From the NCBI GenBank assembly GCA_018057825.1, contig JAGPCY010000012.1:62001-126000 (forward strand): a DNA stretch of 64,000 bases. Reading direction: 5' to 3'. A model generated the notes under the pieces. It was not told where the DNA came from. It searched no databases and was given only the letters and a program-made list of their open reading frames with translations. Origin of the DNA: Kofleriaceae bacterium. Lineage in GTDB: Bacteria; Myxococcota_A; Polyangia; Haliangiales; Haliangiaceae. Every line of letters begins with the position of its first letter. Position 1 is the stretch's first letter. Position numbers and translations under genes: made by a program. Shown here one piece after another: positions 1-64,000 of the stretch.

Positions 1-1271
1 GACAGGAGGAGCGTCGGGATCGCGCTGTCGAGGGGCGCCCGGAAGTCGTCGCCCAGATCGGGGACGCCGAGGGCCTCGGCCAGCGCCAGGCCCGGGTAGT
101 TGAGCGTGTCCTCGAGGAGCGTGCCGGGCGCCTCGCGACGAACCTGGGCTTGGCGCGCGCGCGAGGCCCCCGAGGCCGCGTCCATCGCCTCGGGCATGCC
201 GCGCATCCCCTGGGCCTCGCTGGCCGCCTGCGCCACGATCGGGGCCAGGGCCGAGACCTCGCCGGCCGCGAGGGCCGGCAACCACGCGCGCAGGAGGCGC
301 AAGGTCGACGGGTTCTTGATCAGGTAGCCGACCACGCGCTGGAGGTCGAGCTTGCTGATCGCCACGACCACCGACTGTCCCGAGCGCGGGTCGACGAAGC
401 TCGCGCGCGCGGGCGCCGCGGCGAGCCGGGCCAGGGCCTGGCCGAGGGCGGCGTGCTCGTCGGCGGTGAGCACCCGCCGCAGGAAGGCCTCGGTGAGCTG
501 GGGCCGCTTGATCGTGTCGTCGGGGCCCTCGGCGCTGGCCAGCACGACCCGCCCGAGGTGCGCGCCGTGACGGCGCATCGCCGCCATCGCCAGGTGGGTC
601 CCGTAGCTGATTCCGATCAGGTGGAGGCGCTCAGCGCCCAGGGCCCGCCGCAGGTCGTCGAGATCGTCGGCGCTCTCGACGGTGGTGTAGCCGCCCAGGT
701 CGACGCCCTGGGTCCGCCACCAGGCGGCGCAGTGGCGCGCCAGGCCTTGCAGCCACGCGGTGTACACCGGCCGCACCGCCGGGACCTCGAGAGGCCACGG
801 CCGCGGCGCCGCGCACCACGGGATCGCGTTCGACTGGCCGGTGCCGCGCTGGTCGAGGGCGATCACGTCGCCGACCGCGCGCAGGGCGTTGAACATCGCG
901 AAGCGCGGCCCGCGGGCGGCGTCGATGCCCGAGCCACCGGGACCACCGGCGAGGTAGACGATCGGTGGGCCGCTCGCCCCCGGCAGGGCCGGGAAGCGGA
1001 CGAAGGTCAGCTCGAGGTCACGCCCGTGCGGACGCCCGCGACGCTCGGGCACGGTCAGGTGGCCGAGCTCGGCGTCGACCTCGTCGCCGGCCTCCGTCAC
1101 GAAGCGATGCGGCGCGAGGCGCACCGTCGGCGGCGGGTGGTGCGGGCCGGTGGCGGCGCGGTCGGTGGCCTCGGGGCCGGTCGGCGCGGTGGGCGTCGAG
1201 CACGCCGGGGCGGCGGCGCTGAGCGCCGTAAGCGTCAAGATCGGACGACACAGGAACCAGGGGAGCGGCAT
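1..1271 (-). CDS. Secreted/lipoprotein alpha/beta hydrolase, TAP-like (C-terminus outside window)
   Basis: The frame is open from the ATG at 1271 to the left edge, so the 3' end lies outside the window. The N-terminus is a hydrophobic signal ending in an APAC-type lipobox near residue 24, suggesting export and lipidation. GGPGGSG near residue 109 matches the oxyanion-loop motif of the tripeptidyl aminopeptidase/proline iminopeptidase branch of alpha/beta hydrolases. GISYG carries the expected nucleophile at Ser222, and DQRGTG lies between the two motifs. The Asp and His of the triad would be beyond the edge. It probably cleaves peptides or esters outside the cytoplasm; the substrate is unknown. 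It is divergent from the sensor kinase at 1405. Confidence 0.85.
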   Translation of the reverse strand, partial: MPLPWFLCRPILTLTALSAAAPACSTPTAPTGPEATDRAATGPHHPPPTVRLAPHRFVTEAGDEVDAELGHLTVPERRGRPHGRDLELTFVRFPALPGASGPPIVYLAGGPGGSGIDAARGPRFAMFNALRAVGDVIALDQRGTGQSNAIPWCAAPRPWPLEVPAVRPVYTAWLQGLARHCAAWWRTQGVDLGGYTTVESADDLDDLRRALGAERLHLIGISYGTHLAMAAMRRHGAHLGRVVLASAEGPDDTIKRPQLTEAFLRRVLTADEHAALGQALARLAAAPARASFVDPRSGQSVVVAISKLDLQRVVGYLIKNPSTLRLLRAWLPALAAGEVSALAPIVAQAASEAQGMRGMPEAMDAASGASRARQAQVRREAPGTLLEDTLNYPGLALAEALGVPDLGDDFRAPLDSAIPTLLL

Positions 1272-1404
1272 GACCGCACCCTGGGGTCGGCGCGCCGGCC
1301 GCGCTGCCGCGCGTCGGTGAACGGCTCGCCGCGCCGGCCAACCGCTCATCGCGCCGCGCGGCCCTGATCTATGCTGGGCCGGTGAGCCTCGTCGGTGCGC
1401 GGCC

Positions 1405-3198
1405 GTGCTGATCGATCGTCGACGGGCGACGACCGCGAGGAGGTGGTGCGCGCTGGCCCTCGCGGCCCTCGCGGCGCTCGCGGCGCTCACCGGGTGCTCG
1501 CCCGACCGCCCGCCGGCGCTGGCCTTGACGACGGTGCGGGTGCTGGCGTCCGATGACCCGCGCTGGGCCCAGCCCGACGCCGACGATCGCCACGCGCCGC
1601 GGGTGCCGATCACCGGGGTCAGGCCGCCGGCCCCGGTGTGGTGGCTGCGCGGCACGCTGACGGTCGACGCGACCTGGGCCGCGCGTTCGGCGCCGCTGGC
1701 GCTCGCGGTCGCCGCGCTGGCGTCGTGCGAGGTGTACTGGGACGGCGTGCGCCTGGGCGCGAACGGCACCGTCGGGCCGAGCGCCCGCGCCGAGCGCCCC
1801 GGCCTGCTGGTGTGGCGCGTGGTCGTGCCGGCGCCGGTCGTCGTCGGGGACCACGCGGTGAGCCTGCGCTGCTCGGCCCACCACCGCGGGTTCGACCCGC
1901 AGGTCGGGTTCTACGGCGTCTGGCTGGGCGACGCCGCTGAGCTCACGCAAGCGGCGGGCGGCGACGTCGCGTTGACGCTGGTGTGCGCGGGCGCGCTCCT
2001 CACCGTCGGGCTCTTCCACCTGGTGCGCTTCGGGCTCGCGCGCGCGGGGCGCCGACGACGATCGCGCGACGGTCGAGACGCTGACCTGGGCCTGGGGGTG
2101 CTCGGGCTGGCGGCCGGCGCGATGGTGATCGCCGAGAGCGTGAAGGCCTTCGTCGACTACCCGTACGACCTGCACGTGGTGCGGCTGCGCGTGCTGGCCG
2201 CGCTGGCCTGGCTGGTCAGCGTGGGGCTGGTCGGGTTCGTCACCGCGCGCTATCCGCGATCGGGGCGCCGGATCGCGTGGCTGGTCGCCGCAGGCGGCGC
2301 GACCCTCGCCCTCGGCGCCGACGGCTACGACGCCAAGGTGGCCTCGGTCCTCGGCGTCGGCCTGGTGGTGGCGCTCGCCTGGACCGGGCTCGCGGTGATC
2401 GCGCGGCGGTGGGACGCCGGCCTGGCCGCGGTCCCGCTCCTCGGCGGGCTGATCGGCGCGGTGGCGGCGCCGACCGCGTTCATCGACTACTACCTGTTCT
2501 TCCTCCTGTGTGGCCTGTGCCTGGCGATGCTCCTGGCTCACGCGGTCGGCGAGGCCCGGGCGCGTGAGGTCCATGAGGCCACCGCCCTCGCGAACGCGCG
2601 CCTGGAGATCGAACTCTTGCGCCGCCAGCTCGCGCCGCACTTCCTGCTCAACACCCTGGCCGCGCTCGGCGAGTGGTTCGAGACCGAGCCGAAGGTGGCG
2701 AGCGCGATGCTCGAGGCCCTGGGCCAGGAGCTCCGGCTCCTGTCGGACCTGTCGGCGCGCACCGAGGTCGCGATGGCCGACGAGCTCGCGCTGTGCCGTT
2801 GCCACCTGGCGGTGATGGCGCACCGCCGCGACGAGGTCTTGTCCCTCGACGCTGACGGGGTCGACCCCGCGGCGATGGTCCCGCCGGCGCTGTTCCACAC
2901 GCTGATCGAGAACGCGCTGTCGCACAACCACTACGGCGCGGCCGGCGCGGCGTTCCGCCTGCGGCAGGACCGCGGGCCGGCGCCGCGGGGCACGCGCTAC
3001 ACCTTCGACGCCCCGCTGGCGCCCGCAGGTCGGGTCCGCGCCGACGGCGGCGGCGTCGGGCTGCGCTACGTCCACGCCCGGCTGCGCGAACGCTACGGCG
3101 ACGACTACCGGGTCACCAGCAGCGCGGTCGACATCGACGGCGCCGCGCGCTGGCGCACGGTGATCGAGCTGCCGGCGCAGCCGCCGAGGACGCCGTGA
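1405..3198 (+). CDS. LytS/YehU-like sensor histidine kinase with a lipoprotein-like N-terminus and 7TM region
   Basis: This 597-residue protein starts with GTG. A basic n-region and alanine/leucine stretch end in LTGC (Cys31), a good lipobox. Residues about 35-180 look like an extracytoplasmic beta-rich sensor of the 7TMR-DISM kind, and about 190-385 form several membrane helices. The phospho-acceptor motif RRQLAPHFLLN puts His412 in the His_kinase (LytS) family. An N-box (LIENALSHNH) and a glycine box (GGGVGLRYVHARLRERYG) follow, typical of the short ATPase domain of this family. It overlaps the LytTR regulator by 4 nt (GTGA), so the two form a cognate pair. The ligand is unknown. A lipidated Cys in front of a 7TM kinase is unusual. 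Confidence 0.9.
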   Translation: MLIDRRRATTARRWCALALAALAALAALTGCSPDRPPALALTTVRVLASDDPRWAQPDADDRHAPRVPITGVRPPAPVWWLRGTLTVDATWAARSAPLALAVAALASCEVYWDGVRLGANGTVGPSARAERPGLLVWRVVVPAPVVVGDHAVSLRCSAHHRGFDPQVGFYGVWLGDAAELTQAAGGDVALTLVCAGALLTVGLFHLVRFGLARAGRRRRSRDGRDADLGLGVLGLAAGAMVIAESVKAFVDYPYDLHVVRLRVLAALAWLVSVGLVGFVTARYPRSGRRIAWLVAAGGATLALGADGYDAKVASVLGVGLVVALAWTGLAVIARRWDAGLAAVPLLGGLIGAVAAPTAFIDYYLFFLLCGLCLAMLLAHAVGEARAREVHEATALANARLEIELLRRQLAPHFLLNTLAALGEWFETEPKVASAMLEALGQELRLLSDLSARTEVAMADELALCRCHLAVMAHRRDEVLSLDADGVDPAAMVPPALFHTLIENALSHNHYGAAGAAFRLRQDRGPAPRGTRYTFDAPLAPAGRVRADGGGVGLRYVHARLRERYGDDYRVTSSAVDIDGAARWRTVIELPAQPPRTP

Positions 3199-3881
3199 AG
3201 GTGCTGGTCGTCGAGGATGAGGCGGTGAGCGCCCGCCGCCTGGTGCGCCTGGTGCAGGAGCTGCTCGGCCCCGAGCTCACCAGCATCGCCATCGAGCCGA
3301 CCCTCGACCTGGCGCGCGCGCGGCTCGGGACCAGCGACCTCGACCTGGTGTTCCTCGATCTCGACCTCCACGGCGACGACGGCTTCGACCTGGTGCGCCA
3401 CGCCGCGGCGACCTTCCAGACCGTCGTGGTGTCGGCCCACCCCGATCGCGCGATCGACGCCTTCGCGCTGGGCGTCGTCGACTTCGTCGCCAAGCCCTTC
3501 ACCCGCGAGCGCCTGGCCCTGGCCCTCGACCGCGTGCGCGCTGGCACCCAGCGTCCCCGACGCCACCTGGCGGTGCGGACCCACGGCCGCGTCGAGCTGG
3601 TCGAGCTCGATCACGTCCGGTTCATCGTCGGTGCCGGCGACTACGCCGAGCTCCACGGCGCCGACGGCCGGACCTGGCTCCACGACAAGACCCTCACCAC
3701 CCTCGAGACCAGCCTGCCGCCTCAGTTCCTCCGCGTCCATCGCTCGTGCCTGGTCAACCTGCACCACGCCGCCCACCTCCGGACCGAGGTCGGCAGCCGC
3801 TACGTCCTCGTCCTCCGCGACGGCCACGAGCTCCCCGTCGGCCGCACCCGCGTCGCCGCCCTCCGCGCCCGCCTGATCTGA
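3195..3881 (+). CDS. LytTR-family DNA-binding response regulator
   Basis: This 228-residue protein starts with the GTG that overlaps the kinase stop codon. Residues 1-120 are a receiver domain with acidic residues in VVEDEA, the phospho-acceptor Asp55 in VFLDLDL and a conserved Lys in KPFTRERL. The C-terminal half is a LytTR domain, with VELVELDHVRFIVGAGDYAELH, a lysine/leucine-rich centre and FLRVHRSCLVNL, a hallmark of the family. It should bind promoter repeats when phosphorylated by the adjacent kinase. Its stop codon lies only about ten bases from a long hexanucleotide array, and no terminator is apparent before the array. Confidence 0.95.
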   Translation: MKVLVVEDEAVSARRLVRLVQELLGPELTSIAIEPTLDLARARLGTSDLDLVFLDLDLHGDDGFDLVRHAAATFQTVVVSAHPDRAIDAFALGVVDFVAKPFTRERLALALDRVRAGTQRPRRHLAVRTHGRVELVELDHVRFIVGAGDYAELHGADGRTWLHDKTLTTLETSLPPQFLRVHRSCLVNLHHAAHLRTEVGSRYVLVLRDGHELPVGRTRVAALRARLI

Positions 3882-3890
3882 TCAACGGCC

Positions 3891-4150
<260 letters not shown>

Positions 4151-4261
4151 CCTCCACCACCCGACGCGAAGCGATCACCCGCTGAACGCCATCACGCCGC
4201 GCCGAAACGCAGACGCCCGCACAGGGGCCGGGCGTCGGAGGTCAGGTCGGATCGTTTTGGG

Positions 4262-4567
4262 AGGGGGCCCCCTTCGCTACGCGAAGGGGGGAGGGTCTGT
4301 CCGAGGTCACCACCACCATCCGCTGAAGCAGACAGCGGCTGAACGCCGGTTCCCACGCACCATCACCACCGGTCACATCGACGGCGTCGCTCCCGCGATC
4401 CGGACCTCTTCGTGTTGTGTGGGTGGGGGCCCCCTTCGCTGCGCGAAGGGGGGAGGGTCTGTCCGAGGTCACCACCACCATCCGCTGAAGCAGACAGCGG
4501 CTGAACGCTGGTTCCCACGCACCACCACCACCGGTCACATCGACGGCGGCGCTCCCGCGATCCGGAC
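4262..4567. repeat. Two tandem copies of a roughly 145-160 bp unit headed by a palindromic hairpin
   Basis: Two near-identical units lie at about 4262-4405 and 4422-4567. Each begins with GGGGGCCCCC and a hairpin with 10-bp arms (CCCCCTTCGC and GCGAAGGGGG, loop TAC or TGC). Each continues through the shared words GTCCGAGGTCACC, CCGCTGAAGCAGACAGCGG and CCGGTCACATCGACGGCG to GATCCGGAC. Differences are a few substitutions. Hairpins are at 4268-4290 and 4430-4452. A third hairpin (4582-4604) stands without the rest of the unit. This looks like a REP/BIME-type extragenic repeat. I see no coding pattern. Confidence 0.9.
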
Positions 4568-4576
4568 GTTTTGGGA

Positions 4577-4604
4577 GGGGGCCCCCTTCGCTACGCGAAG
4601 GGGG
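4577..4604. repeat. Third, solitary copy of the palindromic repeat head
   Basis: GGGGGCCCCC is followed by CCCCCTTCGC-TAC-GCGAAGGGGG (4582-4604), identical to the head at 4263-4290. The rest of the tandem unit is missing. Instead the GGGAGGG that follows every copy is here the left arm of a terminator hairpin. Confidence 0.9.
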
Positions 4605-4629
4605 GAGGGTCTTTTCGAAAGACCCTCCC
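4603..4629 (-). terminator. Intrinsic terminator-like hairpin after the PEGA kinase gene
   Basis: GGGAGGGTCTTT (4603-4614) and AAAGACCCTCCC (4618-4629) form a perfect 12-bp stem with a 3-nt loop. It lies 13 nt beyond the stop codon of the minus-strand kinase gene. There is no long U-run after the stem on the minus strand; the T/A tract is inside it. It probably ends the chemosensory-kinase transcript. Confidence 0.7.
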
Positions 4630-4641
4630 AGAATCTCAGCA

Positions 4642-7443
4642 TCACTGCATTCGGTCCGAGAAGTCCTTCACCAGCTTGGTCGGCTCGTCCGCCTTGATCT
4701 CGACGGTGAAGGTCTCCTTGATGCCGAACTCGTTGTTGAGCAGCGTGATGCGGTGCTTGCCGGCCGACAGCTTGATCTCGCGCTGCGGGGTCTTCAGGCC
4801 CGTCGACCGACCGTCGATGAAGATCTCGCACGGCGGCTTGGCGCCGAGGGACAGCGTGCCCTCGCCCTTGGCGACCGGCGGCTTGGGATCGACCGGCGGC
4901 TTGGGATCGACCGGCGGCTTGGGATCGACCGGCGGCTTGGGGTCGGTCGGCGGATCGCCGGTCGGGTCGCCGTCGGGCGGCGGCTTGGTCCCACCACCCG
5001 GCGGCTTGGTGCCGCCGCCGGGCTTGCGGCCTGGGTCGGGCGAGGTCACCGGCCCGCCGACCGGTCCGGTCGCGACCTGGGTCGGGCCACGCTCGAGGTT
5101 GACCACGACCTTCTCCTCGGGCGCGCCCGAGATGGTCAGCGGCTTGGTGATCTCGACGTAGCCGTCCTTCGCGAACACGACGTCGTAGTGATTGCGGGGA
5201 TCGATCTTGGCGGTGGTCGGGGTGACCCCGATCTCGGTGCGCTTGCCATCGACCACCAGCGCGACCTTGGCGCCCGGCGGCGTCGAGTCGAAGTTGGCGA
5301 CGATCTCGAGGGCCTGGAGCGTGATGTTGACCCGGGTGATCTGCCCGGCGACGACGTCGAACTCCTGGTTGACGCTCATGAAGCCCGGCGGCGCGTCGAT
5401 CTCGACCCGGTGCTTACCGGGCGCGATCTTGGGCACGCGCACCGGGATCGACGCGGTCTGGGCCACGCTGTCGAGGCGCCAGGCCACCACGGTCGGCGGG
5501 GTGACGAACAGCTCGAAGCCGGTGTTGTCGTCGACGGGCGCCGTCGCGGTGCCCGCCGCCGGCACCGGCGCGGGCTCGACCGGCTTGGCGGTCGACGCCG
5601 GCTTGTCGCCGCCCGAGGTGATGACGACGATCGCGACCGCGGCCGCGATCAGGGCGACGCCGGCCAGCGCCGCCCACAGCATCGTCCGCGACTTGCGCTC
5701 GCGCTTGACGATCCCCGAGCCGAAGGTCGACATCGGATCGAACGAGTCGGGCCGGGCCATCGGGCCCGACACCGACGACTCGCGGCGATCGTCGAACAGC
5801 GGCGACGGCGTGGAGATGGGCCCGGTGCCCAGGCCCGCGGTGAACGCCGGCGCCGGCGGCCCTCCGCCGTTGACGCCCGGGCCGTGGCTGCCGTTGGCGC
5901 CGTTGGCCTTGGCCGCGGGGCCCCACCCCTTGGACGTCGAGCGCACCAGCTCCGACAGATCGGGCTCGTCGACTGGCGGCGGCGGCGTCGGGGCCGGGGC
6001 GGCGGCAGCGGCGACCATGCCTGCGGCCGGCGCGCCCATCGGGGCCCGGCCCGACTTGGCCGCGGCCTCCTCTTCGGGGTTGTCGTAGATCTGGGTCTCG
6101 AGCTCGTCGTCGTCCCAGTTGAGATCGGCCTTGGGCGGCCCGATCGACTCGGCGGCGGCGGCGGCGTTGGCGGCCGCGCTCATCGACGGCATCGTCATCG
6201 ACGCCGGCGGCGGCACGACCGGCACGCCCTGGGTCGAGCGCAGCGAGGTCGGCGGCGGCGGCGGGCGGGTCGGCGCCCCACCGGCGCCCGGCATGGGCGG
6301 CGGCACGGCGGCCGGCATCGAGGTCGTGCGACGCGCGCCGGGCGGGACCGCGGGCGGGCGCGGCGGCGGCGGCGAGGACGGCGCGGCCGGGCGGCTGCCA
6401 GCCACCATCTCGGGCGGCGGCTTGAGCTGCCGGTAGCTCTCGAGCTTCGCGGTCTCCTCCTCGATCTCCTTGCCGAAGGTCTTCTTCATCCACGCCGCCA
6501 GATCCTTGCGCGAGTAGAACTCGCCGGCGGTGTAGACGAAGGCCTGCAGCTCGTCGTGGAGATCGATCGCGTTCTGGTAGCGATCCTCGGTGTCCTTGGC
6601 CAAGGCCTTGAGGACGATCCGCTCGAGCTCGTCGGGGATCTTGCGGTTGTAGGTCGACGGCGGGAGGATCTCGACGTTGCGGACCTTCTCGAGGGTCGAG
6701 AAGTCGCTCTCGCCGACGAACAGGCGCTCGCCGGTCAGGAGCTCGTAGAGCACGATGCCGCACGAGAAGATGTCGCTCTTGCGGTCGATCGGCAGGCCGC
6801 GGACCTGCTCCGGCGACATGTAGCCGAACTTGCCCTTGAGGATGCCGGCCTGGGTCTTCTGGCCCTTGCCCGCCGCCTTGGCGATGCCGAAGTCGATCAG
6901 CTTCACCTCGCCCTCGAACGACACCAGGATGTTCTGCGGCGAGACGTCCCGGTGGACGAGGTTGAGGTCGCGGCCGCCCTGGTCGCGCTTGTTGTGCGCG
7001 TAGTCGAGGCCCTCGCAGATCTTCATGATGACGAAGCACGCCTGGGCCACCGGCATCGGCTCGTTGCCGGTCCGGCAACGGTCGAAGATGTTACGGAGAT
7101 CGCGGCCGTGGACGTGCTCGAGGGCGATGTAGTAGCTGCCATCGACGACGCCCAGGTCGAAGATCTGGGCGATGTTCGCGTGGTTCAACTGAACCGCGAT
7201 CTTCGCCTCGTCGATGAACATCTTGATGAACTCTTTGTCCTCCGCGATGTTCGGGAGGATCCGCTTCACGGCGACCAACCGCTCGAAGCCCTCGACGCCA
7301 TAGGCCTTCGAGCGGAAGACCTCGGCCATGCCGCCGACATTGATGCGCTCGAGCAAGTAGTACTTGCCGAATGGAACGGGCTTCTTCACGGTGCTGACCA
7401 GCCTGGGAGGCGGAGGCCCCCCTAGCGTGGGACCGTATACCAA
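4642..7443 (-). CDS. Ser/Thr protein kinase with one TM helix and extracytoplasmic PEGA-like domains
   Basis: The protein has 933 residues from a TTG start preceded by AAGGA at 6-nt spacing; a GTG at 7389 is the alternative. The Hanks-type kinase domain (about 25-300) has a glycine loop (INVGGMAEVF), Lys60, Glu79, HRD 164-166 with VSPQN, and DFG 184-186, so it should be active. A Pro/Ala-rich linker (about 335-580) leads to a TM helix near 585-607. The outer part has PEGA-like beta repeats (SVNQEF, TPPGAKV, GVTPTT, IFIDGRSTGLKTP), with a PPVDPK repeat run before the last one. It starts 30 bp after the CheR gene, so co-transcription with the chemosensory operon is likely. Confidence 0.95.
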   Translation of the reverse strand: MVYGPTLGGPPPPRLVSTVKKPVPFGKYYLLERINVGGMAEVFRSKAYGVEGFERLVAVKRILPNIAEDKEFIKMFIDEAKIAVQLNHANIAQIFDLGVVDGSYYIALEHVHGRDLRNIFDRCRTGNEPMPVAQACFVIMKICEGLDYAHNKRDQGGRDLNLVHRDVSPQNILVSFEGEVKLIDFGIAKAAGKGQKTQAGILKGKFGYMSPEQVRGLPIDRKSDIFSCGIVLYELLTGERLFVGESDFSTLEKVRNVEILPPSTYNRKIPDELERIVLKALAKDTEDRYQNAIDLHDELQAFVYTAGEFYSRKDLAAWMKKTFGKEIEEETAKLESYRQLKPPPEMVAGSRPAAPSSPPPPRPPAVPPGARRTTSMPAAVPPPMPGAGGAPTRPPPPPTSLRSTQGVPVVPPPASMTMPSMSAAANAAAAAESIGPPKADLNWDDDELETQIYDNPEEEAAAKSGRAPMGAPAAGMVAAAAAPAPTPPPPVDEPDLSELVRSTSKGWGPAAKANGANGSHGPGVNGGGPPAPAFTAGLGTGPISTPSPLFDDRRESSVSGPMARPDSFDPMSTFGSGIVKRERKSRTMLWAALAGVALIAAAVAIVVITSGGDKPASTAKPVEPAPVPAAGTATAPVDDNTGFELFVTPPTVVAWRLDSVAQTASIPVRVPKIAPGKHRVEIDAPPGFMSVNQEFDVVAGQITRVNITLQALEIVANFDSTPPGAKVALVVDGKRTEIGVTPTTAKIDPRNHYDVVFAKDGYVEITKPLTISGAPEEKVVVNLERGPTQVATGPVGGPVTSPDPGRKPGGGTKPPGGGTKPPPDGDPTGDPPTDPKPPVDPKPPVDPKPPVDPKPPVAKGEGTLSLGAKPPCEIFIDGRSTGLKTPQREIKLSAGKHRITLLNNEFGIKETFTVEIKADEPTKLVKDFSDRMQ
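4870..4942. repeat. In-gene 18-bp tandem repeat encoding PPVDPK
   Basis: The plus strand repeats GATCGACCGGCGGCTTGG about four times, encoding PPVDPK units on the minus strand. It forms a proline-rich spacer between PEGA-like domains of the kinase and is a likely site of copy-number change. Confidence 0.9.
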
Positions 7444-7449
7444 CTGAAA

Positions 7450-7454
7450 TCCTT
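7450..7454 (-). promoter_or_regulatory. Ribosome binding site that decides the TTG start of the PEGA kinase
   Basis: The minus strand reads AAGGA, then six bases, then TTG at 7443. The alternative GTG at 7389 has no comparable purine run, so the TTG is preferred. Confidence 0.6.
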
Positions 7455-7473
7455 GGGCAAAGTGAAACCGGCC

Positions 7474-8727
7474 TCAGGTGCCGGGGCGCCGCCGGGCGCG
7501 ATCACCTCGCAGATCTCGGCGGTTAGCGGGTGCGCGCAGGACCGCCAGGCGGGCGTGGCAGGCGGCCGCGACGGTCGCCGCCAGGGCCGCGGCGTCGGCC
7601 TCGACCTCCGGTAGCCCCGGGCCGCCGCCGCGATCGATCGCGACGATGGCGTGGCGATAGGCCTCGAGGGCCTCGGCCGGCCGCGCCGCGGCCTCGAGGG
7701 ACAGCCCCAGGAGATACGGCGCCAGCCAGGACTCGGCGGCCAGCAGGCGGGCCTGGCGCAGCGCCGCGATGGCCTCCTCGTGGGCCCCGGCCTGGCGGGC
7801 GGCGGCGCCGCGGCGCAGGTGGGCGACGGCGTCGAGCGGATCGACGGCGGGCGGCGCGAGGGCCGCGCGGGTCGGGGGCGACGGCGTGGCCCGAGGCGCA
7901 GGTGGCGGCCCGGCCTGCGGTGCGTGGGTCGCGCGCGGCCAGGTCGGTCGCGCCGGCGCGGCCCCCGCGGCGCGACGGGTCGCCCCGACCAGCGACTGCT
8001 CGACCGCGCCGACGATCAGATCGTCGGGCGTGGCGGCGGCGCCGCCCAGGCGCGCGGCCAGGGCCGGCAGCTCGGCCGGCTCGAAGTAGATGAGGACGTT
8101 CCGGCACACCACCAGATCGAAGCGGGGCCACCCTGCCGGCGGCGCCGGATCGGCGGCCAGGTTGTGGCGGGCGAAGCTGACCGCCGCTCGCACCGCCGGG
8201 GCGATGGCCACGGTCGCGGCGTCGACGTCGACGAAGTGGCGGGCCCGCCAGCGCTCGGGCACCGCGGCCAGGCAGGTCCGCGGGTAGTGAGCGCGGCTGG
8301 CGGTGGCCAGGGCGTCGACGCTGATGTCGGTCGCCAGGATGCGCGGCCGCGCGCCGCAGTCGAGGAGCGCCATCGCGATCGTGAACGGCTCCTCGCCCGA
8401 CGAGCACCCGACCGACCACACGGTCACGGCGTCGAGCCCAGCGCCTCGGGCTCGAGCCGCGGCGCGCTCGAGGGCCGGCGCCAGGAGCGGCAGCTCGCGG
8501 CCGAACCAGGTCAGGCCGACGCTGATCCGCGCGACCAGGCGATCGCGGAGGACCGCGCCGTCGCCGCGATCGGCCGCCGCCAGGAGGGCCTGGGCGTCGG
8601 GGTAGCCGAGCTCGTCGGCGAGCGTGCGCAGCGCCACCAGCACCGGCTCGCGGCGGCGATCGCCCAGGCCGATGCCGGCCCACGCGCGGTAGCGCGCGCC
8701 GATCGTCCGCCACAGGGCGTCGGTCAC
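7474..8727 (-). CDS. cheR: CheR-type chemoreceptor methyltransferase with C-terminal TPR-like region
   Basis: The protein has 417 residues from a GTG overlapping the cheB stop by 4 nt and preceded by GGAGG. VWSVGCSSGEEPFTIAM (about 103-119) is the SAM-binding signature of CheR; NVLIYF appears near residue 210, and TWFGRE replaces the usual T-x-FFR. It methylates glutamates of the receptor encoded in the same operon. After a Pro/Ala linker the last 130 residues have TPR-like helices (LRRGAAARQAGAHEEA, LLGLSLEAAARPAEALEAYR), as in CheR proteins of Frz-like and other non-flagellar systems. Last gene of the chemosensory set before the kinase. Confidence 0.95.
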   Translation of the reverse strand: MTDALWRTIGARYRAWAGIGLGDRRREPVLVALRTLADELGYPDAQALLAAADRGDGAVLRDRLVARISVGLTWFGRELPLLAPALERAAARARGAGLDAVTVWSVGCSSGEEPFTIAMALLDCGARPRILATDISVDALATASRAHYPRTCLAAVPERWRARHFVDVDAATVAIAPAVRAAVSFARHNLAADPAPPAGWPRFDLVVCRNVLIYFEPAELPALAARLGGAAATPDDLIVGAVEQSLVGATRRAAGAAPARPTWPRATHAPQAGPPPAPRATPSPPTRAALAPPAVDPLDAVAHLRRGAAARQAGAHEEAIAALRQARLLAAESWLAPYLLGLSLEAAARPAEALEAYRHAIVAIDRGGGPGLPEVEADAAALAATVAAACHARLAVLRAPANRRDLRGDRARRRPGT

Positions 8728-9743
8728 GCGGGACCTCCGCGGACCAGGGCCGCGAGGAGACCGGGCAGCGTCGCGGCCGGCGCGAGCTGCGCCTCGGGCA
8801 CCGCCGCCAGGGCCGCCCGCGGCATCGCCGCCACCGCGGCGTCGTCGGGGGCCAGCACCCAGGCCGGGCCGCCAGCGCCGGCGATCGCCGCCAGGCCGCG
8901 CGCGCCATCGCTGCCCATGCCCGACAGCACGACGCCGACCACCGCGGCGCCGAAGCTGCGGGCCAGCGAGCGGAACAGCGCATCGGCCGAGGGCCGGTGC
9001 CCCCCCTCGGGCGGCGCCGCTGACAAGACGACCGCGCCGCCGGGATCGAAGGTCAGGTGGCGATCGTCGGGCGCGATCAGCACCGCGCCGGCCCGGGCCC
9101 GGGCGCCGTCGACCGCGACCGCGACCTCGAGGGCGCAGGCGTCGGCCAGCCAGCTCGCCAGGGGCGCGACGAAGCCGGCGCTGGTGTGCTGGACGATCGC
9201 GATCGTCGCCGGGTAGCCCGGCCCGACCCCGGCCAGGAGCGCGCGCAGGAGCGGCGGCCCGCCGGTCGAGGCCGCGATCGCGACGAACCGCGGCGCGGTC
9301 GACGATCGGCCGAGGCGCGGCGGCGCGCTGGCCAGCGGCGCGACCACCCCCGGTCGGCTGGCGGCGGCGACCGTGAGCAGCTCGACCAGCCGTCGGGCCG
9401 AGCTGGCGTCGAAGCCGGTCAGCGGCTTGCCGACCAGCTCGAGGGCACCAGCGGCGATCGCGTCGAGCCCGAGGCGGGCGTCGCGTCCGACCAGCCCCGA
9501 CAGCACGACGATCGGCGTCGGCCGGCTCGCCATGATCGCGCGGATCGCCTCGAGGCCGCCGACCAACGGCAGGACCACGTCCATCGAGATCACGTCGGGG
9601 CAGAGCGCCGCCGCCAGGGCGATCGCCTGACGACCGTCGCCGGCCTCGCCGACGATCTCGAGCTCGGAGAAGGCCGCCAGCTCGGCCCGCAGCACCTCGC
9701 GGAAGAAGGCCGAGTCGTCGACGATGAGGACCCGGACCGTCAC
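8724..9743 (-). CDS. cheB: CheB protein-glutamate methylesterase/deamidase
   Basis: The protein has 339 residues from GTG 9743, which overlaps the CheA stop by 4 nt (GTGA). An upstream extension to 9875 is open but lies inside CheA. The N-terminal receiver has IVDDSAFFR, phospho-acceptor Asp55 (SMDVVLP) and a conserved Lys in VGKPLTG. The C-terminal methylesterase has the catalytic triad visible as Ser159 (AASTGGP), His186 (QHTSAGF) and Asp279 (GMGSDGARG). It removes receptor methyl groups and works against the CheR encoded downstream. Family length is normal (about 350). Confidence 0.97.
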   Translation of the reverse strand: MTVRVLIVDDSAFFREVLRAELAAFSELEIVGEAGDGRQAIALAAALCPDVISMDVVLPLVGGLEAIRAIMASRPTPIVVLSGLVGRDARLGLDAIAAGALELVGKPLTGFDASSARRLVELLTVAAASRPGVVAPLASAPPRLGRSSTAPRFVAIAASTGGPPLLRALLAGVGPGYPATIAIVQHTSAGFVAPLASWLADACALEVAVAVDGARARAGAVLIAPDDRHLTFDPGGAVVLSAAPPEGGHRPSADALFRSLARSFGAAVVGVVLSGMGSDGARGLAAIAGAGGPAWVLAPDDAAVAAMPRAALAAVPEAQLAPAATLPGLLAALVRGGPA

Positions 9744-11779
9744 GCCAGGAACCTGCCGACGTGGGACCACAGCGAGTCGCGCGAGAAGTCGGTCTTGACC
9801 AGATAGGCGTCGGCGCCGACCTCGACCGCCGCCAGCTTGTCGGCGTCGGAGCCGCGGGTCGAGATCACGACGCACGGCAGGCGGGTCGCCCGCGCCTCGG
9901 TGCGGATCCGGCGGATCAGCTCGAAGCCATCCATGCGCGGCATCTCGAGGTCGGTGATCACCAGGCCGACCTCGGGGTGCGCGGCCAAGGCGGCCAGGGC
10001 GGCGACGCCATCGGCGGCCTCGATCACCGCGGCGCCGTGGGCGCGCAGGGCCTCGGCGATCACGTCGCGCATGATCGGCGAGTCCTCGACGACCAAGACG
10101 GTGGCGGCGCCGGTGATCGCGACCTCGCCGCCGCGGTGGCGCGCCCGCGCCGCCAGGGCCCGGGCCGCCGCCACCATGCGCCCGAGCCCGAGCACCAACG
10201 CGACCCCGCCGTCCTCGAGATCGACGCCGCCGACCGCGTAGGGGTTGTCGGCCAGGACCGCGCCGATCGGCCGCACCACGGCGTCGCGATCGCGGTGACG
10301 GCGGGTCCCGGCCAAGGCCATGGTGACGTCGCCGGCGCGCGCCACCAGGAGCCGCGGCTCGCCGGTCGGGACCGCGGCCTCGCCCAGGAGCTCGGCCAGC
10401 GGCACCAGCGGGATGAGCTGCCCGCGGTAGTCGATCGCCGGGCCATCGATCGAGTCGACCGCGGGGTGGGCGGCGGCCGGCACCAGCGCGATCACGTCGG
10501 CCAGCGGCAAGGCGTAGCGGCCGTGGCCGACCTCGGTCAGGAGCAGCGGCGTGATGAGCGCGCTGACCGGCACCGCGATCGTGAAGGTCGTGCCGCGGCC
10601 GCGCGCGCTCTGGGTGTGGACGGTGCCGCCGAGCTTCTCGGCGGTCGCGCGCACGACGTCGAGGCCGACGCCACGCCCCGAGACCCGGGTCACGACCTTG
10701 CGGGTGGTGAAGCCCGACGAGAACAGGTAGGCCAGGATCTGCTCGTCGGACAGGACCCGCGCGCTCGGCCCCTCGATCAGGCCCTGCTCGACCGCCCGCC
10801 GGCGCACCAGATCGACGTCGATGCCGGCGCCGTCGTCGGCCAGCTCGAGGCGCAAGACCCCGCCGACCACCGCGGCCCGGATCGTCAGCTCGCCGACCTC
10901 GGGCTTGCCGGCGGCGCGCCGCTCGTCGGCCGGCTCGAGCCCGTGATCGATGGCGTTGCGCACCAGGTGGAGGAGCGGCGCCTGCAGCTCCTCGAGGACC
11001 ACCCGATCGGCCTCGACGCCACCGTCGTGGAGCGTGACCCGGACCTGCTTGCCCAGCTCGCGGGCCAGCTCGCGGGCGACCAGCGGCAGGCGGGCCAGCA
11101 CCTGCGCGATCGGGACCATGCGCAGCTCGCGGACGACGCCGTCGAGGACGGTGGCCATGCGCGCCAGGCGCCGGACGTCGTCGCGCACCAGCTCGGCGCC
11201 GGGGCCCGGCCCGCCGGCGCCGCCGGCGACCCCGGCGAGGCGATGGCGGATCACGACCAGCTCGCTCACCACCGCGCGGATCTGATCGAGCTGGTCGGCC
11301 GAGATCCGGACCGCGCCCGCCGCCACCGCGGCCAGCCCCGACGCCAGCTCGGTGCCGACGCCGGCCGGCAGGCTGGGCGCGCCGGCCGAGGGCGCCTCGG
11401 CGCGGGCGACGTCGGCGGTCGCGGCGGCGGTGAACGCGGCCAGAGCCGGGCCGGCGCCGGCGTCGGTGATCGCGGCGCCGATCGCCTGCAGCCCGGCCAG
11501 GACCCGATCGCCCAAGGCCGGCTCGACCGCGGCCCGCGCGCGCACCGCGCCCGCGATCAGCTCCTCGAGGGCGTGCAGGCCGTCGGCCACCTCGTGCAGG
11601 CCGAGCAGGCCGGCCTCGCCCTTGAGCGTGTGCAGCTCGCGCAGCATCGCGTCGGTGCGACCGGCGCCGACCGGATCTTGCTCGAACTCGATCCAGCCCA
11701 GGCTGATCGCGCCCAGGCGCTCGGCGGCGACCGCCCGGAAGGCGTCGCGCCGTCGCCGCGCCAGCTCGTCGTCGCTCAT
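9740..11779 (-). CDS. cheA: CheA-type histidine kinase fused to a receiver domain (FrzE-like)
   Basis: The 679-residue hybrid starts with ATG overlapping the MCP stop (ATGA). Domains in order: Hpt (about 1-110) with His50 in [12 protein letters not shown]; a short linker and dimerisation helices (about 155-220); an ATPase domain with [19 protein letters not shown] and RGVGLDVV; a CheW-like regulatory domain (about 410-540); and a C-terminal receiver with [12 protein letters not shown] (about 555-679). I see no P2 domain for docking CheY, so the fused receiver probably takes phosphoryl groups directly, as in Myxococcus FrzE. Its core partners lie in the same operon. Confidence 0.95.
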
Positions 11780-12999
11780 CCCTGGGCCGGCTTCGAGGCG
11801 CTGCGGGCGTCGACCAGGCCGGTGAGGTTGCGCGACAGGACCGCGAGGCTCTCGGCGGCCTTGGTCGAGCGCTGGATCCCGGCCAGGGTCTGGACCAACA
11901 CCGTCCGCATCTCGTCCATGCTGGCGACCACGGCCTCGGTGGCCTGGCGCTGCTGCTGGGTGAGGAGCGCGATCTTCTCGCTCGAGGTCGCGCCGAGCTG
12001 GCTGGCCGCCACCGCCTCCTCCGAGGCCCGGTGCATCTCCTTCATGAGCTCGCGGATCGCGGCCGCGGTCTCGAGGACGCTCTCGGCCAACCGGCGCATC
12101 TCGTCGGCGACCAGCGCGAAGCCGCGGCCGGCCTCACCGGCGCGGGTGCCCTCGAGGGCGGCGTTGAGCGCCAGCAGATCGGTGCGGTCGGCGATCTGCT
12201 CGATCGAGCGCAGGAGGCCCGACAGCCGATCGATCTTGACCGCGATGTCTCGACTCTGCGCGACCGAGCGCTCCGAGGTGCCGAGCACCTCGCTCGAGCG
12301 CGCGGCGATCTCCTCGGCCGAGGTCAGGAGCGTCGACATCGAGCGCCGGGTCTCCTCGACCGCGGCGCTCTCCTCGGCCGACGACGCCTCCTGCTCGCGG
12401 GCCAGCCCGACCAGATCGTCGGACAGATCGAGGAGCCGGGTGGCGGCCACGGTCAGCGGCTTGGTCGCGGCGAGGATCGAGACGATCGCCAAGAAGATGA
12501 TGCCGAGGCTGGCGACGATCACCCAGAGCTGGGTCTCGCGCTTGCTCTCCATGACCCAGGCCCGCGACAGCCCGACGACGACCGCGCCGGTGACCGCGCC
12601 GCTGCCGTCGACGATCGGCGCGCCGGCGTGGATCAGGCCGCCAGCGGCCGACACGAACTCGGCGCGGGCCAGCTCGGCCCGGACCAGGCGGGGATCGAGC
12701 CCGGTCTGGCGCTGCTCGACGAAGACCGCGCCGTCGGGGCGGATGACCACCGCGTAGGCGAAGTCGCGATCGCCGCGCAGGGCGTCGACCCGGCGCTGGC
12801 CGTCGGCCCGGGCGTCGGTCGCCAGCGGCGCCGCCATCGCCTGGGCCAGGAGCGCGACGGTGGTGCGGGCGCGCAGCCGCAGGGCCTCGTCGGCCGCCGC
12901 CTCCTGGCGGGCCGGCACGAACAGGGTCAAGAACAACCCGGCCGCGCCACACACCAGCGGCGCGGCGATCAACAGGAACAGGCGGGCACCGATCTTCAC
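11776..12999 (-). CDS. Methyl-accepting chemotaxis protein
   Basis: The protein has 407 residues from GTG 12999, which overlaps the upstream CheW stop and has AGGAG six bases before it. A longer open frame to 13362 lies inside the CheW gene and is not needed. TM1 spans about 6-28 and TM2 about 170-193, flanking a small periplasmic sensor of about 140 residues that resembles an sCache fold. The cytoplasmic part has the hairpin tip ([21 protein letters not shown]...[16 protein letters not shown]) that contacts CheA and CheW. No clear HAMP signature is visible between TM2 and the signalling helix. The ligand is unknown. Confidence 0.95.
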
Positions 13000-13385
13000 G
13001 AGGACTCCTGGGCAGAGGACGAGGGCTCGCTCGGTGCGCGACCGAGGGCCACCAAGGCGAGGCTGTCGAGGAGCTGGACCCAGCGATCGCCCTGGCGCGC
13101 GAAGCCGACCACCAGCGGCAGCCGCCAGCCGGTCGGCGGCGGCAGCGTCTGGGCCCGGCCGATCGTGCGGACCTCGACCGGGGCCTCGACGGCGAAGGTG
13201 CGGAGCCAGCCGCCGGCGGCCACGGTCAACGTGCGCGGCGCGCCGGCGCCGGCCGGCAGGCCACACAGGGCCGCCAGCGGCTCGGCCAGGACGTTGGCGC
13301 GATCGAGCTCGACGACGTCGGCGCTGGCCACCGCGAACCGCTCGTCGCCGAGGGCGAAGCACACCACCGCGACCTCGGCGGTCAC
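12996..13385 (-). CDS. cheW: CheW-like adaptor, short
   Basis: The protein has 129 residues from GTG 13385, overlapping the stop of the preceding CheW-like gene by 4 nt. [21 protein letters not shown] is the typical opening strand pattern of CheW domains, and the rest ([12 protein letters not shown]..., [24 protein letters not shown]) fits one compact CheW barrel. It probably bridges the MCP and CheA. The sequence is quite divergent, so its partner specificity may differ from the second CheW in the operon. Confidence 0.75.
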
Positions 13386-13876
13386 GGGCGGGCTCCGCGC
13401 GCGACCACCGCGGCCAGGGCGGCGACGTCGAGGACCGCCAGGCGCAGGCCGTCGTGGCCGACCTCGCGAACGATCCACGGCGGACGCTCGGCCGGCGCCG
13501 GCTCCGGCGCGCCGTCGGGCAAGGCCAGGAGGCCGCGGGTCGCCATCGCCACCAGGCCCAGCTCGACGCCGTCGGCGCGCACGACCGCGATCCGACCGCG
13601 CTCCGAGCGCGGGGTCGGGTGGCCGGCGATGAGCTGTTCGAGATCGACCAGGGTCACCAGCCGGCTGCGGACCAGGGCCACGCCGAGGACGTGGGGCGGC
13701 GCCGCCGGCACCCGGGTCACGGTCGGCAACGCGATCACCTCGACGACGTCGGCGGCCGGGGCCGCGAACCAGCGCGAGTTGGTGCGGAGGCCGACGTGGG
13801 CGCGGGTCGGCACGTCGGCGCCGACCGTCAGGCCGCGCCCGCCCGCGCCCTCGACCAGCGCCGCCAGCTCGGTCAT
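13382..13876 (-). CDS. cheW: CheW-like adaptor
   Basis: The protein has 164 residues from ATG 13876, which overlaps the Hpt-receiver stop (ATGA). Its centre shows the CheW core: [49 protein letters not shown], and [15 protein letters not shown]. This is the better conserved of the two CheW proteins. It should couple the receptor to CheA-receiver. Two CheW proteins with one receptor suggest either tuned arrays or use by a receptor encoded elsewhere. Confidence 0.88.
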
Positions 13877-14550
13877 GCCCGGGCCACCATCGCCCGCACC
13901 GCGGCCGCGACCTGCTCGAGCCCGGCCCGCTTCGAGACCCAGCCGTCGGCGCCGGCCTCGCGGGCCCGGGCCGCCAGCTCGGCGTCGGGCGCGCCCGACA
14001 GAAGACAGATCGCCAAGGGCGCGGCGGCCGCGGCCCGGGCCTCGGCGCACAGCGTCGGCAGCGACGGCCCCGGCAGGTTGACGTCGAGCAGGACCACGGT
14101 CGGCCGGAACTCGCGGACCAGGCGGACCGCGCCGGCGCCGTCGTGCGCGCTCTCGACCTGCCAGCCGTCGGCCTCGAGCTGAGCCCCGACCTCGGCGGCG
14201 ATGAGCGGGCTGTCGTCGACGACGATCAAGCGGCGGGCCGGCGGCGCCGATGCGGCCAGCGCGCGGATCCGCGACGCCAGGGTCCGGATCGCGATCGCGA
14301 CCCGGGCCCGGGCCGCGAGGTCGCCGCCTTCGGCCCAGGTCAGGCTGTCGCGCTCGCCGGCCTGGGCCAGCTCGGCCAGCTCGGCCAGCCCGAGGATGCC
14401 GGCCTCGCCGGCCAGGGTGTGCAGCTCCGACCGCGCCGTGGTCGGCGCGCCGGCGCCTTCGGCGGTCACCGCCGCCAGGGCCCGGGCGCAGCGCTCGCCG
14501 CCGGTGGCGACGAACCGCGGCAGAAAGCGATCGCGCATCGCCGGAGTCAC
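13873..14550 (-). CDS. Hpt-receiver protein
   Basis: The 225-residue protein starts with GTG 14550, overlapping the CheY stop (GTGA); an ATG at 14538 would remove only four residues. An Hpt domain comes first with His44 in SELHTLAGEAGILGL, nearly the same wording as the Hpt of the operon's CheA. A receiver follows (about 105-225) with IVVDDSPL, VVLLDVNLPGPS and a Lys in VSKRAG. It could act as a phosphorelay branch or phosphate sink between CheA and the small regulators. The open frame continues upstream to 15039 but runs through other genes. Confidence 0.88.
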   Translation of the reverse strand: MTPAMRDRFLPRFVATGGERCARALAAVTAEGAGAPTTARSELHTLAGEAGILGLAELAELAQAGERDSLTWAEGGDLAARARVAIAIRTLASRIRALAASAPPARRLIVVDDSPLIAAEVGAQLEADGWQVESAHDGAGAVRLVREFRPTVVLLDVNLPGPSLPTLCAEARAAAAAPLAICLLSGAPDAELAARAREAGADGWVSKRAGLEQVAAAVRAMVARA

Positions 14551-14921
14551 GCCGCCCCCTCGAGACCAGCGGTGATCTCGCCGACCCGCGCCACCACCGC
14601 CTCGACGCCGAGCTGCTTCGAGATGTAGCCGTCGAGGCCGGCCTCGGTCGAGCGCTCGGCCAGCTCGTCGGGGTGCAGGCTCGACAAGAGGTAGATCGCG
14701 GCCGACGAGCCGCGGACGTGGCGGACCACCATCGCCAGGTCGTCGCCGAAGGCCTCGGGCATCTGGACGTCCATGAGCACCAGATCGGCGGCGCCCAGCC
14801 CGGCCTCGAACTCGCCGAGGTCGCGGGCGATGACGACGTCGTGGCCGGCGTCGGTGAGCGCGGCCCCGACCAGGTCGAGGAACAGCGGGCTGTCGTCCAT
14901 CATCAGGATGCGCTTGGACAC
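14547..14921 (-). CDS. CheY-like single-domain response regulator
   Basis: The protein has 124 residues from GTG 14921, with GGGAGG six bases upstream on the minus strand. The start overlaps the previous gene by 19 nt. ILMMDDSPLFL, phospho-acceptor LVLMDVQMPEAFG, LLSSLHPDEL and YISKQLG follow receiver order. There is no output domain. It likely carries the signal from CheA-receiver to a motility or developmental target. Confidence 0.92.
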   Translation of the reverse strand: MSKRILMMDDSPLFLDLVGAALTDAGHDVVIARDLGEFEAGLGAADLVLMDVQMPEAFGDDLAMVVRHVRGSSAAIYLLSSLHPDELAERSTEAGLDGYISKQLGVEAVVARVGEITAGLEGAA

Positions 14922-15622
14922 GCGGAGCCTCCCTTGGCCAGGCACAGATCGATCGTCGAGAACAGCTCGGCCAGCGCCAGCGGCTTGGCCAGGAACAGAT
15001 CGGCGCCGGCGGCCAGGGTCGCGCGCCGGGCCGGCTCACCGCCCAGGCTGACCGCGACCACCGGCACCGCGGCCTGGGCCGACTGCCGCAGGCGCGCGAT
15101 CAAGCGATCGCCGGCCGGCTCGGGCAAGAGGTAGTCGACCACGATCAGGTCGTAGGCGTTGACCGCGGCCAGGCCCCAGGCGGCGTCGACGTCGGCGGCC
15201 GCGTCGATCACCACCGCGTCGGCGGCGCCCCCGAAGTGGCGGCGGAGCGCGGCGTGAAAGACCTCGCGCAGAAGCTCGCTGTCCTCGACCAAGAGCAGGC
15301 GGGCCCGAGCCCCGGGGCGCGGCCGCTCGGCGGCGCGCGCGACCGCGGCGTCGAGGCGAGCCACCGCCGGGCCCTCGGTCAGCTCGAGGTGCCACTGCGC
15401 GCGCTCGCCGGGCGCGCCCGGGCGATCGAGGCCGATCACCGTGGCCTCGACCTGCTCGACCGCGACCAGCGGCGGCCAGCCGACGGCGAGCGCGCAGGTC
15501 GCGCCGATCTCGATCGCGCGATCGATGACCAGCCGCGCCCGGCGGTCGCCCTCGAGGACCAGCGGCGCGCGGGCCGGCGGATCGGCCAGCTCGGCCCGCA
15601 CCAGGAGGCCGCGCCGGCTCAC
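14903..15622 (-). CDS. Receiver protein with an N-terminal PilZ-like or other beta-rich domain
   Basis: The protein has 239 residues from GTG 15622 (GTGA overlap). Residues about 1-100 are beta-rich (GLLVRAELADPP, LVAVEQVEATVIGLDRPG, WHLELTEGPAVARLD) and could be a degenerate PilZ-type domain. I see no RxxxR...DxSxxG motif, so c-di-GMP binding is not supported. Residues 108-239 are a receiver with LLLVEDSELLREVF, LIVVDYLLPEPAG and FLAKPLALAELF. It pairs with a similar protein encoded just upstream. Confidence 0.8.
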   Translation of the reverse strand: MSRRGLLVRAELADPPARAPLVLEGDRRARLVIDRAIEIGATCALAVGWPPLVAVEQVEATVIGLDRPGAPGERAQWHLELTEGPAVARLDAAVARAAERPRPGARARLLLVEDSELLREVFHAALRRHFGGAADAVVIDAAADVDAAWGLAAVNAYDLIVVDYLLPEPAGDRLIARLRQSAQAAVPVVAVSLGGEPARRATLAAGADLFLAKPLALAELFSTIDLCLAKGGSACPSAS

Positions 15623-16368
15623 GTCGCGCCCTCGCCGACGCGCGGCGCGGTCAGCGCGACGATCGCCTCGTAGACGCTGCGCAGGCGGACCGGCTTGGCC
15701 ATGAACGCATCGGCGCCGGCGGCGAAGGCCGCGCGTTCGGCGCCTGGCTCGTCACCTGCGAGGGCCACGATCACCATCGACCGGCCGTGGCCGGCCCGGG
15801 CCTGGGCGATCACCTGGGCCGGCGCCAGCGGCGGCAGATACACGCCGATCAGCGCGACGTCGAAGCGGTGCGCGGCCAGGAGCTGCTGCGCGACCTGACC
15901 GTCGGTGGCGGTGGCGAAGTCGAAGGCGCGCGGCGCGGCGGCGCGGCGGCCGGTGCCGATCAGGCCGCCGCGGATGAGCTCGACCACCCGCGGGTTGTCG
16001 TCGGCGATCAGCACGCGACGCGCGTCACACACCAGGGCCGGCTCGGCCCGCGCCAGGCGCTCGACCAGCCCGGCCAGATGCTCCTGGGTGGCGGCGTCGA
16101 GCTCGAGCACCACCTCGCCGCCGCCATCATCGCAGCCACGGCCGACGGTGGCCGGCAACACCAACGGCGCGCGCAGCGCTGGCGCGACCAACCGGACCGC
16201 CACCGCCGCCGGTTCGTCGAGTCGGCGCGGAGCGGCGAGTTCGAGGCGGCCGCGCGCGAGCGCCTGCTGACACACCTCGAGCAGCTCGATCTGCCCCACG
16301 CACTCGACCAGGAGCTCGATCGCAGGCGCGACAGAACACCCCGAGTTCTGCGCGTTGAGCGACAACAT
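15619..16368 (-). CDS. Receiver protein with N-terminal accessory domain; first gene of the chemosensory operon
   Basis: The protein has 249 residues from ATG 16368. Its plan matches the next gene: a beta-rich N-terminal part (about 25-115, LARGRLELAAPRR, VAVRLVAPALRAPL, EVVLELDAATQEHLAGLV) and then a receiver with RRVLIADDNPRVVEL and FMAKPVRLRSVYEAI. The usual phospho-acceptor segment reads DVALIGVYLPPLAPAQV, with Gly-Val where Asp is expected, so phosphorylation at the normal site looks lost. It may act as a phosphorylation-independent receiver. The start has only a weak GAAGAG ribosome site. Confidence 0.78.
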   Translation of the reverse strand: MLSLNAQNSGCSVAPAIELLVECVGQIELLEVCQQALARGRLELAAPRRLDEPAAVAVRLVAPALRAPLVLPATVGRGCDDGGGEVVLELDAATQEHLAGLVERLARAEPALVCDARRVLIADDNPRVVELIRGGLIGTGRRAAAPRAFDFATATDGQVAQQLLAAHRFDVALIGVYLPPLAPAQVIAQARAGHGRSMVIVALAGDEPGAERAAFAAGADAFMAKPVRLRSVYEAIVALTAPRVGEGAT

Positions 16369-16440
16369 CTCTTCGTATGTGCGCCAACGACGCGGTGCGC
16401 GTCAAGCGCAAGCGCCGCGGCTTTCTCCTCGAGAAAATCG

Positions 16441-16459
16441 ATCACCCTGAGGCGGTGAT
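16441..16459. promoter_or_regulatory. Palindrome in the divergent promoter region of the chemosensory operon
   Basis: ATCACC-N7-GGTGAT is a perfect inverted repeat in the 205-bp gap between the minus-strand operon and the plus-strand di-haem gene. The position suits an operator for either side. It may be chance; no protein is assigned. Confidence 0.35.
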
Positions 16460-16543
16460 GGGCGGAGGGCCCACATCGTCTCTCGGCGAGTCACCCGAAT
16501 GGGGTCATTGAACTACTAGCGACGATCGCGCAGAACAGGTGAT

Positions 16544-16561
16544 GCTGGGCTTCGTCCCAGC
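16544..16561 (+). promoter_or_regulatory. 5'-UTR hairpin abutting the ribosome binding site of the di-haem gene
   Basis: GCTGGG-CTTCGT-CCCAGC forms a 6-bp stem ending one base before the GAGGAGG ribosome site (16563-16569), with ATG at 16574. It could modulate ribosome access or stabilise the message. Confidence 0.4.
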
Positions 16562-16573
16562 GAGGAGGCCACG

Positions 16574-19291
16574 ATGAAGGCACGCGGACTCACGATCGCG
16601 GCGACGATGGCGATGGCGATGGCGATGGTCACCGGTTCGGGACGGACGGCGCGCGCAGGCGAGCCCTTCGCGTTGTTCGAGAGCGGCCACGTTCGACCCC
16701 TGGCGCTGGCACCCAACCGCCCGTTGGTGTTCGCCGCCAACACGCCCGACAACCGCCTCGAGGTGCTGGCGCTGGTCGGGCGGCGCCTGGTGCCGCTGGG
16801 CTCGGTGCGGGTCGGCCTGGAGCCGGTCGCGGTGGCGGCGGCCTCCGATCACGAGGTCTGGGTCGTCAACCACCTGTCGGACTCGGTGTCGATCGTCGAC
16901 GTGCGCGACCCGTATCGACCGTTCGTCGCGCGCACGCTCCTGGTCGGTGATGAGCCGCGCGATCTGGTGTTCGCCGGCCGCGACCGCCGCCGGGCTTTCA
17001 TCACCACCGCGCGGCGAGGCCAGAACTCGCCGATCGACCCGGCCCTGACGACGCCGGGCCTGGGCCGCGCCAACGTCTGGGTGTTCGACGCCGACCACCT
17101 GGGCCACGCCCCCGGCGGCACGCCGCTCACGATCTTGACCTTGTTCACCGACACCCCGCGGGCGCTGGCGGTGGCCGACGACGGCGCCACCGTCTACGCC
17201 GCCGGCTTCAAGACCGGCAACCGCACGACCGTGGTGTCGAGCATCCTGTTCGACTTCGGGCTCATGCCGTTCCCGATCCAGGGCCCGCTGACCGACGCCG
17301 ACGGCGCGCCCGCGCCCTCGGTCGGCCAGATCGTGCAGTACGACGGCGGGGCCTGGCGCGACGAGTCGGGCCGCGATCTGTCGAGCGGCGTGTTGTTCAA
17401 CCTGCCCGACCGCGACGTCTTCGCGATCGACGCCGACGCCGCCGTGCCGACGATCAAGGGCGCGACCAGCGGCGTCGGCACCGTGCTCTACAACATGGCC
17501 ACCAACCCGCGCACCGGCGCGGTCTACGTCACCAACACCGAGGCCCGCAACCTCCACCGCTTCGAGGGCGCCGGCGAGTTCGCCGGCCAGACCGTGCGCG
17601 GCCAGCACAACGACAATCGCATCACCGTGATCCGCGGCGGCGTCGCGGCGCCACGCCGGCTCAACCAGCACATCGACTACAGCCAGTGCTGCGCCCCGCT
17701 GCCCAACGCCGAGAACGCCCGCAGCCTGGCGTTGCCCAACGGCCTGGCGGTGTCGGACGACGGCGCGACCCTGTACGTCGCGGCGCTCGGCTCCGACAAG
17801 CTGGCGCGCATCCCGACCGCCGAGCTCGAGGCCGATCGCTACCGCCAGGACCTGCGCGATCAGCTCGCGGTGTCGGGCGGCGGCCCGTCGGGGGTCGTGC
17901 TCGACCACCGCCGCGACCTGCTCCTGGTCACGACCCGCTTCGACAACGGCATCTCGGTGATCGACACCCGGCGCTGGCGCGAGACCCAGCACCTGGCCCT
18001 GCCCAACCCGGAGCCGGCCTCGGTGGTCGCCGGCCGACGGTTTCTCTACGACGCCGCGCTGTCGTCGAGCCATGGCGACTCGGCGTGCGCGACCTGCCAC
18101 GTCGAGGGCGACTTCGACGGGCTGGCCTGGGACCTCGGCGATCCCGACGCCGCGCTCCGCCCCAACCTGAACCCGCTGACGCCGGATCTCAACCCGACCA
18201 TCCCGGCGACGATCCACGGCATGAAGGGGCCGCTCACGACCCAGAGCCTGCGCGGCATGGCCAACCACGGGCCGATGCACTGGCGCGGCGATCGCACCGG
18301 CGCCGACCTCGGTCCGTCGGTCCAGCCCAACGGCGGCGCCTACGACGAGGTCGAGGCGTTTCGCCGGTTCAACGTCGCGTTCCCCGGTCTGCTCGGCCGC
18401 CACACCGAGCTGACCAGTGAGCAGATCGCGGCCTTCGGGCAGTTCGCGCTCCAGCTCATGTACCCGCCGAACCCGATCCGCGCGCTCGACAACTCGCTGT
18501 CCCCCGAAGAGGCCCTGGGTCGCGAGATCTACATGACCCGGGTCACCGACTCGGTCGCGACCTGCAACGGCTGCCACACCCTCGACCCCGACGGCAACCG
18601 CGAGTTCCCCGAGGAGCGGTTCCCCGGCTTCTTCGGCTCCGACGGCCGCTCGACCCGCGAGCCCGGACGCCACGAGATCATCAAGGTCCCGCACCTGCGC
18701 AACGCCTACCAGAAGGTCGGCATGTTCGGTCAGGCCACCCCGGTCATCTTCCTGCCGCTGCCCGGCTTCGACGGCTTCATGGGCGATCAGGTGCGCGGCT
18801 TCGGCTTCCTGTCGGCCGGCGACTTCGACACCATCGCGCACTTCTTGTCGGCGGTGCAGTTCTCCGACGATCACTCGCTCATCCCCAACCCCGAGGGGCT
18901 GACCAGCGTCGCCGAGCGCCGCGCGGTCGAGGCCTTCATCCTGGCCTTCGACTCCAACTTGGCGCCGATCGTCGGCCAGCAGGCGACCGTCGGGGCCCAC
19001 GGCGGGCTCGCGACCTTGCCGCGCGTGGCGCTCCTGCGGTCGCGGGCCGACCACGACGAGTGCGATCTGGTGGCGACCACCGGCGACCGCGGCTACCTGT
19101 ACATCGGCGACGCCAGCTATCAGCCCGACACCGCCGATCGGCCGCCGACGTCAGAGCTGTGGCTCATCCTCGGTGGTCTCTTGACCGGCCGTCCTGTGAC
19201 CTTCACCTGCGTGCCGCCCGGCTCGGGCGTGCGGATCGGCCTCGACCGCGACGACGACGGCACGCTCGACCGCGACGACGATCATCCATGA
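16574..19291 (+). CDS. Secreted beta-propeller (YVTN-like) protein with two c-type haem motifs
   Basis: The 905-residue protein has a signal peptide (about 1-29, ending ARA-GE) and a strong ribosome site. Residues about 45-480 are a repeating propeller (VVNHLSDSVSIVDVRDPYRP, LALPNGLAVSDDGATLYVAALGSDKLARI, NGISVIDTRRW). The C-terminal half carries two CXXCH motifs, at Cys505 (CATCHVEG) and Cys664 (CNGCHTLD), in a context like MauG/di-haem peroxidases. The segment between them has an NPLTPDLNPTIPATIHGMKG stretch and TTQSLRGMANHGPMHWRGDR. A role in periplasmic or surface electron transfer or oxidation is likely; the substrate is unknown. It overlaps the next gene by 4 nt. Confidence 0.88.
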   Translation: MKARGLTIAATMAMAMAMVTGSGRTARAGEPFALFESGHVRPLALAPNRPLVFAANTPDNRLEVLALVGRRLVPLGSVRVGLEPVAVAAASDHEVWVVNHLSDSVSIVDVRDPYRPFVARTLLVGDEPRDLVFAGRDRRRAFITTARRGQNSPIDPALTTPGLGRANVWVFDADHLGHAPGGTPLTILTLFTDTPRALAVADDGATVYAAGFKTGNRTTVVSSILFDFGLMPFPIQGPLTDADGAPAPSVGQIVQYDGGAWRDESGRDLSSGVLFNLPDRDVFAIDADAAVPTIKGATSGVGTVLYNMATNPRTGAVYVTNTEARNLHRFEGAGEFAGQTVRGQHNDNRITVIRGGVAAPRRLNQHIDYSQCCAPLPNAENARSLALPNGLAVSDDGATLYVAALGSDKLARIPTAELEADRYRQDLRDQLAVSGGGPSGVVLDHRRDLLLVTTRFDNGISVIDTRRWRETQHLALPNPEPASVVAGRRFLYDAALSSSHGDSACATCHVEGDFDGLAWDLGDPDAALRPNLNPLTPDLNPTIPATIHGMKGPLTTQSLRGMANHGPMHWRGDRTGADLGPSVQPNGGAYDEVEAFRRFNVAFPGLLGRHTELTSEQIAAFGQFALQLMYPPNPIRALDNSLSPEEALGREIYMTRVTDSVATCNGCHTLDPDGNREFPEERFPGFFGSDGRSTREPGRHEIIKVPHLRNAYQKVGMFGQATPVIFLPLPGFDGFMGDQVRGFGFLSAGDFDTIAHFLSAVQFSDDHSLIPNPEGLTSVAERRAVEAFILAFDSNLAPIVGQQATVGAHGGLATLPRVALLRSRADHDECDLVATTGDRGYLYIGDASYQPDTADRPPTSELWLILGGLLTGRPVTFTCVPPGSGVRIGLDRDDDGTLDRDDDHP

Positions 19292-20067
19292 CCTCACCTG
19301 ACCGCGCGCGCCGCCGCGCCAACGACGTGATGTGCCAGGCCGCGCTGCGCGATGTCGCGGCGGTGCTCGATCGCCACCGCCGCGACCGCGAGTCCGATGA
19401 GGTCGCGTTCGCCGCGATCACCACGACGCTGGCGAGCTTGTGCCAGCGCCTCGACGGCCTGGCCCCCGAGGTGCGGGCCGGGCTCGGGGCGGTGGTCACC
19501 GGGTTGGGCGACGACCCGGCGCGGATCGTCGCCTGGGACCTCCTCGAGGAGCTGGTCGATCACTGGTTCGTGCTGGTCCGCCACATCGGCTTCGGCCTGG
19601 CGGCGAGCGCGATCCCCGGCGAGCTGGCGGCGCTGACCGCCGAGGTCGCGCGCGCCTGTCGCCCGCGGGCCCCGGTCGCGCCGGCGGCGCCGGCCCGCGC
19701 CAACATCCTGGTCATCGACGACAGCCCGGTGGTCCTGGCGGTGGTCGAGGCGGCGCTGGCCGAGGCCGGCTACCGGGTCCAAGCGGTCGGCGCCTTCGCC
19801 GAGGCCGAGGTCGTGCTGCGGACCTGGCGCGCCGACGTGGTCTTGACCGACGTGTGCCTGCCCGACGTCCCCGGCGACGATCTGTGCACGCGGCTCAAGA
19901 TGCGCGCCGGCCACCTGGTCCCGGTGGTGCTCATGTCGAACCTGCCCGATGATGAGCTGGCGCGCCGAGCCCACGCCGCGCGCGCCGACGGCCATCTGAG
20001 CAAGCGCCAGGGCGCGGCCCACATCGTCGCCGCCCTCGACGCGCTCCTCGACGAGCTGGTGCTGTAG
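19288..20067 (+). CDS. Response regulator with an N-terminal helical domain
   Basis: The protein has 259 residues from ATG 19288, which overlaps the di-haem gene stop (ATGA). Residues about 1-130 are helical and unrecognised (LRDVAAVLDRHRRDRE, LASLCQRLDGLAPEVRAGLG). The receiver (about 138-259) has ILVIDDSPVVLAVVEAAL, VVLTDVCLPDVPGDDL, MSNLPDDEL and HLSKRQG. This wording is very close to the CheY and Hpt-receiver proteins of the chemosensory operon, so it may belong to the same signalling set. There is no DNA-binding domain. Confidence 0.85.
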   Translation: MTSPDRARRRANDVMCQAALRDVAAVLDRHRRDRESDEVAFAAITTTLASLCQRLDGLAPEVRAGLGAVVTGLGDDPARIVAWDLLEELVDHWFVLVRHIGFGLAASAIPGELAALTAEVARACRPRAPVAPAAPARANILVIDDSPVVLAVVEAALAEAGYRVQAVGAFAEAEVVLRTWRADVVLTDVCLPDVPGDDLCTRLKMRAGHLVPVVLMSNLPDDELARRAHAARADGHLSKRQGAAHIVAALDALLDELVL

Positions 20068-20104
20068 CCTTGTGCCGGCCGGCCGACAGTCGGATGCTCG
20101 GGGC

Positions 20105-20281
20105 ATGTCCGCGCCGCGCGCCTCGGCCGCCGCGATCGCGATCGCCCTGGCGGTGGTGATCGGCTTCGCGACCCCGGTGCGCGGCCTGTGGGCCCGCGAC
20201 CTGGGGCCGTGGTGGTTGCCGTTCGTCGCCTGGTTGCCGGCGGTCGTGGCCCTGGCCTGGACCGCGCGAGCGCCCCGCTGA
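20105..20281 (+). CDS. Small two-helix membrane protein preceding the symporter-kinase
   Basis: The protein has 58 residues from ATG 20105: one hydrophobic segment at about 8-25 and another at about 37-52 (WWLPFVAWLPAVVALAW). Its stop overlaps the ATG of the next gene by one base (TGATG), implying translational coupling. Small membrane ORFs coupled to SLC5-type sensor kinases are known (cbrX before cbrA in Pseudomonas); homology to these is not shown. A DUF3311-like fold is another guess. It may be a subunit or chaperone of the kinase. Confidence 0.65.
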   Translation: MSAPRASAAAIAIALAVVIGFATPVRGLWARDLGPWWLPFVAWLPAVVALAWTARAPR

Positions 20282-23163
20282 TGCTGTCGCCGACGACGCT
20301 GGTGGTCTTGACCGTCGGCTACCTCGCGGCCCTGGTGGCGATCGCGCGCGCCGGCGATCGCGTCGACGCGGCGCGGGCGCTGTCGCGGCGCCCGCTGGTG
20401 GCGGCCCTCGCGCTCGGGGTCTACGCGACGTCGTGGAGCTACTTCGGCTCGGTCGGGTTCGCCGACCGCGAGGGCTGGCGCTACCTGGCGATCTACGTCG
20501 GCGTCACCGCCTCGTGCGCGTTGACCCCGCTGGTGTGGGCGCCGCTCCATCGCCTGGTGCGCGAGCGTCAGCTCGGCTCGCTGGCCGACCTGCTGGCGTT
20601 TCGCTACCAGCGCCGCGCGGTCGGGGCCGCGGTGACCGGCTTCCTCCTGCTCGGCAGCCTGCCGTACCAGGCCTTGCAGCTCCGCGCGCTGGTGGCCTCG
20701 GTCGAGCAGCTCGGCGGCGGCGCCGGCTCCGTCGAGCTGGGCGCGCTCCTGTCGGCGGGCCTGGTGGTGGTCGCGGTGGTGGCCGGTGCGCGCCATCCGA
20801 CCTCGCGCGATCGCCACGACGGGCTGGTCCTGGCGGTGGCCTTCGAGTCGGTGGTGAAGCTGGTCGCGCTCGTCGCGATCACGCTGTGGGCGCTCTACGA
20901 GGTGTTCGGCGGACTGGGCGGTCTCGACCGCTGGCTGGCCGCCCACCCCGACGAGCTGGCGGCGATGGCCACCCCGGCCCGCGACGGCGACTGGGTGACG
21001 CTCCTGGCGCTGTCGGCCGGCGCGGCGTTCCTGTTGCCGCGGCAGTGGCACCTGGCCTTCACCGAGAGCGCCGGCCCGACGGCGCTGCGCACGACGAGCT
21101 GGGCGCTGCCCGCGTACCTCGTCGTGCTCACGCTCGCGGTGCCGCCGATCCTGTGGGCCGGGCGCGCGCTCGGCCTCGGCGGCGATGCCGACTTCTACGT
21201 CCTCGGGCTGGCCCGGGCCTCGGGCTCACCGGTCCTGGCCGCGGTGGTGTTCCTCGGCGCGCTGGCCGCCGCCACCGCGATGATCGTCGTCACCACCGTC
21301 GCCCTGGCGGCGATGGCCCAGAACCACCTCGGCCGGCCGGCCACGGCCTGGGCGATGCGCGGCGATCCCTATCGCCGGCTGCGCTGGCTGCGCCGTGCCC
21401 TGATCGCCGCGATCATCCTGGCCGGCCACGCGGTCTACCTCGGGTTGCGTCAGCGCGCCGAGCTCGCCGACCTCGGCCTGGTGTCGTTCGTCGCGGTGGC
21501 CCAGCTCGTGCCCGGTCTGATCGGCGTGCTGTGGTGGCCGCGGGCCAGCGCCGGCGGCGCCCTCGCCGGGCTGGCGGTCGGCGGCGCCGCGTGGGCGGCG
21601 CTCCTGCTCGCGCCGCTGTTCGGCGGCGACCCCGGCGTCCTGCCGGCCCTGGGCGTCGACGGTGATCCCTGGCCGGCCACCGCCGCGCTGACGCTGGGCC
21701 CCAACCTCCTGGCGTTCGTGCTCGGGTCGCTGGCCTGGCCGCCGACGCCGGCCGAGATCGACGCCGCCGCGACCTGCGCGCGCCGCCCCCGCGCCGCCAG
21801 CGTCGACGACGCCGCGGTCGCCGCCGGCTCGCCCGACGAGCTGGCCGCCCGTCTGGCCGGCGTGCTCGGCGCCGCCACCGCCGCGCGTGAGGTCGACCGC
21901 GCGCTCGCCGATCTCGCCCTCGACCGCGGTGAGCGTCGGCCGCGCGAGCTGCGCGCGCTGCGCGATCGCGTCGAGCACAACCTGTCCGGCCTGCTCGGCC
22001 CGCTGCCGGCGCGGGCCGCGGTCGACGACGCCCTGCCGCTCGATCCCGATCACGCGCTGGTGTCGGCGCAGCTCCGCTTCGTCGCCGAACACCGCGCCGC
22101 GGCCGAGGCGCCGGCCCGCGAGCTCGACGCCGCGCGCCGCTACCTGCGCCGGGTCCTCGACGATCTGCCGGTCGGGGTCGCCACGGTGGGCCCGGCCGGC
22201 GAGGTCGTGCTGTGGAACCCGGCGATGACCGCGATCACCGGCCTGGCCGCCGCCGCGACCACCGGCCTGCCGATCGCGGCGTTGCCGGCGCCGTGGGGCG
22301 CGGTCCTGGCCGCGTTCGCCGCCGGCGCCCCGACGCGCGCCGAGGTCACCCTGCCGGCGCTGCGGCCACGCACGATCGCGCTCGGACGCTCGGACCTCGG
22401 CCCGGGGGCCCTGGCCGGCGGCAGCGCCGGCGGCGTCGTGCTCCTGGTCGAGGATCTCACCGACGAGCGGGCCCTGGCCGCCCAGGTCGCGCACCAGGAG
22501 CGCCTGGCCTCGATCGGCCGGCTGGCCGCCGGCGTCGCGCACGAGGTCGGCAACCCGCTGACCGGGGTCAAGCTCACCGCGGCCAACCTGCGCCGCGAGC
22601 TCACCGACCCCGACGTCCGGGCCCGCCTCGATCTGATCCTCGGCGCCGGCGACCGCATCGACCGCATCGTCCGGGCCCTGGTCGGCTACGCCCACGCCGG
22701 CGACGCCGCCCGCGGCCCGCGCGGTCCGGTGGCGCTGGCGCCGCTAGTCGCGGACGCCGTCACGCTGACCCGCCTGAGCAAAGCCGGCAAGCAGCTCGAG
22801 CTGCGCGCCGAGGTGCCACCGACCCTCGCGGTCACCGGCGATCGCCCGCAGCTCGAGCAGGTGATCGTCAACCTCCTGGCCAACGCCGGCGACGCGTCGT
22901 CGCTCGGTGGCGAGGTGACCGTGACCGCCCGCGCGGCCGGCGACCAGGTGATCATCGAGGTGATCGATCGCGGCGCCGGCATGACGCCCGAGGTCGCGGC
23001 CCGCGCCCTGGACCCGTTCTTCACCACCAAGCCGCCCGGCGAGGGCACCGGGCTGGGCCTGGCGCTGGTGTACAGTATCGTCGTGGATCACGGCGGGACC
23101 CTCACGCTCGACAGCGTCCCTGGCGCCGGCACGACCGTGCGCGTGACGCTGCCCAGTCCATGA
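20281..23163 (+). CDS. Sodium/solute symporter (SLC5)-histidine kinase fusion, CbrA/CrbS-like
   Basis: The 960-residue protein starts with ATG overlapping the preceding stop. Residues about 1-490 are a 12-13 TM symporter of the SSS/SLC5 family ([59 protein letters not shown]). A PAS-like domain follows at about 625-700 ([19 protein letters not shown]). The kinase core has the H-box [17 protein letters not shown] (His about 753), an N-box [13 protein letters not shown] and G-boxes ([17 protein letters not shown]). Such fusions sense or transport a carbon source and signal to a response regulator, here the sigma54 activator 13 bp downstream. Acetate is the likely cue, given the following acs-actP genes. 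Confidence 0.95.
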
Positions 23164-23176
23164 GCGGGCCCGCGCC

Positions 23177-24517
<1,341 letters not shown>

Positions 24518-24565
24518 GTTCTGGAGGCTTGTCATCAGGCCGCCCTCGTCGGGACGCGACGCGAC

Positions 24566-24898
<333 letters not shown>

Positions 24899-24907
24899 CT
24901 CCCCACC

Positions 24908-24922
24908 GTTACCTTCGGTAAC
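24908..24922. promoter_or_regulatory. Operator-like palindrome 1, candidate enhancer site
   Basis: GTTACC-TTC-GGTAAC is a perfect 6-bp inverted repeat. Its centre is about 95 bp upstream of the GG of the sigma54-like promoter at 25009. It begins 32 bp before the second, related palindrome, which puts both on nearly the same helix face. Confidence 0.55.
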
Positions 24923-24939
24923 AGCCGCGCGGCCGCCGC

Positions 24940-24954
24940 GTTACCGACGGTGAC
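24940..24954. promoter_or_regulatory. Operator-like palindrome 2, candidate enhancer site
   Basis: GTTACC-GAC-GGTGAC is the same palindrome with one mismatch, 32 bp downstream of the first. The pair suits two dimers of the NtrC-like activator encoded just upstream. A further half-site-like GTTACGCCG follows at 24962. Confidence 0.5.
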
Positions 24955-25008
24955 AGCCGCGGTTACGCCGCGGCGCGGCTTGTGCGCGCAAGTCCATGGG
25001 CCGGGGCC

Positions 25009-25024
25009 TGGCCCACGCCTTGCG
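25009..25024 (+). promoter_or_regulatory. Candidate sigma54 (-24/-12) promoter of the porin-acs-actP operon
   Basis: TGGCCCACGCCTTGCG has GG and GC exactly 10 bases apart and matches about 9 of 12 informative positions of TGGCACG-N4-TTGCW. Transcription would begin near 25034, only two to three bases before the ATG at 25037, implying a leaderless message. No ribosome site is obvious there, which is compatible. A chance match in high-G+C DNA cannot be excluded. Confidence 0.45.
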
Positions 25025-25036
25025 GTAGCGGTGGGC

Positions 25037-26158
25037 ATGCAACCGCACGCCCTGGGGAGGGGCCCGGCTCGCGCCGCCGCCGGCGCCCTGGCCCTCATCG
25101 CCGTCGCCGCGCCGGCCCACGCCGAGAAGCTCCTCGGCCGCGACGAGACCACGATCCACCTGGGCCTCTTGCTCCAGCCGCAGGCGGTGGTCGCCCAGGG
25201 CGGCGCCCCCGACGGCGGTCCCGGCACCGACTTCTTCCTGCGCCGCGCCCGCGTGATGCTCTACGGCGACCTCACCGAGCGCGTCGGGTTCTTCCTCGAG
25301 ACCGAGCAGTTGAACCTCGGCAAGGACGGGAACTGGGACACCGCCGCGTACCTCCAGGACGCCTACCTGTCGCTGCGGGTGTCGCCGAGCGCGGCGCCGG
25401 CGGTGTTCATCGACGCCGGGATGATGCTGGTGCCGTTCACGCGCCACGCGCTGCAGTCGGCGATCAGCCTGAACGGCCTCGACTACCACACCAAGCTGGT
25501 CCTTTACCCCAACCAGTCGACCCGGGTGTGGCGCGACGTCGGCGTCGGCGCCCGCGCCGACCTCGGGAGGGTCCAGCTCCGGGCCGGCGTCTACAACGGC
25601 GTCGAGGGCGTCACCGGCGCCGACCCGACGATGGCCCGAAACGCCGACGATCTGCCGCGCCTGGCCGGCCACGCGCGGGTGTCGCTCCTCGGCCGCGACC
25701 GCGGCGTCTTCTACCCCGGGCTCCTGTTCACCGCGACGCCGGTGGTGTCGGTCGGCGTCGGCGTCGACTGGCAGCGCGGCGCGATCGCCGCCATGGCCGG
25801 TCCGGACGATCACCTGGCCCTGGCCGCCGACGCCTACGCCCACCTGCCGACCGGCGCCGACCAGGCGATCGTCGCCCAGGCCACCGTGGTCCGCTACGAC
25901 GACGGCGCCGCCGCCCCCTCGACCGGCTACGGCGGCTTCCTCGAGGCTGGCTTCCGGGTCGGCCGGTTCGAGCCGGTCGTGGCCTACGAGCACTTCGCCG
26001 CCGACGTGCCGGCCGGCGACCTGCGCGCGATCCACCTGGGCGGCGCATGGTTCGTCGATCAGCACCGCACCAACCTGAAGCTCGACCTCACCCGGGCCCG
26101 CACCGGCACCGCAGCCAACACCTGGTCGGCTACCGTGCAGGCCCAGCTCTCGCTCTGA
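25037..26158 (+). CDS. Outer-membrane porin, phosphate-selective (OprO/OprP)-type family
   Basis: The protein has 373 residues from ATG 25037, which opens directly on a signal peptide (ALALIAVAAPAHA-EK). An open extension to 24950 would spoil the signal. Motifs of the OprP-like porins are visible: FFLRRARVMLYGDLTERVGFFLETEQ, LQDAYLSLRV, FIDAGMMLVPFTRHALQS, then regular amphipathic strands to the C-terminus. It ends in Leu (QAQLSL), not the more usual Phe. First gene before acs, so it probably admits small carboxylates; phosphate is less likely from context. Confidence 0.85.
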   Translation: MQPHALGRGPARAAAGALALIAVAAPAHAEKLLGRDETTIHLGLLLQPQAVVAQGGAPDGGPGTDFFLRRARVMLYGDLTERVGFFLETEQLNLGKDGNWDTAAYLQDAYLSLRVSPSAAPAVFIDAGMMLVPFTRHALQSAISLNGLDYHTKLVLYPNQSTRVWRDVGVGARADLGRVQLRAGVYNGVEGVTGADPTMARNADDLPRLAGHARVSLLGRDRGVFYPGLLFTATPVVSVGVGVDWQRGAIAAMAGPDDHLALAADAYAHLPTGADQAIVAQATVVRYDDGAAAPSTGYGGFLEAGFRVGRFEPVVAYEHFAADVPAGDLRAIHLGGAWFVDQHRTNLKLDLTRARTGTAANTWSATVQAQLSL

Positions 26159-26181
26159 CCCCTCACCGTACCGAGGTCCCC

Positions 26182-28091
<1,910 letters not shown>

Positions 28092-28095
<4 letters not shown>

Positions 28096-28412
28096 CCGCC
28101 GACCAGCTCGCGCCGTCCGCGCCGAGCGCGACCGCGGCCCACGCCGAGATGGCCGCGGTGTCGGCCCGCCGCAACCGCATCGCCGCGGTCCTGACCACGA
28201 TCATGGGCCTGGGCTACTTCGGCTTCATCCTCCTGGTCGCGTTCGCCAAGCCGACCGCGGGGCACCTCCTGGCCGGCGGCCGGGTCAGCGTCGGCATCGT
28301 CCTCGGCGCGGTCGTGATCGTCCTGGCCCCGGCGCTGACCGCGATCTACGTGCGGTGGGCCAACCGCCACTACGACGGCGCGGTCCGCCGCCTGCGCGGA
28401 GGTCGGTCGTGA
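28092..28412 (+). CDS. Small membrane protein in the YjcH/DUF485 position between acs and actP
   Basis: The protein has 106 residues from GTG 28092, overlapping the acs stop. Two hydrophobic helices (about 33-54, LTTIMGLGYFGFILLVAFA, and about 66-88) are followed by YVRWANRHYDGAVRRL. The topology and the position between acs and actP are those of DUF485 proteins such as YjcH, which accompany the acetate permease. Sequence identity to YjcH is not obvious by eye, so the call rests mainly on context. Confidence 0.75.
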
Positions 28413-29989
28413 CCGGCGGCGGCGCCGCGGCCGCGCCGGCCGCTAGCTCGTCGACGCTCGGCAGCCCGAGCGCCAGCGCGATCGGCTTCTTCTTCTTGTT
28501 CGTCGCGATCACCCTCGGCATCACCTACTGGGCGGCGCGCCGGACCCGCTCGACCCGCGAGTACTTCGCGGCCGGCGGCGATCTCAGCGCGGCCCAGAAC
28601 GGCTTCGCCCTGGCCGGCGACTACATGAGCGCGGCCAGCTTCCTCGGCATCGCCGGGCTGGTGTCGATGTCGGGCTTCGACGGCCTGATCTACTCGGTCG
28701 GCTGGCTGGTCGGCTGGCCGGTCATCACGTTCCTCATCGCCGAGCCGCTGCGCAACCTCGGCCGCTTCACCTTCGCCGACGTCTTGGCCTATCGCCTGAG
28801 CCAGCGGCCGGTGCGCATCGCCGCCGCCAGCGGCACCTTGACCGTGGTCAGCTTCTACCTGATCGCGCAGATGGTCGGCGCCGGCGGGCTCATCCACCTC
28901 CTGTTCGGTCTGTCGTATCGGTCGGCGGTGCTGATCGTCGGCGGCGTCATGCTGCTCTACGTGCTGTTCGGCGGGATGATCGCGACCACCTGGGTGCAGA
29001 TCATCAAGGCGGTGCTCTTGCTCCTGGGCGCGACGCTCCTGGCCGGCATGGTGCTGTCGCGGTTCGGCTGGAATCCCCTCGAGCTGTTCGGCGCCGCCCG
29101 CGAGCGCTACGGCGACGCGGTCCTGGCGCCGGGCAAGCTGGTGGCCAGCCCCCTCGAGGCGATCTCGTTGGGCATCGCGCTCATGTTCGGCACCGCCGGC
29201 CTGCCCCACGTGCTGATGCGCTTCTACACCGTGCCCGACGCCGCCACCGCGCGCCGCTCGGTCGCGATCGCCACCGGGCTCATCGGCTGGTTCTACCTGG
29301 TGACCTTCGTCCTCGGCTTCGGCGCGTCGGTGCTGGTCGGCCGCGCCGCGATCGGCGGCGTCGACGCCGGCGGCAACATGGCGGCGCCGCTTCTGGCCGA
29401 GGCCCTGGGCGGCACCGGCTTCCTCGGGTTCATCTCGGCGGTCGCGTTCGCCACCATCCTGGCGGTGGTCGCCGGGCTGACCTTGTCGGGCTCGGCGGCG
29501 CTGGCCCACGACCTGTGGAATCACGTCGTGTGCAAGGGCCAGTCGCCCGAGCACGAGCAGCTCCGGGTCGCCCGCCTGGCCACCGTGGTCCTCGCCCTCC
29601 TGGCGATCGGCCTGGGCATCTTGTTCGAGGGCCAAAACGTCGCGTTCATGGTCGGCCTGGCGTTCTCGATCGCGGCCAGCGCCAACTTCCCGGCGCTCCT
29701 CTTGTCGATGACCTGGTCGCGCTTCACCACCCGCGGCGCGGTCGCCAGCATGGTCACCGGCACCGTGTCGTCGCTCGTCCTCATCCTCCTGTCGCCGACC
29801 GTGTGGGTCGGGCTCCTGCACAACGACAGCGCGATCGTGCCGCTCAAGAACCCCGGCATCATCACCGTGCCGCTGTCCTTCGCCGTCGCCGTGATCGTGT
29901 CGCTCCTGGCCCCCGAGCCCGAGGCCCGCACCGCCTTCGCCGGCGCCCAGCGCCGCATGCTCCTGGGCCCGAGCGCCGAGGAGCCCTGA
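28409..29989 (+). CDS. actP: Cation/acetate symporter ActP (SSS family)
   Basis: The protein has 526 residues from GTG 28409, overlapping the previous stop (GTGA). Family motifs are strong: AARRTRSTREYFAAGGDLSAAQNGFALAGDYMSAASFLGI, LIAEPLRNLGRFTFADVLAYRL, MFGTAGLPHVLMRFYTVPDA and LSGSAALAHDLWNH. It imports acetate with a cation, feeding the synthetase encoded upstream. Some 13 TM helices are predicted by eye. An N-terminal Gly/Ala-rich tail (TGGGAAAAPAASSS) is longer than usual and may be non-structured. Confidence 0.97.
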   Translation: MTGGGAAAAPAASSSTLGSPSASAIGFFFLFVAITLGITYWAARRTRSTREYFAAGGDLSAAQNGFALAGDYMSAASFLGIAGLVSMSGFDGLIYSVGWLVGWPVITFLIAEPLRNLGRFTFADVLAYRLSQRPVRIAAASGTLTVVSFYLIAQMVGAGGLIHLLFGLSYRSAVLIVGGVMLLYVLFGGMIATTWVQIIKAVLLLLGATLLAGMVLSRFGWNPLELFGAARERYGDAVLAPGKLVASPLEAISLGIALMFGTAGLPHVLMRFYTVPDAATARRSVAIATGLIGWFYLVTFVLGFGASVLVGRAAIGGVDAGGNMAAPLLAEALGGTGFLGFISAVAFATILAVVAGLTLSGSAALAHDLWNHVVCKGQSPEHEQLRVARLATVVLALLAIGLGILFEGQNVAFMVGLAFSIAASANFPALLLSMTWSRFTTRGAVASMVTGTVSSLVLILLSPTVWVGLLHNDSAIVPLKNPGIITVPLSFAVAVIVSLLAPEPEARTAFAGAQRRMLLGPSAEEP

Positions 29990-29995
29990 GGCTCC
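29980..29995 (+). terminator. Weak hairpin at the actP stop codon
   Basis: GGAGCC-CTGA-GGCTCC is a 6-bp perfect stem with the actP stop codon in its loop. There is no T-run after it, so it is at most a weak or Rho-assisted terminator. Confidence 0.3.
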
Positions 29996-30042
29996 GCCAG
30001 GCGCGGCCTTCGATGGACGAGATCAGCGGCGATCTCGTGGCC

Positions 30043-31368
30043 TCACGCCGCGGCGAACGACCCGCTCGACGGGAGGCGATGACGACCGATCTTGTGGTTG
30101 TTCACGAGCGCGGTGAGGACCATGTGCTCCGAGACCTCGAAGTGCGTCGCCGCCGCAGCCACGCCCTCCTCATCGGTGCCGTGTTCGTCCGTGTAGGCCT
30201 CTAGCGCTGCCCATGGACACAGCAGCTCCGTTGCGAAGGACCGCTCGAACTTCTGGTACGCCGTTTGAGCGTTGGTCACCGGCAGCACGCGCTCGTCCTC
30301 GGCCGTGATCATGGCGGCGGCGATGAGGCGCCCCAGGTAGAATCGTTGCTGCTGAAGAAGGCCGGACGTCACGAGCACACGGGTTCGCCCGCCGGGCGTG
30401 CCATCGCGGAAGCCTCCGCGCAGGCCACGGTCGAGCGGACCCTGGGTCATCGGCATGGGCAAGCGGACGTCGAGACAATCACCGAGCCATTTGTCCGAGA
30501 CCCGGCCATCGCCAGCGGCTCGATCGCGGCGAAATGCCTGCGCCAGACGACGACCGCGTTGCCACGGGAGCTCGCCAGGCACCGCCGCGGCTGCGTTCTC
30601 GACTGTCAGCCGGACGCTCGTCGGCGCGTTTTGCATGCTGGTGATCGCATGTCGCGCCCCATCGACGCCTTCACGCAGGGCCGGAACCGCCGCCACCACC
30701 TCCGCACCACTGATGGCTCCGGCCTGGTCGACGATCGACTCGGCCGCCCGTAGCCAACTATCGGGCGCTACGCCAGGGTCGATGCCGGCCAGCGCCTGCA
30801 GCTTGCAGGCGCGAGCGAGCTGGGGATCTGCGCGCTCTTCTCGGAGTTCCTCGAGCAGGTCCGCAATCACGCGGGCACCGGAGCTGAAGGACGCGATGCG
30901 CGCCTCGACCTGGGCCAAGAACCCATCGATGGCGCGCTCATAGTCAAGACTCGCGATCCGGGCCTCGACGTCGCGGAGATAGCGCACCGCCGCGACATCA
31001 CGAATTCGCTCGGCTCGTGCCTCAAGCTTGATGAAGTCGCCGTCACTCGTGATCTGCAGGGCCGGCCAGGCGACATCGGCGCTGACCGCGGCCAACGAGT
31101 GAGCCTGGAGCCAACCCGCAGACAACATATCCGAGCGCGGCTCCCAACGCAGCCGCCACCAGTTGGCGATCAGCCACGTCGCGAGGGGCACAACCGGAAC
31201 GTAGATCGACGACCGCACCGTGCGCGCCAGGGCGTCGTCGACCTCGGTGATCGGTATCTGATCGGGACCGGCCGTGATCGTCAGCGCGGCGAACGTCGCT
31301 CGCTCGACCGGGTCCTGCGACGCCCCGACGTGCCACGCCAGATCGAACTTGAGGGTGCTGTCAGACAT
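30043..31368 (-). CDS. ImmA/IrrE-like protein of unknown function without HEXXH
   Basis: The protein has 441 residues from ATG 31368, overlapping the upstream gene by 8 nt. The N-terminal part contains ATWLIANWWRLRWEP. The C-terminal segment AYQKFERSFATELLCPWAAL...HFEVSEHMVLTALVNN follows the pattern that comes after the zinc site in ImmA/IrrE (DUF955) proteins. The place of HEXXH reads RFYLGRLIAAAM, so no zinc protease is predicted. G+C and codon choice are clearly lower than in the neighbours, pointing to transfer. With its partner it may be a toxin-antitoxin or defence pair; this is a guess. Confidence 0.7.
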   Translation of the reverse strand: MSDSTLKFDLAWHVGASQDPVERATFAALTITAGPDQIPITEVDDALARTVRSSIYVPVVPLATWLIANWWRLRWEPRSDMLSAGWLQAHSLAAVSADVAWPALQITSDGDFIKLEARAERIRDVAAVRYLRDVEARIASLDYERAIDGFLAQVEARIASFSSGARVIADLLEELREERADPQLARACKLQALAGIDPGVAPDSWLRAAESIVDQAGAISGAEVVAAVPALREGVDGARHAITSMQNAPTSVRLTVENAAAAVPGELPWQRGRRLAQAFRRDRAAGDGRVSDKWLGDCLDVRLPMPMTQGPLDRGLRGGFRDGTPGGRTRVLVTSGLLQQQRFYLGRLIAAAMITAEDERVLPVTNAQTAYQKFERSFATELLCPWAALEAYTDEHGTDEEGVAAAATHFEVSEHMVLTALVNNHKIGRHRLPSSGSFAAA

Positions 31369-31819
31369 GGCGCCGCACGGCCCATGCGGTAGCGATCTTG
31401 TTGAACAACGGGTTGCTCCGCCGAATCGGATAGCCGTGATAGCGACCGACGACGCTGCCACCATACATCAGCTCGAAGACGCGGCCATCAGCGTCCACGA
31501 CCCAGATCTGGGATGGAAACCCAGCTGCCTTCTCTGTCTCGCTCACCAGTCCGACCTCGACGGCCAAGCGAAACAAGTCAAACGCAACCTTTTTGTCGAA
31601 GATCCCAGCCTCGTCGCACAGCGTCTTGTCTTCGCGTGGACTCGACGGTGGGGTGAGGTCGAAGTTGTGCGGCTCCTTCTTGTGCAGCGGGCTCCCCTCG
31701 TAGCGCGCGTGGGCCGCGAGGAAATCGCGCTGCGCAGCGGTAAGCGGCGCTTCTCGGATGGAGCGCTTCGTCTCGTCACGCACCCGACGTGCTTGCTGTC
31801 CCATGTGAACCACCTGCAT
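31361..31819 (-). CDS. Small protein of unknown function, partner of the ImmA-like gene
   Basis: The protein has 152 residues from ATG 31819; ATG 31804 (MGQQARR) is the alternative. Visible pattern: YEGSPLHKKEPHNFDLTPP, LCDEAGIFDKKVAFDLFRLAVEVGLVS, GFPSQIWVVDADGRVFELMYG and GRYHGYPI. This GFP-x-x-(V/I)W ... Y-x-GYP layout recalls widespread small hypothetical proteins, but I cannot name the family or activity. It has no signal peptide or TM helix. It is the first gene of a two-gene unit with lower G+C than its surroundings. Confidence 0.7.
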   Translation of the reverse strand: MQVVHMGQQARRVRDETKRSIREAPLTAAQRDFLAAHARYEGSPLHKKEPHNFDLTPPSSPREDKTLCDEAGIFDKKVAFDLFRLAVEVGLVSETEKAAGFPSQIWVVDADGRVFELMYGGSVVGRYHGYPIRRSNPLFNKIATAWAVRRHV

Positions 31820-31872
31820 CTTGCCGCCACATGAGGGTGGTCGCAAGGATGATACCAAGCGGCGCAGCCCTG

Positions 31873-31889
31873 CCACGCGAAAAGCGTGG
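31873..31889 (-). terminator. Hairpin after the ABC permease gene
   Basis: CCACGC-GAAAA-GCGTGG is a perfect 6-bp stem about 45 nt past the permease stop on the minus strand. There is no T-run on either strand. It could be a terminator separating the exporter operon from the island, or a structural element of the island's edge. Confidence 0.35.
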
Positions 31890-31915
31890 TCCCGACACTT
31901 CCGCCGCCGCGCGCC

Positions 31916-31947
31916 CTCAGTTCTGGGCCAGCTCAGTTCTGGGCCAG
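31916..31947. repeat. 16-bp perfect tandem duplication spanning the ABC permease stop
   Basis: CTCAGTTCTGGGCCAG occurs at 31916-31931 and again immediately at 31932-31947. The second copy contains the permease stop and last codons; the first lies just beyond, on the side of the low-G+C two-gene island. Confidence 0.95.
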
Positions 31948-33336
31948 CGCCGCGGCCGGCTCCATGCGCGAGGCGCGGCGCGCCGGCAGGAGGCCGCCGA
32001 GGACGCAGAACGCCAAGGACACCGACAGCGAGCCGGCGATGTTCCACCAGGTGAAGCGGAACAGGGTCTCGGGCTTGAACGGGAAGTCGGGGGCGATGGC
32101 CAGGCCCCAGTCGACCAGCAGGCTGGCCAGGAAGCCGAGGAGCACGCCCAGGACGCCGCTGACGATGCCGATCACCGCCGACTCGCCGAGGATGATCGCC
32201 ATGACGTCGGCCCGGGTCGCGCCGACGGCGCGCAGGACGCCGATCTCGCGCCGGCGCTCGCTGACCTGCATGAAGAAGTTGTGGGCGATGTTGATGGCGC
32301 TGATGATCACGATCACGAAGGCGATGCCGAGCAGCACCCAGCGGATCACGAAGATCGCGGTGGCGAAGCTCGAGCCGAGCTGATCCTCGAGCTTCAGCTT
32401 GGGCCCATCCTCGAGCCACTGCGCGAAGGTCGCCAGGCGATCCTTGTGGCGCAGGGTGACGATGATCGACGAGTACTCGGCGGCGGCCTTGTCGCCGACG
32501 AAGGTGCGGTTCCACCGCTCGACGTAGCCGATCGGGATGGTCAGGCCGACCCGGCGGGCCTTGGGCGACACCCCGACCAGGATCGCGCCGATGTCGCGGT
32601 GCTTGGTCGGGTCGATGTCGACGTTCGAGCCGGCCATCATCGTCGAGCCCAGACCCATCCAGAAGTGCATGCGCTCGCGGCCGCGCTCGGCGATGAACTG
32701 CTCCATCGCGCCGATGTGCGGCAGGCCGTGGGAGTCGGCGACCTGGGTGTTGTACAGCTCGAGGACGGTCGGCGAGATGATCACCGGCACCCGCTTGCGG
32801 CACACCTTGTCGACGTTGTCGCAGTACTGCCACGCCGGATCCGGACAGTTCTTCGGCTGGCCGGGCACGCAGGCCGGGCCGTTGTTGGCCGGGTCGTTGC
32901 CCCAGTCCTTGAACACGTCGACCAGCTTGGGGTCGTCGGCGACATGGACGTCGGGGATGCCGTCGGTGAAGCCGCCGACCTCGAACCGGATGTCCTGGCC
33001 CTCGAACTTGCCGTAGCCGACCGCCGGGAACTGCAGGGTCATGCGCGGCAGGGCCTCTGCGACCTCGGGCCGCGCCTTGATCTCTGCCACGGTGTCGGCG
33101 GTCAGCTTCTGCGACAGGTTCTTGCCGGCGATCGAGGTGTGAGGGGCGATGACCTCGACCTGATCGAGCGGGAAGACCTTGCCGAGCAACACGTCGGACA
33201 CCCCGAGGGTCCCGGCCAAGAAGAACGAGAACGCCGCGATGCCGACGACGATGCCGAACGCCGACAGGACGAAGTGCTTGGGGCTGCGGGTGGCGTTGGC
33301 CACCACCATGCGAGCCAAGTTCCCGGTGGGCATCAT
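31933..33336 (-). CDS. ABC transporter permease, MacB/FtsX family
   Basis: The protein has 467 residues from ATG 33336, overlapping the ATPase stop (ATGA). TM1 lies at about 22-45 (HFVLSAFGIVVGIAAFSFFL), then a periplasmic domain of about 270 residues, then three TM helices at about 325-450 with the FtsX pattern SERRREIGVLRAVGATRADVMAIIL. The C-terminus ARRASRMEPAAALAQN is typical. The periplasmic domain holds a Cys-rich loop (CVPGQPKNC...CDNVDKVC) absent from most MacB proteins. With the ATPase it probably exports or extracts a lipoprotein or peptide; the substrate is unknown. Confidence 0.93.
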   Translation of the reverse strand: MMPTGNLARMVVANATRSPKHFVLSAFGIVVGIAAFSFFLAGTLGVSDVLLGKVFPLDQVEVIAPHTSIAGKNLSQKLTADTVAEIKARPEVAEALPRMTLQFPAVGYGKFEGQDIRFEVGGFTDGIPDVHVADDPKLVDVFKDWGNDPANNGPACVPGQPKNCPDPAWQYCDNVDKVCRKRVPVIISPTVLELYNTQVADSHGLPHIGAMEQFIAERGRERMHFWMGLGSTMMAGSNVDIDPTKHRDIGAILVGVSPKARRVGLTIPIGYVERWNRTFVGDKAAAEYSSIIVTLRHKDRLATFAQWLEDGPKLKLEDQLGSSFATAIFVIRWVLLGIAFVIVIISAINIAHNFFMQVSERRREIGVLRAVGATRADVMAIILGESAVIGIVSGVLGVLLGFLASLLVDWGLAIAPDFPFKPETLFRFTWWNIAGSLSVSLAFCVLGGLLPARRASRMEPAAALAQN

Positions 33337-34058
33337 GCCGGACCTCCAACGTCGGCGCCGGGGGCGACCGCGGCGGCGGCCTCACCCTCGACGATCTCGC
33401 CGTCGCGCATCGCGATGACGCGCTTGGCGATGCTCGAAACCCGGCGCTCGTGGGTGACGATCACCAGCGTGACGCCGTCGTTCGAGTTGAGCTTCTGGAA
33501 GAACTCGATGACCTCGGCGCCGGTGGCCGAGTCGAGGTTGCCGGTCGGCTCGTCGCACAGCAGCAGCTTGGGTCGACCGAACAGGGCTCGGGCGATGGCC
33601 ACCCGCTGCTTCTGACCGCCCGACAGCTCCGACGGGCGGCGCTCGGCGTACTGGCTGAGCCCGACCCGGTCGAGGGCCTCGCGGCCGCGGGCGGCGACGT
33701 CGCCGGTGATCGGCGCGAAGGACGCCGGCAGGGTCACGTTGCCCAGGCAGGTCAGGTGATCGAGCAGGTTGAAGGCCTGGAAGACGAAGCCGATGGAGGT
33801 GTTGCGCAGCCGGGCCAGGCTCTGCTCGGAGGTCGAGCGGAAGGCGTGGCCCAAGACGGTGATGTCACCGTCGTCGGCCTTGTCCAGGCCGCCGATGATG
33901 TTGAGGAGCGTCGACTTGCCCGAGCCGGACTGGCCGACCAGGGCGACCAGCTCCCCGGGGGCGACGTCGAGGGAGACGCCGCGCAGGACCGGAGTGCGGA
34001 CGGCGCCGGCGCCGTAACTCTTAGTGACGCCCTTGAGGGAGATGACGGAGCTGGTCAC
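33333..34058 (-). CDS. ABC transporter ATP-binding protein, MacB/LolD type
   Basis: The protein has 241 residues from GTG 34058. Walker A is GQSGSGKST, the Q-loop region FQAFNLLDHLTCLGNV, the signature LSGGQKQRVAIARAL, Walker B LLLCDEPTGNLDS, and the switch His is in VIVTHE. The spacing and LTCLGNV wording match the LolD/MacB/FtsE group. It powers the FtsX-type permease encoded immediately downstream. Confidence 0.96.
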   Translation of the reverse strand: MTSSVISLKGVTKSYGAGAVRTPVLRGVSLDVAPGELVALVGQSGSGKSTLLNIIGGLDKADDGDITVLGHAFRSTSEQSLARLRNTSIGFVFQAFNLLDHLTCLGNVTLPASFAPITGDVAARGREALDRVGLSQYAERRPSELSGGQKQRVAIARALFGRPKLLLCDEPTGNLDSATGAEVIEFFQKLNSNDGVTLVIVTHERRVSSIAKRVIAMRDGEIVEGEAAAAVAPGADVGGPA

Positions 34059-34109
34059 GGGTCGGGAGTCGATAACACATCCGCGCCGGGTTGGTAGTCC
34101 CCCAGGCGC

Positions 34110-35585
34110 TCAGCGGTCCCCCCGCAGCGTCACGATCAGGGTGTCGCCGGTCAGGCGCGCGGTGACCTCGCCGTAGGTCCAGCGCCGGAGCGCGGCCACC
34201 GTGACCGCCCGGGCGCGATCGCGGCCGATGATCGGCTCGAGGAGCTGATCCCAGCTCTCCGCCGACCAGGCCTGGGGCCGGACCTCGACGCGGACCAGAT
34301 CGTCGGATGGGACGCGATCGAGCAGGCCGTCGATCGGCAGGTCGACCGCGACCGTCACCGCCTCGCCGTCCTGGGCGGCGTGGAAGGCCGGCACGAGCGG
34401 GACGTCGACCGAGGTCACGGTCCGGCCGGCGACCTGGCGGGTCCGGGCGAAGATCGCGCGCCCGGGGATCTCGTCGAGGGCCTCATCGAGGACACCGGGC
34501 TTGGCGGCGGCGGCGATCGCGCCGCGGGCGGCGCGGTCGTCGAGGTCGAGCTGGTGGGCGAAGGCCCGCACGCCCCACAGGCCGGCCCGGGTCGCGTCGC
34601 GGGTGAGGGCATCGCCCAAGCACGGCTCGACGGCGGCCTCGACCCGGCGCAGGTCGAGGCCCCACTCGACCACCAGGGGCGCGTCGGCGCGGGCCGCGGC
34701 CCACCCCGGCGGCGCCGGCAGCGCGGCGGCGGCGATCCCGGCGGCGGCCGCGCCAACCTCGACGGTGATCACGCCGCGGGACTCGGACGGCTGGCGGTCG
34801 GCCCCGCTGGCTGCGGCGACGAACACCCGGCCGACCGGGGCCACCAGGGCGGCGCACGCCGGCAGGTGCTCGCCGAGCACCGCGGCCCGGAGCTGGGCCG
34901 GGCGGATCACCCCGACCACCGGCGGCGTGGCCAGGCCGAGGTGGCTCGCCCCGGCGGCGACCGCGGCCGCCAGATCGGGGTGCTCGACGAACCGCCCGCC
35001 GGCGGCCAAGGCGGTGCGCAGCCAGGCGTCCGGCGTGGCGCGCTCGCCGGTCAGCTCGAGGTGGATCAAGAGGTACCGATCGATCGCGACCCAGTGGATC
35101 GCCAGGCCACGCTCGGGGCGCCAGGTCGACACCTCGTGACCGTCGACGGTCGAGGTGGCCAGCACCAGGCCGCCCTGGCGCAGGCGATCGATGTGGGCCG
35201 CCAACCGCGCCGGGTCGGCCAGGGCCACCGCGAGGACCGGCGACACCCCGCCGTGGCCCCACACCGCCACGCCGCCGGCCAGATCGACCCCGGCGTCGAC
35301 CAGGGCGGCGCTCGACAGGAGGTCCAGGCCCAGCTCCTCGGCGAGGAGCGCGCCGAGCGCGGCGGCGTCGACCTGGACCGCCGGGCCCAGGCCGTCGGCC
35401 AGGTCCCGGAGCACGCGCACGAGGTCGTCCCCCGACCGGGCCGCGATCGCGTAGGTCGCATCGGCGGGGACGAAGCGCGCCGCCGGGTACAGCTCGGCGC
35501 GGCCGCTGCGCGGCGTGGACCGACCACCGCAGCCGAGGACCGCGAGGGCGACGACGAGCACCAGAGACCGCAGGGCGACGGGCAT
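34110..35585 (-). CDS. Lipoprotein of unknown function
   Basis: The protein has 491 residues from ATG 35585. The N-terminus is a clear lipoprotein signal, with LVLVVALAVLGC and Cys22. The open frame extends upstream to 35714 but the signal fixes this start. The body is alpha/beta with repeated motifs such as FVPADATYAIAARSGDDLVRVLRDL, DPARLAAHIDRLRQG and FAHQLDLDDRAARGAIAAA. These recall large predicted lipoproteins of Myxococcota with a paired-domain plan, but I recognise no named family. It is 51 bp upstream of the ABC exporter genes on the same strand and may be its partner or cargo. Confidence 0.75.
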   Translation of the reverse strand: MPVALRSLVLVVALAVLGCGGRSTPRSGRAELYPAARFVPADATYAIAARSGDDLVRVLRDLADGLGPAVQVDAAALGALLAEELGLDLLSSAALVDAGVDLAGGVAVWGHGGVSPVLAVALADPARLAAHIDRLRQGGLVLATSTVDGHEVSTWRPERGLAIHWVAIDRYLLIHLELTGERATPDAWLRTALAAGGRFVEHPDLAAAVAAGASHLGLATPPVVGVIRPAQLRAAVLGEHLPACAALVAPVGRVFVAAASGADRQPSESRGVITVEVGAAAAGIAAAALPAPPGWAAARADAPLVVEWGLDLRRVEAAVEPCLGDALTRDATRAGLWGVRAFAHQLDLDDRAARGAIAAAAKPGVLDEALDEIPGRAIFARTRQVAGRTVTSVDVPLVPAFHAAQDGEAVTVAVDLPIDGLLDRVPSDDLVRVEVRPQAWSAESWDQLLEPIIGRDRARAVTVAALRRWTYGEVTARLTGDTLIVTLRGDR

Positions 35586-35696
35586 GGCCGGAGCATGCCG
35601 CGCCGCGGCGCCGGGCGCGAGGGACCGCCGATCGACAGATCGTCCGCGATCGCGCAACCGGCGCACCGGCCGGCCGATACCGCGCTCAACCGCGAC

Positions 35697-35701
35697 AGGA
35701 G
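35697..35701 (+). promoter_or_regulatory. Strong ribosome binding site of the 23-codon leader ORF
   Basis: AGGAG lies five bases before the ATG at 35707. It is one of the best ribosome sites in this part of the window and serves only the short ORF, not the frame of the next protein. Confidence 0.6.
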
Positions 35702-35706
35702 ACACC

Positions 35707-35778
35707 ATGTCCACGAGTCGATCTTTGCCGAGCCATCGGGTATCGTCGTGCCACCGCCAGCGGCGGAGTCGCCGATGA
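35707..35778 (+). CDS. Possible 23-residue leader peptide
   Basis: ATG 35707 has a strong AGGAG site at 5 nt. The ORF codes for 23 residues rich in Arg and Ser (MSTSRSLPSHRVSSCHRQRR...). Its stop codon overlaps the ATG of the next gene as ATGA, the coupling style used for real gene pairs in this window. A translated leader that couples or attenuates the operon is plausible; a chance ORF is the alternative. Confidence 0.45.
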   Translation: MSTSRSLPSHRVSSCHRQRRSRR

Positions 35779-36119
35779 CCAGCATCACGCGCCCCGGTGG
35801 CCCCACCGGCCCCACCGGCCCCGACGCCAGCACCGAGCTGACCGAGGCCAGCTCGACCACCTCGGCGACCGCGACCGCCGGTGCCGCCGATCCGGCGGCC
35901 GCCGATCCGATGGCCGCCTTGGCCGCCGCCGTCGATCGCGGGGCGGTCGCCCCCCGCGAGGCCCTGCAGCAGCTCATCGACGCCTCGGTCGCCGGGCTGC
36001 CGGCCGATGAGGCCGACGAGCTGCGGGCGGAGATGGCCGAGCTCCTCGCCGAGGATCCCTACCTGCGCGGCCTGGCGAGCGAGCTCGGCGTGCCGGCCGA
36101 ACCGGGGGACGGCGCTTGA
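35775..36119 (+). CDS. Small helical protein of unknown function
   Basis: The protein has 114 residues from ATG 35775, with GGAG six bases upstream. The first 50 residues are a low-complexity Gly/Pro/Thr/Ala stretch. The last 60 form two or three helices (VAPREALQQLIDASVAGLPADEADELRAEMAELLAEDPYLRGLASELG). No signal peptide or known motif is seen. It is coupled to the next gene by a TTGA overlap. The conserved-looking C-terminal part suggests a small adaptor; the function is unknown. Confidence 0.65.
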   Translation: MTSITRPGGPTGPTGPDASTELTEASSTTSATATAGAADPAAADPMAALAAAVDRGAVAPREALQQLIDASVAGLPADEADELRAEMAELLAEDPYLRGLASELGVPAEPGDGA

Positions 36120-37417
36120 TCGCTCGGACCCTGGTCGCGGCGATCGCGATCGCCCTCGCGATCGGAGCGCGGGCCGCGCCGAGCCGGGCCGATGACGGCG
36201 ACGCGGTCGAGGCGGTCAAGCCCGAGGCCGCGGTCACCGTGGTCATCACCGCCGCCGACGGCGTCAAGCTCGGCGCCGCCCGCAAGGCCACGCTCGCGGT
36301 CACCTTCGAGCGCGCGCTGCGCCGGGACAAGCGCCTGCTGGTGATCGACCAGGACGATCGCCTCGCGGCGCGCACCAAGGCGGTGCCCACCGACGCGGTC
36401 AACGAAGGCCGGGCGATGCTGGCCACCGGCGAGGAGATGCTGCGGCGCGGCCAGGCCAAGGCCGCGGTGCTGAAGCTCCAGGGGGCGTCGGCCCAGCTCG
36501 CCACGGTCCTGGCCTGGACCCAGAAGCAAGATCTCGCCCGCGCCCAGCTCTACCTCGGCACCGCCCAGGCGGTGGCCGGCGACACCAAGGCCGCGCTGGC
36601 GACCTTCGTCGCGCTCTTGGCCTGGCGCCCCGATCAGCTCCCCGATCCCGACGTCGAGCCGACCAAGGTGCTGCCGGTGTGGGAGAAGGCCCAGCTCCAG
36701 GCCGCCAAGCTGCCGCGGGCGTCGTTGTCGATCGCCACCTCGCCGGCCGGGGCCCTGGCCTACGTCGACGGCAAGATGGTCGGCTTCACGCCGACCACCG
36801 TCGACGATCTCGCCGAGGGCGTCCACTACGTGACCCTGCGCCGCGCCGGCTCGGTGCGCCGGGTCGATCCGGTCAAGGTGTCGGCCAAGGCCACGGCCGA
36901 GCTGGCCGCGGTGCTCGAGCCGTCCAACGGCGCCCCCGAGCTGGCCGACGCGGTCGCGCTCCTCGACGACGGCCTCGGCGAGCCGATCGCCAAGGCCGGC
37001 GCCCAGGCCGGCCTGGCCGGCGTCGGCGACCTCCTCGCGGTCGAACACGTCGTCGTCCTCGACGTCTTGCCGGGCGACGGCGCCTACCGGGCCTGGGTCT
37101 ACGCCGTCGATGGTGGGGCGCGCCTGGGCGCGACCGAGATCACCGTCGGCGATCGCGATCCCGAGGACGCCTTCGCCGAGGCCGGCGCGGCGCTGTACCG
37201 CCAGGTGGCCAAGGCCAAGGTCAAGCCGCGGGTCAGCAAGCGCCGGGCCGGCAAGCGCGGCCGATCGATCTTCACCCGGTGGTGGTTCTGGACCGGCGTC
37301 GGGGCCATCGCGGCGACCGCGATCGCGGTGCCGGTGGTGATGGAGCTGACCGACGGACCGGCGCCCCTGACCTGCCCGGTGGGTCAGTCGTGCGGCGGCG
37401 TGGTGTTCCGGTTTTGA
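36116..37417 (+). CDS. Secreted or membrane-anchored PEGA-like domain protein
   Basis: The protein has 433 residues from TTG 36116, overlapping the previous stop. The signal peptide is about 1-25 (LVAAIAIALAIGARAAPSRA). A region at about 40-105 resembles a nucleotide-free partner fold (VTFERALRRDKRLLVIDQDDR). TPR-like helices lie at about 100-180 and a PEGA-like unit at about 203-265 (ASLSIATSPAGALAYVDGKMVGFTPTTVDDL). A C-terminal TM helix sits at about 392-412, followed by a short tail with two cysteines. It is probably anchored with most of its mass in the periplasm. Similar proteins are common in Myxococcota; the role is unknown. Confidence 0.8.
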   Translation: MIARTLVAAIAIALAIGARAAPSRADDGDAVEAVKPEAAVTVVITAADGVKLGAARKATLAVTFERALRRDKRLLVIDQDDRLAARTKAVPTDAVNEGRAMLATGEEMLRRGQAKAAVLKLQGASAQLATVLAWTQKQDLARAQLYLGTAQAVAGDTKAALATFVALLAWRPDQLPDPDVEPTKVLPVWEKAQLQAAKLPRASLSIATSPAGALAYVDGKMVGFTPTTVDDLAEGVHYVTLRRAGSVRRVDPVKVSAKATAELAAVLEPSNGAPELADAVALLDDGLGEPIAKAGAQAGLAGVGDLLAVEHVVVLDVLPGDGAYRAWVYAVDGGARLGATEITVGDRDPEDAFAEAGAALYRQVAKAKVKPRVSKRRAGKRGRSIFTRWWFWTGVGAIAATAIAVPVVMELTDGPAPLTCPVGQSCGGVVFRF

Positions 37418-37740
37418 AGAAGCCGCCGCGCGCCCGCGCCGCCCGCCGCGCCGCCGATCGCCAGGCCCAGGCGGTCACGCGCAAGCGCGATCGGGTGGCC
37501 GCCCTCGAGCCCGGCGGTGACGCGACCTGGCCGATCGCGGTGGCGTCGACCGCGGTGATCGAGCGCCGGATCGCCGAGCTGGCGTGCGCTCGGTGCGCGG
37601 GCCCGCTGACGGTCGAGGCCCACGACGCCGCGGTGGTCGACGGCCTGCGCCGCCGGGTGGTGCGGGCCCGGTGCGCGCGCTGCAGCGCCCTTCGCACGCT
37701 GTGGTTCGAGGTCGTCACGCTTATCGAAGCGGATAACTAA
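37414..37740 (+). CDS. Small zinc-ribbon-like protein
   Basis: The protein has 108 residues from TTG 37414, overlapping the preceding stop (TTGA), as the gene before it does. A basic N-terminal helix (KKPPRARAARRAADRQAQAVTRKRDRV) is followed by two CxxC pairs, CARCAGPL and CARCSAL, spaced about 33 residues apart. That is a zinc-ribbon layout. The ribbon's role (DNA, RNA or protein contact) is not evident. The stop codon lies inside the terminator stem-loop. Confidence 0.65.
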   Translation: MKKPPRARAARRAADRQAQAVTRKRDRVAALEPGGDATWPIAVASTAVIERRIAELACARCAGPLTVEAHDAAVVDGLRRRVVRARCARCSALRTLWFEVVTLIEADN

Positions 37741-37765
37741 CTACACGTAATTTATCCGTTTTTTT
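37728..37765 (+). terminator. Intrinsic terminator after the zinc-ribbon gene
   Basis: CGGATAA (37730-37736) and TTATCCG (37752-37758) pair across a 15-nt loop, with two or three more weak pairs at the base, followed by seven T residues (37759-37765). The stop codon is in the loop. This is a canonical stem plus U-run and the only AT-rich patch nearby. Confidence 0.8.
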
Positions 37766-37798
37766 GCCCTGGCGGGCGCCTTTGCCGAGCATGCGGCG

Positions 37799-38758
37799 AT
37801 GGTGTCCAACGAGTCCACCCGCCTGGTGCGTCGCCGGGCGACCGCGCCCAAGCTGGCCCGCGCTGTCCCCGAGCACACCACCCGGGCGCCGTCCGCGGCG
37901 TGGCCGATCATCAAGTGGGTCGGCGGCAAGACCAAGCTCTTGCCCGAGCTGGCGACCCGCTTGCCCCAGGGCTACCGCCGCTACTACGAGCCGTTCGCCG
38001 GTGGCGCCGCGCTGTTCTTTCACCTGGGCCCGACCGCCGCGGTCCTGTCCGATCGCAACGCCGATCTGATCGGCATGTACCGCGCGGTGGCCGCGGATCC
38101 CGACGGCGTCCTGCGCCGGCTGGCGCTCCATCGCGACGCCCACGGCACCGAGCACTACTACCAGACCCGCGCGCGCTGGAACGATCGCGCGGTGTCGTGG
38201 TCGGTCCTCGATCGCGCCGCCACCTTCATCTACCTGAACCGCACCTGCTTCAACGGCCTGTGGCGGGTCAACAAGGGCGGCGGCTTCAACGTGCCGATGG
38301 GCCGCTACAAGAACCCGGCGATTTACGACGCCGAGACCATCGGCCGCGCGTCGGCGGTGCTGCGCGGCGCGACGCTATTGTGCGGCGACTACCGGGACGC
38401 GGTGGCCGACGCCGGCCCGGGCGATCTGGTGTACTTCGATCCGCCCTACGATCCGGTGACCACCACCGCCAACTTCACCGCCTACACCGGCGACGGCTTC
38501 TCGCGCGACGATCAGGCGACCCTGGCGAACACCGTGCGCGAGCTGGCCGAGCGCGGCTGCGCGGTGGTCCTGTCCAACAGCGACACGCCGCTCATACGGT
38601 CGCTGTACCGCGGCCTGCGGGTCGATCGCGTGAAGTGCCCGCGCGCGATCAACTCCGATCCGACCCGCCGCGGCGACGTCGACGAGGTCGTCGTGATGGC
38701 CGGGTTCGCGGCCCGGGCCGGCAAGCGCACCACCACCCGGCGCGCCGTCGCGCGCTGA
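37799..38758 (+). CDS. dam: Dam-like DNA adenine-N6 methyltransferase (class D12), orphan
   Basis: The protein has 319 residues from ATG 37799. D12-class motifs are in order: IKWVGGKTKLLPEL, SAM-binding YEPFAGGAALFF, FIYLNRTCFNGLWRVNKGGGFNVPMGRY, catalytic DPPY (about 213) in LVYFDPPYDPVTTT, and VVLSNSDTP. FNGLWR and GRYKNP are shared with Dam, so GATC is a likely target, though not proven. No restriction gene is next to it. The roles to expect are mismatch repair, replication timing or phase control. A 40-residue basic N-terminal tail is longer than in E. coli Dam. Confidence 0.93.
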   Translation: MVSNESTRLVRRRATAPKLARAVPEHTTRAPSAAWPIIKWVGGKTKLLPELATRLPQGYRRYYEPFAGGAALFFHLGPTAAVLSDRNADLIGMYRAVAADPDGVLRRLALHRDAHGTEHYYQTRARWNDRAVSWSVLDRAATFIYLNRTCFNGLWRVNKGGGFNVPMGRYKNPAIYDAETIGRASAVLRGATLLCGDYRDAVADAGPGDLVYFDPPYDPVTTTANFTAYTGDGFSRDDQATLANTVRELAERGCAVVLSNSDTPLIRSLYRGLRVDRVKCPRAINSDPTRRGDVDEVVVMAGFAARAGKRTTTRRAVAR

Positions 38759-38765
38759 GCGAGCG

Positions 38766-40097
38766 CTACGGCTCGGCGGCGACGCGGGTGCGGACCGGCG
38801 GCGGCGCGTCGAAGTCGGTCCAGGTCGGCGTCGGGTCCTTGCGGTTGCGCAGCCGGATCGGCGTGCCGCCGCGATCGTCGACGAGCTGGATCGACAGCCA
38901 GCCCGGCGGCACCGCCGGCTGGGTCCACTCGAACAGGAACCGGCCGTCGGTCGGCGCGACGTTGATGCAGCCCTGGCTGCGCGGCTTGCCGAAGCCGTCG
39001 TGCCAGTACGCGCCGTGGACCGCGTAGTGCTTGCGGAAGGTCATCGCGAACGGCACGTCGGGGACGTCCCATCGGCCAAGCGCGATCTCGGGGCTCTTCA
39101 AGCGGGCCACCGCGCGCTTCTCGCGGATGCGGTGGAGGCCGGTCGGCGTCGACCGGCCGCGGCCACCGGACACCAGCGTGGCGTAGACCGGCTGGTCGCC
39201 CTGATAGGCCAACAGCACCTGCTCGTCGAGGTCGACGTCGAGCCAGCGCTCGTCGGCGCCGACCCCGGCCGGCCGCGCCGCGGTCCGCGCGATCCGCAGC
39301 TCGGCGCGCGCGACCCAGCGATCGGGGGCGATCTGCACGAAGCCGTCGCGCTCGGCCAGGACCGCGACCACCGCCCGGCGCTCGACGGTGGCGACCGCCG
39401 CGGCCGTCGGATCCGGGACCGCGCGGACCTCGACCGGCAGCTCGCGCCGCCGCGGCGTCACCCACGCGAAGGGCCAGCTCGGCGGCGCGGTGGTGGCGAG
39501 GTCGAGCCCGGCGAACCGCGACGCCTGGCGCGCCTCGGTGCGCTCGGCGGCGATCACGCCGCGCCGGGTGGCGATGAAGCGCCGATCGCCGACCGCGATC
39601 GCGTCGGTCGCCCCGTGGAGGAAGGTCCAGCCCGGCAGCTTCTTGCCGGTCCGCCCGCCGCGCACGGCCGCCGCCACCGTCGGGTAGGCCCGGGCGCCGT
39701 CGGGGACCACGCCGAGGTGGAGGCGATCGAGGACGCGGGCGGTGATCGCGGCCGGGTCCGCGGCCGGCTGCGGGCCGTCGGCGCTCGGCCGCACGTCGCG
39801 CGCGCACACCCAACCGCCGGCCGGCAGCTCGAACCAGCCCCGGCAACGGTCGCGGCTGGCCACCAGCCGGGTCCAGGTCGTCCGGGTTCCGGACGCGAGG
39901 CGGCCGCGGCGACCGGCCCCGAGCGTGCGGTAGACCTTGACCGGGGCCGGCGCGACCAGGGTCGCGGTGTCGGCGGGCCAGCCCAGGTCGGTCACGGCCA
40001 GGGGCGTCCCCGGGCGCGGCCGTCGTCCGGCTGGGGCGGTGGTGGCCATCGCCGCCAGCGCCGCGACCACCAGGCAGCTCAGACGTCGCCCGCGCAT
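38766..40097 (-). CDS. L,D-transpeptidase (YkuD domain), secreted
   Basis: The protein has 443 residues from ATG 40097, opening on a signal peptide (LSCLVVAALAAMATTAPAG). The middle has two SH3-like or repeat regions (VKVYRTLG, WFELPAGGWVCARDVR). The YkuD domain (about 295-425) shows HGAYWHDGFGKPRSQGCINV, with the catalytic Cys and the usual His. It cross-links peptidoglycan or attaches proteins to it. It forms a pair with the M23 peptidase gene 26 bp upstream, both on the minus strand. The upstream open extension to 40436 overlaps that gene and is not used. Confidence 0.93.
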   Translation of the reverse strand: MRGRRLSCLVVAALAAMATTAPAGRRPRPGTPLAVTDLGWPADTATLVAPAPVKVYRTLGAGRRGRLASGTRTTWTRLVASRDRCRGWFELPAGGWVCARDVRPSADGPQPAADPAAITARVLDRLHLGVVPDGARAYPTVAAAVRGGRTGKKLPGWTFLHGATDAIAVGDRRFIATRRGVIAAERTEARQASRFAGLDLATTAPPSWPFAWVTPRRRELPVEVRAVPDPTAAAVATVERRAVVAVLAERDGFVQIAPDRWVARAELRIARTAARPAGVGADERWLDVDLDEQVLLAYQGDQPVYATLVSGGRGRSTPTGLHRIREKRAVARLKSPEIALGRWDVPDVPFAMTFRKHYAVHGAYWHDGFGKPRSQGCINVAPTDGRFLFEWTQPAVPPGWLSIQLVDDRGGTPIRLRNRKDPTPTWTDFDAPPPVRTRVAAEP

Positions 40098-40123
40098 CGC
40101 CCGCGATGATGCCGCGCCGGCGG

Positions 40124-41071
40124 TCACGCTGGCAGGTGGATCCGCTGGTAATCGGTGGCCGCAAATGGCAGGTCCAGGCGTGGGACGCGCGCGGCGCGGT
40201 CGCGGTACGGCGACACATGCGCGGAGAACCGCATCGGCTGGTAGTTGCGGACGAACACCGCGGTCAACCCGCGGACGATCGGATCCTCGATCGCGGCCAG
40301 GCGCGCGGCCAGGGCCGGGTCGCGGCAGGCGGCGAGCTGGGCCGCGACCCGCTCGGCGTCGAGGACGGTCGGCGGCGGGGCGTCGTCGGCGGCGGCGCGG
40401 TCGGGGATGGGGACGGGATCGTTGGCGCGCCGCCACAGCGAGACCTCGCCCGGCGCGGCGAAGGGATCGACCGGCTCACCGTCGAGCCAGACGTTCAGGT
40501 GCAGGTGGGGCGGATCGGCGCCGAGGGCGGCCACGAAGTTCAGGCCCGACGCGCCGGCCAGGGCGATCGGCTGGCCGCGGGCGACGCGGTCGCCGGGGCG
40601 GACCAAGGCCCGGGCCAGGTGGCCGTGGGTGGTGGCCAGGCCGTCGCCGTGATCGAGCATGACCTTCAGGCCGCCGCGGTGGAACTCGCTCACCACCAGG
40701 ATCACGCGGCCGGCCGCCGGCGCGACCACGACGGTGCCGGGAGGGGTCGCGAAGTCGGTGCCGTTGTGGCTGTCGTAGGTCAGGCGGCCGCCGCGGAAGT
40801 CGCGGACCTGGGTCTTGCGCACCGACCAGCCGTCGGCGATCGGGGTCGGCGTGCGGTTGAACAGGTTGTAGATCGGCACCGCGTCGCCGAACGGCCGCTG
40901 GCCGCGCCACAGCGCCCAGGCCAGGCGCGGCTGCAAGATCCCGAGGCTGGTGGTGTCGAACCGGCTGGGCGGGGTCAGGGCGTCGCCGCGGAGCGCGAAC
41001 GCGGTCTCGCGCAGGCGCTGGCGCCACGGCGTCACCCCCAGGATCTCGGTCAGCGGCGGACGATCGGTCAC
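40124..41071 (-). CDS. M23-family peptidoglycan peptidase
   Basis: The protein has 315 residues from GTG 41071. The LytM/M23 core reads HNGTDFATPPGTVVVAPAAGRV (metal-binding H-x3-D), VMLDHGDGLATTHGHLARAL and HLHLNVW (second metal motif HxH). No signal peptide is obvious at this start, so export may need an upstream start or another route. It likely cuts peptide cross-links, while the neighbouring L,D-transpeptidase makes them. The open frame reaches 42346 only through antisense of the FadL gene. Confidence 0.9.
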   Translation of the reverse strand: MTDRPPLTEILGVTPWRQRLRETAFALRGDALTPPSRFDTTSLGILQPRLAWALWRGQRPFGDAVPIYNLFNRTPTPIADGWSVRKTQVRDFRGGRLTYDSHNGTDFATPPGTVVVAPAAGRVILVVSEFHRGGLKVMLDHGDGLATTHGHLARALVRPGDRVARGQPIALAGASGLNFVAALGADPPHLHLNVWLDGEPVDPFAAPGEVSLWRRANDPVPIPDRAAADDAPPPTVLDAERVAAQLAACRDPALAARLAAIEDPIVRGLTAVFVRNYQPMRFSAHVSPYRDRAARVPRLDLPFAATDYQRIHLPA

Positions 41072-41134
41072 GCCCCATCGTGCCCTCGGCGCGGGCCGAT
41101 TGAAATCGCGGCGCGCAACCCCGATGCTGGATCG

Positions 41135-42472
41135 ATGCACCGAACCCTCCGCGCCGGCGCCGCCGCGCTCGCCCTGGCCGCCGCGCTCGCCGTGCCCGAT
41201 CGCGCCACCGCCGGTGGCTTCGGCATCCCCGAGATCGGCGTGCGCCGGACCGCGATGGCGGCGATGATCGGCCGCCCCGACGAGCCGGCCGCGGCGTTCC
41301 ACAACCCGGCCGGGCTGTCGCTCCTGCCCGGGGTCCGGCTGTACGCCAGCTTCGGCCTGGCGCTCCTGTCGACCGAGTTCCGCCTGAAGCCGTGGGATCA
41401 GTCGGACCGCTTCCTGACCGAACCGGTCGACAGCGAGGGCTACTTCGCGGCGATCCGTCCGACCCGCGCGGTCGGCGCGATCCCGATGCTGGCGGCGACC
41501 GCCGAGATCCTGCCCGGCAAGCTGTGGGGCGGCCTGGCCGCCTACGTGTCCAACGGCACCGGCGCGCAGTTCGCCGAGGACGCGGTCACCCGCTACCACC
41601 TGATCGACGGCTACATCATCGCGCCGACCGTGACCGCGATCGCCGCGTACCAGGTCCACCCCAAGCTGGCCCTGGGCGCCGGCGCCGGGGTCATGAACAT
41701 CCAGGTCCACGGCAAGCGCCACCTGTTTCCGATCCTGAACGGCTCCGACGTGTCGAGCATCGTCGGCTCCAACGCCGAGCTCGTCCTCGACGGCGAGGAC
41801 TGGAAGTTCACCTGGAACGCCGGCCTCCTGGCCCGGCCGATCCCGCGGCTCACGGTCGGCGCCACCGTGATCGGCCGCGTCGATCCCAGCCTCGAGGGCA
41901 TCATCACCCTCACCACCGGCGACGACGCCGGCAACCCCGGCGATCGCTACGAGGGCAAGGCCACGACCGGCCTGGTCCTGCCGTGGACCTTCCTCGGCGG
42001 CGCCAACTACGACGTCACACCCAAGCTCGAGCTCGGCGGCGAGCTGCGCTACTACCTGTACCGCGCGTACAAAGAGCAGCTGAGCGTCGTCGACGGCCTG
42101 CCCTTCGTCACCGAGCTGCGCACCGAGAAGAACTACAAGGACTCGTGGCAGCTCGCCGGCGGCGCCCGGGTCCACGACCTCGAGGCCGCCCCCGCGCTCG
42201 AGCTGATGGGCGGGTTCCACTACGACGACACCCCGGCCCCGGCCCAGACCGTCACCCTCGATCAGCCGACCTTTTCGCACTACGGGCTGCACCTGGGCGG
42301 CCGCTACCAGCTCGGCCGCTACCGCCTGGCGGCGTCCTACGTCCACTACTGGTACGTGATCCCGCAGATCGACGACAGCATCACGCTGCCACCGTCGAAC
42401 ATCCGCGGTGACGGCACGAACAACATCTTCACCGTGTCGATCGAGGCCCAGCTCGGAGGGGCGCTGCGATGA
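41135..42472 (+). CDS. FadL/TodX-type outer-membrane channel for hydrophobic compounds
   Basis: The protein has 445 residues from ATG 41135, with a signal peptide (ALALAAALAVPDRATA-GG). It starts in the FadL manner, GGFGIPEIGVRRTAMAAMIGRPDEPAAAFHNPAGL, matching the conserved N-terminal plug and NPA motif. Amphipathic strands run through LWGGLAAYVSNGTGAQF, FLGGANYDVTPKLELGGELRYYLYR and RLAASYVHYWYVIPQI to FTVSIEAQLG. This family moves fatty acids and other hydrophobic molecules across the outer membrane. It overlaps the lyase gene by ATGA, which suggests its substrate is a lipid-like precursor for that enzyme. Confidence 0.92.
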   Translation: MHRTLRAGAAALALAAALAVPDRATAGGFGIPEIGVRRTAMAAMIGRPDEPAAAFHNPAGLSLLPGVRLYASFGLALLSTEFRLKPWDQSDRFLTEPVDSEGYFAAIRPTRAVGAIPMLAATAEILPGKLWGGLAAYVSNGTGAQFAEDAVTRYHLIDGYIIAPTVTAIAAYQVHPKLALGAGAGVMNIQVHGKRHLFPILNGSDVSSIVGSNAELVLDGEDWKFTWNAGLLARPIPRLTVGATVIGRVDPSLEGIITLTTGDDAGNPGDRYEGKATTGLVLPWTFLGGANYDVTPKLELGGELRYYLYRAYKEQLSVVDGLPFVTELRTEKNYKDSWQLAGGARVHDLEAAPALELMGGFHYDDTPAPAQTVTLDQPTFSHYGLHLGGRYQLGRYRLAASYVHYWYVIPQIDDSITLPPSNIRGDGTNNIFTVSIEAQLGGALR

Positions 42473-43941
42473 GCCGGACCACCATCCCCGAGCGCGGCCG
42501 AGCCGCCGACACCCTCTTGGCCGAGCTGTCCGCGCGCAAGGCCAAGGACACCGACTGGCGCCGCGGCCGCGTCTTCTCGCTAGTCTATCACGCCGGCGAC
42601 GAGCACGTGGCGCTCCTCGAGCGGGCCCACGCGCTCTACGCCTCGGGCAACCTGCTCAACCCGATGGCCTTCCAGAGCCTGCGCGGGCTCGAGGCCGAGA
42701 TCACCCAGATGGCGGCCGAGCTGCTGCACGGCGGCCCCGACACCGTCGGCGCGGTCACCTCGGGCGGCACCGAGTCGATCCTGGTCGCGGTCGCCGCCTA
42801 CCGCGATCGCGCGCGCAAGAAGAAGCCGTGGATCGTGCGGCCCGAGATCGTCGCGCCGATCACGGTCCACCCCGCCTTCGACAAGGCCGCCCACTACTTC
42901 GGGGTCCGGCTGCGCAAGGTCCCGGTCGACGACGCCCACCGGGTCGACCTGGCGGCGCTCGAGCGCGCGATCGGGGTGTCGACGATCGCGGTGGTGGCGT
43001 CGGCGCCGCAGTACGCCCACGGCGTGATCGATCCGATCAGCGACGTCGGGGCGCTGTGCGCGCGGGCCAACCTGCCGCTCCACGTCGACGCCTGCGTCGG
43101 CGGGTTCGTCTTGCCGTGGGTCGAGCGCCTGGGGCGACCGCTGCCGCCGTGGGACTTCCGGGTCCCGGCGGTGACCTCGATCTCGGCCGACCTCCACAAG
43201 TACGCCTACGCCGGCAAGGGCGCGTCGGTCTTGTTGTGGCGCTCGATGGCCGACATGCGCCACCAGTTCTTCGTCGCCGCCGACTTCCCGGGCGGCATCT
43301 ACGTGTCGCCGACCTTGATCGGCACCCGGCCGGGCGGCCCGATCGCCGCGGCGTGGGCCGCGCTCCAGGGCCTGGGCGCCGACGGCTACGAGCGCCTGAC
43401 CGCGGCCGCCCTCGACGCCGCCGATCGGGTGCGGGCCGCGGTCGCGACCATCCCCGGCCTGACCGTGGTCGGCGATAGCCTGGCCACGATCGTCGCGTTC
43501 GGCGCCGCGCCCGGCGGACCCGACATCTACACCGTCGCCGACCGCCTCGAGGCCCGCGGCTGGTCGGTCGATCGCAGCCAGGCCCCGCCGGCGATCCACC
43601 TGACCTGCACCGCCAATCACCAGGCCATCATCGACGACTACCTCGCGGATCTGCGGGCCGCGGTCGACGAGGTCCGCGCCAACCCGGGCTTGAAGCAGAG
43701 CGGCTCGGCGCCGATGTACGGCATGATGGCCAAGCTGCCGATGCGCGGCATGGTCAAGCGCTCGGTGGCCAAGGTGATGGAGGCGATGTACGCGCCGGGC
43801 GTGGTCGTGCCCGACGTCTCGGCCAGCGCCAACGACGGCCTGGTCGGCAAGGTCCTCGAGCGCTACGGGCCGCAGCTCGACCGCACCCTCGACGCGCTGG
43901 CCGCGGTCCGCGGCGCGCTGACCCGCCGCCGGAGGAAGTGA
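42469..43941 (+). CDS. Sphingosine-1-phosphate-lyase-like PLP enzyme
   Basis: The protein has 490 residues from ATG 42469, overlapping the FadL stop. Motifs follow S1P lyase closely: NLLNPMAFQSLRGLEAEI, AVTSGGTESILVAVAAYRD, PITVHPAFDKAAHYFGVRL, SAPQYAHGVIDPI, HVDACVGGFVLPW, and SISADLHKYAYAGKGASVL, where the Lys of HKY is the PLP-binding residue. WPGGIY-x-SP becomes FPGGIYVSPTL. Unlike eukaryotic enzymes it has no N-terminal TM helix. It would split phosphorylated long-chain bases into a fatty aldehyde and ethanolamine phosphate; a different amino-acid decarboxylase activity is possible. Confidence 0.88.
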   Translation: MSRTTIPERGRAADTLLAELSARKAKDTDWRRGRVFSLVYHAGDEHVALLERAHALYASGNLLNPMAFQSLRGLEAEITQMAAELLHGGPDTVGAVTSGGTESILVAVAAYRDRARKKKPWIVRPEIVAPITVHPAFDKAAHYFGVRLRKVPVDDAHRVDLAALERAIGVSTIAVVASAPQYAHGVIDPISDVGALCARANLPLHVDACVGGFVLPWVERLGRPLPPWDFRVPAVTSISADLHKYAYAGKGASVLLWRSMADMRHQFFVAADFPGGIYVSPTLIGTRPGGPIAAAWAALQGLGADGYERLTAAALDAADRVRAAVATIPGLTVVGDSLATIVAFGAAPGGPDIYTVADRLEARGWSVDRSQAPPAIHLTCTANHQAIIDDYLADLRAAVDEVRANPGLKQSGSAPMYGMMAKLPMRGMVKRSVAKVMEAMYAPGVVVPDVSASANDGLVGKVLERYGPQLDRTLDALAAVRGALTRRRRK

Positions 43942-45434
43942 TGCCGCGCATCGCGATCGCCCGCCTGATGCAAGAGACCAACGCGCTGTCGCCGGTCCCG
44001 ACCGTGCTGCGCGACTTCGAGCAGAGCCACTACCTCGAGGGCGACGACCTCCTGGCCGCGGTCGATCGCAACCCCGACGAGGTGCCCGGGTTCTTCCGCA
44101 AGGCCGAGCTGGCCGGGGCGTGCGCGGCCCTGCGCGCCGCCGGCGCCACGCCGGTGCCGATCCTGTCGGCGTGGGCCTCGTCGGGCGGCAAGCTCGATCG
44201 CGCCTGCTACGACACCCTGACCAGCCGGCTGGCCGAGCGGCTGCGCGCGGCTCGCCCCGACGGCGTGGTCCTGGCGCTCCACGGCGCGATGGGGGTCGAC
44301 GGCGTCGCCGATCCCGAGAGCGCGATCCTGCGCCTGGTCAAGGACGCGGTCGGCGACGTGCCGGTGACCGTGACCCACGATCTCCACGGCAACCTGACCC
44401 GCGCGCGGGTCACGCTGGCCGACGCGATCGTCGGCTACCAGACCAACCCCCACCGCGATCACGCGCGGGTCGGGCGCAAGGCCGCCGAGCTGGCGCTGGC
44501 GATCCTGGCCGGGCGCCGGCCGGCGATGGCCTGGCGGACCCTGCCGATGCTCCTCGGCGGCGGCAAGACGATCGACTTCCTGGCGCCGATGCGCGCGGTC
44601 TTCGCGCGCATGCGGACCGCCGAGCGCCGCCGCCAGGTGGTGAGCGCGTCGACCTTCATGGTCCACCCGTGGAACGACGATCCGGCGCTCGGCTGGTCGA
44701 CCTTGGTCTACGGCGAGGCCGGCGCCGCCGAGGCCTTGGCCGACGAGCTGGCCGAGATGTGCTGGGCCCGGCGCCACGAGATGCCGCCGACCTTCGCCAG
44801 CGCCGCCGACGCCCTGCGCGACGCCCGGGCCGCCCGGCTGCGGCGCAAGCTCGGGGTGGTGACGATCTCCGACGCCTCGGACGTCGTGACCGCCGGCGCG
44901 CCCGGCGACTCGACCCACCTCTTGCGCGCGATGTTGTCCGACGGCGCCGGGCTCCTGACCTACGCCGCGGTCCGCGACCCGGTCGCGATCGAGACCCTGT
45001 GGACCGCGCCGATCAACCAGGTCGTCGAGGTCGAGGTCGGCGGCCACCTCGACCCGGCCTCGGGACCGCCGATCCCGGTGCGCGGACGCCTCGAGCGCAA
45101 GCTCGAGCAGAAGGGCTTCCTGCGCACCGTGGTCCTGGCGATCGATCACGTCCGCCTGGTGGTCACCGAGGGCCCATCGATGGTGATGCGGCCGTCGTTC
45201 TACAAGGACGTCGGCCTCGACCTGTGGAAGGCCGACGTCGTGATGGTGAAGAACTTCTTCCCGTTCCTCATGTTCTTCTTGCCCTACAACCGCAAGACCA
45301 TCTTCGTCCGCACCAGCGGCTCGACCGACTTCGACGCCGCCTTCCGCCTGACCTTCGACGGCCCGATGCACCCGCGCGATCCGGTCGACGACTGGCGACC
45401 GCGCGACCGGGCCCGCCGCGGCCTGGCGGCCTGA
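43941..45434 (+). CDS. M81-family metallopeptidase (MlrC-like)
   Basis: The protein has 497 residues from ATG 43941, overlapping the lyase stop by one base (TGATG). It shows the DUF1485/MlrC pattern: MPRIAIARLMQETNALSPVPT, VLALHGAMGVDGVADPE, VTVTHDLHGNLTRARV, NPHRDHARVGRKAAELAL and RTLPMLLGGG. The C-terminal MlrC half holds STFMVHPWNDDPALGW, TISDASDVVTAGAPGDSTHLL and MRPSFYKDVGLDLW. MlrC degrades linearised microcystin; most relatives have unknown peptide or amide substrates. Position in the lipid-uptake operon suggests a role on an N-acyl or amide-linked product. Confidence 0.9.
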   Translation: MPRIAIARLMQETNALSPVPTVLRDFEQSHYLEGDDLLAAVDRNPDEVPGFFRKAELAGACAALRAAGATPVPILSAWASSGGKLDRACYDTLTSRLAERLRAARPDGVVLALHGAMGVDGVADPESAILRLVKDAVGDVPVTVTHDLHGNLTRARVTLADAIVGYQTNPHRDHARVGRKAAELALAILAGRRPAMAWRTLPMLLGGGKTIDFLAPMRAVFARMRTAERRRQVVSASTFMVHPWNDDPALGWSTLVYGEAGAAEALADELAEMCWARRHEMPPTFASAADALRDARAARLRRKLGVVTISDASDVVTAGAPGDSTHLLRAMLSDGAGLLTYAAVRDPVAIETLWTAPINQVVEVEVGGHLDPASGPPIPVRGRLERKLEQKGFLRTVVLAIDHVRLVVTEGPSMVMRPSFYKDVGLDLWKADVVMVKNFFPFLMFFLPYNRKTIFVRTSGSTDFDAAFRLTFDGPMHPRDPVDDWRPRDRARRGLAA

Positions 45435-45483
45435 CGCGCGGCGCCCCGGCCGCGTCGCAGCCGGCACCTCAAACCGTCCGGTG

Positions 45484-48400
45484 CTAGGGCACGAGGACGG
45501 TGGTCGTCGCGGTCGCCCAGAAGCCGTCGCGGACCTCGACCGTCGCGGTCCGCGGGCCGGTCGCCGCCGGGAGGTCGACGGTCGTGGTCGCGCCGTCGCG
45601 GCCGACCGACATCCACTGCCAGTCGGTGTCGAAGGCGCCGTCGCCGTCGAAGTCGACCCGCGCGAACCGGAACGGATCCCAGGAGGTGCCGTCGTCGGGG
45701 TCGGTGACCGTGATCGCCAGCCGCGGCCCGGGCGCGGTCGGCTCGCCGGCCTCGAGCGCGACCACCGGCGGCGCCGGCGCGTGATCGTAGGGCACGACGT
45801 GGATCAGCCGGGTCGCGGTGGTGGCCACGCCGGCCGCGGTCGCGGTCACCGTCACCCGGTACATCCGCGAGGTGATGCTCCAGGCGTCGTCGAAGCGGCC
45901 GCGCCGCGCCACCGCGCCGTAGTCAAACAGGAGCAGGTCGCCACCGCCGAGCGGCACCAGCCGCACGGTGTAGGTGCGGGCGTGGCGGACCGCGAGCCGG
46001 ACCGCGGTCGGGTCGGAGACGTCGAGCTGATCGATCGAGCCCAGCTCGTTGACCGTCCACAGCGCGCGGGCGTCGCCGATCGCGAAGCGATCGACCGCCA
46101 GCGGCGTGGTCGCGAGCGGCCAGGTCAAGCCGCGGGCGAACCGCCCGACGCTGCCGACCAGCGTGACCGGCGGCGCGCAGGTCTCGCCCTTCTCGCACGG
46201 CGGCGCGGTGCGCGCGTACAGCCGTCCGGCCACGGTGACGTGGTGGCGGATCGGGCCGAGGCCGGTGTCACAGCGCACGATCCGCGGCCAGCTCGGGCGG
46301 GCGAAGTCGATCGCGCACAGGCCGCGCACCGGGGCGGTCGACGGCGTGCCGTCGGGGTTCTTGCCCTCGAGGTCGGCGGTGACGATCGCGACGTCGCCGG
46401 TGACCGAGGCGGTCGCGACCCCAGTGGCGGCCAGCGTGCCCAGGGTCGTGACCCACGGCGCGAAGCTGACATCGAGGGCGGTGACCGCGCGACCGGCGAC
46501 GATCAACGCGCCGCCGGCGGTCAACCCGGCGAGCTCGGCCGGCTCGGCCCCGGCCGGCGCCGCGAAGCTGCGGGTCGAGAGCGCCAGCGCGCTGGCCACC
46601 AGGCGCCCGCCCTGACCGTCGGCGACCAGGTCGATGACCTCGAGCTGCCACGCGCCCTCGGCCAGGGTGCCGTCGAGGAGGCGCAGCGCCGGCGTGTCGG
46701 ACGAGGTGAAGCGCAGCGTGCGCAGCCCGCCGCGGGCCGGCTGCCGATCCCACAGAACCAGCTCCGACGCCGGGCCGCCCTTCAAGCCGCGCAGCACGAT
46801 GCGCAGATCGGCCGGCCGCGGGTGATCGAGGGTGACCGCGACCTCGGCGCGGACGATCTTGCCGCCCAGGCTGGTGGCCAGGAAGTGCGGAGCGTAGCCG
46901 CCGTCACCGTCGCTGATCGCGACCTCGTCCTCGGCGCGCGCGGTCGCGCGATCGGTCACGGCCCGCCACTGCCGCAGCTCGCGCGGCGCCCGCGGGTCGC
47001 TGACGTCGACGATCGCCAGGTAGCTGCCGAGGACGTACAGGCGATCGCCGGCCCGGTACAGGCGGTTGGCGGTGGTCTCGAGGCCGATCCGGGCGACCAC
47101 CACCGGGCTGGCGCGATCGGCGACGTCGACCACCCACAGCCCGCCGGCGCCAGCGGCGACCGCGATCAGCTCGTCGCCCAGCGCCAGCACGTCGCGCAGG
47201 TCGTGGCGACCGAGCTCGCGATCGCCGGCGGTCAGATCGATCGGCTGGGTGCGTAGCCCGGTCGGGGTCGGCAGCGCCACGGTCAGGCGACCGGCGTCGT
47301 CGAGCGCCACCGGCACCGCCTGCGGCTCGTCGTTGGTCGCGACCTCGGCGCGGGCGGTGACGGTCGCCCCTGGGCTGACCGCGACGGTGGTGGTCAGGGC
47401 CGCCGGGTTGGCGCCGTGGACCACGCTCGGCAGCGCGCCGACGGCGACGGTCGGCGGGGTGGGACCGGCCACGACCGGCACGGTGGCGGTGGCGATCCGG
47501 GTGCGGCCCCGGCCGTCGCGAGCCTGGGCCCGCACCACCCGCAGCCCGGCCCGCGGCGTGAAGCGACGAGGACCGACCGGCCCGTAGCCGGTGTCCCACG
47601 CGCCGTCGCCGTCGAGGTCGTAGCGCACGGTGACTGGATCGCCCTCGAGATCGACGGCGGTGGTGACCAGGGTCGCGGCGTCGGCGTCGCCGGCCCGCGC
47701 CGGCAGCTCGAGCCGCAGGTGGGGCGCGGTGTTGGCGGTCCCGCGCGGCGCGATGGTCAGCGCCTGCGGCGTCGGCTCGACGTTGCCGACCGAGTTGATC
47801 GCGCGCACGTACAGCGTGGTCGCGCGCGGCGCGAGGTCGCCGAGGTCGACGTCGATCGCGGCCCGGCCGCGCTCGCCGCTGGCGATCGCGATCGGGAACC
47901 ACGGCCCGTCGGGCGCGAAGGCGTACGTCAGGCCGACGATGCGGTTGACCGTGTACGGGGCCGCGAACAGCCGCGACGCCGGGCGGTCGACCACGGTGCC
48001 GAGCAGGCGGACCCGCTGGCGCTCGACCACCGCGCGGAGCTCGCTGGCCGGCGCGGTGTCGCGGACGTCGATCACGCCGTCACCGTCGGAGTCGAGCCAG
48101 CCCCAGGCCGCGCGGGTGTAGCCGTTGATCGCGCCCGGCTCGTTGTAGATCATGAGCGAGCTGGCGCCCTCGCCGCGGCCGTCGTCGATGCCGGTGCCGC
48201 CGGGCTGGCTCTGGGCGTTGGCGTTGTACATGCCGAGGTAGCCGGCCAGCGCGGTCGGCGGCACGCAGGCGTCGGGGCAGTACTCGTCGAGCGCGCCGAA
48301 GATGTGGCCGAACTCGTGGGCGAAGGTCTCGTGGCCGTAACCGGTGTCGAGCACGGTCCACGGGCCGTTGATGTAGGCGTGGGCGCGCAGCCCGGCGGTG

Positions 48401-49356
48401 TAGTTGCCGTTGGCGGCGACGATCACGAAGAACGCGCCGTCGGCGGCGTGGCGGCGCTTGAGCGCGGTGGTGTACTCGACCGCGGCCGACCAGGCCTCGG
48501 CCTCGGGGACCGGCCGACCGACCAGCGGCGCCAGGACGTCGGCGGTGGCCAGGAACTCGGTGGACGAGCCCCACTGCGCGCGCTGGCCGAACTCGTAGGC
48601 GGTGGCGACCGTGCCGTCGAGCCCACCGGGGGCCGGCGCCGACGCCAGCTCGAGGACGAAGCGCAGGTCGGCGTTGGGATCGGCGGCGGCCAGGCGGTCG
48701 AGGGCGGCCGCGACCTTCAGGTAGGTCTCGCGGATCATCGCCTCGCTCCAATCCTCGGTCGACGGATCGATCGCGCCGGTCGACTCCGGCAACACGATCG
48801 CCACCGCGATCGTGCCCGAGGCGTAGGGCACCGCGACCTGATCGTCGCCGCCGGGATCGGCGAGGCGCGCGACGTCGGGGCGGACCCGCGCCGGGGCCTC
48901 GGTCTCGGCGGCGAGCCGCCGACGCGCCCGCGGGACGATCGGCTCGCCGGCCTCGGCCGGAAACCATCGGCTGGCGTGGACCTCGAGGAAGCGGCGCTCG
49001 GCGACGGTGGCGTCGGGCAGATCGCCGTCGGTGGTCGCGCGATCGAAGCGGGCGACCACGCCCAGATCGGCCAGGACCGGATCGGCGCCGGCCGGCAGGT
49101 ACGCGGTGACCAGGCGCGGCGGCAGCGTGGCGAACACCCGACCGCCCAGGGTGGCGACGGTGCGCTCGAGGGCGGCGCGGGCCGCCGCGTCGGCGCTCGG
49201 CGCCAGCACCAGGAGCGAGGCCGGGGCGTCAGCCGGCGCGAGTTGATCGAGGGCAGCGGCGTTGGTCGTGGTCGAGTCGGGCGCCGCAGGATCGGCGCAC
49301 CCGACGACCAGCGCGCTCGCGATCGCGAGCACGCGGAGCTTGGAGATGACGGACAT
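45484..49356 (-). CDS. Mosaic secreted metalloprotease lipoprotein with P domain and LVIVD-like repeats
   Basis: The protein has 1290 residues with a lipoprotein signal (LAIASALVVGC). About 50-130 resembles an inhibitor/propeptide fold. The catalytic region carries ETFAHEFGHIFGALDEYC, a HEFGH-x2-G-x2-DE zinc site near 345-356. Then come calcium-like DSDGDGVIDV and PKD-like segments (YDLDGDGAWDTGYG). LVIVD-like propeller repeats (IAVAAGAGGLWVVDVADRASP, YLAIVDVSDPRAPRE) at about 700-800 are interrupted by a proprotein-convertase P-like domain (about 807-927, RAEVAVTLDHPRPADLRIVL), then resume. A final FDGDGAFDTDWQW PKD-like domain ends it. It probably digests extracellular prey or matrix protein. 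Confidence 0.85.
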   Translation of the reverse strand: MSVISKLRVLAIASALVVGCADPAAPDSTTTNAAALDQLAPADAPASLLVLAPSADAAARAALERTVATLGGRVFATLPPRLVTAYLPAGADPVLADLGVVARFDRATTDGDLPDATVAERRFLEVHASRWFPAEAGEPIVPRARRRLAAETEAPARVRPDVARLADPGGDDQVAVPYASGTIAVAIVLPESTGAIDPSTEDWSEAMIRETYLKVAAALDRLAAADPNADLRFVLELASAPAPGGLDGTVATAYEFGQRAQWGSSTEFLATADVLAPLVGRPVPEAEAWSAAVEYTTALKRRHAADGAFFVIVAANGNYTAGLRAHAYINGPWTVLDTGYGHETFAHEFGHIFGALDEYCPDACVPPTALAGYLGMYNANAQSQPGGTGIDDGRGEGASSLMIYNEPGAINGYTRAAWGWLDSDGDGVIDVRDTAPASELRAVVERQRVRLLGTVVDRPASRLFAAPYTVNRIVGLTYAFAPDGPWFPIAIASGERGRAAIDVDLGDLAPRATTLYVRAINSVGNVEPTPQALTIAPRGTANTAPHLRLELPARAGDADAATLVTTAVDLEGDPVTVRYDLDGDGAWDTGYGPVGPRRFTPRAGLRVVRAQARDGRGRTRIATATVPVVAGPTPPTVAVGALPSVVHGANPAALTTTVAVSPGATVTARAEVATNDEPQAVPVALDDAGRLTVALPTPTGLRTQPIDLTAGDRELGRHDLRDVLALGDELIAVAAGAGGLWVVDVADRASPVVVARIGLETTANRLYRAGDRLYVLGSYLAIVDVSDPRAPRELRQWRAVTDRATARAEDEVAISDGDGGYAPHFLATSLGGKIVRAEVAVTLDHPRPADLRIVLRGLKGGPASELVLWDRQPARGGLRTLRFTSSDTPALRLLDGTLAEGAWQLEVIDLVADGQGGRLVASALALSTRSFAAPAGAEPAELAGLTAGGALIVAGRAVTALDVSFAPWVTTLGTLAATGVATASVTGDVAIVTADLEGKNPDGTPSTAPVRGLCAIDFARPSWPRIVRCDTGLGPIRHHVTVAGRLYARTAPPCEKGETCAPPVTLVGSVGRFARGLTWPLATTPLAVDRFAIGDARALWTVNELGSIDQLDVSDPTAVRLAVRHARTYTVRLVPLGGGDLLLFDYGAVARRGRFDDAWSITSRMYRVTVTATAAGVATTATRLIHVVPYDHAPAPPVVALEAGEPTAPGPRLAITVTDPDDGTSWDPFRFARVDFDGDGAFDTDWQWMSVGRDGATTTVDLPAATGPRTATVEVRDGFWATATTTVLVP

Positions 49357-49546
49357 GGCGCGCGGCTTCTAACAGCGAGCTCGCGATCCGCCTAGAGCGC
49401 TGGCGACGAAATCGTGTGGCGACCGGAGTAGCCACCGTCGAGGAATCCGGTTCGCACCGCGCGGTCGCACCCGGGTGGCGCGGCGACCGTTGTGGCGGCG
49501 CGCACAGCGCTCGGGGACAAGCTCTCGATCGCGGGTCGCGGCGCGC

Positions 49547-51337
49547 TCACGGCGCCGGCGGCGGCGGCGAGCTCGCGGGCCCCGCCCCGGGATCGCCGAG
49601 CTGGTGGCGAGCCCGGGCCGCCGCGCGCTCGAGGCGGACCAGCCGGGCCGCGGGATCGAGCGCGCGGGCGAAGAACACGATCACCTCGACCGCCAGCGCC
49701 AGGAGCACCGCGATCGCGTAGAGCGCGACCGCGACCTGGACCGCCGGGATGATCACCAGCATCCGCGGCCCGGGCACCTCGACGTAGGGCGGTGGGAACC
49801 ACGCCCACAGGAGCATCGCCGGCGTCATCGTGAACAGGAGGCCGACCGCGGCGTTGCCGTTGGCCAGGGCCAGGCGCTCGGCCAGGGTCTTGCGCCGACG
49901 CAAGACCAGCCAGCCGACCGCGACGTGAGCGACCACGCCGAGGACGCCGTACTTAGCCAGCTCGAAGGCGATGTGGCCGCGCGCCGGCAGGAACGACGGC
50001 GAGAACCGCTGCCCGAGCGCGGCCAGCATCAGGTAGTAGACGACGAAGAACGCCGGCACGCCGAGCACGGCGGTGCGCGCGTCGAAGGCCAGGCCGCCGC
50101 GCCGACGCAGCCACAGCGCGCCGCCGATCAGGATCACCGCGACCGCGCCCGCGGCGGCCAGGCGCAGACCGCGCCGCGCCAGCACCCGGCCGACGGTCTG
50201 GCGGCGCGACGCGGCGACGATCGCCTCGGTGTGCGCCAGGCGGGTGCGATCGGCCTGGGCCCGCGCGGTCGCGGTGGCGGCCGGCGCCGCGAGCAGCTCG
50301 GTCAAGGTCCGGCCCAGGCCATGGCCGGGCGCCGGCATGCCGAGCAGGGTCGCCACCGTCGGCGCGACGTCGATCAGCCGGGCCGCCTGCGGCGTGGCGC
50401 CGACCTGGATCCCGGCGCCCGCGGCGACCAGCGGCACGGTCATCACCTCGGGCTCGGTGCCGCCGTGACCGCCGCTGTCGGTGTGGCCGTGATCGGCGAC
50501 CACCACGACCGCGTCCTGGGTCAGATCGAGGGCGGCGACGATCGCGGCGATCGCGAGATCGGCCTGGGCCACCGCGCGGCGGTAGGCCGGGCTGTCGGCC
50601 CCCTCGGCGTGACCGGCGTCATCGACCGCGCCGATCAAGACCACCGCCAGCTCGGCGCCGTCGGCGAGCTGGGCCCGGGCCGCGCCGACCACGCCACCGG
50701 GCCACGGCGCGTAGCGGCTGTCGTCGAACGCCGAGCGCAGCTCGAAGGCCGGCATCCGACGCTCCTCGTCGGGATCGGCGGCCAGCATGAGATCGATGTC
50801 GACGCCCTCGAGCTCGGCCAGCCGCGCCGGATCGACCGGGCGCAGAAACAGGACCGGCAGCGGGCTGTTGTCGCTGGCCGAGGCGACCCGCAGGCCGGCG
50901 GCGCGCGCCCGATCCATCAAGGTGTCGAGGACCACCGGGGTGTAGTGCCGGTTGGTGCGCACCCCCGAGGCCTGGGGCGGGACCCCGGTCAAGATCGAGA
51001 CGTAGTTGGGCCGCGACCAGCTCGGGTAGTGCGAGGTCGCGGTGCCGCTGACGCCGGCGGTGCGCAGCCGCGCCACCGTCGGCATGGTCTGGCTGGCGTC
51101 GGCGCGCAGGCCGTCGACGATGATCAGGACCACCCGCCGGGCCAGACGCGGCGTCCCGGGATCGAGCACCCGCGGCTCGGCCCGGGCCAGGGCGCTGCGC
51201 GGCTCCTCGAGATCGAACATGAAGTCGGCGCCGGTGACCGCGGCCCGGACCGCGCCGATCGCGCCGATCACCACGATCGCCAGCGCCGCCGCCACCGCCC
51301 ACAGCGTCGTGGCCGGGCGGTTCGGACCGCGCGCCAT
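49547..51337 (-). CDS. Membrane-anchored alkaline-phosphatase-superfamily protein
   Basis: The protein has 596 residues from ATG 51337, one base after the HflX stop on the same strand. TM1 lies at about 12-34. The catalytic domain has LIIVDGLRADASQTMP, SWSRPNYVSILTGV as the nucleophile region, HDDAGH-like VDDAGHAEGAD, and VVADHGHTDSGGHGGTEP for metals. The last 200 residues hold five or so TM helices. The plan resembles phosphodiesterase/nucleotide pyrophosphatase and GPI-ethanolamine-phosphate-transferase-type enzymes. Its substrate is unknown; transfer or removal of a phospho-group on an envelope lipid is possible. Confidence 0.88.
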   Translation of the reverse strand: MARGPNRPATTLWAVAAALAIVVIGAIGAVRAAVTGADFMFDLEEPRSALARAEPRVLDPGTPRLARRVVLIIVDGLRADASQTMPTVARLRTAGVSGTATSHYPSWSRPNYVSILTGVPPQASGVRTNRHYTPVVLDTLMDRARAAGLRVASASDNSPLPVLFLRPVDPARLAELEGVDIDLMLAADPDEERRMPAFELRSAFDDSRYAPWPGGVVGAARAQLADGAELAVVLIGAVDDAGHAEGADSPAYRRAVAQADLAIAAIVAALDLTQDAVVVVADHGHTDSGGHGGTEPEVMTVPLVAAGAGIQVGATPQAARLIDVAPTVATLLGMPAPGHGLGRTLTELLAAPAATATARAQADRTRLAHTEAIVAASRRQTVGRVLARRGLRLAAAGAVAVILIGGALWLRRRGGLAFDARTAVLGVPAFFVVYYLMLAALGQRFSPSFLPARGHIAFELAKYGVLGVVAHVAVGWLVLRRRKTLAERLALANGNAAVGLLFTMTPAMLLWAWFPPPYVEVPGPRMLVIIPAVQVAVALYAIAVLLALAVEVIVFFARALDPAARLVRLERAAARARHQLGDPGAGPASSPPPPAP

Positions 51338-51338
51338 C

Positions 51339-52757
51339 TCAGGCCTCGGCCAGGGCCGCGGTCAGCTCGGCGACGATCGCGGCCGGCGCCCGCACGACCA
51401 GGCGCGTACCGCCGTCGTCGTGGTCCTCGGACACCACCTGGCAGCGCGCGTGGACGTCGTGGACCACCTTGTGGCGGGCCCACGGCACGTACAGCGCGGC
51501 CTCCACCGCGGCGCCGGCGAAGTGTTCGACCAGCCGGGTCCGCAGGGCGGCGACGTCGGCCGCGACCTTGGCCGACATGAGGACCGCGTCGGGGAAGGCC
51601 ACCGCCAGGGTCGCGCGCGCCTCGGCGGTCAGGCGATCGGCCTTGTTGAGCACGACCAGCTCGGCGGCGTCGACCCCGAGCTCGCCGAGCACGCCGCGGG
51701 TCACCGCCATGTGATCGCCGAACGCCGGGTCCGACGCGTCGACCACGTGCAGGAGCAGATCGGCGTGGCCAGCCTCGTCGAGGGTCGAGCGAAACGACGC
51801 CACCAGATCGTGGGGCAGCTTCTTGATGAAGCCGACGGTGTCGGACAGGAGGATCGGCGGCTTGGTGCGGGCCTCGAGGACGCGCACCGTGGTGTCGAGG
51901 GTGGCGAACAGCTTGTCGGCGACGTAGACCTCGCTGCCGGTGAGCGCCCGCATGAGCGAGCTCTTGCCGGCGTTGGTGTAGCCGACGACCGCGATCGTGC
52001 GGGCGTCGTCACGCCGCGCCCGCCGGGTCCGCGCCCCACCTTCGATCGCCGCCAGCTCGCGGCGCAGCTCGGCGATGCGATCGCGGATGCGCCGGCGGTC
52101 GAGCTCGAGGGCGCTCTCGCCGGCGCCCTTGCCGCCGACCCCGCCGCGCACTCGATCGCCGCCGCCGCCGCTCTCGCGCAGGCGCGGCGCCAGGTAGGCC
52201 AGGCGCGCGATCTCGACCTGCAGCCGGGCCTCGCGGGTGCGAGCGTGGCGGTGGAAGATCGCCAGGATCACCGACGACCGATCCATCACCTCGGCGTCGG
52301 TGGCGCGCTCGAGGTTGCGCTGCTGGGTCGGGGACAGATCGTGATCGACCAGGACCACGCCGCAGCGCGGCCCGGGCGGCGTGGCGTCGCCACCCGCGGG
52401 CAGGTCGTCGGCCTGGTCGTCGCCGTCGTTGCCCGGGTCGTCGTCGCCGCCGTCGTCCTCGCCCTCGTCGTCGTCGCCGTCGTCGGCCGCGGCCTTGCGC
52501 CCCGGCTTCTGGTAGGCCGAGACCTCGCCCGGACCGCCGGTCCAGGTCGCCAGCTCGCGCAGCTTGCCCTCGCCGACCACCAGCCCCGAGGCCAGGCGGC
52601 CGCGGCGCTGGGTGACCTGGCCGACCACCTCGAGGCCGAGCGTGGTCGCCAGGCGACGCAGCTCGGCCACCGACGACGCGAAGCTGGCGTCGTCGACGTC
52701 GGGGAGCTGGACCGCGACCAGGACGGCGCGGGTCGGGGACTCGGTGAGATCGGGCAC
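51339..52757 (-). CDS. hflX: GTPase HflX with acidic insertion
   Basis: The protein has 472 residues from GTG 52757. HflX N-domain motifs are present: RRLATTLGLEVVGQVTQRRG, LVVGEGKL, and LSPTQQRNLERA. A coiled region RRIRDRIAELRREL precedes the GTPase G1 (GYTNAGKSSLM), G3 (DTVGFIKKLP), G4 (NKAD) and G5 (SAK). Between the VGEGKL strand and the LVDHDLSP strand is an insertion of about 45 residues, nearly all Asp/Glu/Gly (coordinates about 52395-52505). HflX binds ribosomes and rescues stalled 70S after stress; the insertion is not part of the usual fold. Confidence 0.97.
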   Translation of the reverse strand: MPDLTESPTRAVLVAVQLPDVDDASFASSVAELRRLATTLGLEVVGQVTQRRGRLASGLVVGEGKLRELATWTGGPGEVSAYQKPGRKAAADDGDDDEGEDDGGDDDPGNDGDDQADDLPAGGDATPPGPRCGVVLVDHDLSPTQQRNLERATDAEVMDRSSVILAIFHRHARTREARLQVEIARLAYLAPRLRESGGGGDRVRGGVGGKGAGESALELDRRRIRDRIAELRRELAAIEGGARTRRARRDDARTIAVVGYTNAGKSSLMRALTGSEVYVADKLFATLDTTVRVLEARTKPPILLSDTVGFIKKLPHDLVASFRSTLDEAGHADLLLHVVDASDPAFGDHMAVTRGVLGELGVDAAELVVLNKADRLTAEARATLAVAFPDAVLMSAKVAADVAALRTRLVEHFAGAAVEAALYVPWARHKVVHDVHARCQVVSEDHDDGGTRLVVRAPAAIVAELTAALAEA

Positions 52758-52800
52758 GGGTCGGGCAATCTGCCCGAGGCCGGTCCGCTCGGCAAGCGCC

Positions 52801-53601
52801 CTACCCCGCCGTCGACCCGACCGCGGTCGCCGCGGCCAGGGCGTCGACCGCGTCGGCGAAGGCCCGAGGCGCGTCGGCGTGCAGCATGTGGCCCGCGCCG
52901 GCGACGGTGGTGACGGTGGCGGCCGGCAGGGCCCGGGCCAGGGCCTCGAGGGTCGGCCGGAAGTACGGCGCCGACCGATCCCCGCCCAGGAGGCGGATCG
53001 GGGTCGCGATCGCGCCCAGGGTCGGGTAGCCGACGCGGTAGGCGTCGAGGGCGTAGCAGTCGCCGCGGATCTGCGGCCACTCGCGGCTGGCCCGCTCCTG
53101 GTACATCCGCGGCAGGCGCGCCCAGGCCGCCTCGCCGAGCACCGTGACCAGGAAGCGCTGCGCGGCGGCGCCCGGCCCGTCGGCGGCGGCCAGGCGATCG
53201 AGGTCGGCGACGAACCCCAGCGGCGCCAGGCTGGTGTCGTCGCTGGGCGCCAGCGGCGGCTCGATCGCGATCGCGCCGCGGATCCGCCCCGGAGCTCGCC
53301 GGCACGCCTCGAGGACCACGACCGCGCCGCAGCTCGAGCCGGCAAGGATGGCCGGCTCGTCGAGGTCGGCGATCAGCGCGACCAGCTCGGCGGCGTGCTC
53401 CTCGATCGTGTGCCACGCGACCCCGGGCCGGTTGGGCGAACGCCCGGCGCCGCGCCGGTCGTAGGCGATCACCCGATAGCGGCGAGGCAGCGGTCCGGCG
53501 AGCTGGATGGTCCAGGTCGACGAATCGGTGGCGCTGCCGTGGACCAGGACCAGCGGCGGTCCGTCGGTACCGGCGCGAACGACGTGGAGCGGCGAGGACA
53601 T
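52801..53601 (-). CDS. Alpha/beta hydrolase
   Basis: The protein has 266 residues from ATG 53601. The fold is clear: PPLVLVHGSATDSSTW (oxyanion HG), RVIAYDRRGAGRS, nucleophile motif AGSSCGAVV (G-x-S-x-G, Ser about 94), RLLGGDRSAPYF near the acid residue, and GAGHMLHAD with the catalytic His. There is no signal peptide, so it is cytoplasmic. It is a typical non-specific esterase/haloperoxidase-like hydrolase. It shares the strand with hflX but the 43-bp gap gives no functional hint. Confidence 0.92.
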   Translation of the reverse strand: MSSPLHVVRAGTDGPPLVLVHGSATDSSTWTIQLAGPLPRRYRVIAYDRRGAGRSPNRPGVAWHTIEEHAAELVALIADLDEPAILAGSSCGAVVVLEACRRAPGRIRGAIAIEPPLAPSDDTSLAPLGFVADLDRLAAADGPGAAAQRFLVTVLGEAAWARLPRMYQERASREWPQIRGDCYALDAYRVGYPTLGAIATPIRLLGGDRSAPYFRPTLEALARALPAATVTTVAGAGHMLHADAPRAFADAVDALAAATAVGSTAG

Positions 53602-53621
53602 CGGCGCTACATTGCTAGCAG

Positions 53622-56600
53622 ATGAGCGCCGGCGAGCCGCCGCCTAGCGATCCGGAAGCGTTCGCGCCGACGATCGCCCCGTCGACCGCGCAGCGCCCGC
53701 CGGTGGTGACGGCGCCGTTTGGCCGCACGACGACCAAGGACGTCGGGGCGCGCGACGTCGGCCAGGCCTCGTACCAAGACACCGTCGCGATCGGCTCGGG
53801 GGCGCCGACCGGCGAGGCCGCCGCGATCGACGATCTGCCGCTGACCGATCCGGCGCTGTACGTCTCGGAGCGCGAGGTCGCCCGCGGCGGCATGGGCCGG
53901 ATCATCGCCGCCCACGATCGGATCCTCGGGCGCCCGGTCGCGCTCAAGGAGCTCCTGCACGCCGACGCCGAGCACGCGGCGCGGTTCCGCCGCGAGGCGC
54001 TCATCACCGCGCGCCTGCAGCACCCCGCGATCGTCCCGGTCTACCACGCCGGGCGCTGGCCCTCGGGCGAGCCGTTCTACGCGATGAAGCTGGTCAGCGG
54101 CCAGCCCCTCGATCGCGCGATCAGCCAGGCCACGACCCTGGCCGACCGCCTCGGCCTCCTGCCGACGATCATCGCCGCGGTCGACGCGATCGCCTACGCC
54201 CACTCCAAGCGGATCGTCCACCGCGATCTCAAGCCGGCCAACGTACTGGTCGGCGACTTCGGCGAGATCGTCGTGATCGATTGGGGCCTGGCCAAGGACC
54301 TCGACGACGACAGCCCCGACACGTTGCCCGGCGCCCGCCTGGCCGACCGCCGCGCGACCTTGACCTCGAGCGCCGACGCCGGCGCCCTGACCGTGGCCGG
54401 CGCGGTCATGGGCACGCCGGCCTACATGCCGCCCGAGCAGGCCCGCGGCGAGGCGGTCGACGAGCGGGCCGACGTGTTCAGCCTGGGCGCGATGCTGTAT
54501 CACGTCTTGACCGGGGCCCCGCCCTACGCCGCCAGCACCGCGACCGAGGTGATCGCCGCGGCGATCGAGGGCAAGGTCGCGCCGCTGACCGCCCGCGCCC
54601 CCGAGGCGCCGGCCGACCTGGTGGCGATCATCGCTCGCGCCATGGCCCACGAGCCGGCCGCGCGCTATCCGACCGCCAAGGCCCTGGCCGACGAGCTGCG
54701 GCGGTTCCAGACCGGCAAGCTGGTGGCGGCGCACCGCTACTCGGTGCGCGAGCGCGTGGCGCGCTGGGTCCGCCGCCACCGCGCCGCGGTGACGATCGGC
54801 GCGATCGCGGGGCTGGCGTTCCTCGTCCTCGGCACGCTGGCGCTGCGCCGGATCGTCATCGAGCGCGATCGCGCTGAGGCCCAGCGCCACCTGGCCGAGG
54901 AGCGCCGGGCCGCCGCCGAGGCGGTGATCGACTACCTGATCTCGGACACGCGCAGTCGGCTGGGCGCGATCGGGCGCAAGGATCTCCTGGCCGGCATCGG
55001 CGCCACGGTGCGCGACTACTACCAGCGGCTCGGCGCCGGCATCACGCCCGACGACCGCGAGCGCCTGGCGCTGGCGCTCTACACCCTGGGCCAGGCCGAG
55101 GTCGAGCGCGGCGATCAGGCCGCCGCCGAGGCCAGCCTCGACGCCGGGCGGCGCGAGCTCGAGGCCCTCCTGGCCACCGCCGCCGACCATCCGCGCGCCC
55201 TCGATCGCCGGCGGCTCCTGGCCGCGGTCTTGATCGAGTCGGGTCGGCTGCTCCACGCCCGCGGCGCCTACGCCCGCGAGATCGAGATCCATCGCGCCGC
55301 TCTCGATCACTACCAGGCGATCTTGCACAGCCGGCCCGGCGATCGCGACGCCCAGCTCGGCGCCGCCGCGGCCCGCGATCTGATCGCCGACGTCGCCCGC
55401 AACCAGGGCCGCCTCGACGAGGCCTACGCCGAGTACCGCGCGGCGATGGCGGTGCGCGAGGAGGTCGTCGCGGCCGCGCCGCCCGGCGCCCCCGACACCG
55501 AGGCCCGCGCCGATCTGGCGACCAGCCACCTGAAGATCGCGAGCACGCTGCAGGCCCGCGGCGACAGCGCCGGAGCGCTGGCCGAGTACCGGGCGTGCGA
55601 GGCGCTGCGGGCCCAGCTCGCGATCGACGACCCCGAGAACACCACCCGCGCCCTCGAGCTGGCCAAGGCGCGCATGCAGGTCGCCGACCTCGAGCGCGAG
55701 CTGGGCTCGATCAGCTCCGCCGAGTCGACCTACCGCAAGGCCCTCCTGTCCCTCGATGGCCTCTTGCGCAAGGATCCGGGCAACGCCACCTGGCGCCGCG
55801 AGCGCGGCCTGGTCTTGTCGAACTGGGGCCACTCGCTCATCGACAAGGGCGACGCCAAGAACGCCACCGATCTGCTGTCGCAGGCCCTGACCAACCACCA
55901 GCAGCTCCTGGCCAAGGATCCGGCCAACACCAACTGGATGCTCGATCTGTCGCGCATCCACTTCCGGCTGGCCGACGCCAACCTGTGGCGCGGCCAGCTC
56001 GAGCCCGCGCTCGCCGGCTACCGCGACGCCAAGGCGATCCGCCTCGCGCTCCTGGCCAAAGATCCGGCCAGCCCGCTGTGGCGACGCCTGGTCGCCTGGG
56101 CCGACGCCAAGATCGCCGGCGCGCACCTGGCGGCCGGTGAGGTGGAGGCCGCCGCCGCCGAGGCCGAGACCTCGCGCACGACCCGCGGCGAGCTCCTGGC
56201 CGGCAGCCCCGATCAGGCCGGGCTGCGCAATGAGCTGGGCCAGGCCGAGCTCCTGGTCGCGCGGATCGCGATCCGCCGCGGGCGCGGCGACGACGCCACC
56301 GCCGCGGTCGAGCGCGCGATCGGCCACGCCGAGCGCCTGGTCGCCGACGACGAGGTCAACCTCGAGTGGAAGGAGACCCTGGTCGCGGCCCTGACCGTGC
56401 GCGCCGAGCTGGCGCTGGGGCGCGGTCGCGCCGCCGCCGCGCTGGCCGACCTCGATCGCGCGGTGGCCCAGGCCCGGGTCGCGATCGCGGCGTCCCCCGA
56501 GTCGGCGGTGTGGGCCATGCTGGCGGCCGAGACCCGGTTCGCCCGCGCCCGCGCCATCCGCGCCCTGGGCGCCGCCGCCACCGCCGCTCAGCGCGAGACC

Positions 56601-56723
56601 GGCCAGGAGGACCTGGCCGCCGCCTACCAGGGCCTCGACGCCCTGGTCGAGCTCGGCCGCCTCGCCGCCGAGCGCCAGCCGCTGTGGACCCGGGTCAAGA
56701 CCGCGCGCCTGCGAACCCCGTGA
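53622..56723 (+). CDS. Ser/Thr protein kinase with TM helix and long TPR region
   Basis: The protein has 1033 residues from ATG 53622. After a disordered 80-residue N-terminus comes the kinase domain (about 81-360), with glycine loop VARGGMGRI, Lys109, HRDLKPAN at 200-207 and DWG at 220-222 where DFG is usual. DWGLAK is a variant seen in many TPR kinases of Myxococcota and Planctomycetes and is compatible with activity. A TM helix lies at about 388-410. The remaining 600 residues are TPR-like helices. It is divergent from the hydrolase gene; there is no linked phosphatase. Targets are unknown. Confidence 0.95.
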   Translation: MSAGEPPPSDPEAFAPTIAPSTAQRPPVVTAPFGRTTTKDVGARDVGQASYQDTVAIGSGAPTGEAAAIDDLPLTDPALYVSEREVARGGMGRIIAAHDRILGRPVALKELLHADAEHAARFRREALITARLQHPAIVPVYHAGRWPSGEPFYAMKLVSGQPLDRAISQATTLADRLGLLPTIIAAVDAIAYAHSKRIVHRDLKPANVLVGDFGEIVVIDWGLAKDLDDDSPDTLPGARLADRRATLTSSADAGALTVAGAVMGTPAYMPPEQARGEAVDERADVFSLGAMLYHVLTGAPPYAASTATEVIAAAIEGKVAPLTARAPEAPADLVAIIARAMAHEPAARYPTAKALADELRRFQTGKLVAAHRYSVRERVARWVRRHRAAVTIGAIAGLAFLVLGTLALRRIVIERDRAEAQRHLAEERRAAAEAVIDYLISDTRSRLGAIGRKDLLAGIGATVRDYYQRLGAGITPDDRERLALALYTLGQAEVERGDQAAAEASLDAGRRELEALLATAADHPRALDRRRLLAAVLIESGRLLHARGAYAREIEIHRAALDHYQAILHSRPGDRDAQLGAAAARDLIADVARNQGRLDEAYAEYRAAMAVREEVVAAAPPGAPDTEARADLATSHLKIASTLQARGDSAGALAEYRACEALRAQLAIDDPENTTRALELAKARMQVADLERELGSISSAESTYRKALLSLDGLLRKDPGNATWRRERGLVLSNWGHSLIDKGDAKNATDLLSQALTNHQQLLAKDPANTNWMLDLSRIHFRLADANLWRGQLEPALAGYRDAKAIRLALLAKDPASPLWRRLVAWADAKIAGAHLAAGEVEAAAAEAETSRTTRGELLAGSPDQAGLRNELGQAELLVARIAIRRGRGDDATAAVERAIGHAERLVADDEVNLEWKETLVAALTVRAELALGRGRAAAALADLDRAVAQARVAIAASPESAVWAMLAAETRFARARAIRALGAAATAAQRETGQEDLAAAYQGLDALVELGRLAAERQPLWTRVKTARLRTP

Positions 56724-56728
56724 CCCGC

Positions 56729-56749
56729 GCGCCCGGTGACCCGGGGCGC
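56729..56749. terminator. Possible bidirectional terminator hairpin between convergent genes
   Basis: GCGCCCGG-TGAC-CCGGGGCGC forms a GC-rich stem with one bulge in the short gap between the kinase stop (56723) and the stop of the minus-strand gene (56749). No T-run is present. Confidence 0.3.
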
Positions 56750-57600
56750 TACGGCTGGACGACGAACTTCCAGGACACGTTGTCCTCGCCGACGCCGGTG
56801 GCCTTGTTGGGCGCGACGTAGCCGAAGCGCAGCGCGGCGCGGACCTCGTAGGCGCCCTTGACGGTCGACGAGCAGATGAACGACGCCTTCAGGCGGTTGC
56901 CGTTGACGCTGACGTCGGCGCCGCGCTTCATCTTGGCGTCGCAGGTGAGGTCGGGCGGCAAGGTCGTGAGGAAGACCTCGGGCAGCATGTTGTTCCAGGT
57001 CAGCCAGCTCGCCAGCGACACGTCGACGCCGAGCTCGAACTTGTCGCCGGGTTTGATCGGCGTGGTCGGCCCGGTCTGGGTGGTCTTGAACTCGGTCACG
57101 CCCTTGACCAGCTCGGCGACCTTGGCGTCGCGCGCGTCGAGCTGATCGAGATCGGCGGTGGTGGTCACCAGCGCGACCTTGCCGTCGACGCCGACCACGA
57201 TCGACACCGGCATCGACGCGAAGCCGAGCTTCTTCACGAGCTGCATCACCGGCTTGCCGTAGGCGACGGCGCCGGCGCCGACCTCGCCGCGCACCGGATC
57301 GAGCTTGCCGGCGTCGCGCTTGCTGCCGGCGACGTAGGCGATCACGTAGATCGACGTGCTCTGCTCGCGCATGTTGAAGACCCGCGCCAGGTCGTCCTTG
57401 CAGGCCTCGCTCTTGGGCTTGCAGAACCAGTGGACGACGACCTTGCCCGCGGTGTCGACCGAGCTGGGGCCGCCCTCGAGCCAGGTCTTGAGCGTCGGCC
57501 ACGGCCACGGGTTGCCGGGGACCGGCACCTCGGCGGCGGCCGGACCGGCCACCGCGAGCGCGCACAGGACGACGAGGGAGCGGAGGCGAGAACGCACCAT
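56749..57600 (-). CDS. Secreted protein with thioredoxin-like fold and CX6C pair
   Basis: The protein has 283 residues from ATG 57600 with a signal peptide (SLVVLCALAVAGPAAA-EV). The first domain reads KVVVHWFCKPKSEACKDDL, a WFC start like redoxin folds but with six residues between the cysteines, followed by SIYVIAYVAGS and FASMPVSIVVGVDGKV, where the Pro matches the cis-Pro loop of thioredoxins. The last 110 residues are a beta-sandwich-like domain with two cysteines (LTCDAKMKRG, FICSSTV). It may be a periplasmic disulfide or redox-sensing protein; activity is unproven. Confidence 0.6.
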   Translation of the reverse strand: MVRSRLRSLVVLCALAVAGPAAAEVPVPGNPWPWPTLKTWLEGGPSSVDTAGKVVVHWFCKPKSEACKDDLARVFNMREQSTSIYVIAYVAGSKRDAGKLDPVRGEVGAGAVAYGKPVMQLVKKLGFASMPVSIVVGVDGKVALVTTTADLDQLDARDAKVAELVKGVTEFKTTQTGPTTPIKPGDKFELGVDVSLASWLTWNNMLPEVFLTTLPPDLTCDAKMKRGADVSVNGNRLKASFICSSTVKGAYEVRAALRFGYVAPNKATGVGEDNVSWKFVVQP

Positions 57601-57662
57601 GGGGAGATTCTACCTAGCCGGCGCGGCGCGCGCCTACCGGGTGGGACGCCTCCGCGCGCCCG

Positions 57663-59681
<2,019 letters not shown>

Positions 59682-59715
59682 GGGGATCCGTAGTCGGTCC
59701 ACGCCGGGCGCGCAA

Positions 59716-60942
59716 CTACTCGGCTTCGCGCCGCCGCGGCCACCACAGGACCGCGGCCGCCGCGATCAAGACCGGCAGCGCCATCATCGCCCACACGATC
59801 GGCAGGTGGTCCTGGAGCAGGCCCACCGCCGGCGGCGAGCCCAGGTCGCCGAAGATGTGGATCATGAAGATCGCGACCGCCATCGAGCTGGCGCGCAGCT
59901 CGGCGGGGACCGTGCGCAGGAGCGCGGCGTTGACCGGCGAGGTCGACAAGAACACGCCGATCTCGACGAAGAACACCAGGACGAAGAACCCGGTGGCCGA
60001 CGGCGACGCGAAGGCCGCGACCGCGAACGGCGCCGCGAAGGCCACGCCGACCGCGCAGATGCGCAAGAGCGCGTTGGTGCCGCGCCGGGTCGCGGCCTCG
60101 GCGTGATCGCCGGTCGTCGGGTGGCGGGCCAGGGCGCGATCGACCCAGCGCCCGCCGACGATCGTGCCGATCGCGCCGGCGGCGACGGTGACCGCGCCGA
60201 ACCAGAAGTTGGCGCTCTTGAGATCGAGGTCGTAGCGCTCGTGGAGGAAGGTCGGGCCCCAGTGGGCGAAGGCGCCGAGGGCCGCGGTGTGGGCGGTGTA
60301 GCCGATGACCGTGCGGCGATAGAGCGGGATCGCGAGGAGCGCCTTGGCGCTGGCCCACACGCTGGTGCGGCTCGACGCCAGGCGCCGGGCCGGCTCGGCG
60401 ATGAACAGGCAGGTCACGGCCAGGAGCAGGCCGGGGCCACCGGCGACGTAGAAGACCGCGCGCCAGCCCCATTGCTTCTCGATCAGGCCGCCCAGGACGA
60501 AGCCCAGGGCCGAGCCCAGCGGCGTGGCCAGGTAGAAGATCGCCAGGGCCTTGCCCTTCTTCTCGGGCGGCGTGATGTCGTCGATGATCGTCGGGGCCAA
60601 GGTGGCGTAGCTGGCCTCGCCGATGCCGACCACGGCGCGGGCCAGGAGCATCGTCGCCAGGCCGGTGGCCAGCCCCGAGGCCGCGGTGGCCAGGCTCCAC
60701 ACCGCGACGCCGAACGCGATCAGGCCCTTGCGGGCGCCGCGATCGGCCATGACCCCGAAGAGCGGCGAGGTCACGAAGTAGCCGAGCAGGAAGACCGTCG
60801 CCAGGAGCCCGCCCTCGAACTTGGTCAGGCCGAGGTCGGCGCTGATCTTCGGCAGCACCGCCGCGACCAGGATGCGATCGAGGTAGTTGAGGAAGTTGAG
60901 CCCGGTGAGGAGCGCCAGGATCGCGGCCGGGCGGCGGATCAT
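59716..60942 (-). CDS. MFS transporter, spinster-like
   Basis: The protein has 408 residues from ATG 60942. It has twelve TM helices by eye, with [31 protein letters not shown], the A-loop [35 protein letters not shown] and [34 protein letters not shown] and the NYLDR start are typical of the spinster-like branch, which includes sphingolipid transporters in animals. Bacterial substrates are mostly unknown. It starts 34 bp downstream of the ABC-F gene and ends 34 bp before the YyaL gene. Confidence 0.92.
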
Positions 60943-60976
60943 CGGCGCCAGGGTATCACCGCCGACAGCGCCGCCC

Positions 60977-62812
60977 TCAGCCGGCCGGGATCGCGTCGAG
61001 CTCGGCCCAGCGGGCGTAGAGCCGCTCGACCTCGGCGCGGGCCGCGTCGAGGGCGGCGTTCAGCCCGGCGACCTCGAGGGGGCGGTCGCGAAACAGCGCC
61101 GGATCCGACAGCGCGGCCTCGAGCTCGATCACCCGGCCCTCGGCGGCCAGGATCGTGACCTCCATGCCGGCCAGCTCCTGGTTCTCCTTGAAGGTGCGCT
61201 TGCGCGGGCGCTCGGCCTTGGCCGGTCCGGCCTTGGGCGCGGCGGCGGCGGCGGCGGGCGTCGCGGCCCGCGCGGCCTGGGCCCGCCGGGCGTCGCGCTT
61301 GGCCTCGTAGCTCGAGTAGGTGCCCTCGTAGAACGTGACGCCGGCCTCGTCGAAGGCCAGGATGCCGGTCGCGACCCGATCGAGGAACCAGCGATCGTGG
61401 CTGACGATCAGCGCGCAGCCCGGGAAGTCGAGGAGGGCGTCCTCGAGGGTGGCCAGGGTCACCAGGTCGAGGTCGTTGGTCGGCTCGTCGAGGACCAAGA
61501 GGTTGCCGCCGCGGCGGAGCAGGCGCGCCAGCATGACGCGATTGCGCTCGCCGCCTGACAGCTTGCCGATCTTGGCGTCGGCGGTGGCGTCGGCGAAGCC
61601 GAGCTGGCGCAGGAACGTGCGCACGTGCAGGCGACCGCTGTCGAGCTCGACGTGATCGTAGCCGCTGGCGACCTCTTGCATGACGGTGTGATCGGGGTCG
61701 AGATCCTCGCGGCCCTGCTCGAGGTAGGCCGGCTTGGTGTTGACGCCGAGGGTGACGGTGCCGGCGGCCGGGGTCAGCTCGCCGAGGAGCGTGCGGATGA
61801 GCGTGGTCTTGCCGGCGCCGTTCTTGCCGACGATGCCGATGCGATCGCGCGGCTTCATCGTCAGCGTCAGCTCGCGGAACAGCGTGCGCTCGCCGACCCG
61901 CTGGGCCAGGCCGCGGGTCTCGAGGATGGTCGAGCCCAGGCGCGGCCCGGGCGGCAGGGTCAGGGCCATCCGGCGCGGCGGGCGATCGTCGGTGCCCGGC
62001 GCGGCCGCGACCGCGGCGTCGAAGCGATCGACCCGGGCCTTGGACTTGACCGTGCGGGCCGGGGGCGCGCGGCGGATCCAGTCGAGCTCGCGGCGCACGA
62101 ACATCGCCCGCTCGTGCTCGTGGGTCGACTCGATCGTCAGGCGCTCGGCCTGCTTCTCGAGGAAGTAGGTGTAGTCGCCGTCGTAGGCGAAGACCTGGCC
62201 GCGATCGACCTCGAGGATGCGGGTCGCGACCCGGTCGAGGAAGTAGCGATCGTGGGTGACGACGATGACCGCGCCGGGGAACCCGCCCAGGCGATCCTCG
62301 AGCCAGGCCACGGTGTCGGCGTCGAGGTGGTTGGTCGGCTCGTCGAGGGCCAGGACGTCCGGCCGACCGAGGAGCGCCCGGGCCAGGGCGACCCGGCGCA
62401 GCTCGCCGCCCGACAGCCGACCCAGGATCGCGTCCTCGGGCGGCAGGTCGAGGGCGGCGGCGACGGTGCGCTGCTGATGCAGCTCGACCCCGGGGCGGGC
62501 CAGGGTGGCGCCGACGGTGGCGGTCAGGTCGAGGACCGGCTCCTGGGGCACGTACTCGAGGGTGAGCGCGCGCCGCCAGGTGATGAGGCCGCTGTCCGGG
62601 GTGATCGCGTCGCGCTCGGCGGCGTCGGCGACCGTCACGCCCGCGCCCGCCGCGCCCGCGACGACCATCTTCAAGAGGGTCGACTTGCCGGCGCCGTTGG
62701 CTCCGATCAGGCCGATGCGATCGCGCTCGTCGACGACGAACGACGCCCCGTTGAGCACGCGGCGGTCGCCGAAGCGCTTGTGGAGATCGGTGACGGTCAG
62801 GACCGCGGTCAC
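60977..62812 (-). CDS. uup: ABC-F family ATPase, Uup type
   Basis: The protein has 611 residues from GTG 62812, the last start that keeps a normal N-terminus (TAVLTVTDLHKRFGDRRVL). Two ABC domains carry Walker A GANGAGKST and GKNGAGKTT, signatures LSGGELRRVALARAL and LSGGERNRVMLARLL, and Walker B VLALDEPTNHLD and LLVLDEPTNDLD. A linker coiled segment with YFLEKQAERL joins them. The C-terminal coiled coil (LEAALSDPALFRDRPLEVAG) is the Uup-type DNA-binding extension. ABC-F proteins act on the ribosome; Uup also affects branched-DNA stability. No TM helix, so it is not a transporter. Confidence 0.95.
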   Translation of the reverse strand: MTAVLTVTDLHKRFGDRRVLNGASFVVDERDRIGLIGANGAGKSTLLKMVVAGAAGAGVTVADAAERDAITPDSGLITWRRALTLEYVPQEPVLDLTATVGATLARPGVELHQQRTVAAALDLPPEDAILGRLSGGELRRVALARALLGRPDVLALDEPTNHLDADTVAWLEDRLGGFPGAVIVVTHDRYFLDRVATRILEVDRGQVFAYDGDYTYFLEKQAERLTIESTHEHERAMFVRRELDWIRRAPPARTVKSKARVDRFDAAVAAAPGTDDRPPRRMALTLPPGPRLGSTILETRGLAQRVGERTLFRELTLTMKPRDRIGIVGKNGAGKTTLIRTLLGELTPAAGTVTLGVNTKPAYLEQGREDLDPDHTVMQEVASGYDHVELDSGRLHVRTFLRQLGFADATADAKIGKLSGGERNRVMLARLLRRGGNLLVLDEPTNDLDLVTLATLEDALLDFPGCALIVSHDRWFLDRVATGILAFDEAGVTFYEGTYSSYEAKRDARRAQAARAATPAAAAAAPKAGPAKAERPRKRTFKENQELAGMEVTILAAEGRVIELEAALSDPALFRDRPLEVAGLNAALDAARAEVERLYARWAELDAIPAG

Positions 62813-62919
62813 GGTCGCGCAGTCTACGCACGGCGGCCTGCCCCGGCCACCGCGCGATGGCCGGATCATCCGTCCCGGTGGATTGCCCTGGGCGTCCAGG
62901 TCGTTCATGCTCCCCCCCG

Positions 62920-64000
62920 ATGCAGCTCGATCCGGGAACGAGGGAGGTCCTCGAACGTTTTGGCTTCGACCTGGCGCGCCTCACGGCCAGTGCCGCAGCC
63001 CTGGCCCGCGGCGATGACCTGCGGGCCGCCAACTACACGCGTGGGGTCCTCGAGCCGCTGCGCCCGCGCGAGCTGTTGCCGCTGGCCGCCAGCGGCGGGC
63101 AGATGCGCTCGGGTCTCTACGACAACGGCCTGAAGGCGATCCAGAAGGGCTGGGTCGGCGCGGTCATCCTGGCCGGCGGCATGGCCACGCGCTTCGGCGG
63201 CGTGGTCAAGGCCAAACAGGTCGTGGCCGGCGGGCGGTCCTTCCTCGAGTGCAAGCTGGCCGACCTCGAGAACGTCGCCCGGGCCGCCGGCGCGCCGATC
63301 CCGGTGTGGATCATGACCAGCTTCGCCACCGACGCGGCGATCCGCGAGGTGGCGGCGGCGCGGTCGAGCGAGCTAGTGCCGATCACCTGCGCGCCGCAGT
63401 TCGTGTCGCTGCGCCTGACCCCGGAGGGCGAGCTCTTCCGCGACGCCGCCGGCGCGCTGTCGCCCTACGCCCCCGGCCACGGCGACCTGACCTTCGCCCT
63501 CCTGCGGGCCGGCGCGATCGCCAAGTTCCGCGGCGCCGGCGGCCGCCACCTGTTCGTGTCCAACGTCGACAACCTGGCCGCGACCCTCGACCCGGCGGTG
63601 ATCGGCGCCCACATGTTCTACGGCAAGCCGATGACTGCCGAGCAGGTCCGCAAGGCCCCGGGCGACCAGGGCGGCGGCCCGACCCGCCTCGACGGCAAGG
63701 CCCAGATCGTCGAGGGCTTCCGCTTCCCGCCCAGCTTCGATCAGTCCCAGATCGAGGTGTTCAACACCAACACCTTCACGGTCGACGCGCGCGCCATCGA
63801 TCGCGACTTCCCGCTGCCGTACTACTACGTCGAGAAGCAGGTCGACGGCCGGCCCGCGGTGCAGTTCGAGCGCCTGGTCGGCGAGCTGTCGGCCCACATG
63901 CCGGTGCAGTTCCTCGAGGTCGAGCGCGCCGAGCGCTTCTTGCCGGTCAAGGACCCCGAGGACCTGGGCGCGCGACGCCCGGCCCTCGAGGCCCTGCTCA
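62920..64000 (+). CDS. UDP-sugar pyrophosphorylase (UDPGP family), 3' end outside window
   Basis: The frame is open from ATG 62920 to the right edge (360 codons), so the gene is partial. It opens with LERFGFDLARL and has the nucleotidyltransferase signature AVILAGGMATRFGGVVKAKQ. Further on are IPVWIMTSFATD, CAPQFVSL, GHGDLTFALLRAGAI, LFVSNVDNLAATLD and IEVFNTNTFTVDARAI. The layout matches UTP-glucose-1-phosphate or UDP-N-acetylhexosamine pyrophosphorylases of the eukaryotic-like UDPGP family, not GalU. The sugar specificity lies in parts I cannot judge. It is divergent from the ABC-F gene across a 107-bp gap. Confidence 0.9.
   Translation, partial: MQLDPGTREVLERFGFDLARLTASAAALARGDDLRAANYTRGVLEPLRPRELLPLAASGGQMRSGLYDNGLKAIQKGWVGAVILAGGMATRFGGVVKAKQVVAGGRSFLECKLADLENVARAAGAPIPVWIMTSFATDAAIREVAAARSSELVPITCAPQFVSLRLTPEGELFRDAAGALSPYAPGHGDLTFALLRAGAIAKFRGAGGRHLFVSNVDNLAATLDPAVIGAHMFYGKPMTAEQVRKAPGDQGGGPTRLDGKAQIVEGFRFPPSFDQSQIEVFNTNTFTVDARAIDRDFPLPYYYVEKQVDGRPAVQFERLVGELSAHMPVQFLEVERAERFLPVKDPEDLGARRPALEALL

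Follow-up and report, generated by a model that had tools for sequence, protein, structure and literature searches.

Paired GTTAC-N5-GTAAC dyads as probable activator sites of a CbrB-like sigma54 regulator ahead of an acetate operon

Two short palindromic dyads in the window (the whole 64-kb stretch of DNA that was analysed) are very probably upstream activating sequences (UAS) of the response regulator encoded just before them, a member of the wider CbrB family, and would serve a sigma54-driven acetate operon. In the mechanism that we propose, the SLC5-type kinase would sense a carbon signal and phosphorylate the regulator. The two GTTAC-N5-GTAAC dyads share a face of the DNA, with three helical turns between them; regulator dimers would then occupy both, and the assembled AAA+ ring would contact sigma54 polymerase at the -24/-12 element. 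The activated promoter would drive porin-acs-DUF485-actP, that is, acetate uptake and activation. What we infer in this scheme is binding by the regulator, transcription of the genes as one operon, the nature of the signal and the point where transcription begins. The features are listed in Table 1.

Table 1. Features of the kinase-regulator locus and the acetate operon, in window coordinates
Feature	Position	Strand	Basis
SLC5-type (symporter-like) sensor histidine kinase, PAS-HisKA-HATPase, CbrA-like	20281..23163	+	Pfam, homology
Sigma54-dependent response regulator, CbrB-like, proposed activator	23177..24517	+	Pfam, orthologue alignment, identity
Hexanucleotide array, about 51 x CCGAGA-type units	24583..24887		TRF
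32-bp imperfect tandem duplication holding both dyads	24907..24970	+	TRF
Dyad 1, GTTACCTTCGGTAAC, proposed distal UAS	24908..24922		Sequence and orthologue conservation
Dyad 2, GTTACCGACGGTGAC, proposed proximal UAS	24940..24954		Sequence and orthologue geometry
Third GTTAC half-site, without inverted partner	24962..24966	+	Window sequence
Predicted -24/-12 element, TGGCCCACGCCTTGCG (GG-N10-GC)	25009..25024	+	Score 9 of 12; rpoN in genome
Outer-membrane porin, first gene of proposed operon	25037..26158	+	Weak Pfam Porin_O_P and NCBIfam ExtI matches
acs, acetate-CoA ligase	26182..28095	+	TIGR02188, 940 bits against a cut-off of 725
DUF485 small membrane protein (YjcH-like)	28092..28412	+	PF04341
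actP-like cation/acetate symporter	28409..29989	+	PF00474 over cut-off; NCBIfam ActP models below theirs

According to Pfam, the kinase has no receiver domain, and its divergent SLC5 part, 42-50% identical to that of Myxococcota orthologues, gave no Pfam SSF match. The regulator combines a REC domain, an AAA+ domain with an intact GAFTGA loop and a Fis-type HTH, as seen both in Pfam matches and in the alignment of orthologues. The preliminary description had stated that the gene for a sigma54 activator ends just upstream of the palindromes, which the domain content bears out: the gene ends 390 bp before the first dyad. Most of this gap is taken up by the 305-bp CCGAGA array, which separates gene from operator; in many orthologues the gap is only about 10-60 bp. 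The porin proved hardly conserved in relatives when it was used as a probe for orthologous loci, and a related porin occupies the same place in one of them (L072).

The two palindromes, GTTACC-TTC-GGTAAC and GTTACC-GAC-GGTGAC, had been placed at 24908 and 24940 with 32 bp between their starts, and these coordinates are right to the base. They had also been put some 80-125 bp upstream of the predicted start, in agreement with dyad centres at about -120 and -88 relative to the predicted +1 (25035). Measured from the T of the -24 element, the dyads start at -101 and -69, and the latter position recurs in orthologues. Both lie inside the tandem duplication (2.1 copies with 79% match by TRF; the copies are identical at 25 of 32 positions), so the second copy does not count as an independent observation within this genome. 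The third GTTAC half-site falls within a 7-bp inverted repeat, GCCGCGG...CCGCGGC (24956-24974). The duplication, the acetate operon and the link to CbrB were absent from the earlier account. We also considered the dyads as a terminator, and no terminator-like match was found at them.

The preliminary description had proposed a genome scan for the palindrome. With at most one mismatch, GTTACCNNNGGTAAC is rare, occurring at only four places in the 8.9-Mb genome (84 contigs), two of which are the window dyads; the other two (L002, L003) fall where long ORFs are listed. No further exact GTTAC-N5-GTAAC was found in the genome beyond the window locus, and thus no larger regulon was seen. Relatives that lack the kinase contain the exact dyad at a background of about 0.08 per Mb, and a single exact copy per genome is by itself unremarkable. 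The window dyads are significant because of their pairing and because both site and place are conserved in orthologous loci.

These loci were found with the kinase; a regulator probe was swamped by paralogues, about 80 of which scored in most genomes. The kinase is rare: of 377 genomes sampled from the phylum, 18 gave any match at all, and in about ten of these the match was strong. The Myxococcota kinase loci carry the regulator and mostly acs too, and their intergenic regions hold dyads of the form GTTAC/GTTTC/GCTAC-N5-GTAAC, mostly paired, ahead of acs or transporter genes, with -24/-12 elements that mostly read TGG[CT]AC. Ten kinase-bearing Myxococcota genomes contain four occurrences of the exact dyad, three of them at the orthologous locus. 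One off-locus copy (L180, in genome G400) lies just outside an ORF start; it lacks the geometry of an enhancer, and we discounted it.

Across 84,980 scanned genomes we obtained 476 kinase relatives, 80 of which were examined. They belong to Myxococcota, Gammaproteobacteria (among them Sedimenticola, Thiodiazotropha, Ectothiorhodospira and tubeworm symbionts), Azoarcus and one Nitrospira bin. Cultivable organisms with the system include Polyangium or Sorangium (L106, L125, L131, L149) and Ectothiorhodospira (L121, L126). Regions downstream of the regulator were reduced at 85% regulator identity to 45, and in 350 bp of each we counted all 16,384 dyads of the form w5-N0..15-rc(w5), without any prior motif. 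GTTAC-N5-GTAAC ranked first, occurring in 16 of the 45 regions; leaving aside variants that overlap it or are nested in it (TTACC-N3, GTAAC-N4), all remaining dyads stayed at three or fewer. Over 200 shuffles the largest count of any dyad was 4, and GTTAC-N5-GTAAC appeared in at most one region. The search is independent of the finding in the window, because the window sites lie outside the counted 350 bp. In about half of the sampled loci the 350 bp that follow the regulator lack a clear dyad; some of these loci have one ahead of the kinase or acs, and some have none. In 33 dyads carrying one mismatch or none, the inner neighbour of the left half-site tends to be C and that of the right one G, with A or G after GTAAC.

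The first genes behind the conserved promoters include acs (L122, L150, L085, L139), SSS symporters (L084, L087), a DUF4212 symporter subunit (L145, L117) and CBS-DUF294 proteins (L126, L111), targets that would fit control of the uptake and activation of acetate and other short-chain carboxylates. At seven loci (L073-L075, L077, L084, L112, L150) GTTAC-N5-GTAAC also stands upstream of the kinase gene, which suggests possible autoregulation in some lineages. In two Granulosicoccaceae loci (L081, L098) an SLC5-type kinase is accompanied by acs and by a sigma54 regulator that has diverged greatly (branch length 2.73), and no dyad was seen downstream in either.

The preliminary description had also placed the dyads on one helix face, in the classic layout of a sigma54 enhancer. 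This holds well beyond the window: dyads and -24/-12 elements are conserved together across phyla, and the dyads keep their phase relative to the promoter. In most loci the dyad starts within 2 bp of -69 or -89 from the T of the -24 element, and in the remaining ones near -79, -101, -112 or -121. At a period of 10.5 bp the phasing gave R=0.63 (n=32, near-duplicates excluded and dyads restricted to sites near a -24/-12 element), with a Rayleigh p of about 3e-6, which is approximate because the choice of dyads was limited to that vicinity and the rows are related. The phasing persisted without the two modal positions (u=2.66). The enhancer reading is further backed by the unique DNA-binding domain of the regulator, by rpoN (PF04552, 219.6 bits, over the cut-off) and by the published half-site binding of CbrB, to which we return below.

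The alternative that survives best leaves the regulator acting at the dyads, but supposes that the porin promoter is not of the sigma54 type or that transcription starts further upstream, with no leaderless transcript. We regard it as unlikely. The C of the -12 GC (25023), taken as -12, puts the predicted +1 2 nt before the porin ATG, and TGGCCCACGCCTTGC has its T at 25009; the earlier reading of a GG-N10-GC element with a predicted start 2-3 bases before the ATG was accurate as a description of the letters. Nevertheless, the element earns 9 of 12 consensus points, and because 19 sites in the 64-kb window, both strands included, score 9 or more, it is by itself weak evidence. The orthologous operons also lend the alternative some weight, as most begin with a leader of some 16-150 nt that in many cases contains a sequence like a ribosome-binding site. 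Against it, a simple consensus scan found no sigma70-like promoter in the region, the element is placed relative to the dyads as in orthologues, and the GAFTGA loop of the regulator is intact.

The suggestion that the mRNA may be leaderless is no more than plausible. The predicted 2-nt distance speaks for it, and no in-frame ATG, GTG or TTG follows the porin ATG within the signal-peptide region; if the promoter is right, the absence of a later start codon would make the porin mRNA nearly leaderless. The orthologue leaders speak against it, including that of the related porin in L072 (39 nt, with a sequence like a ribosome-binding site). A near-leaderless porin mRNA is therefore plausible in that it fits the sequence, but it is mostly unconserved, and the chance that the porin is translated without a leader appears roughly even. 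A second near-leaderless case was seen at L085:10012-10046, where the GTG of acs comes 6 nt after the predicted sigma54 start; this acs frame looks broken and the source is a metagenome bin. An RNA hairpin at the porin start turned out to be ordinary for its composition.

Some other transcription factor, such as a repressor, might instead use the dyads as its operator, their place before an acetate operon being fortuitous. Many regulators bind short palindromes. Yet in several phyla the dyad is found behind the gene for this regulator, and nothing else in the genome closely resembles the C-terminal 50 amino acids of the regulator, its DNA-binding end (next match at E=0.12), although dozens of sigma54 activators are present (81 scored matches). 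The genome thus holds one operator locus and one matching DNA-binding domain. Since the homologue CbrB has moreover been published to bind the same half-site letters (PMC6296734), we consider a different factor improbable. It is most improbable of all that the dyads are functionless, arisen by chance or as a by-product of local repeat expansion: although TRF finds the 32-bp duplication beside the hexanucleotide array and the exact dyad has the background frequency given above in relatives without the kinase, the same dyad recurs at the same distances from -24/-12 elements in orthologous loci of other phyla, and a duplication may create a second site without making it useless.

Taking the dyads as activator sites of the CbrB-like regulator, we compared the locus with known systems. 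The arrangement is like that of an NtrC-type enhancer, in which two palindromes occupy the same face of the helix some 90-120 bp before the start. However, the half-site sequence of NtrC differs from the GTTAC type, and NCBIfam NtrC-family models score the regulator far below their cut-offs. In the acetate switch CrbS/CrbR (MxtR/ErdR; Vibrio, Pseudomonas) an SLC5-type kinase controls acs and actP; in the window these two genes lie in the proposed operon downstream of the regulator. CrbS, however, is a hybrid kinase and CrbR a LuxR-type regulator with the ACTU motif (PMC5715377, PMC9100948), whereas the window regulator is a sigma54 AAA+ activator and its kinase lacks a receiver domain. With a sigma54 activator standing where the switch has a LuxR-type protein, this would be a second way of linking an SLC5-type kinase to acs and actP.

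The closest likeness is to CbrAB of Pseudomonas and Azotobacter, which has CrcZ and CrcY as targets. In both systems an SLC5-type kinase without a receiver domain adjoins a REC-AAA+-Fis-HTH regulator, both proteins being homologous over most of their length, and in both the regulator gene is followed immediately by the targets, with a -24/-12 promoter before them. The half-sites GTTAC/GTAAC are also common to both. CbrB, whose action depends on sigma54, binds sites of the forms TGTTAC (F) and GTAACA (R), which share a face of the helix and whose centres are separated by 20-25 bp, as was shown by gel shift, footprint and substitution; these subsites were called non-palindromic and variably spaced (PMC6296734). 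In the window, dyad 1 has GTTAC/GTAACA and dyad 2 GTTAC/GTGACA, and neither has a T before its GTTAC. Unlike the CbrB sites, the window operator is a compact palindrome with N5 and 10 bp between half-site centres, and its proposed target is the acetate operon rather than an sRNA: fewer than two CA motifs occur in the 700 bp downstream of the regulator, and no RF01675 (CrcZ) match was found in the genome, a weak test given that the controls gave no match either. CbrAB has been described as unique to Pseudomonadaceae, without a known orthologous system (PMC8871633). Because of that description, and of the non-palindromic sites, we read the window system, judging by its sequence, as a new branch of the CbrAB family, one with palindromic sites and a link to acetate. 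No prior description of a CbrB-family operator code beyond Pseudomonadaceae was found in the open-access literature searched.

We compared eight loci around CrcZ matches, five over the Rfam cut-off and three below. All eight (L172-L179) have an adjacent kinase 38-42% identical and a regulator 52-55% identical to those of the window. The HTH of these regulators reads TETELA-KLGISRKCLWERRQRLGIPR or nearly so, close to that of the window, and their DNA-binding helix, LGISRKCLWERRQRLGIPR, is nearly the same. All eight also have GTTAC-N14..16-GTAAC, an inverted spacing about one helical turn wider than N5. Counting exact half-sites, loci with a CrcZ-like RNA have N14-18 in 12/15 cases and N5 in 0/15, whereas those without such an RNA have N5 in 17/39 and N14-18 in 0/39. 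The linker between AAA+ domain and HTH differs as well, with a median of 53 residues in regulators with a CrcZ-like RNA against the shorter 41 in the group without (p about 1e-5, descent ignored). Loci of the Alcanivorax, Motiliproteus, Gynuella and Moraxellaceae type have GTTAC/GTAAC half-sites with CA-motif-rich sequence downstream. Nine loci (L140, L146, L148, L136, L127, L132, L141, L147, L130) show a CbrAB-like pair followed by CA-motif-rich, CrcZ-like sequence, all with GTTAC half-sites and most also with a clear -24/-12 element; the records bear the names Alcanivorax, Motiliproteus, Gynuella, Moraxellaceae and others, outside Pseudomonadaceae. With the Rfam model for CrcZ, none of the scanned loci of the Alcanivorax/Motiliproteus type reached the gathering threshold; CrcZ was found in other genomes of that order.

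In the tree, the CrcZ-bearing rows form one branch nested in the wider family (SH-aLRT 99), and the window locus falls in a Myxococcota group (97). We lean slightly towards an order of events in which the N5-palindrome acetate family is ancestral and Pseudomonas CbrAB arose inside it by acquiring the N14-16 spacing, a longer linker and a CrcZ-like sRNA. We infer that N5 came first from the nesting in the tree, several inner branches of which are weak. If so, what has been called "non-palindromic subsites" in CbrB targets would be the GTTAC-N5-GTAAC palindrome in stretched form. The evidence places CbrAB within a wider family that includes Myxococcota, sulfur-oxidising and symbiotic Gammaproteobacteria and Azoarcus. 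It suggests an origin in acetate control for the carbon-catabolite regulator of Pseudomonas, and it points to a testable operator code in which the two branches share the same letters and differ by one helical turn.

Follow-up and report, generated by a model that had tools for sequence, protein, structure and literature searches.

A short reading frame of conserved position at the head of a PEGA-protein gene chain in a myxobacterium, and its possible origin in a lost first gene

Translational coupling through NTGA overlaps (-4 nt) is a described arrangement, which includes short upstream open reading frames (ORFs) that deliver ribosomes to the gene behind them (PMC12548453; PMC6728339), and short coupled upstream ORFs are being reported in large numbers (PMC12548453), but their origin is seldom visible. 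The gene chain analyzed here shares with these systems the -4 nt overlap and a short ORF led by a Shine-Dalgarno (SD) sequence, together with a downstream start that would be used after termination, but differs from them in that its leader holds a promoter-like element and seems to stand where a first gene has been lost, and in that its coupling is predicted. A second point of reference is the T3SS* of Myxococcus xanthus, a needleless, T3SS-like apparatus described as having no secretin, needle or translocon (PMC12075869). Our sequence likewise comes from a myxobacterium, although it is not a T3SS locus, and any tie of its second and third genes (ORF2-ORF3) to T3SS depends on the first gene seen in relatives outside the family, whose resemblance to needle genes is weak.

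The window, that is, the whole stretch of 64,000 nucleotides that was analyzed (G000:C58:62001-126000), belongs to a high-GC genome. The chain and its candidate control elements are laid out in it as follows.

35653..35679, plus strand: P1, promoter-like element CGCAAC-N16-CGATA of alternative-sigma type, ending 27 nt before the leader
35697..35702, plus strand: leader Shine-Dalgarno AGGAGA, read from the sequence
35707..35778, plus strand: leader ORF of 23 codons, with ATG at 35707 and stop TGA at 35776-35778
35718..35746, plus strand: P2, sigma70-like element TCGATC-N17-TATCGT, inside the leader
35765..35768, plus strand: ORF2 Shine-Dalgarno GGAG, located by script
35775..36119, plus strand: ORF2, 114 aa, with ATG at 35775 and an ATGA overlap with the leader stop
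36116..37417, plus strand: ORF3, PEGA-domain protein of 433 aa, with a TTG start at 36116 and a TTGA overlap
37414..37740, plus strand: ORF4, CxxC/CxxC protein of 108 aa, with a TTG start at 37414 and a TTGA overlap
37730..37765, plus strand: intrinsic terminator, with a 7-bp core stem (37730-37758) followed by T7

The preliminary description had read this region as a leader with its own ribosome site, joined to ORF2 by ATGA, with TTGA overlaps into ORF3 and again into ORF4, and the sequence confirms every one of these elements. The terminator that was said to close the chain is likewise borne out: its stem, which starts within the final codons of ORF4, has a folding energy of -11.3 kcal/mol, with a z of -3.14 relative to 200 shuffles, and its absence from the output of a consensus terminator scan is probably due to the restriction of that scan to loops of 3-8. 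The overlaps in which they lie make the two TTG starts look genuine, and GGGGGA stands at 36104, before the TTG of ORF3. As such, 4-base overlaps are ordinary here, since seven more were found elsewhere in the window on crude gene calls. The ORF2-ORF3 junction is an NTGA overlap in 8 of 14 loci, where the start may be ATG, GTG or TTG, and the type of start codon at this junction is not conserved.

Conservation of the leader was assessed in eight family loci, including that of the window, which come from the genomes whose match to ORF3 reaches E 1e-72 or better. Six of the eight belong to a single genus, a further genome of which (G001) has no ORF3 match and hence no locus, and with so small and related a set the frame-keeping events that can be counted are few. 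An SD-led short ORF ending on the ATGA of ORF2 is present in seven of the eight, so that conservation in relatives, which the preliminary description had proposed as a check, holds for both position and frame. The seven leaders measure 23, 23, 21, 22, 26, 22 and 17 codons, and their starts lie 68, 68, 62, 65, 77, 65 and 50 nt from ORF2, in the same frame throughout, and 23-27 nt from the CGATA of P1 in every case. All seven starts are preceded by an SD-like motif, which was a condition of the scoring, and in L002 the start is GTG. The one family locus with no leader is L008, in genome G011, where ORF2 and ORF3 are nevertheless retained. When the stretch from CGATA to ORF2 was shuffled, an SD-led ORF ending on ATGA arose 16 to 69 times in 2000 shuffles (0.8-3.5%), depending on which of the eight loci was shuffled; the loci are related to each other and do not constitute independent trials. 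Judged by these figures, the leader ORF is beyond chance. Outside the family, a locus of the same order (L010, in G031) carries a 14-codon SD-led leader with a GTGA overlap with ORF2 and has no exact P1, which brings the leaders to 8 of the 14 loci scored overall; three loci with ORF2-like frames (L012, L016 and L017) were left out of the 14. Other overlapping frames were not counted as leaders, among them a TTG frame of 43 codons within the needle-like gene at L009 and, in L004 and L005, frames of 51 and 59 codons that stop 7 nt short of ORF2.

The position of the leader is thus kept and its sequence is not. In the two equal-length pairs compared, differences fall almost evenly on the three codon positions (10, 10 and 8 for L001/L002; 6, 6 and 5 for L004/L006), and the codon GC profile of the leader, 0.52/0.74/0.70, is not gene-like. 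By the first of these measures the peptide sequence is unconstrained, and the flat differences suggest that what is preserved would be translation as such and not the peptide.

Upstream of the leader, P1 is found in all eight family loci, with a spacing of 16 in seven of them and of 17 in L008. Matches to CGCAAC-N15..17-CGATA number 38 in the window's own genome as against 1 for the reversed control, and 199 as against 8 over seven genomes of the genus; a version of the pattern that adds an ATG downstream was present in 29 of 30 family genomes. On the strength of the 38-to-1 enrichment in its genome, P1 is probably an alternative-sigma promoter, and it gives a way into a promoter class whose exact sites number between 16 and 39 in each genome of this genus. 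It differs from the tRNA promoters of the genome. A FliA/sigma28 promoter of the flagellin type was considered and rejected: CGATA occurs in none of 12 flagellin-family upstream regions of the genus, and the upstream regions of the six strongest flagellin matches carry CTCAA or a like word, with GCGAAT in four of the six.

Thirty of the 38 P1 sites in the genome were examined individually (G000, L031-L060), and in nine of them (L034, L035, L039, L041, L044, L049, L053, L056 and L060) an evident gene start lies 8-12 nt past CGATA with no Shine-Dalgarno, a configuration that suggests leaderless transcripts. Among the targets of these 30 sites are one ComF-like protein, one FHA-like protein and several transposase-like proteins, as named from their translations. 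The leader design was not supported as a general feature of P1 sites, a short ORF ending on the NTGA of a long gene having been found at 4 of 52 sites (scored from the 56 loci given) versus 2 in the opposite-side control. Two of those four, L048 and L051 (G000:C42 and C43), are similar loci in which P1 precedes an ORF of 58 codons with a stop that forms an ATGA overlap with a gene of 439 codons; the length of this short ORF is kept and its sequence is not, with differences of 14, 12 and 11 by codon position.

Inside the leader, the -10 part of P2 reads TATCNT, or TATTCT in L005, in all eight family loci, the leaderless L008 included, and TCG lies 17 nt before it in seven of the eight, L007 being the exception. 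Every one of the seven leaders contains the codon GTA, which accounts for 0.5% of the Val codons in 17 genes of the window. P2 forces this codon upon the leader frame and persists where the leader is missing, which argues that the stretch is constrained as DNA. The 17-nt spacing falls within the 16-18 nt that separate TTGAC from TA before 8 of 30 tRNA genes, although the -10 hexamers of the latter (e.g. TAGAAA) are unlike the TATCNT of P2, and a scan of positions 34000-39500 with a strict sigma70 consensus returned no promoter, P2 included. The tRNA genes of this genome include an array in which 21 of its 65 tRNA matches are packed into 6.4 kb (G000:C80:29878-36322). Given its location, P2 would perhaps allow ORF2-ORF3 to be transcribed without the leader; it predicts a transcription start inside the leader, an outcome that the preliminary description had itself named as speaking against its proposal.

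A clue to the origin of the leader may come from relatives of the same order or class outside the family, in which a gene of 135-150 aa precedes ORF2-ORF3 (L009, L011, L014 and L015; 4 of the 14 loci). In an alignment of ten members, two of the encoded proteins match Pfam T3SS_needle_F and two match HrpA_pilin, weakly in both cases (best E 5.4e-4 and 1.6e-4, respectively). The one member for which a bit score was given reached 14.7 bits, below the T3SS_needle_F gathering score of 29.4, and sequence matches in the PDB were no better than E 0.3, with no needle among the four listed. The needle-likeness of this first gene must hence be regarded as weak. Its profile matches 19 of 56 genomes at E 0.01 and none of the seven genomes of the window's genus. 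GCAAC and CGATA, at a spacing of 16-17, stand 19-48 nt before the start codon in four of the ten needle-like loci and are absent before the other six; this pattern is looser than that of P1, and the four matches were counted with no chance control. As the same kind of element lies 23-27 nt before the leader, the leader start would occupy the start slot of the lost gene.

Comparison of the peptides themselves gave an uneven result. Scored by mean score against the N-termini of the needle-like proteins, the leaders of L001, L002, L004 and L006 were equaled or bettered by 8, 5, 5 and 3 of 150 shuffles, and those of L003, L005, L007 and L010 by 84, 128, 141 and 91. The motif M[SP]x[PT]R opens three of eight leaders and four of seven needle-like proteins, as compared to 12 of 859 control N-termini, but it was chosen after inspection and the control set was not purged of leaders or needle-like proteins. 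This weak similarity is only suggestive. With regard to the export gate (FHIPEP), more than one match was found in every genome of the genus apart from G001, which is fragmented. One of those in the window's genome belongs to a flagellar cluster. The second shows a gap in the profile match and has a glutamate racemase gene within about 5 kb, as does one gate of G030 (gene names read off translations). The gap is not strictly tied to absence of the needle gene, since G046 and G047 carry both the gap and a needle-like gene.

The reading that we favor, with a probability of roughly one half, is that the leader is the 5' stub of a lost first gene, which would act as a ribosome-loading upstream ORF on transcripts from P1 and be bypassed by those from P2. 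The arrangement in some relatives beyond the family would be an operon of the needle-like gene (~150 aa), ORF2 and ORF3, driven by a P1-like element. All that the window's genus would have kept of the first gene is its 5' end, with the promoter, the SD, the start codon and some 20 codons, and this stub would run straight onto the ORF2 start, staying open and ending on ATGA. On P1 transcripts, ribosomes would load at the leader SD, stop on the ORF2 start and reinitiate there, and translation of ORF3 would follow through the same kind of overlap. The transcript from P2 would be shorter, with ORF2 initiating from its own SD, so that leader-dependent translation would be limited to P1 transcripts. 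Position, frame and overlap of the leader are conserved, as are P1 and P2 at the level of sequence; promoter activity, leader translation, coupling and descent from a lost gene are what we infer from the sequence. In modeled P1 transcripts of the seven leader loci, the SD region of ORF2 is 19-64% unpaired, and it is in the leaderless L008, a single case, that the ORF2 start codon is most open (87% unpaired). We consider the coupling mechanism plausible for P1 transcripts.

Some lineages have a whole gene in this slot and others an in-frame short ORF, a contrast that would offer a testable route to the birth of a ribosome-loading upstream ORF. It is a tentative proposal, which we regard as possible and rather less than even, that the promoter, ribosome site and first ~20 codons of a lost operon-leading gene were kept and turned into such a leader. 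Were this the case, the scar of becoming "needleless" in a myxobacterial lineage would now be a translation signal. How the leader probably arose, and the class of promoter that would drive it, may both be new.

A second account, to which we assign a distinctly minor though still appreciable likelihood, makes the leader a passive by-product of tandem P1 and P2 promoters, its SD and short frame being relics with no effect on ORF2. Such an account fits the retention of both promoter elements in L008, the free peptide and gene-unlike codon profile of the leader, and the SD that ORF2 itself possesses. It is harder to reconcile with the survival of an SD-led frame ending on ATGA through several changes of length in seven of eight loci, given the low frequency with which such frames appear in the shuffled sequences.

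The preliminary description had gone further than the reading favored here and proposed the leader as the ribosome-loading site of the whole chain, with every downstream gene depending on it. Its first half is partly supported, inasmuch as the SD-led ORF and its overlap are kept and the peptide is free, and the good SD of the leader and the junctions, each a -4 overlap, are what could be expected of a chain so loaded. The dependence of the whole chain is, however, unlikely, and the proposal taken in full is improbable. ORF2 has its own SD and an ATG start, which is conserved as ATGACC in the eight family loci, P2 lies within the leader, and L008 manages with no leader at all. Moreover, ORF3 and ORF4 overlap upstream partners of their own, and the ORF4 match in the seven other family loci is either on a different contig from ORF3 (six) or missing (one).

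That a short SD-led ORF heads an operon would also be compatible with an attenuator or a regulatory peptide read by the ribosome, but we hold this to be very unlikely, as the peptides diverge widely with flat codon-position differences in two pairs, no common run of regulatory codons was apparent by eye, and a scan for terminators with loops of 3-8 found no terminator-like site in the leader region. Finally, the leader is almost certainly not an ORF2 N-terminus displaced by a base-call error or frameshift: the ORF2 frame of the window is open upstream and reads as more gene-like than the leader, and it stays open beyond the leader start in five of seven leader loci, but stops close it inside the leader at 24 nt (L002) and 45 nt (L003) upstream of the ATG with the layout unchanged, and an identical error in seven genomes is unlikely.

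Regarding the genes of the chain, the ORF2 product is predicted to combine a Gly/Pro-rich, disordered N-terminus with a four-helix C-terminal domain (AlphaFold2, mean pLDDT 69.5), and a fold search of it against the PDB returned nothing better than E 8.8. In L003/L064 (G006:C146), ORF2 shifts frame in mid-gene, through either mutation or assembly error. ORF3 matches Pfam PEGA (E 5e-12), its match in the genome of L008 being split into two pieces, and for ORF4 a match was found in 32 of 56 genomes, its own included; to judge from sequence, both are real genes. In L003 and L004, another gene coding for a secreted-protein-like product lies 3' of ORF3, at the place of ORF4 in the window, which suggests that the tail of the operon is exchangeable. 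The divergent neighbors in the window and in several family loci comprise a probable lipoprotein gene and genes for an ABC ATPase and permease, whose identities, beyond that of the ATPase of the window, were read off translations. From these neighbors and the needle-like partner, one might guess at a role of the chain in envelope or secretion biology. Past the terminator, at 37799-38758, the window carries a gene for a D12-class adenine DNA methyltransferase (Pfam E 4e-58).
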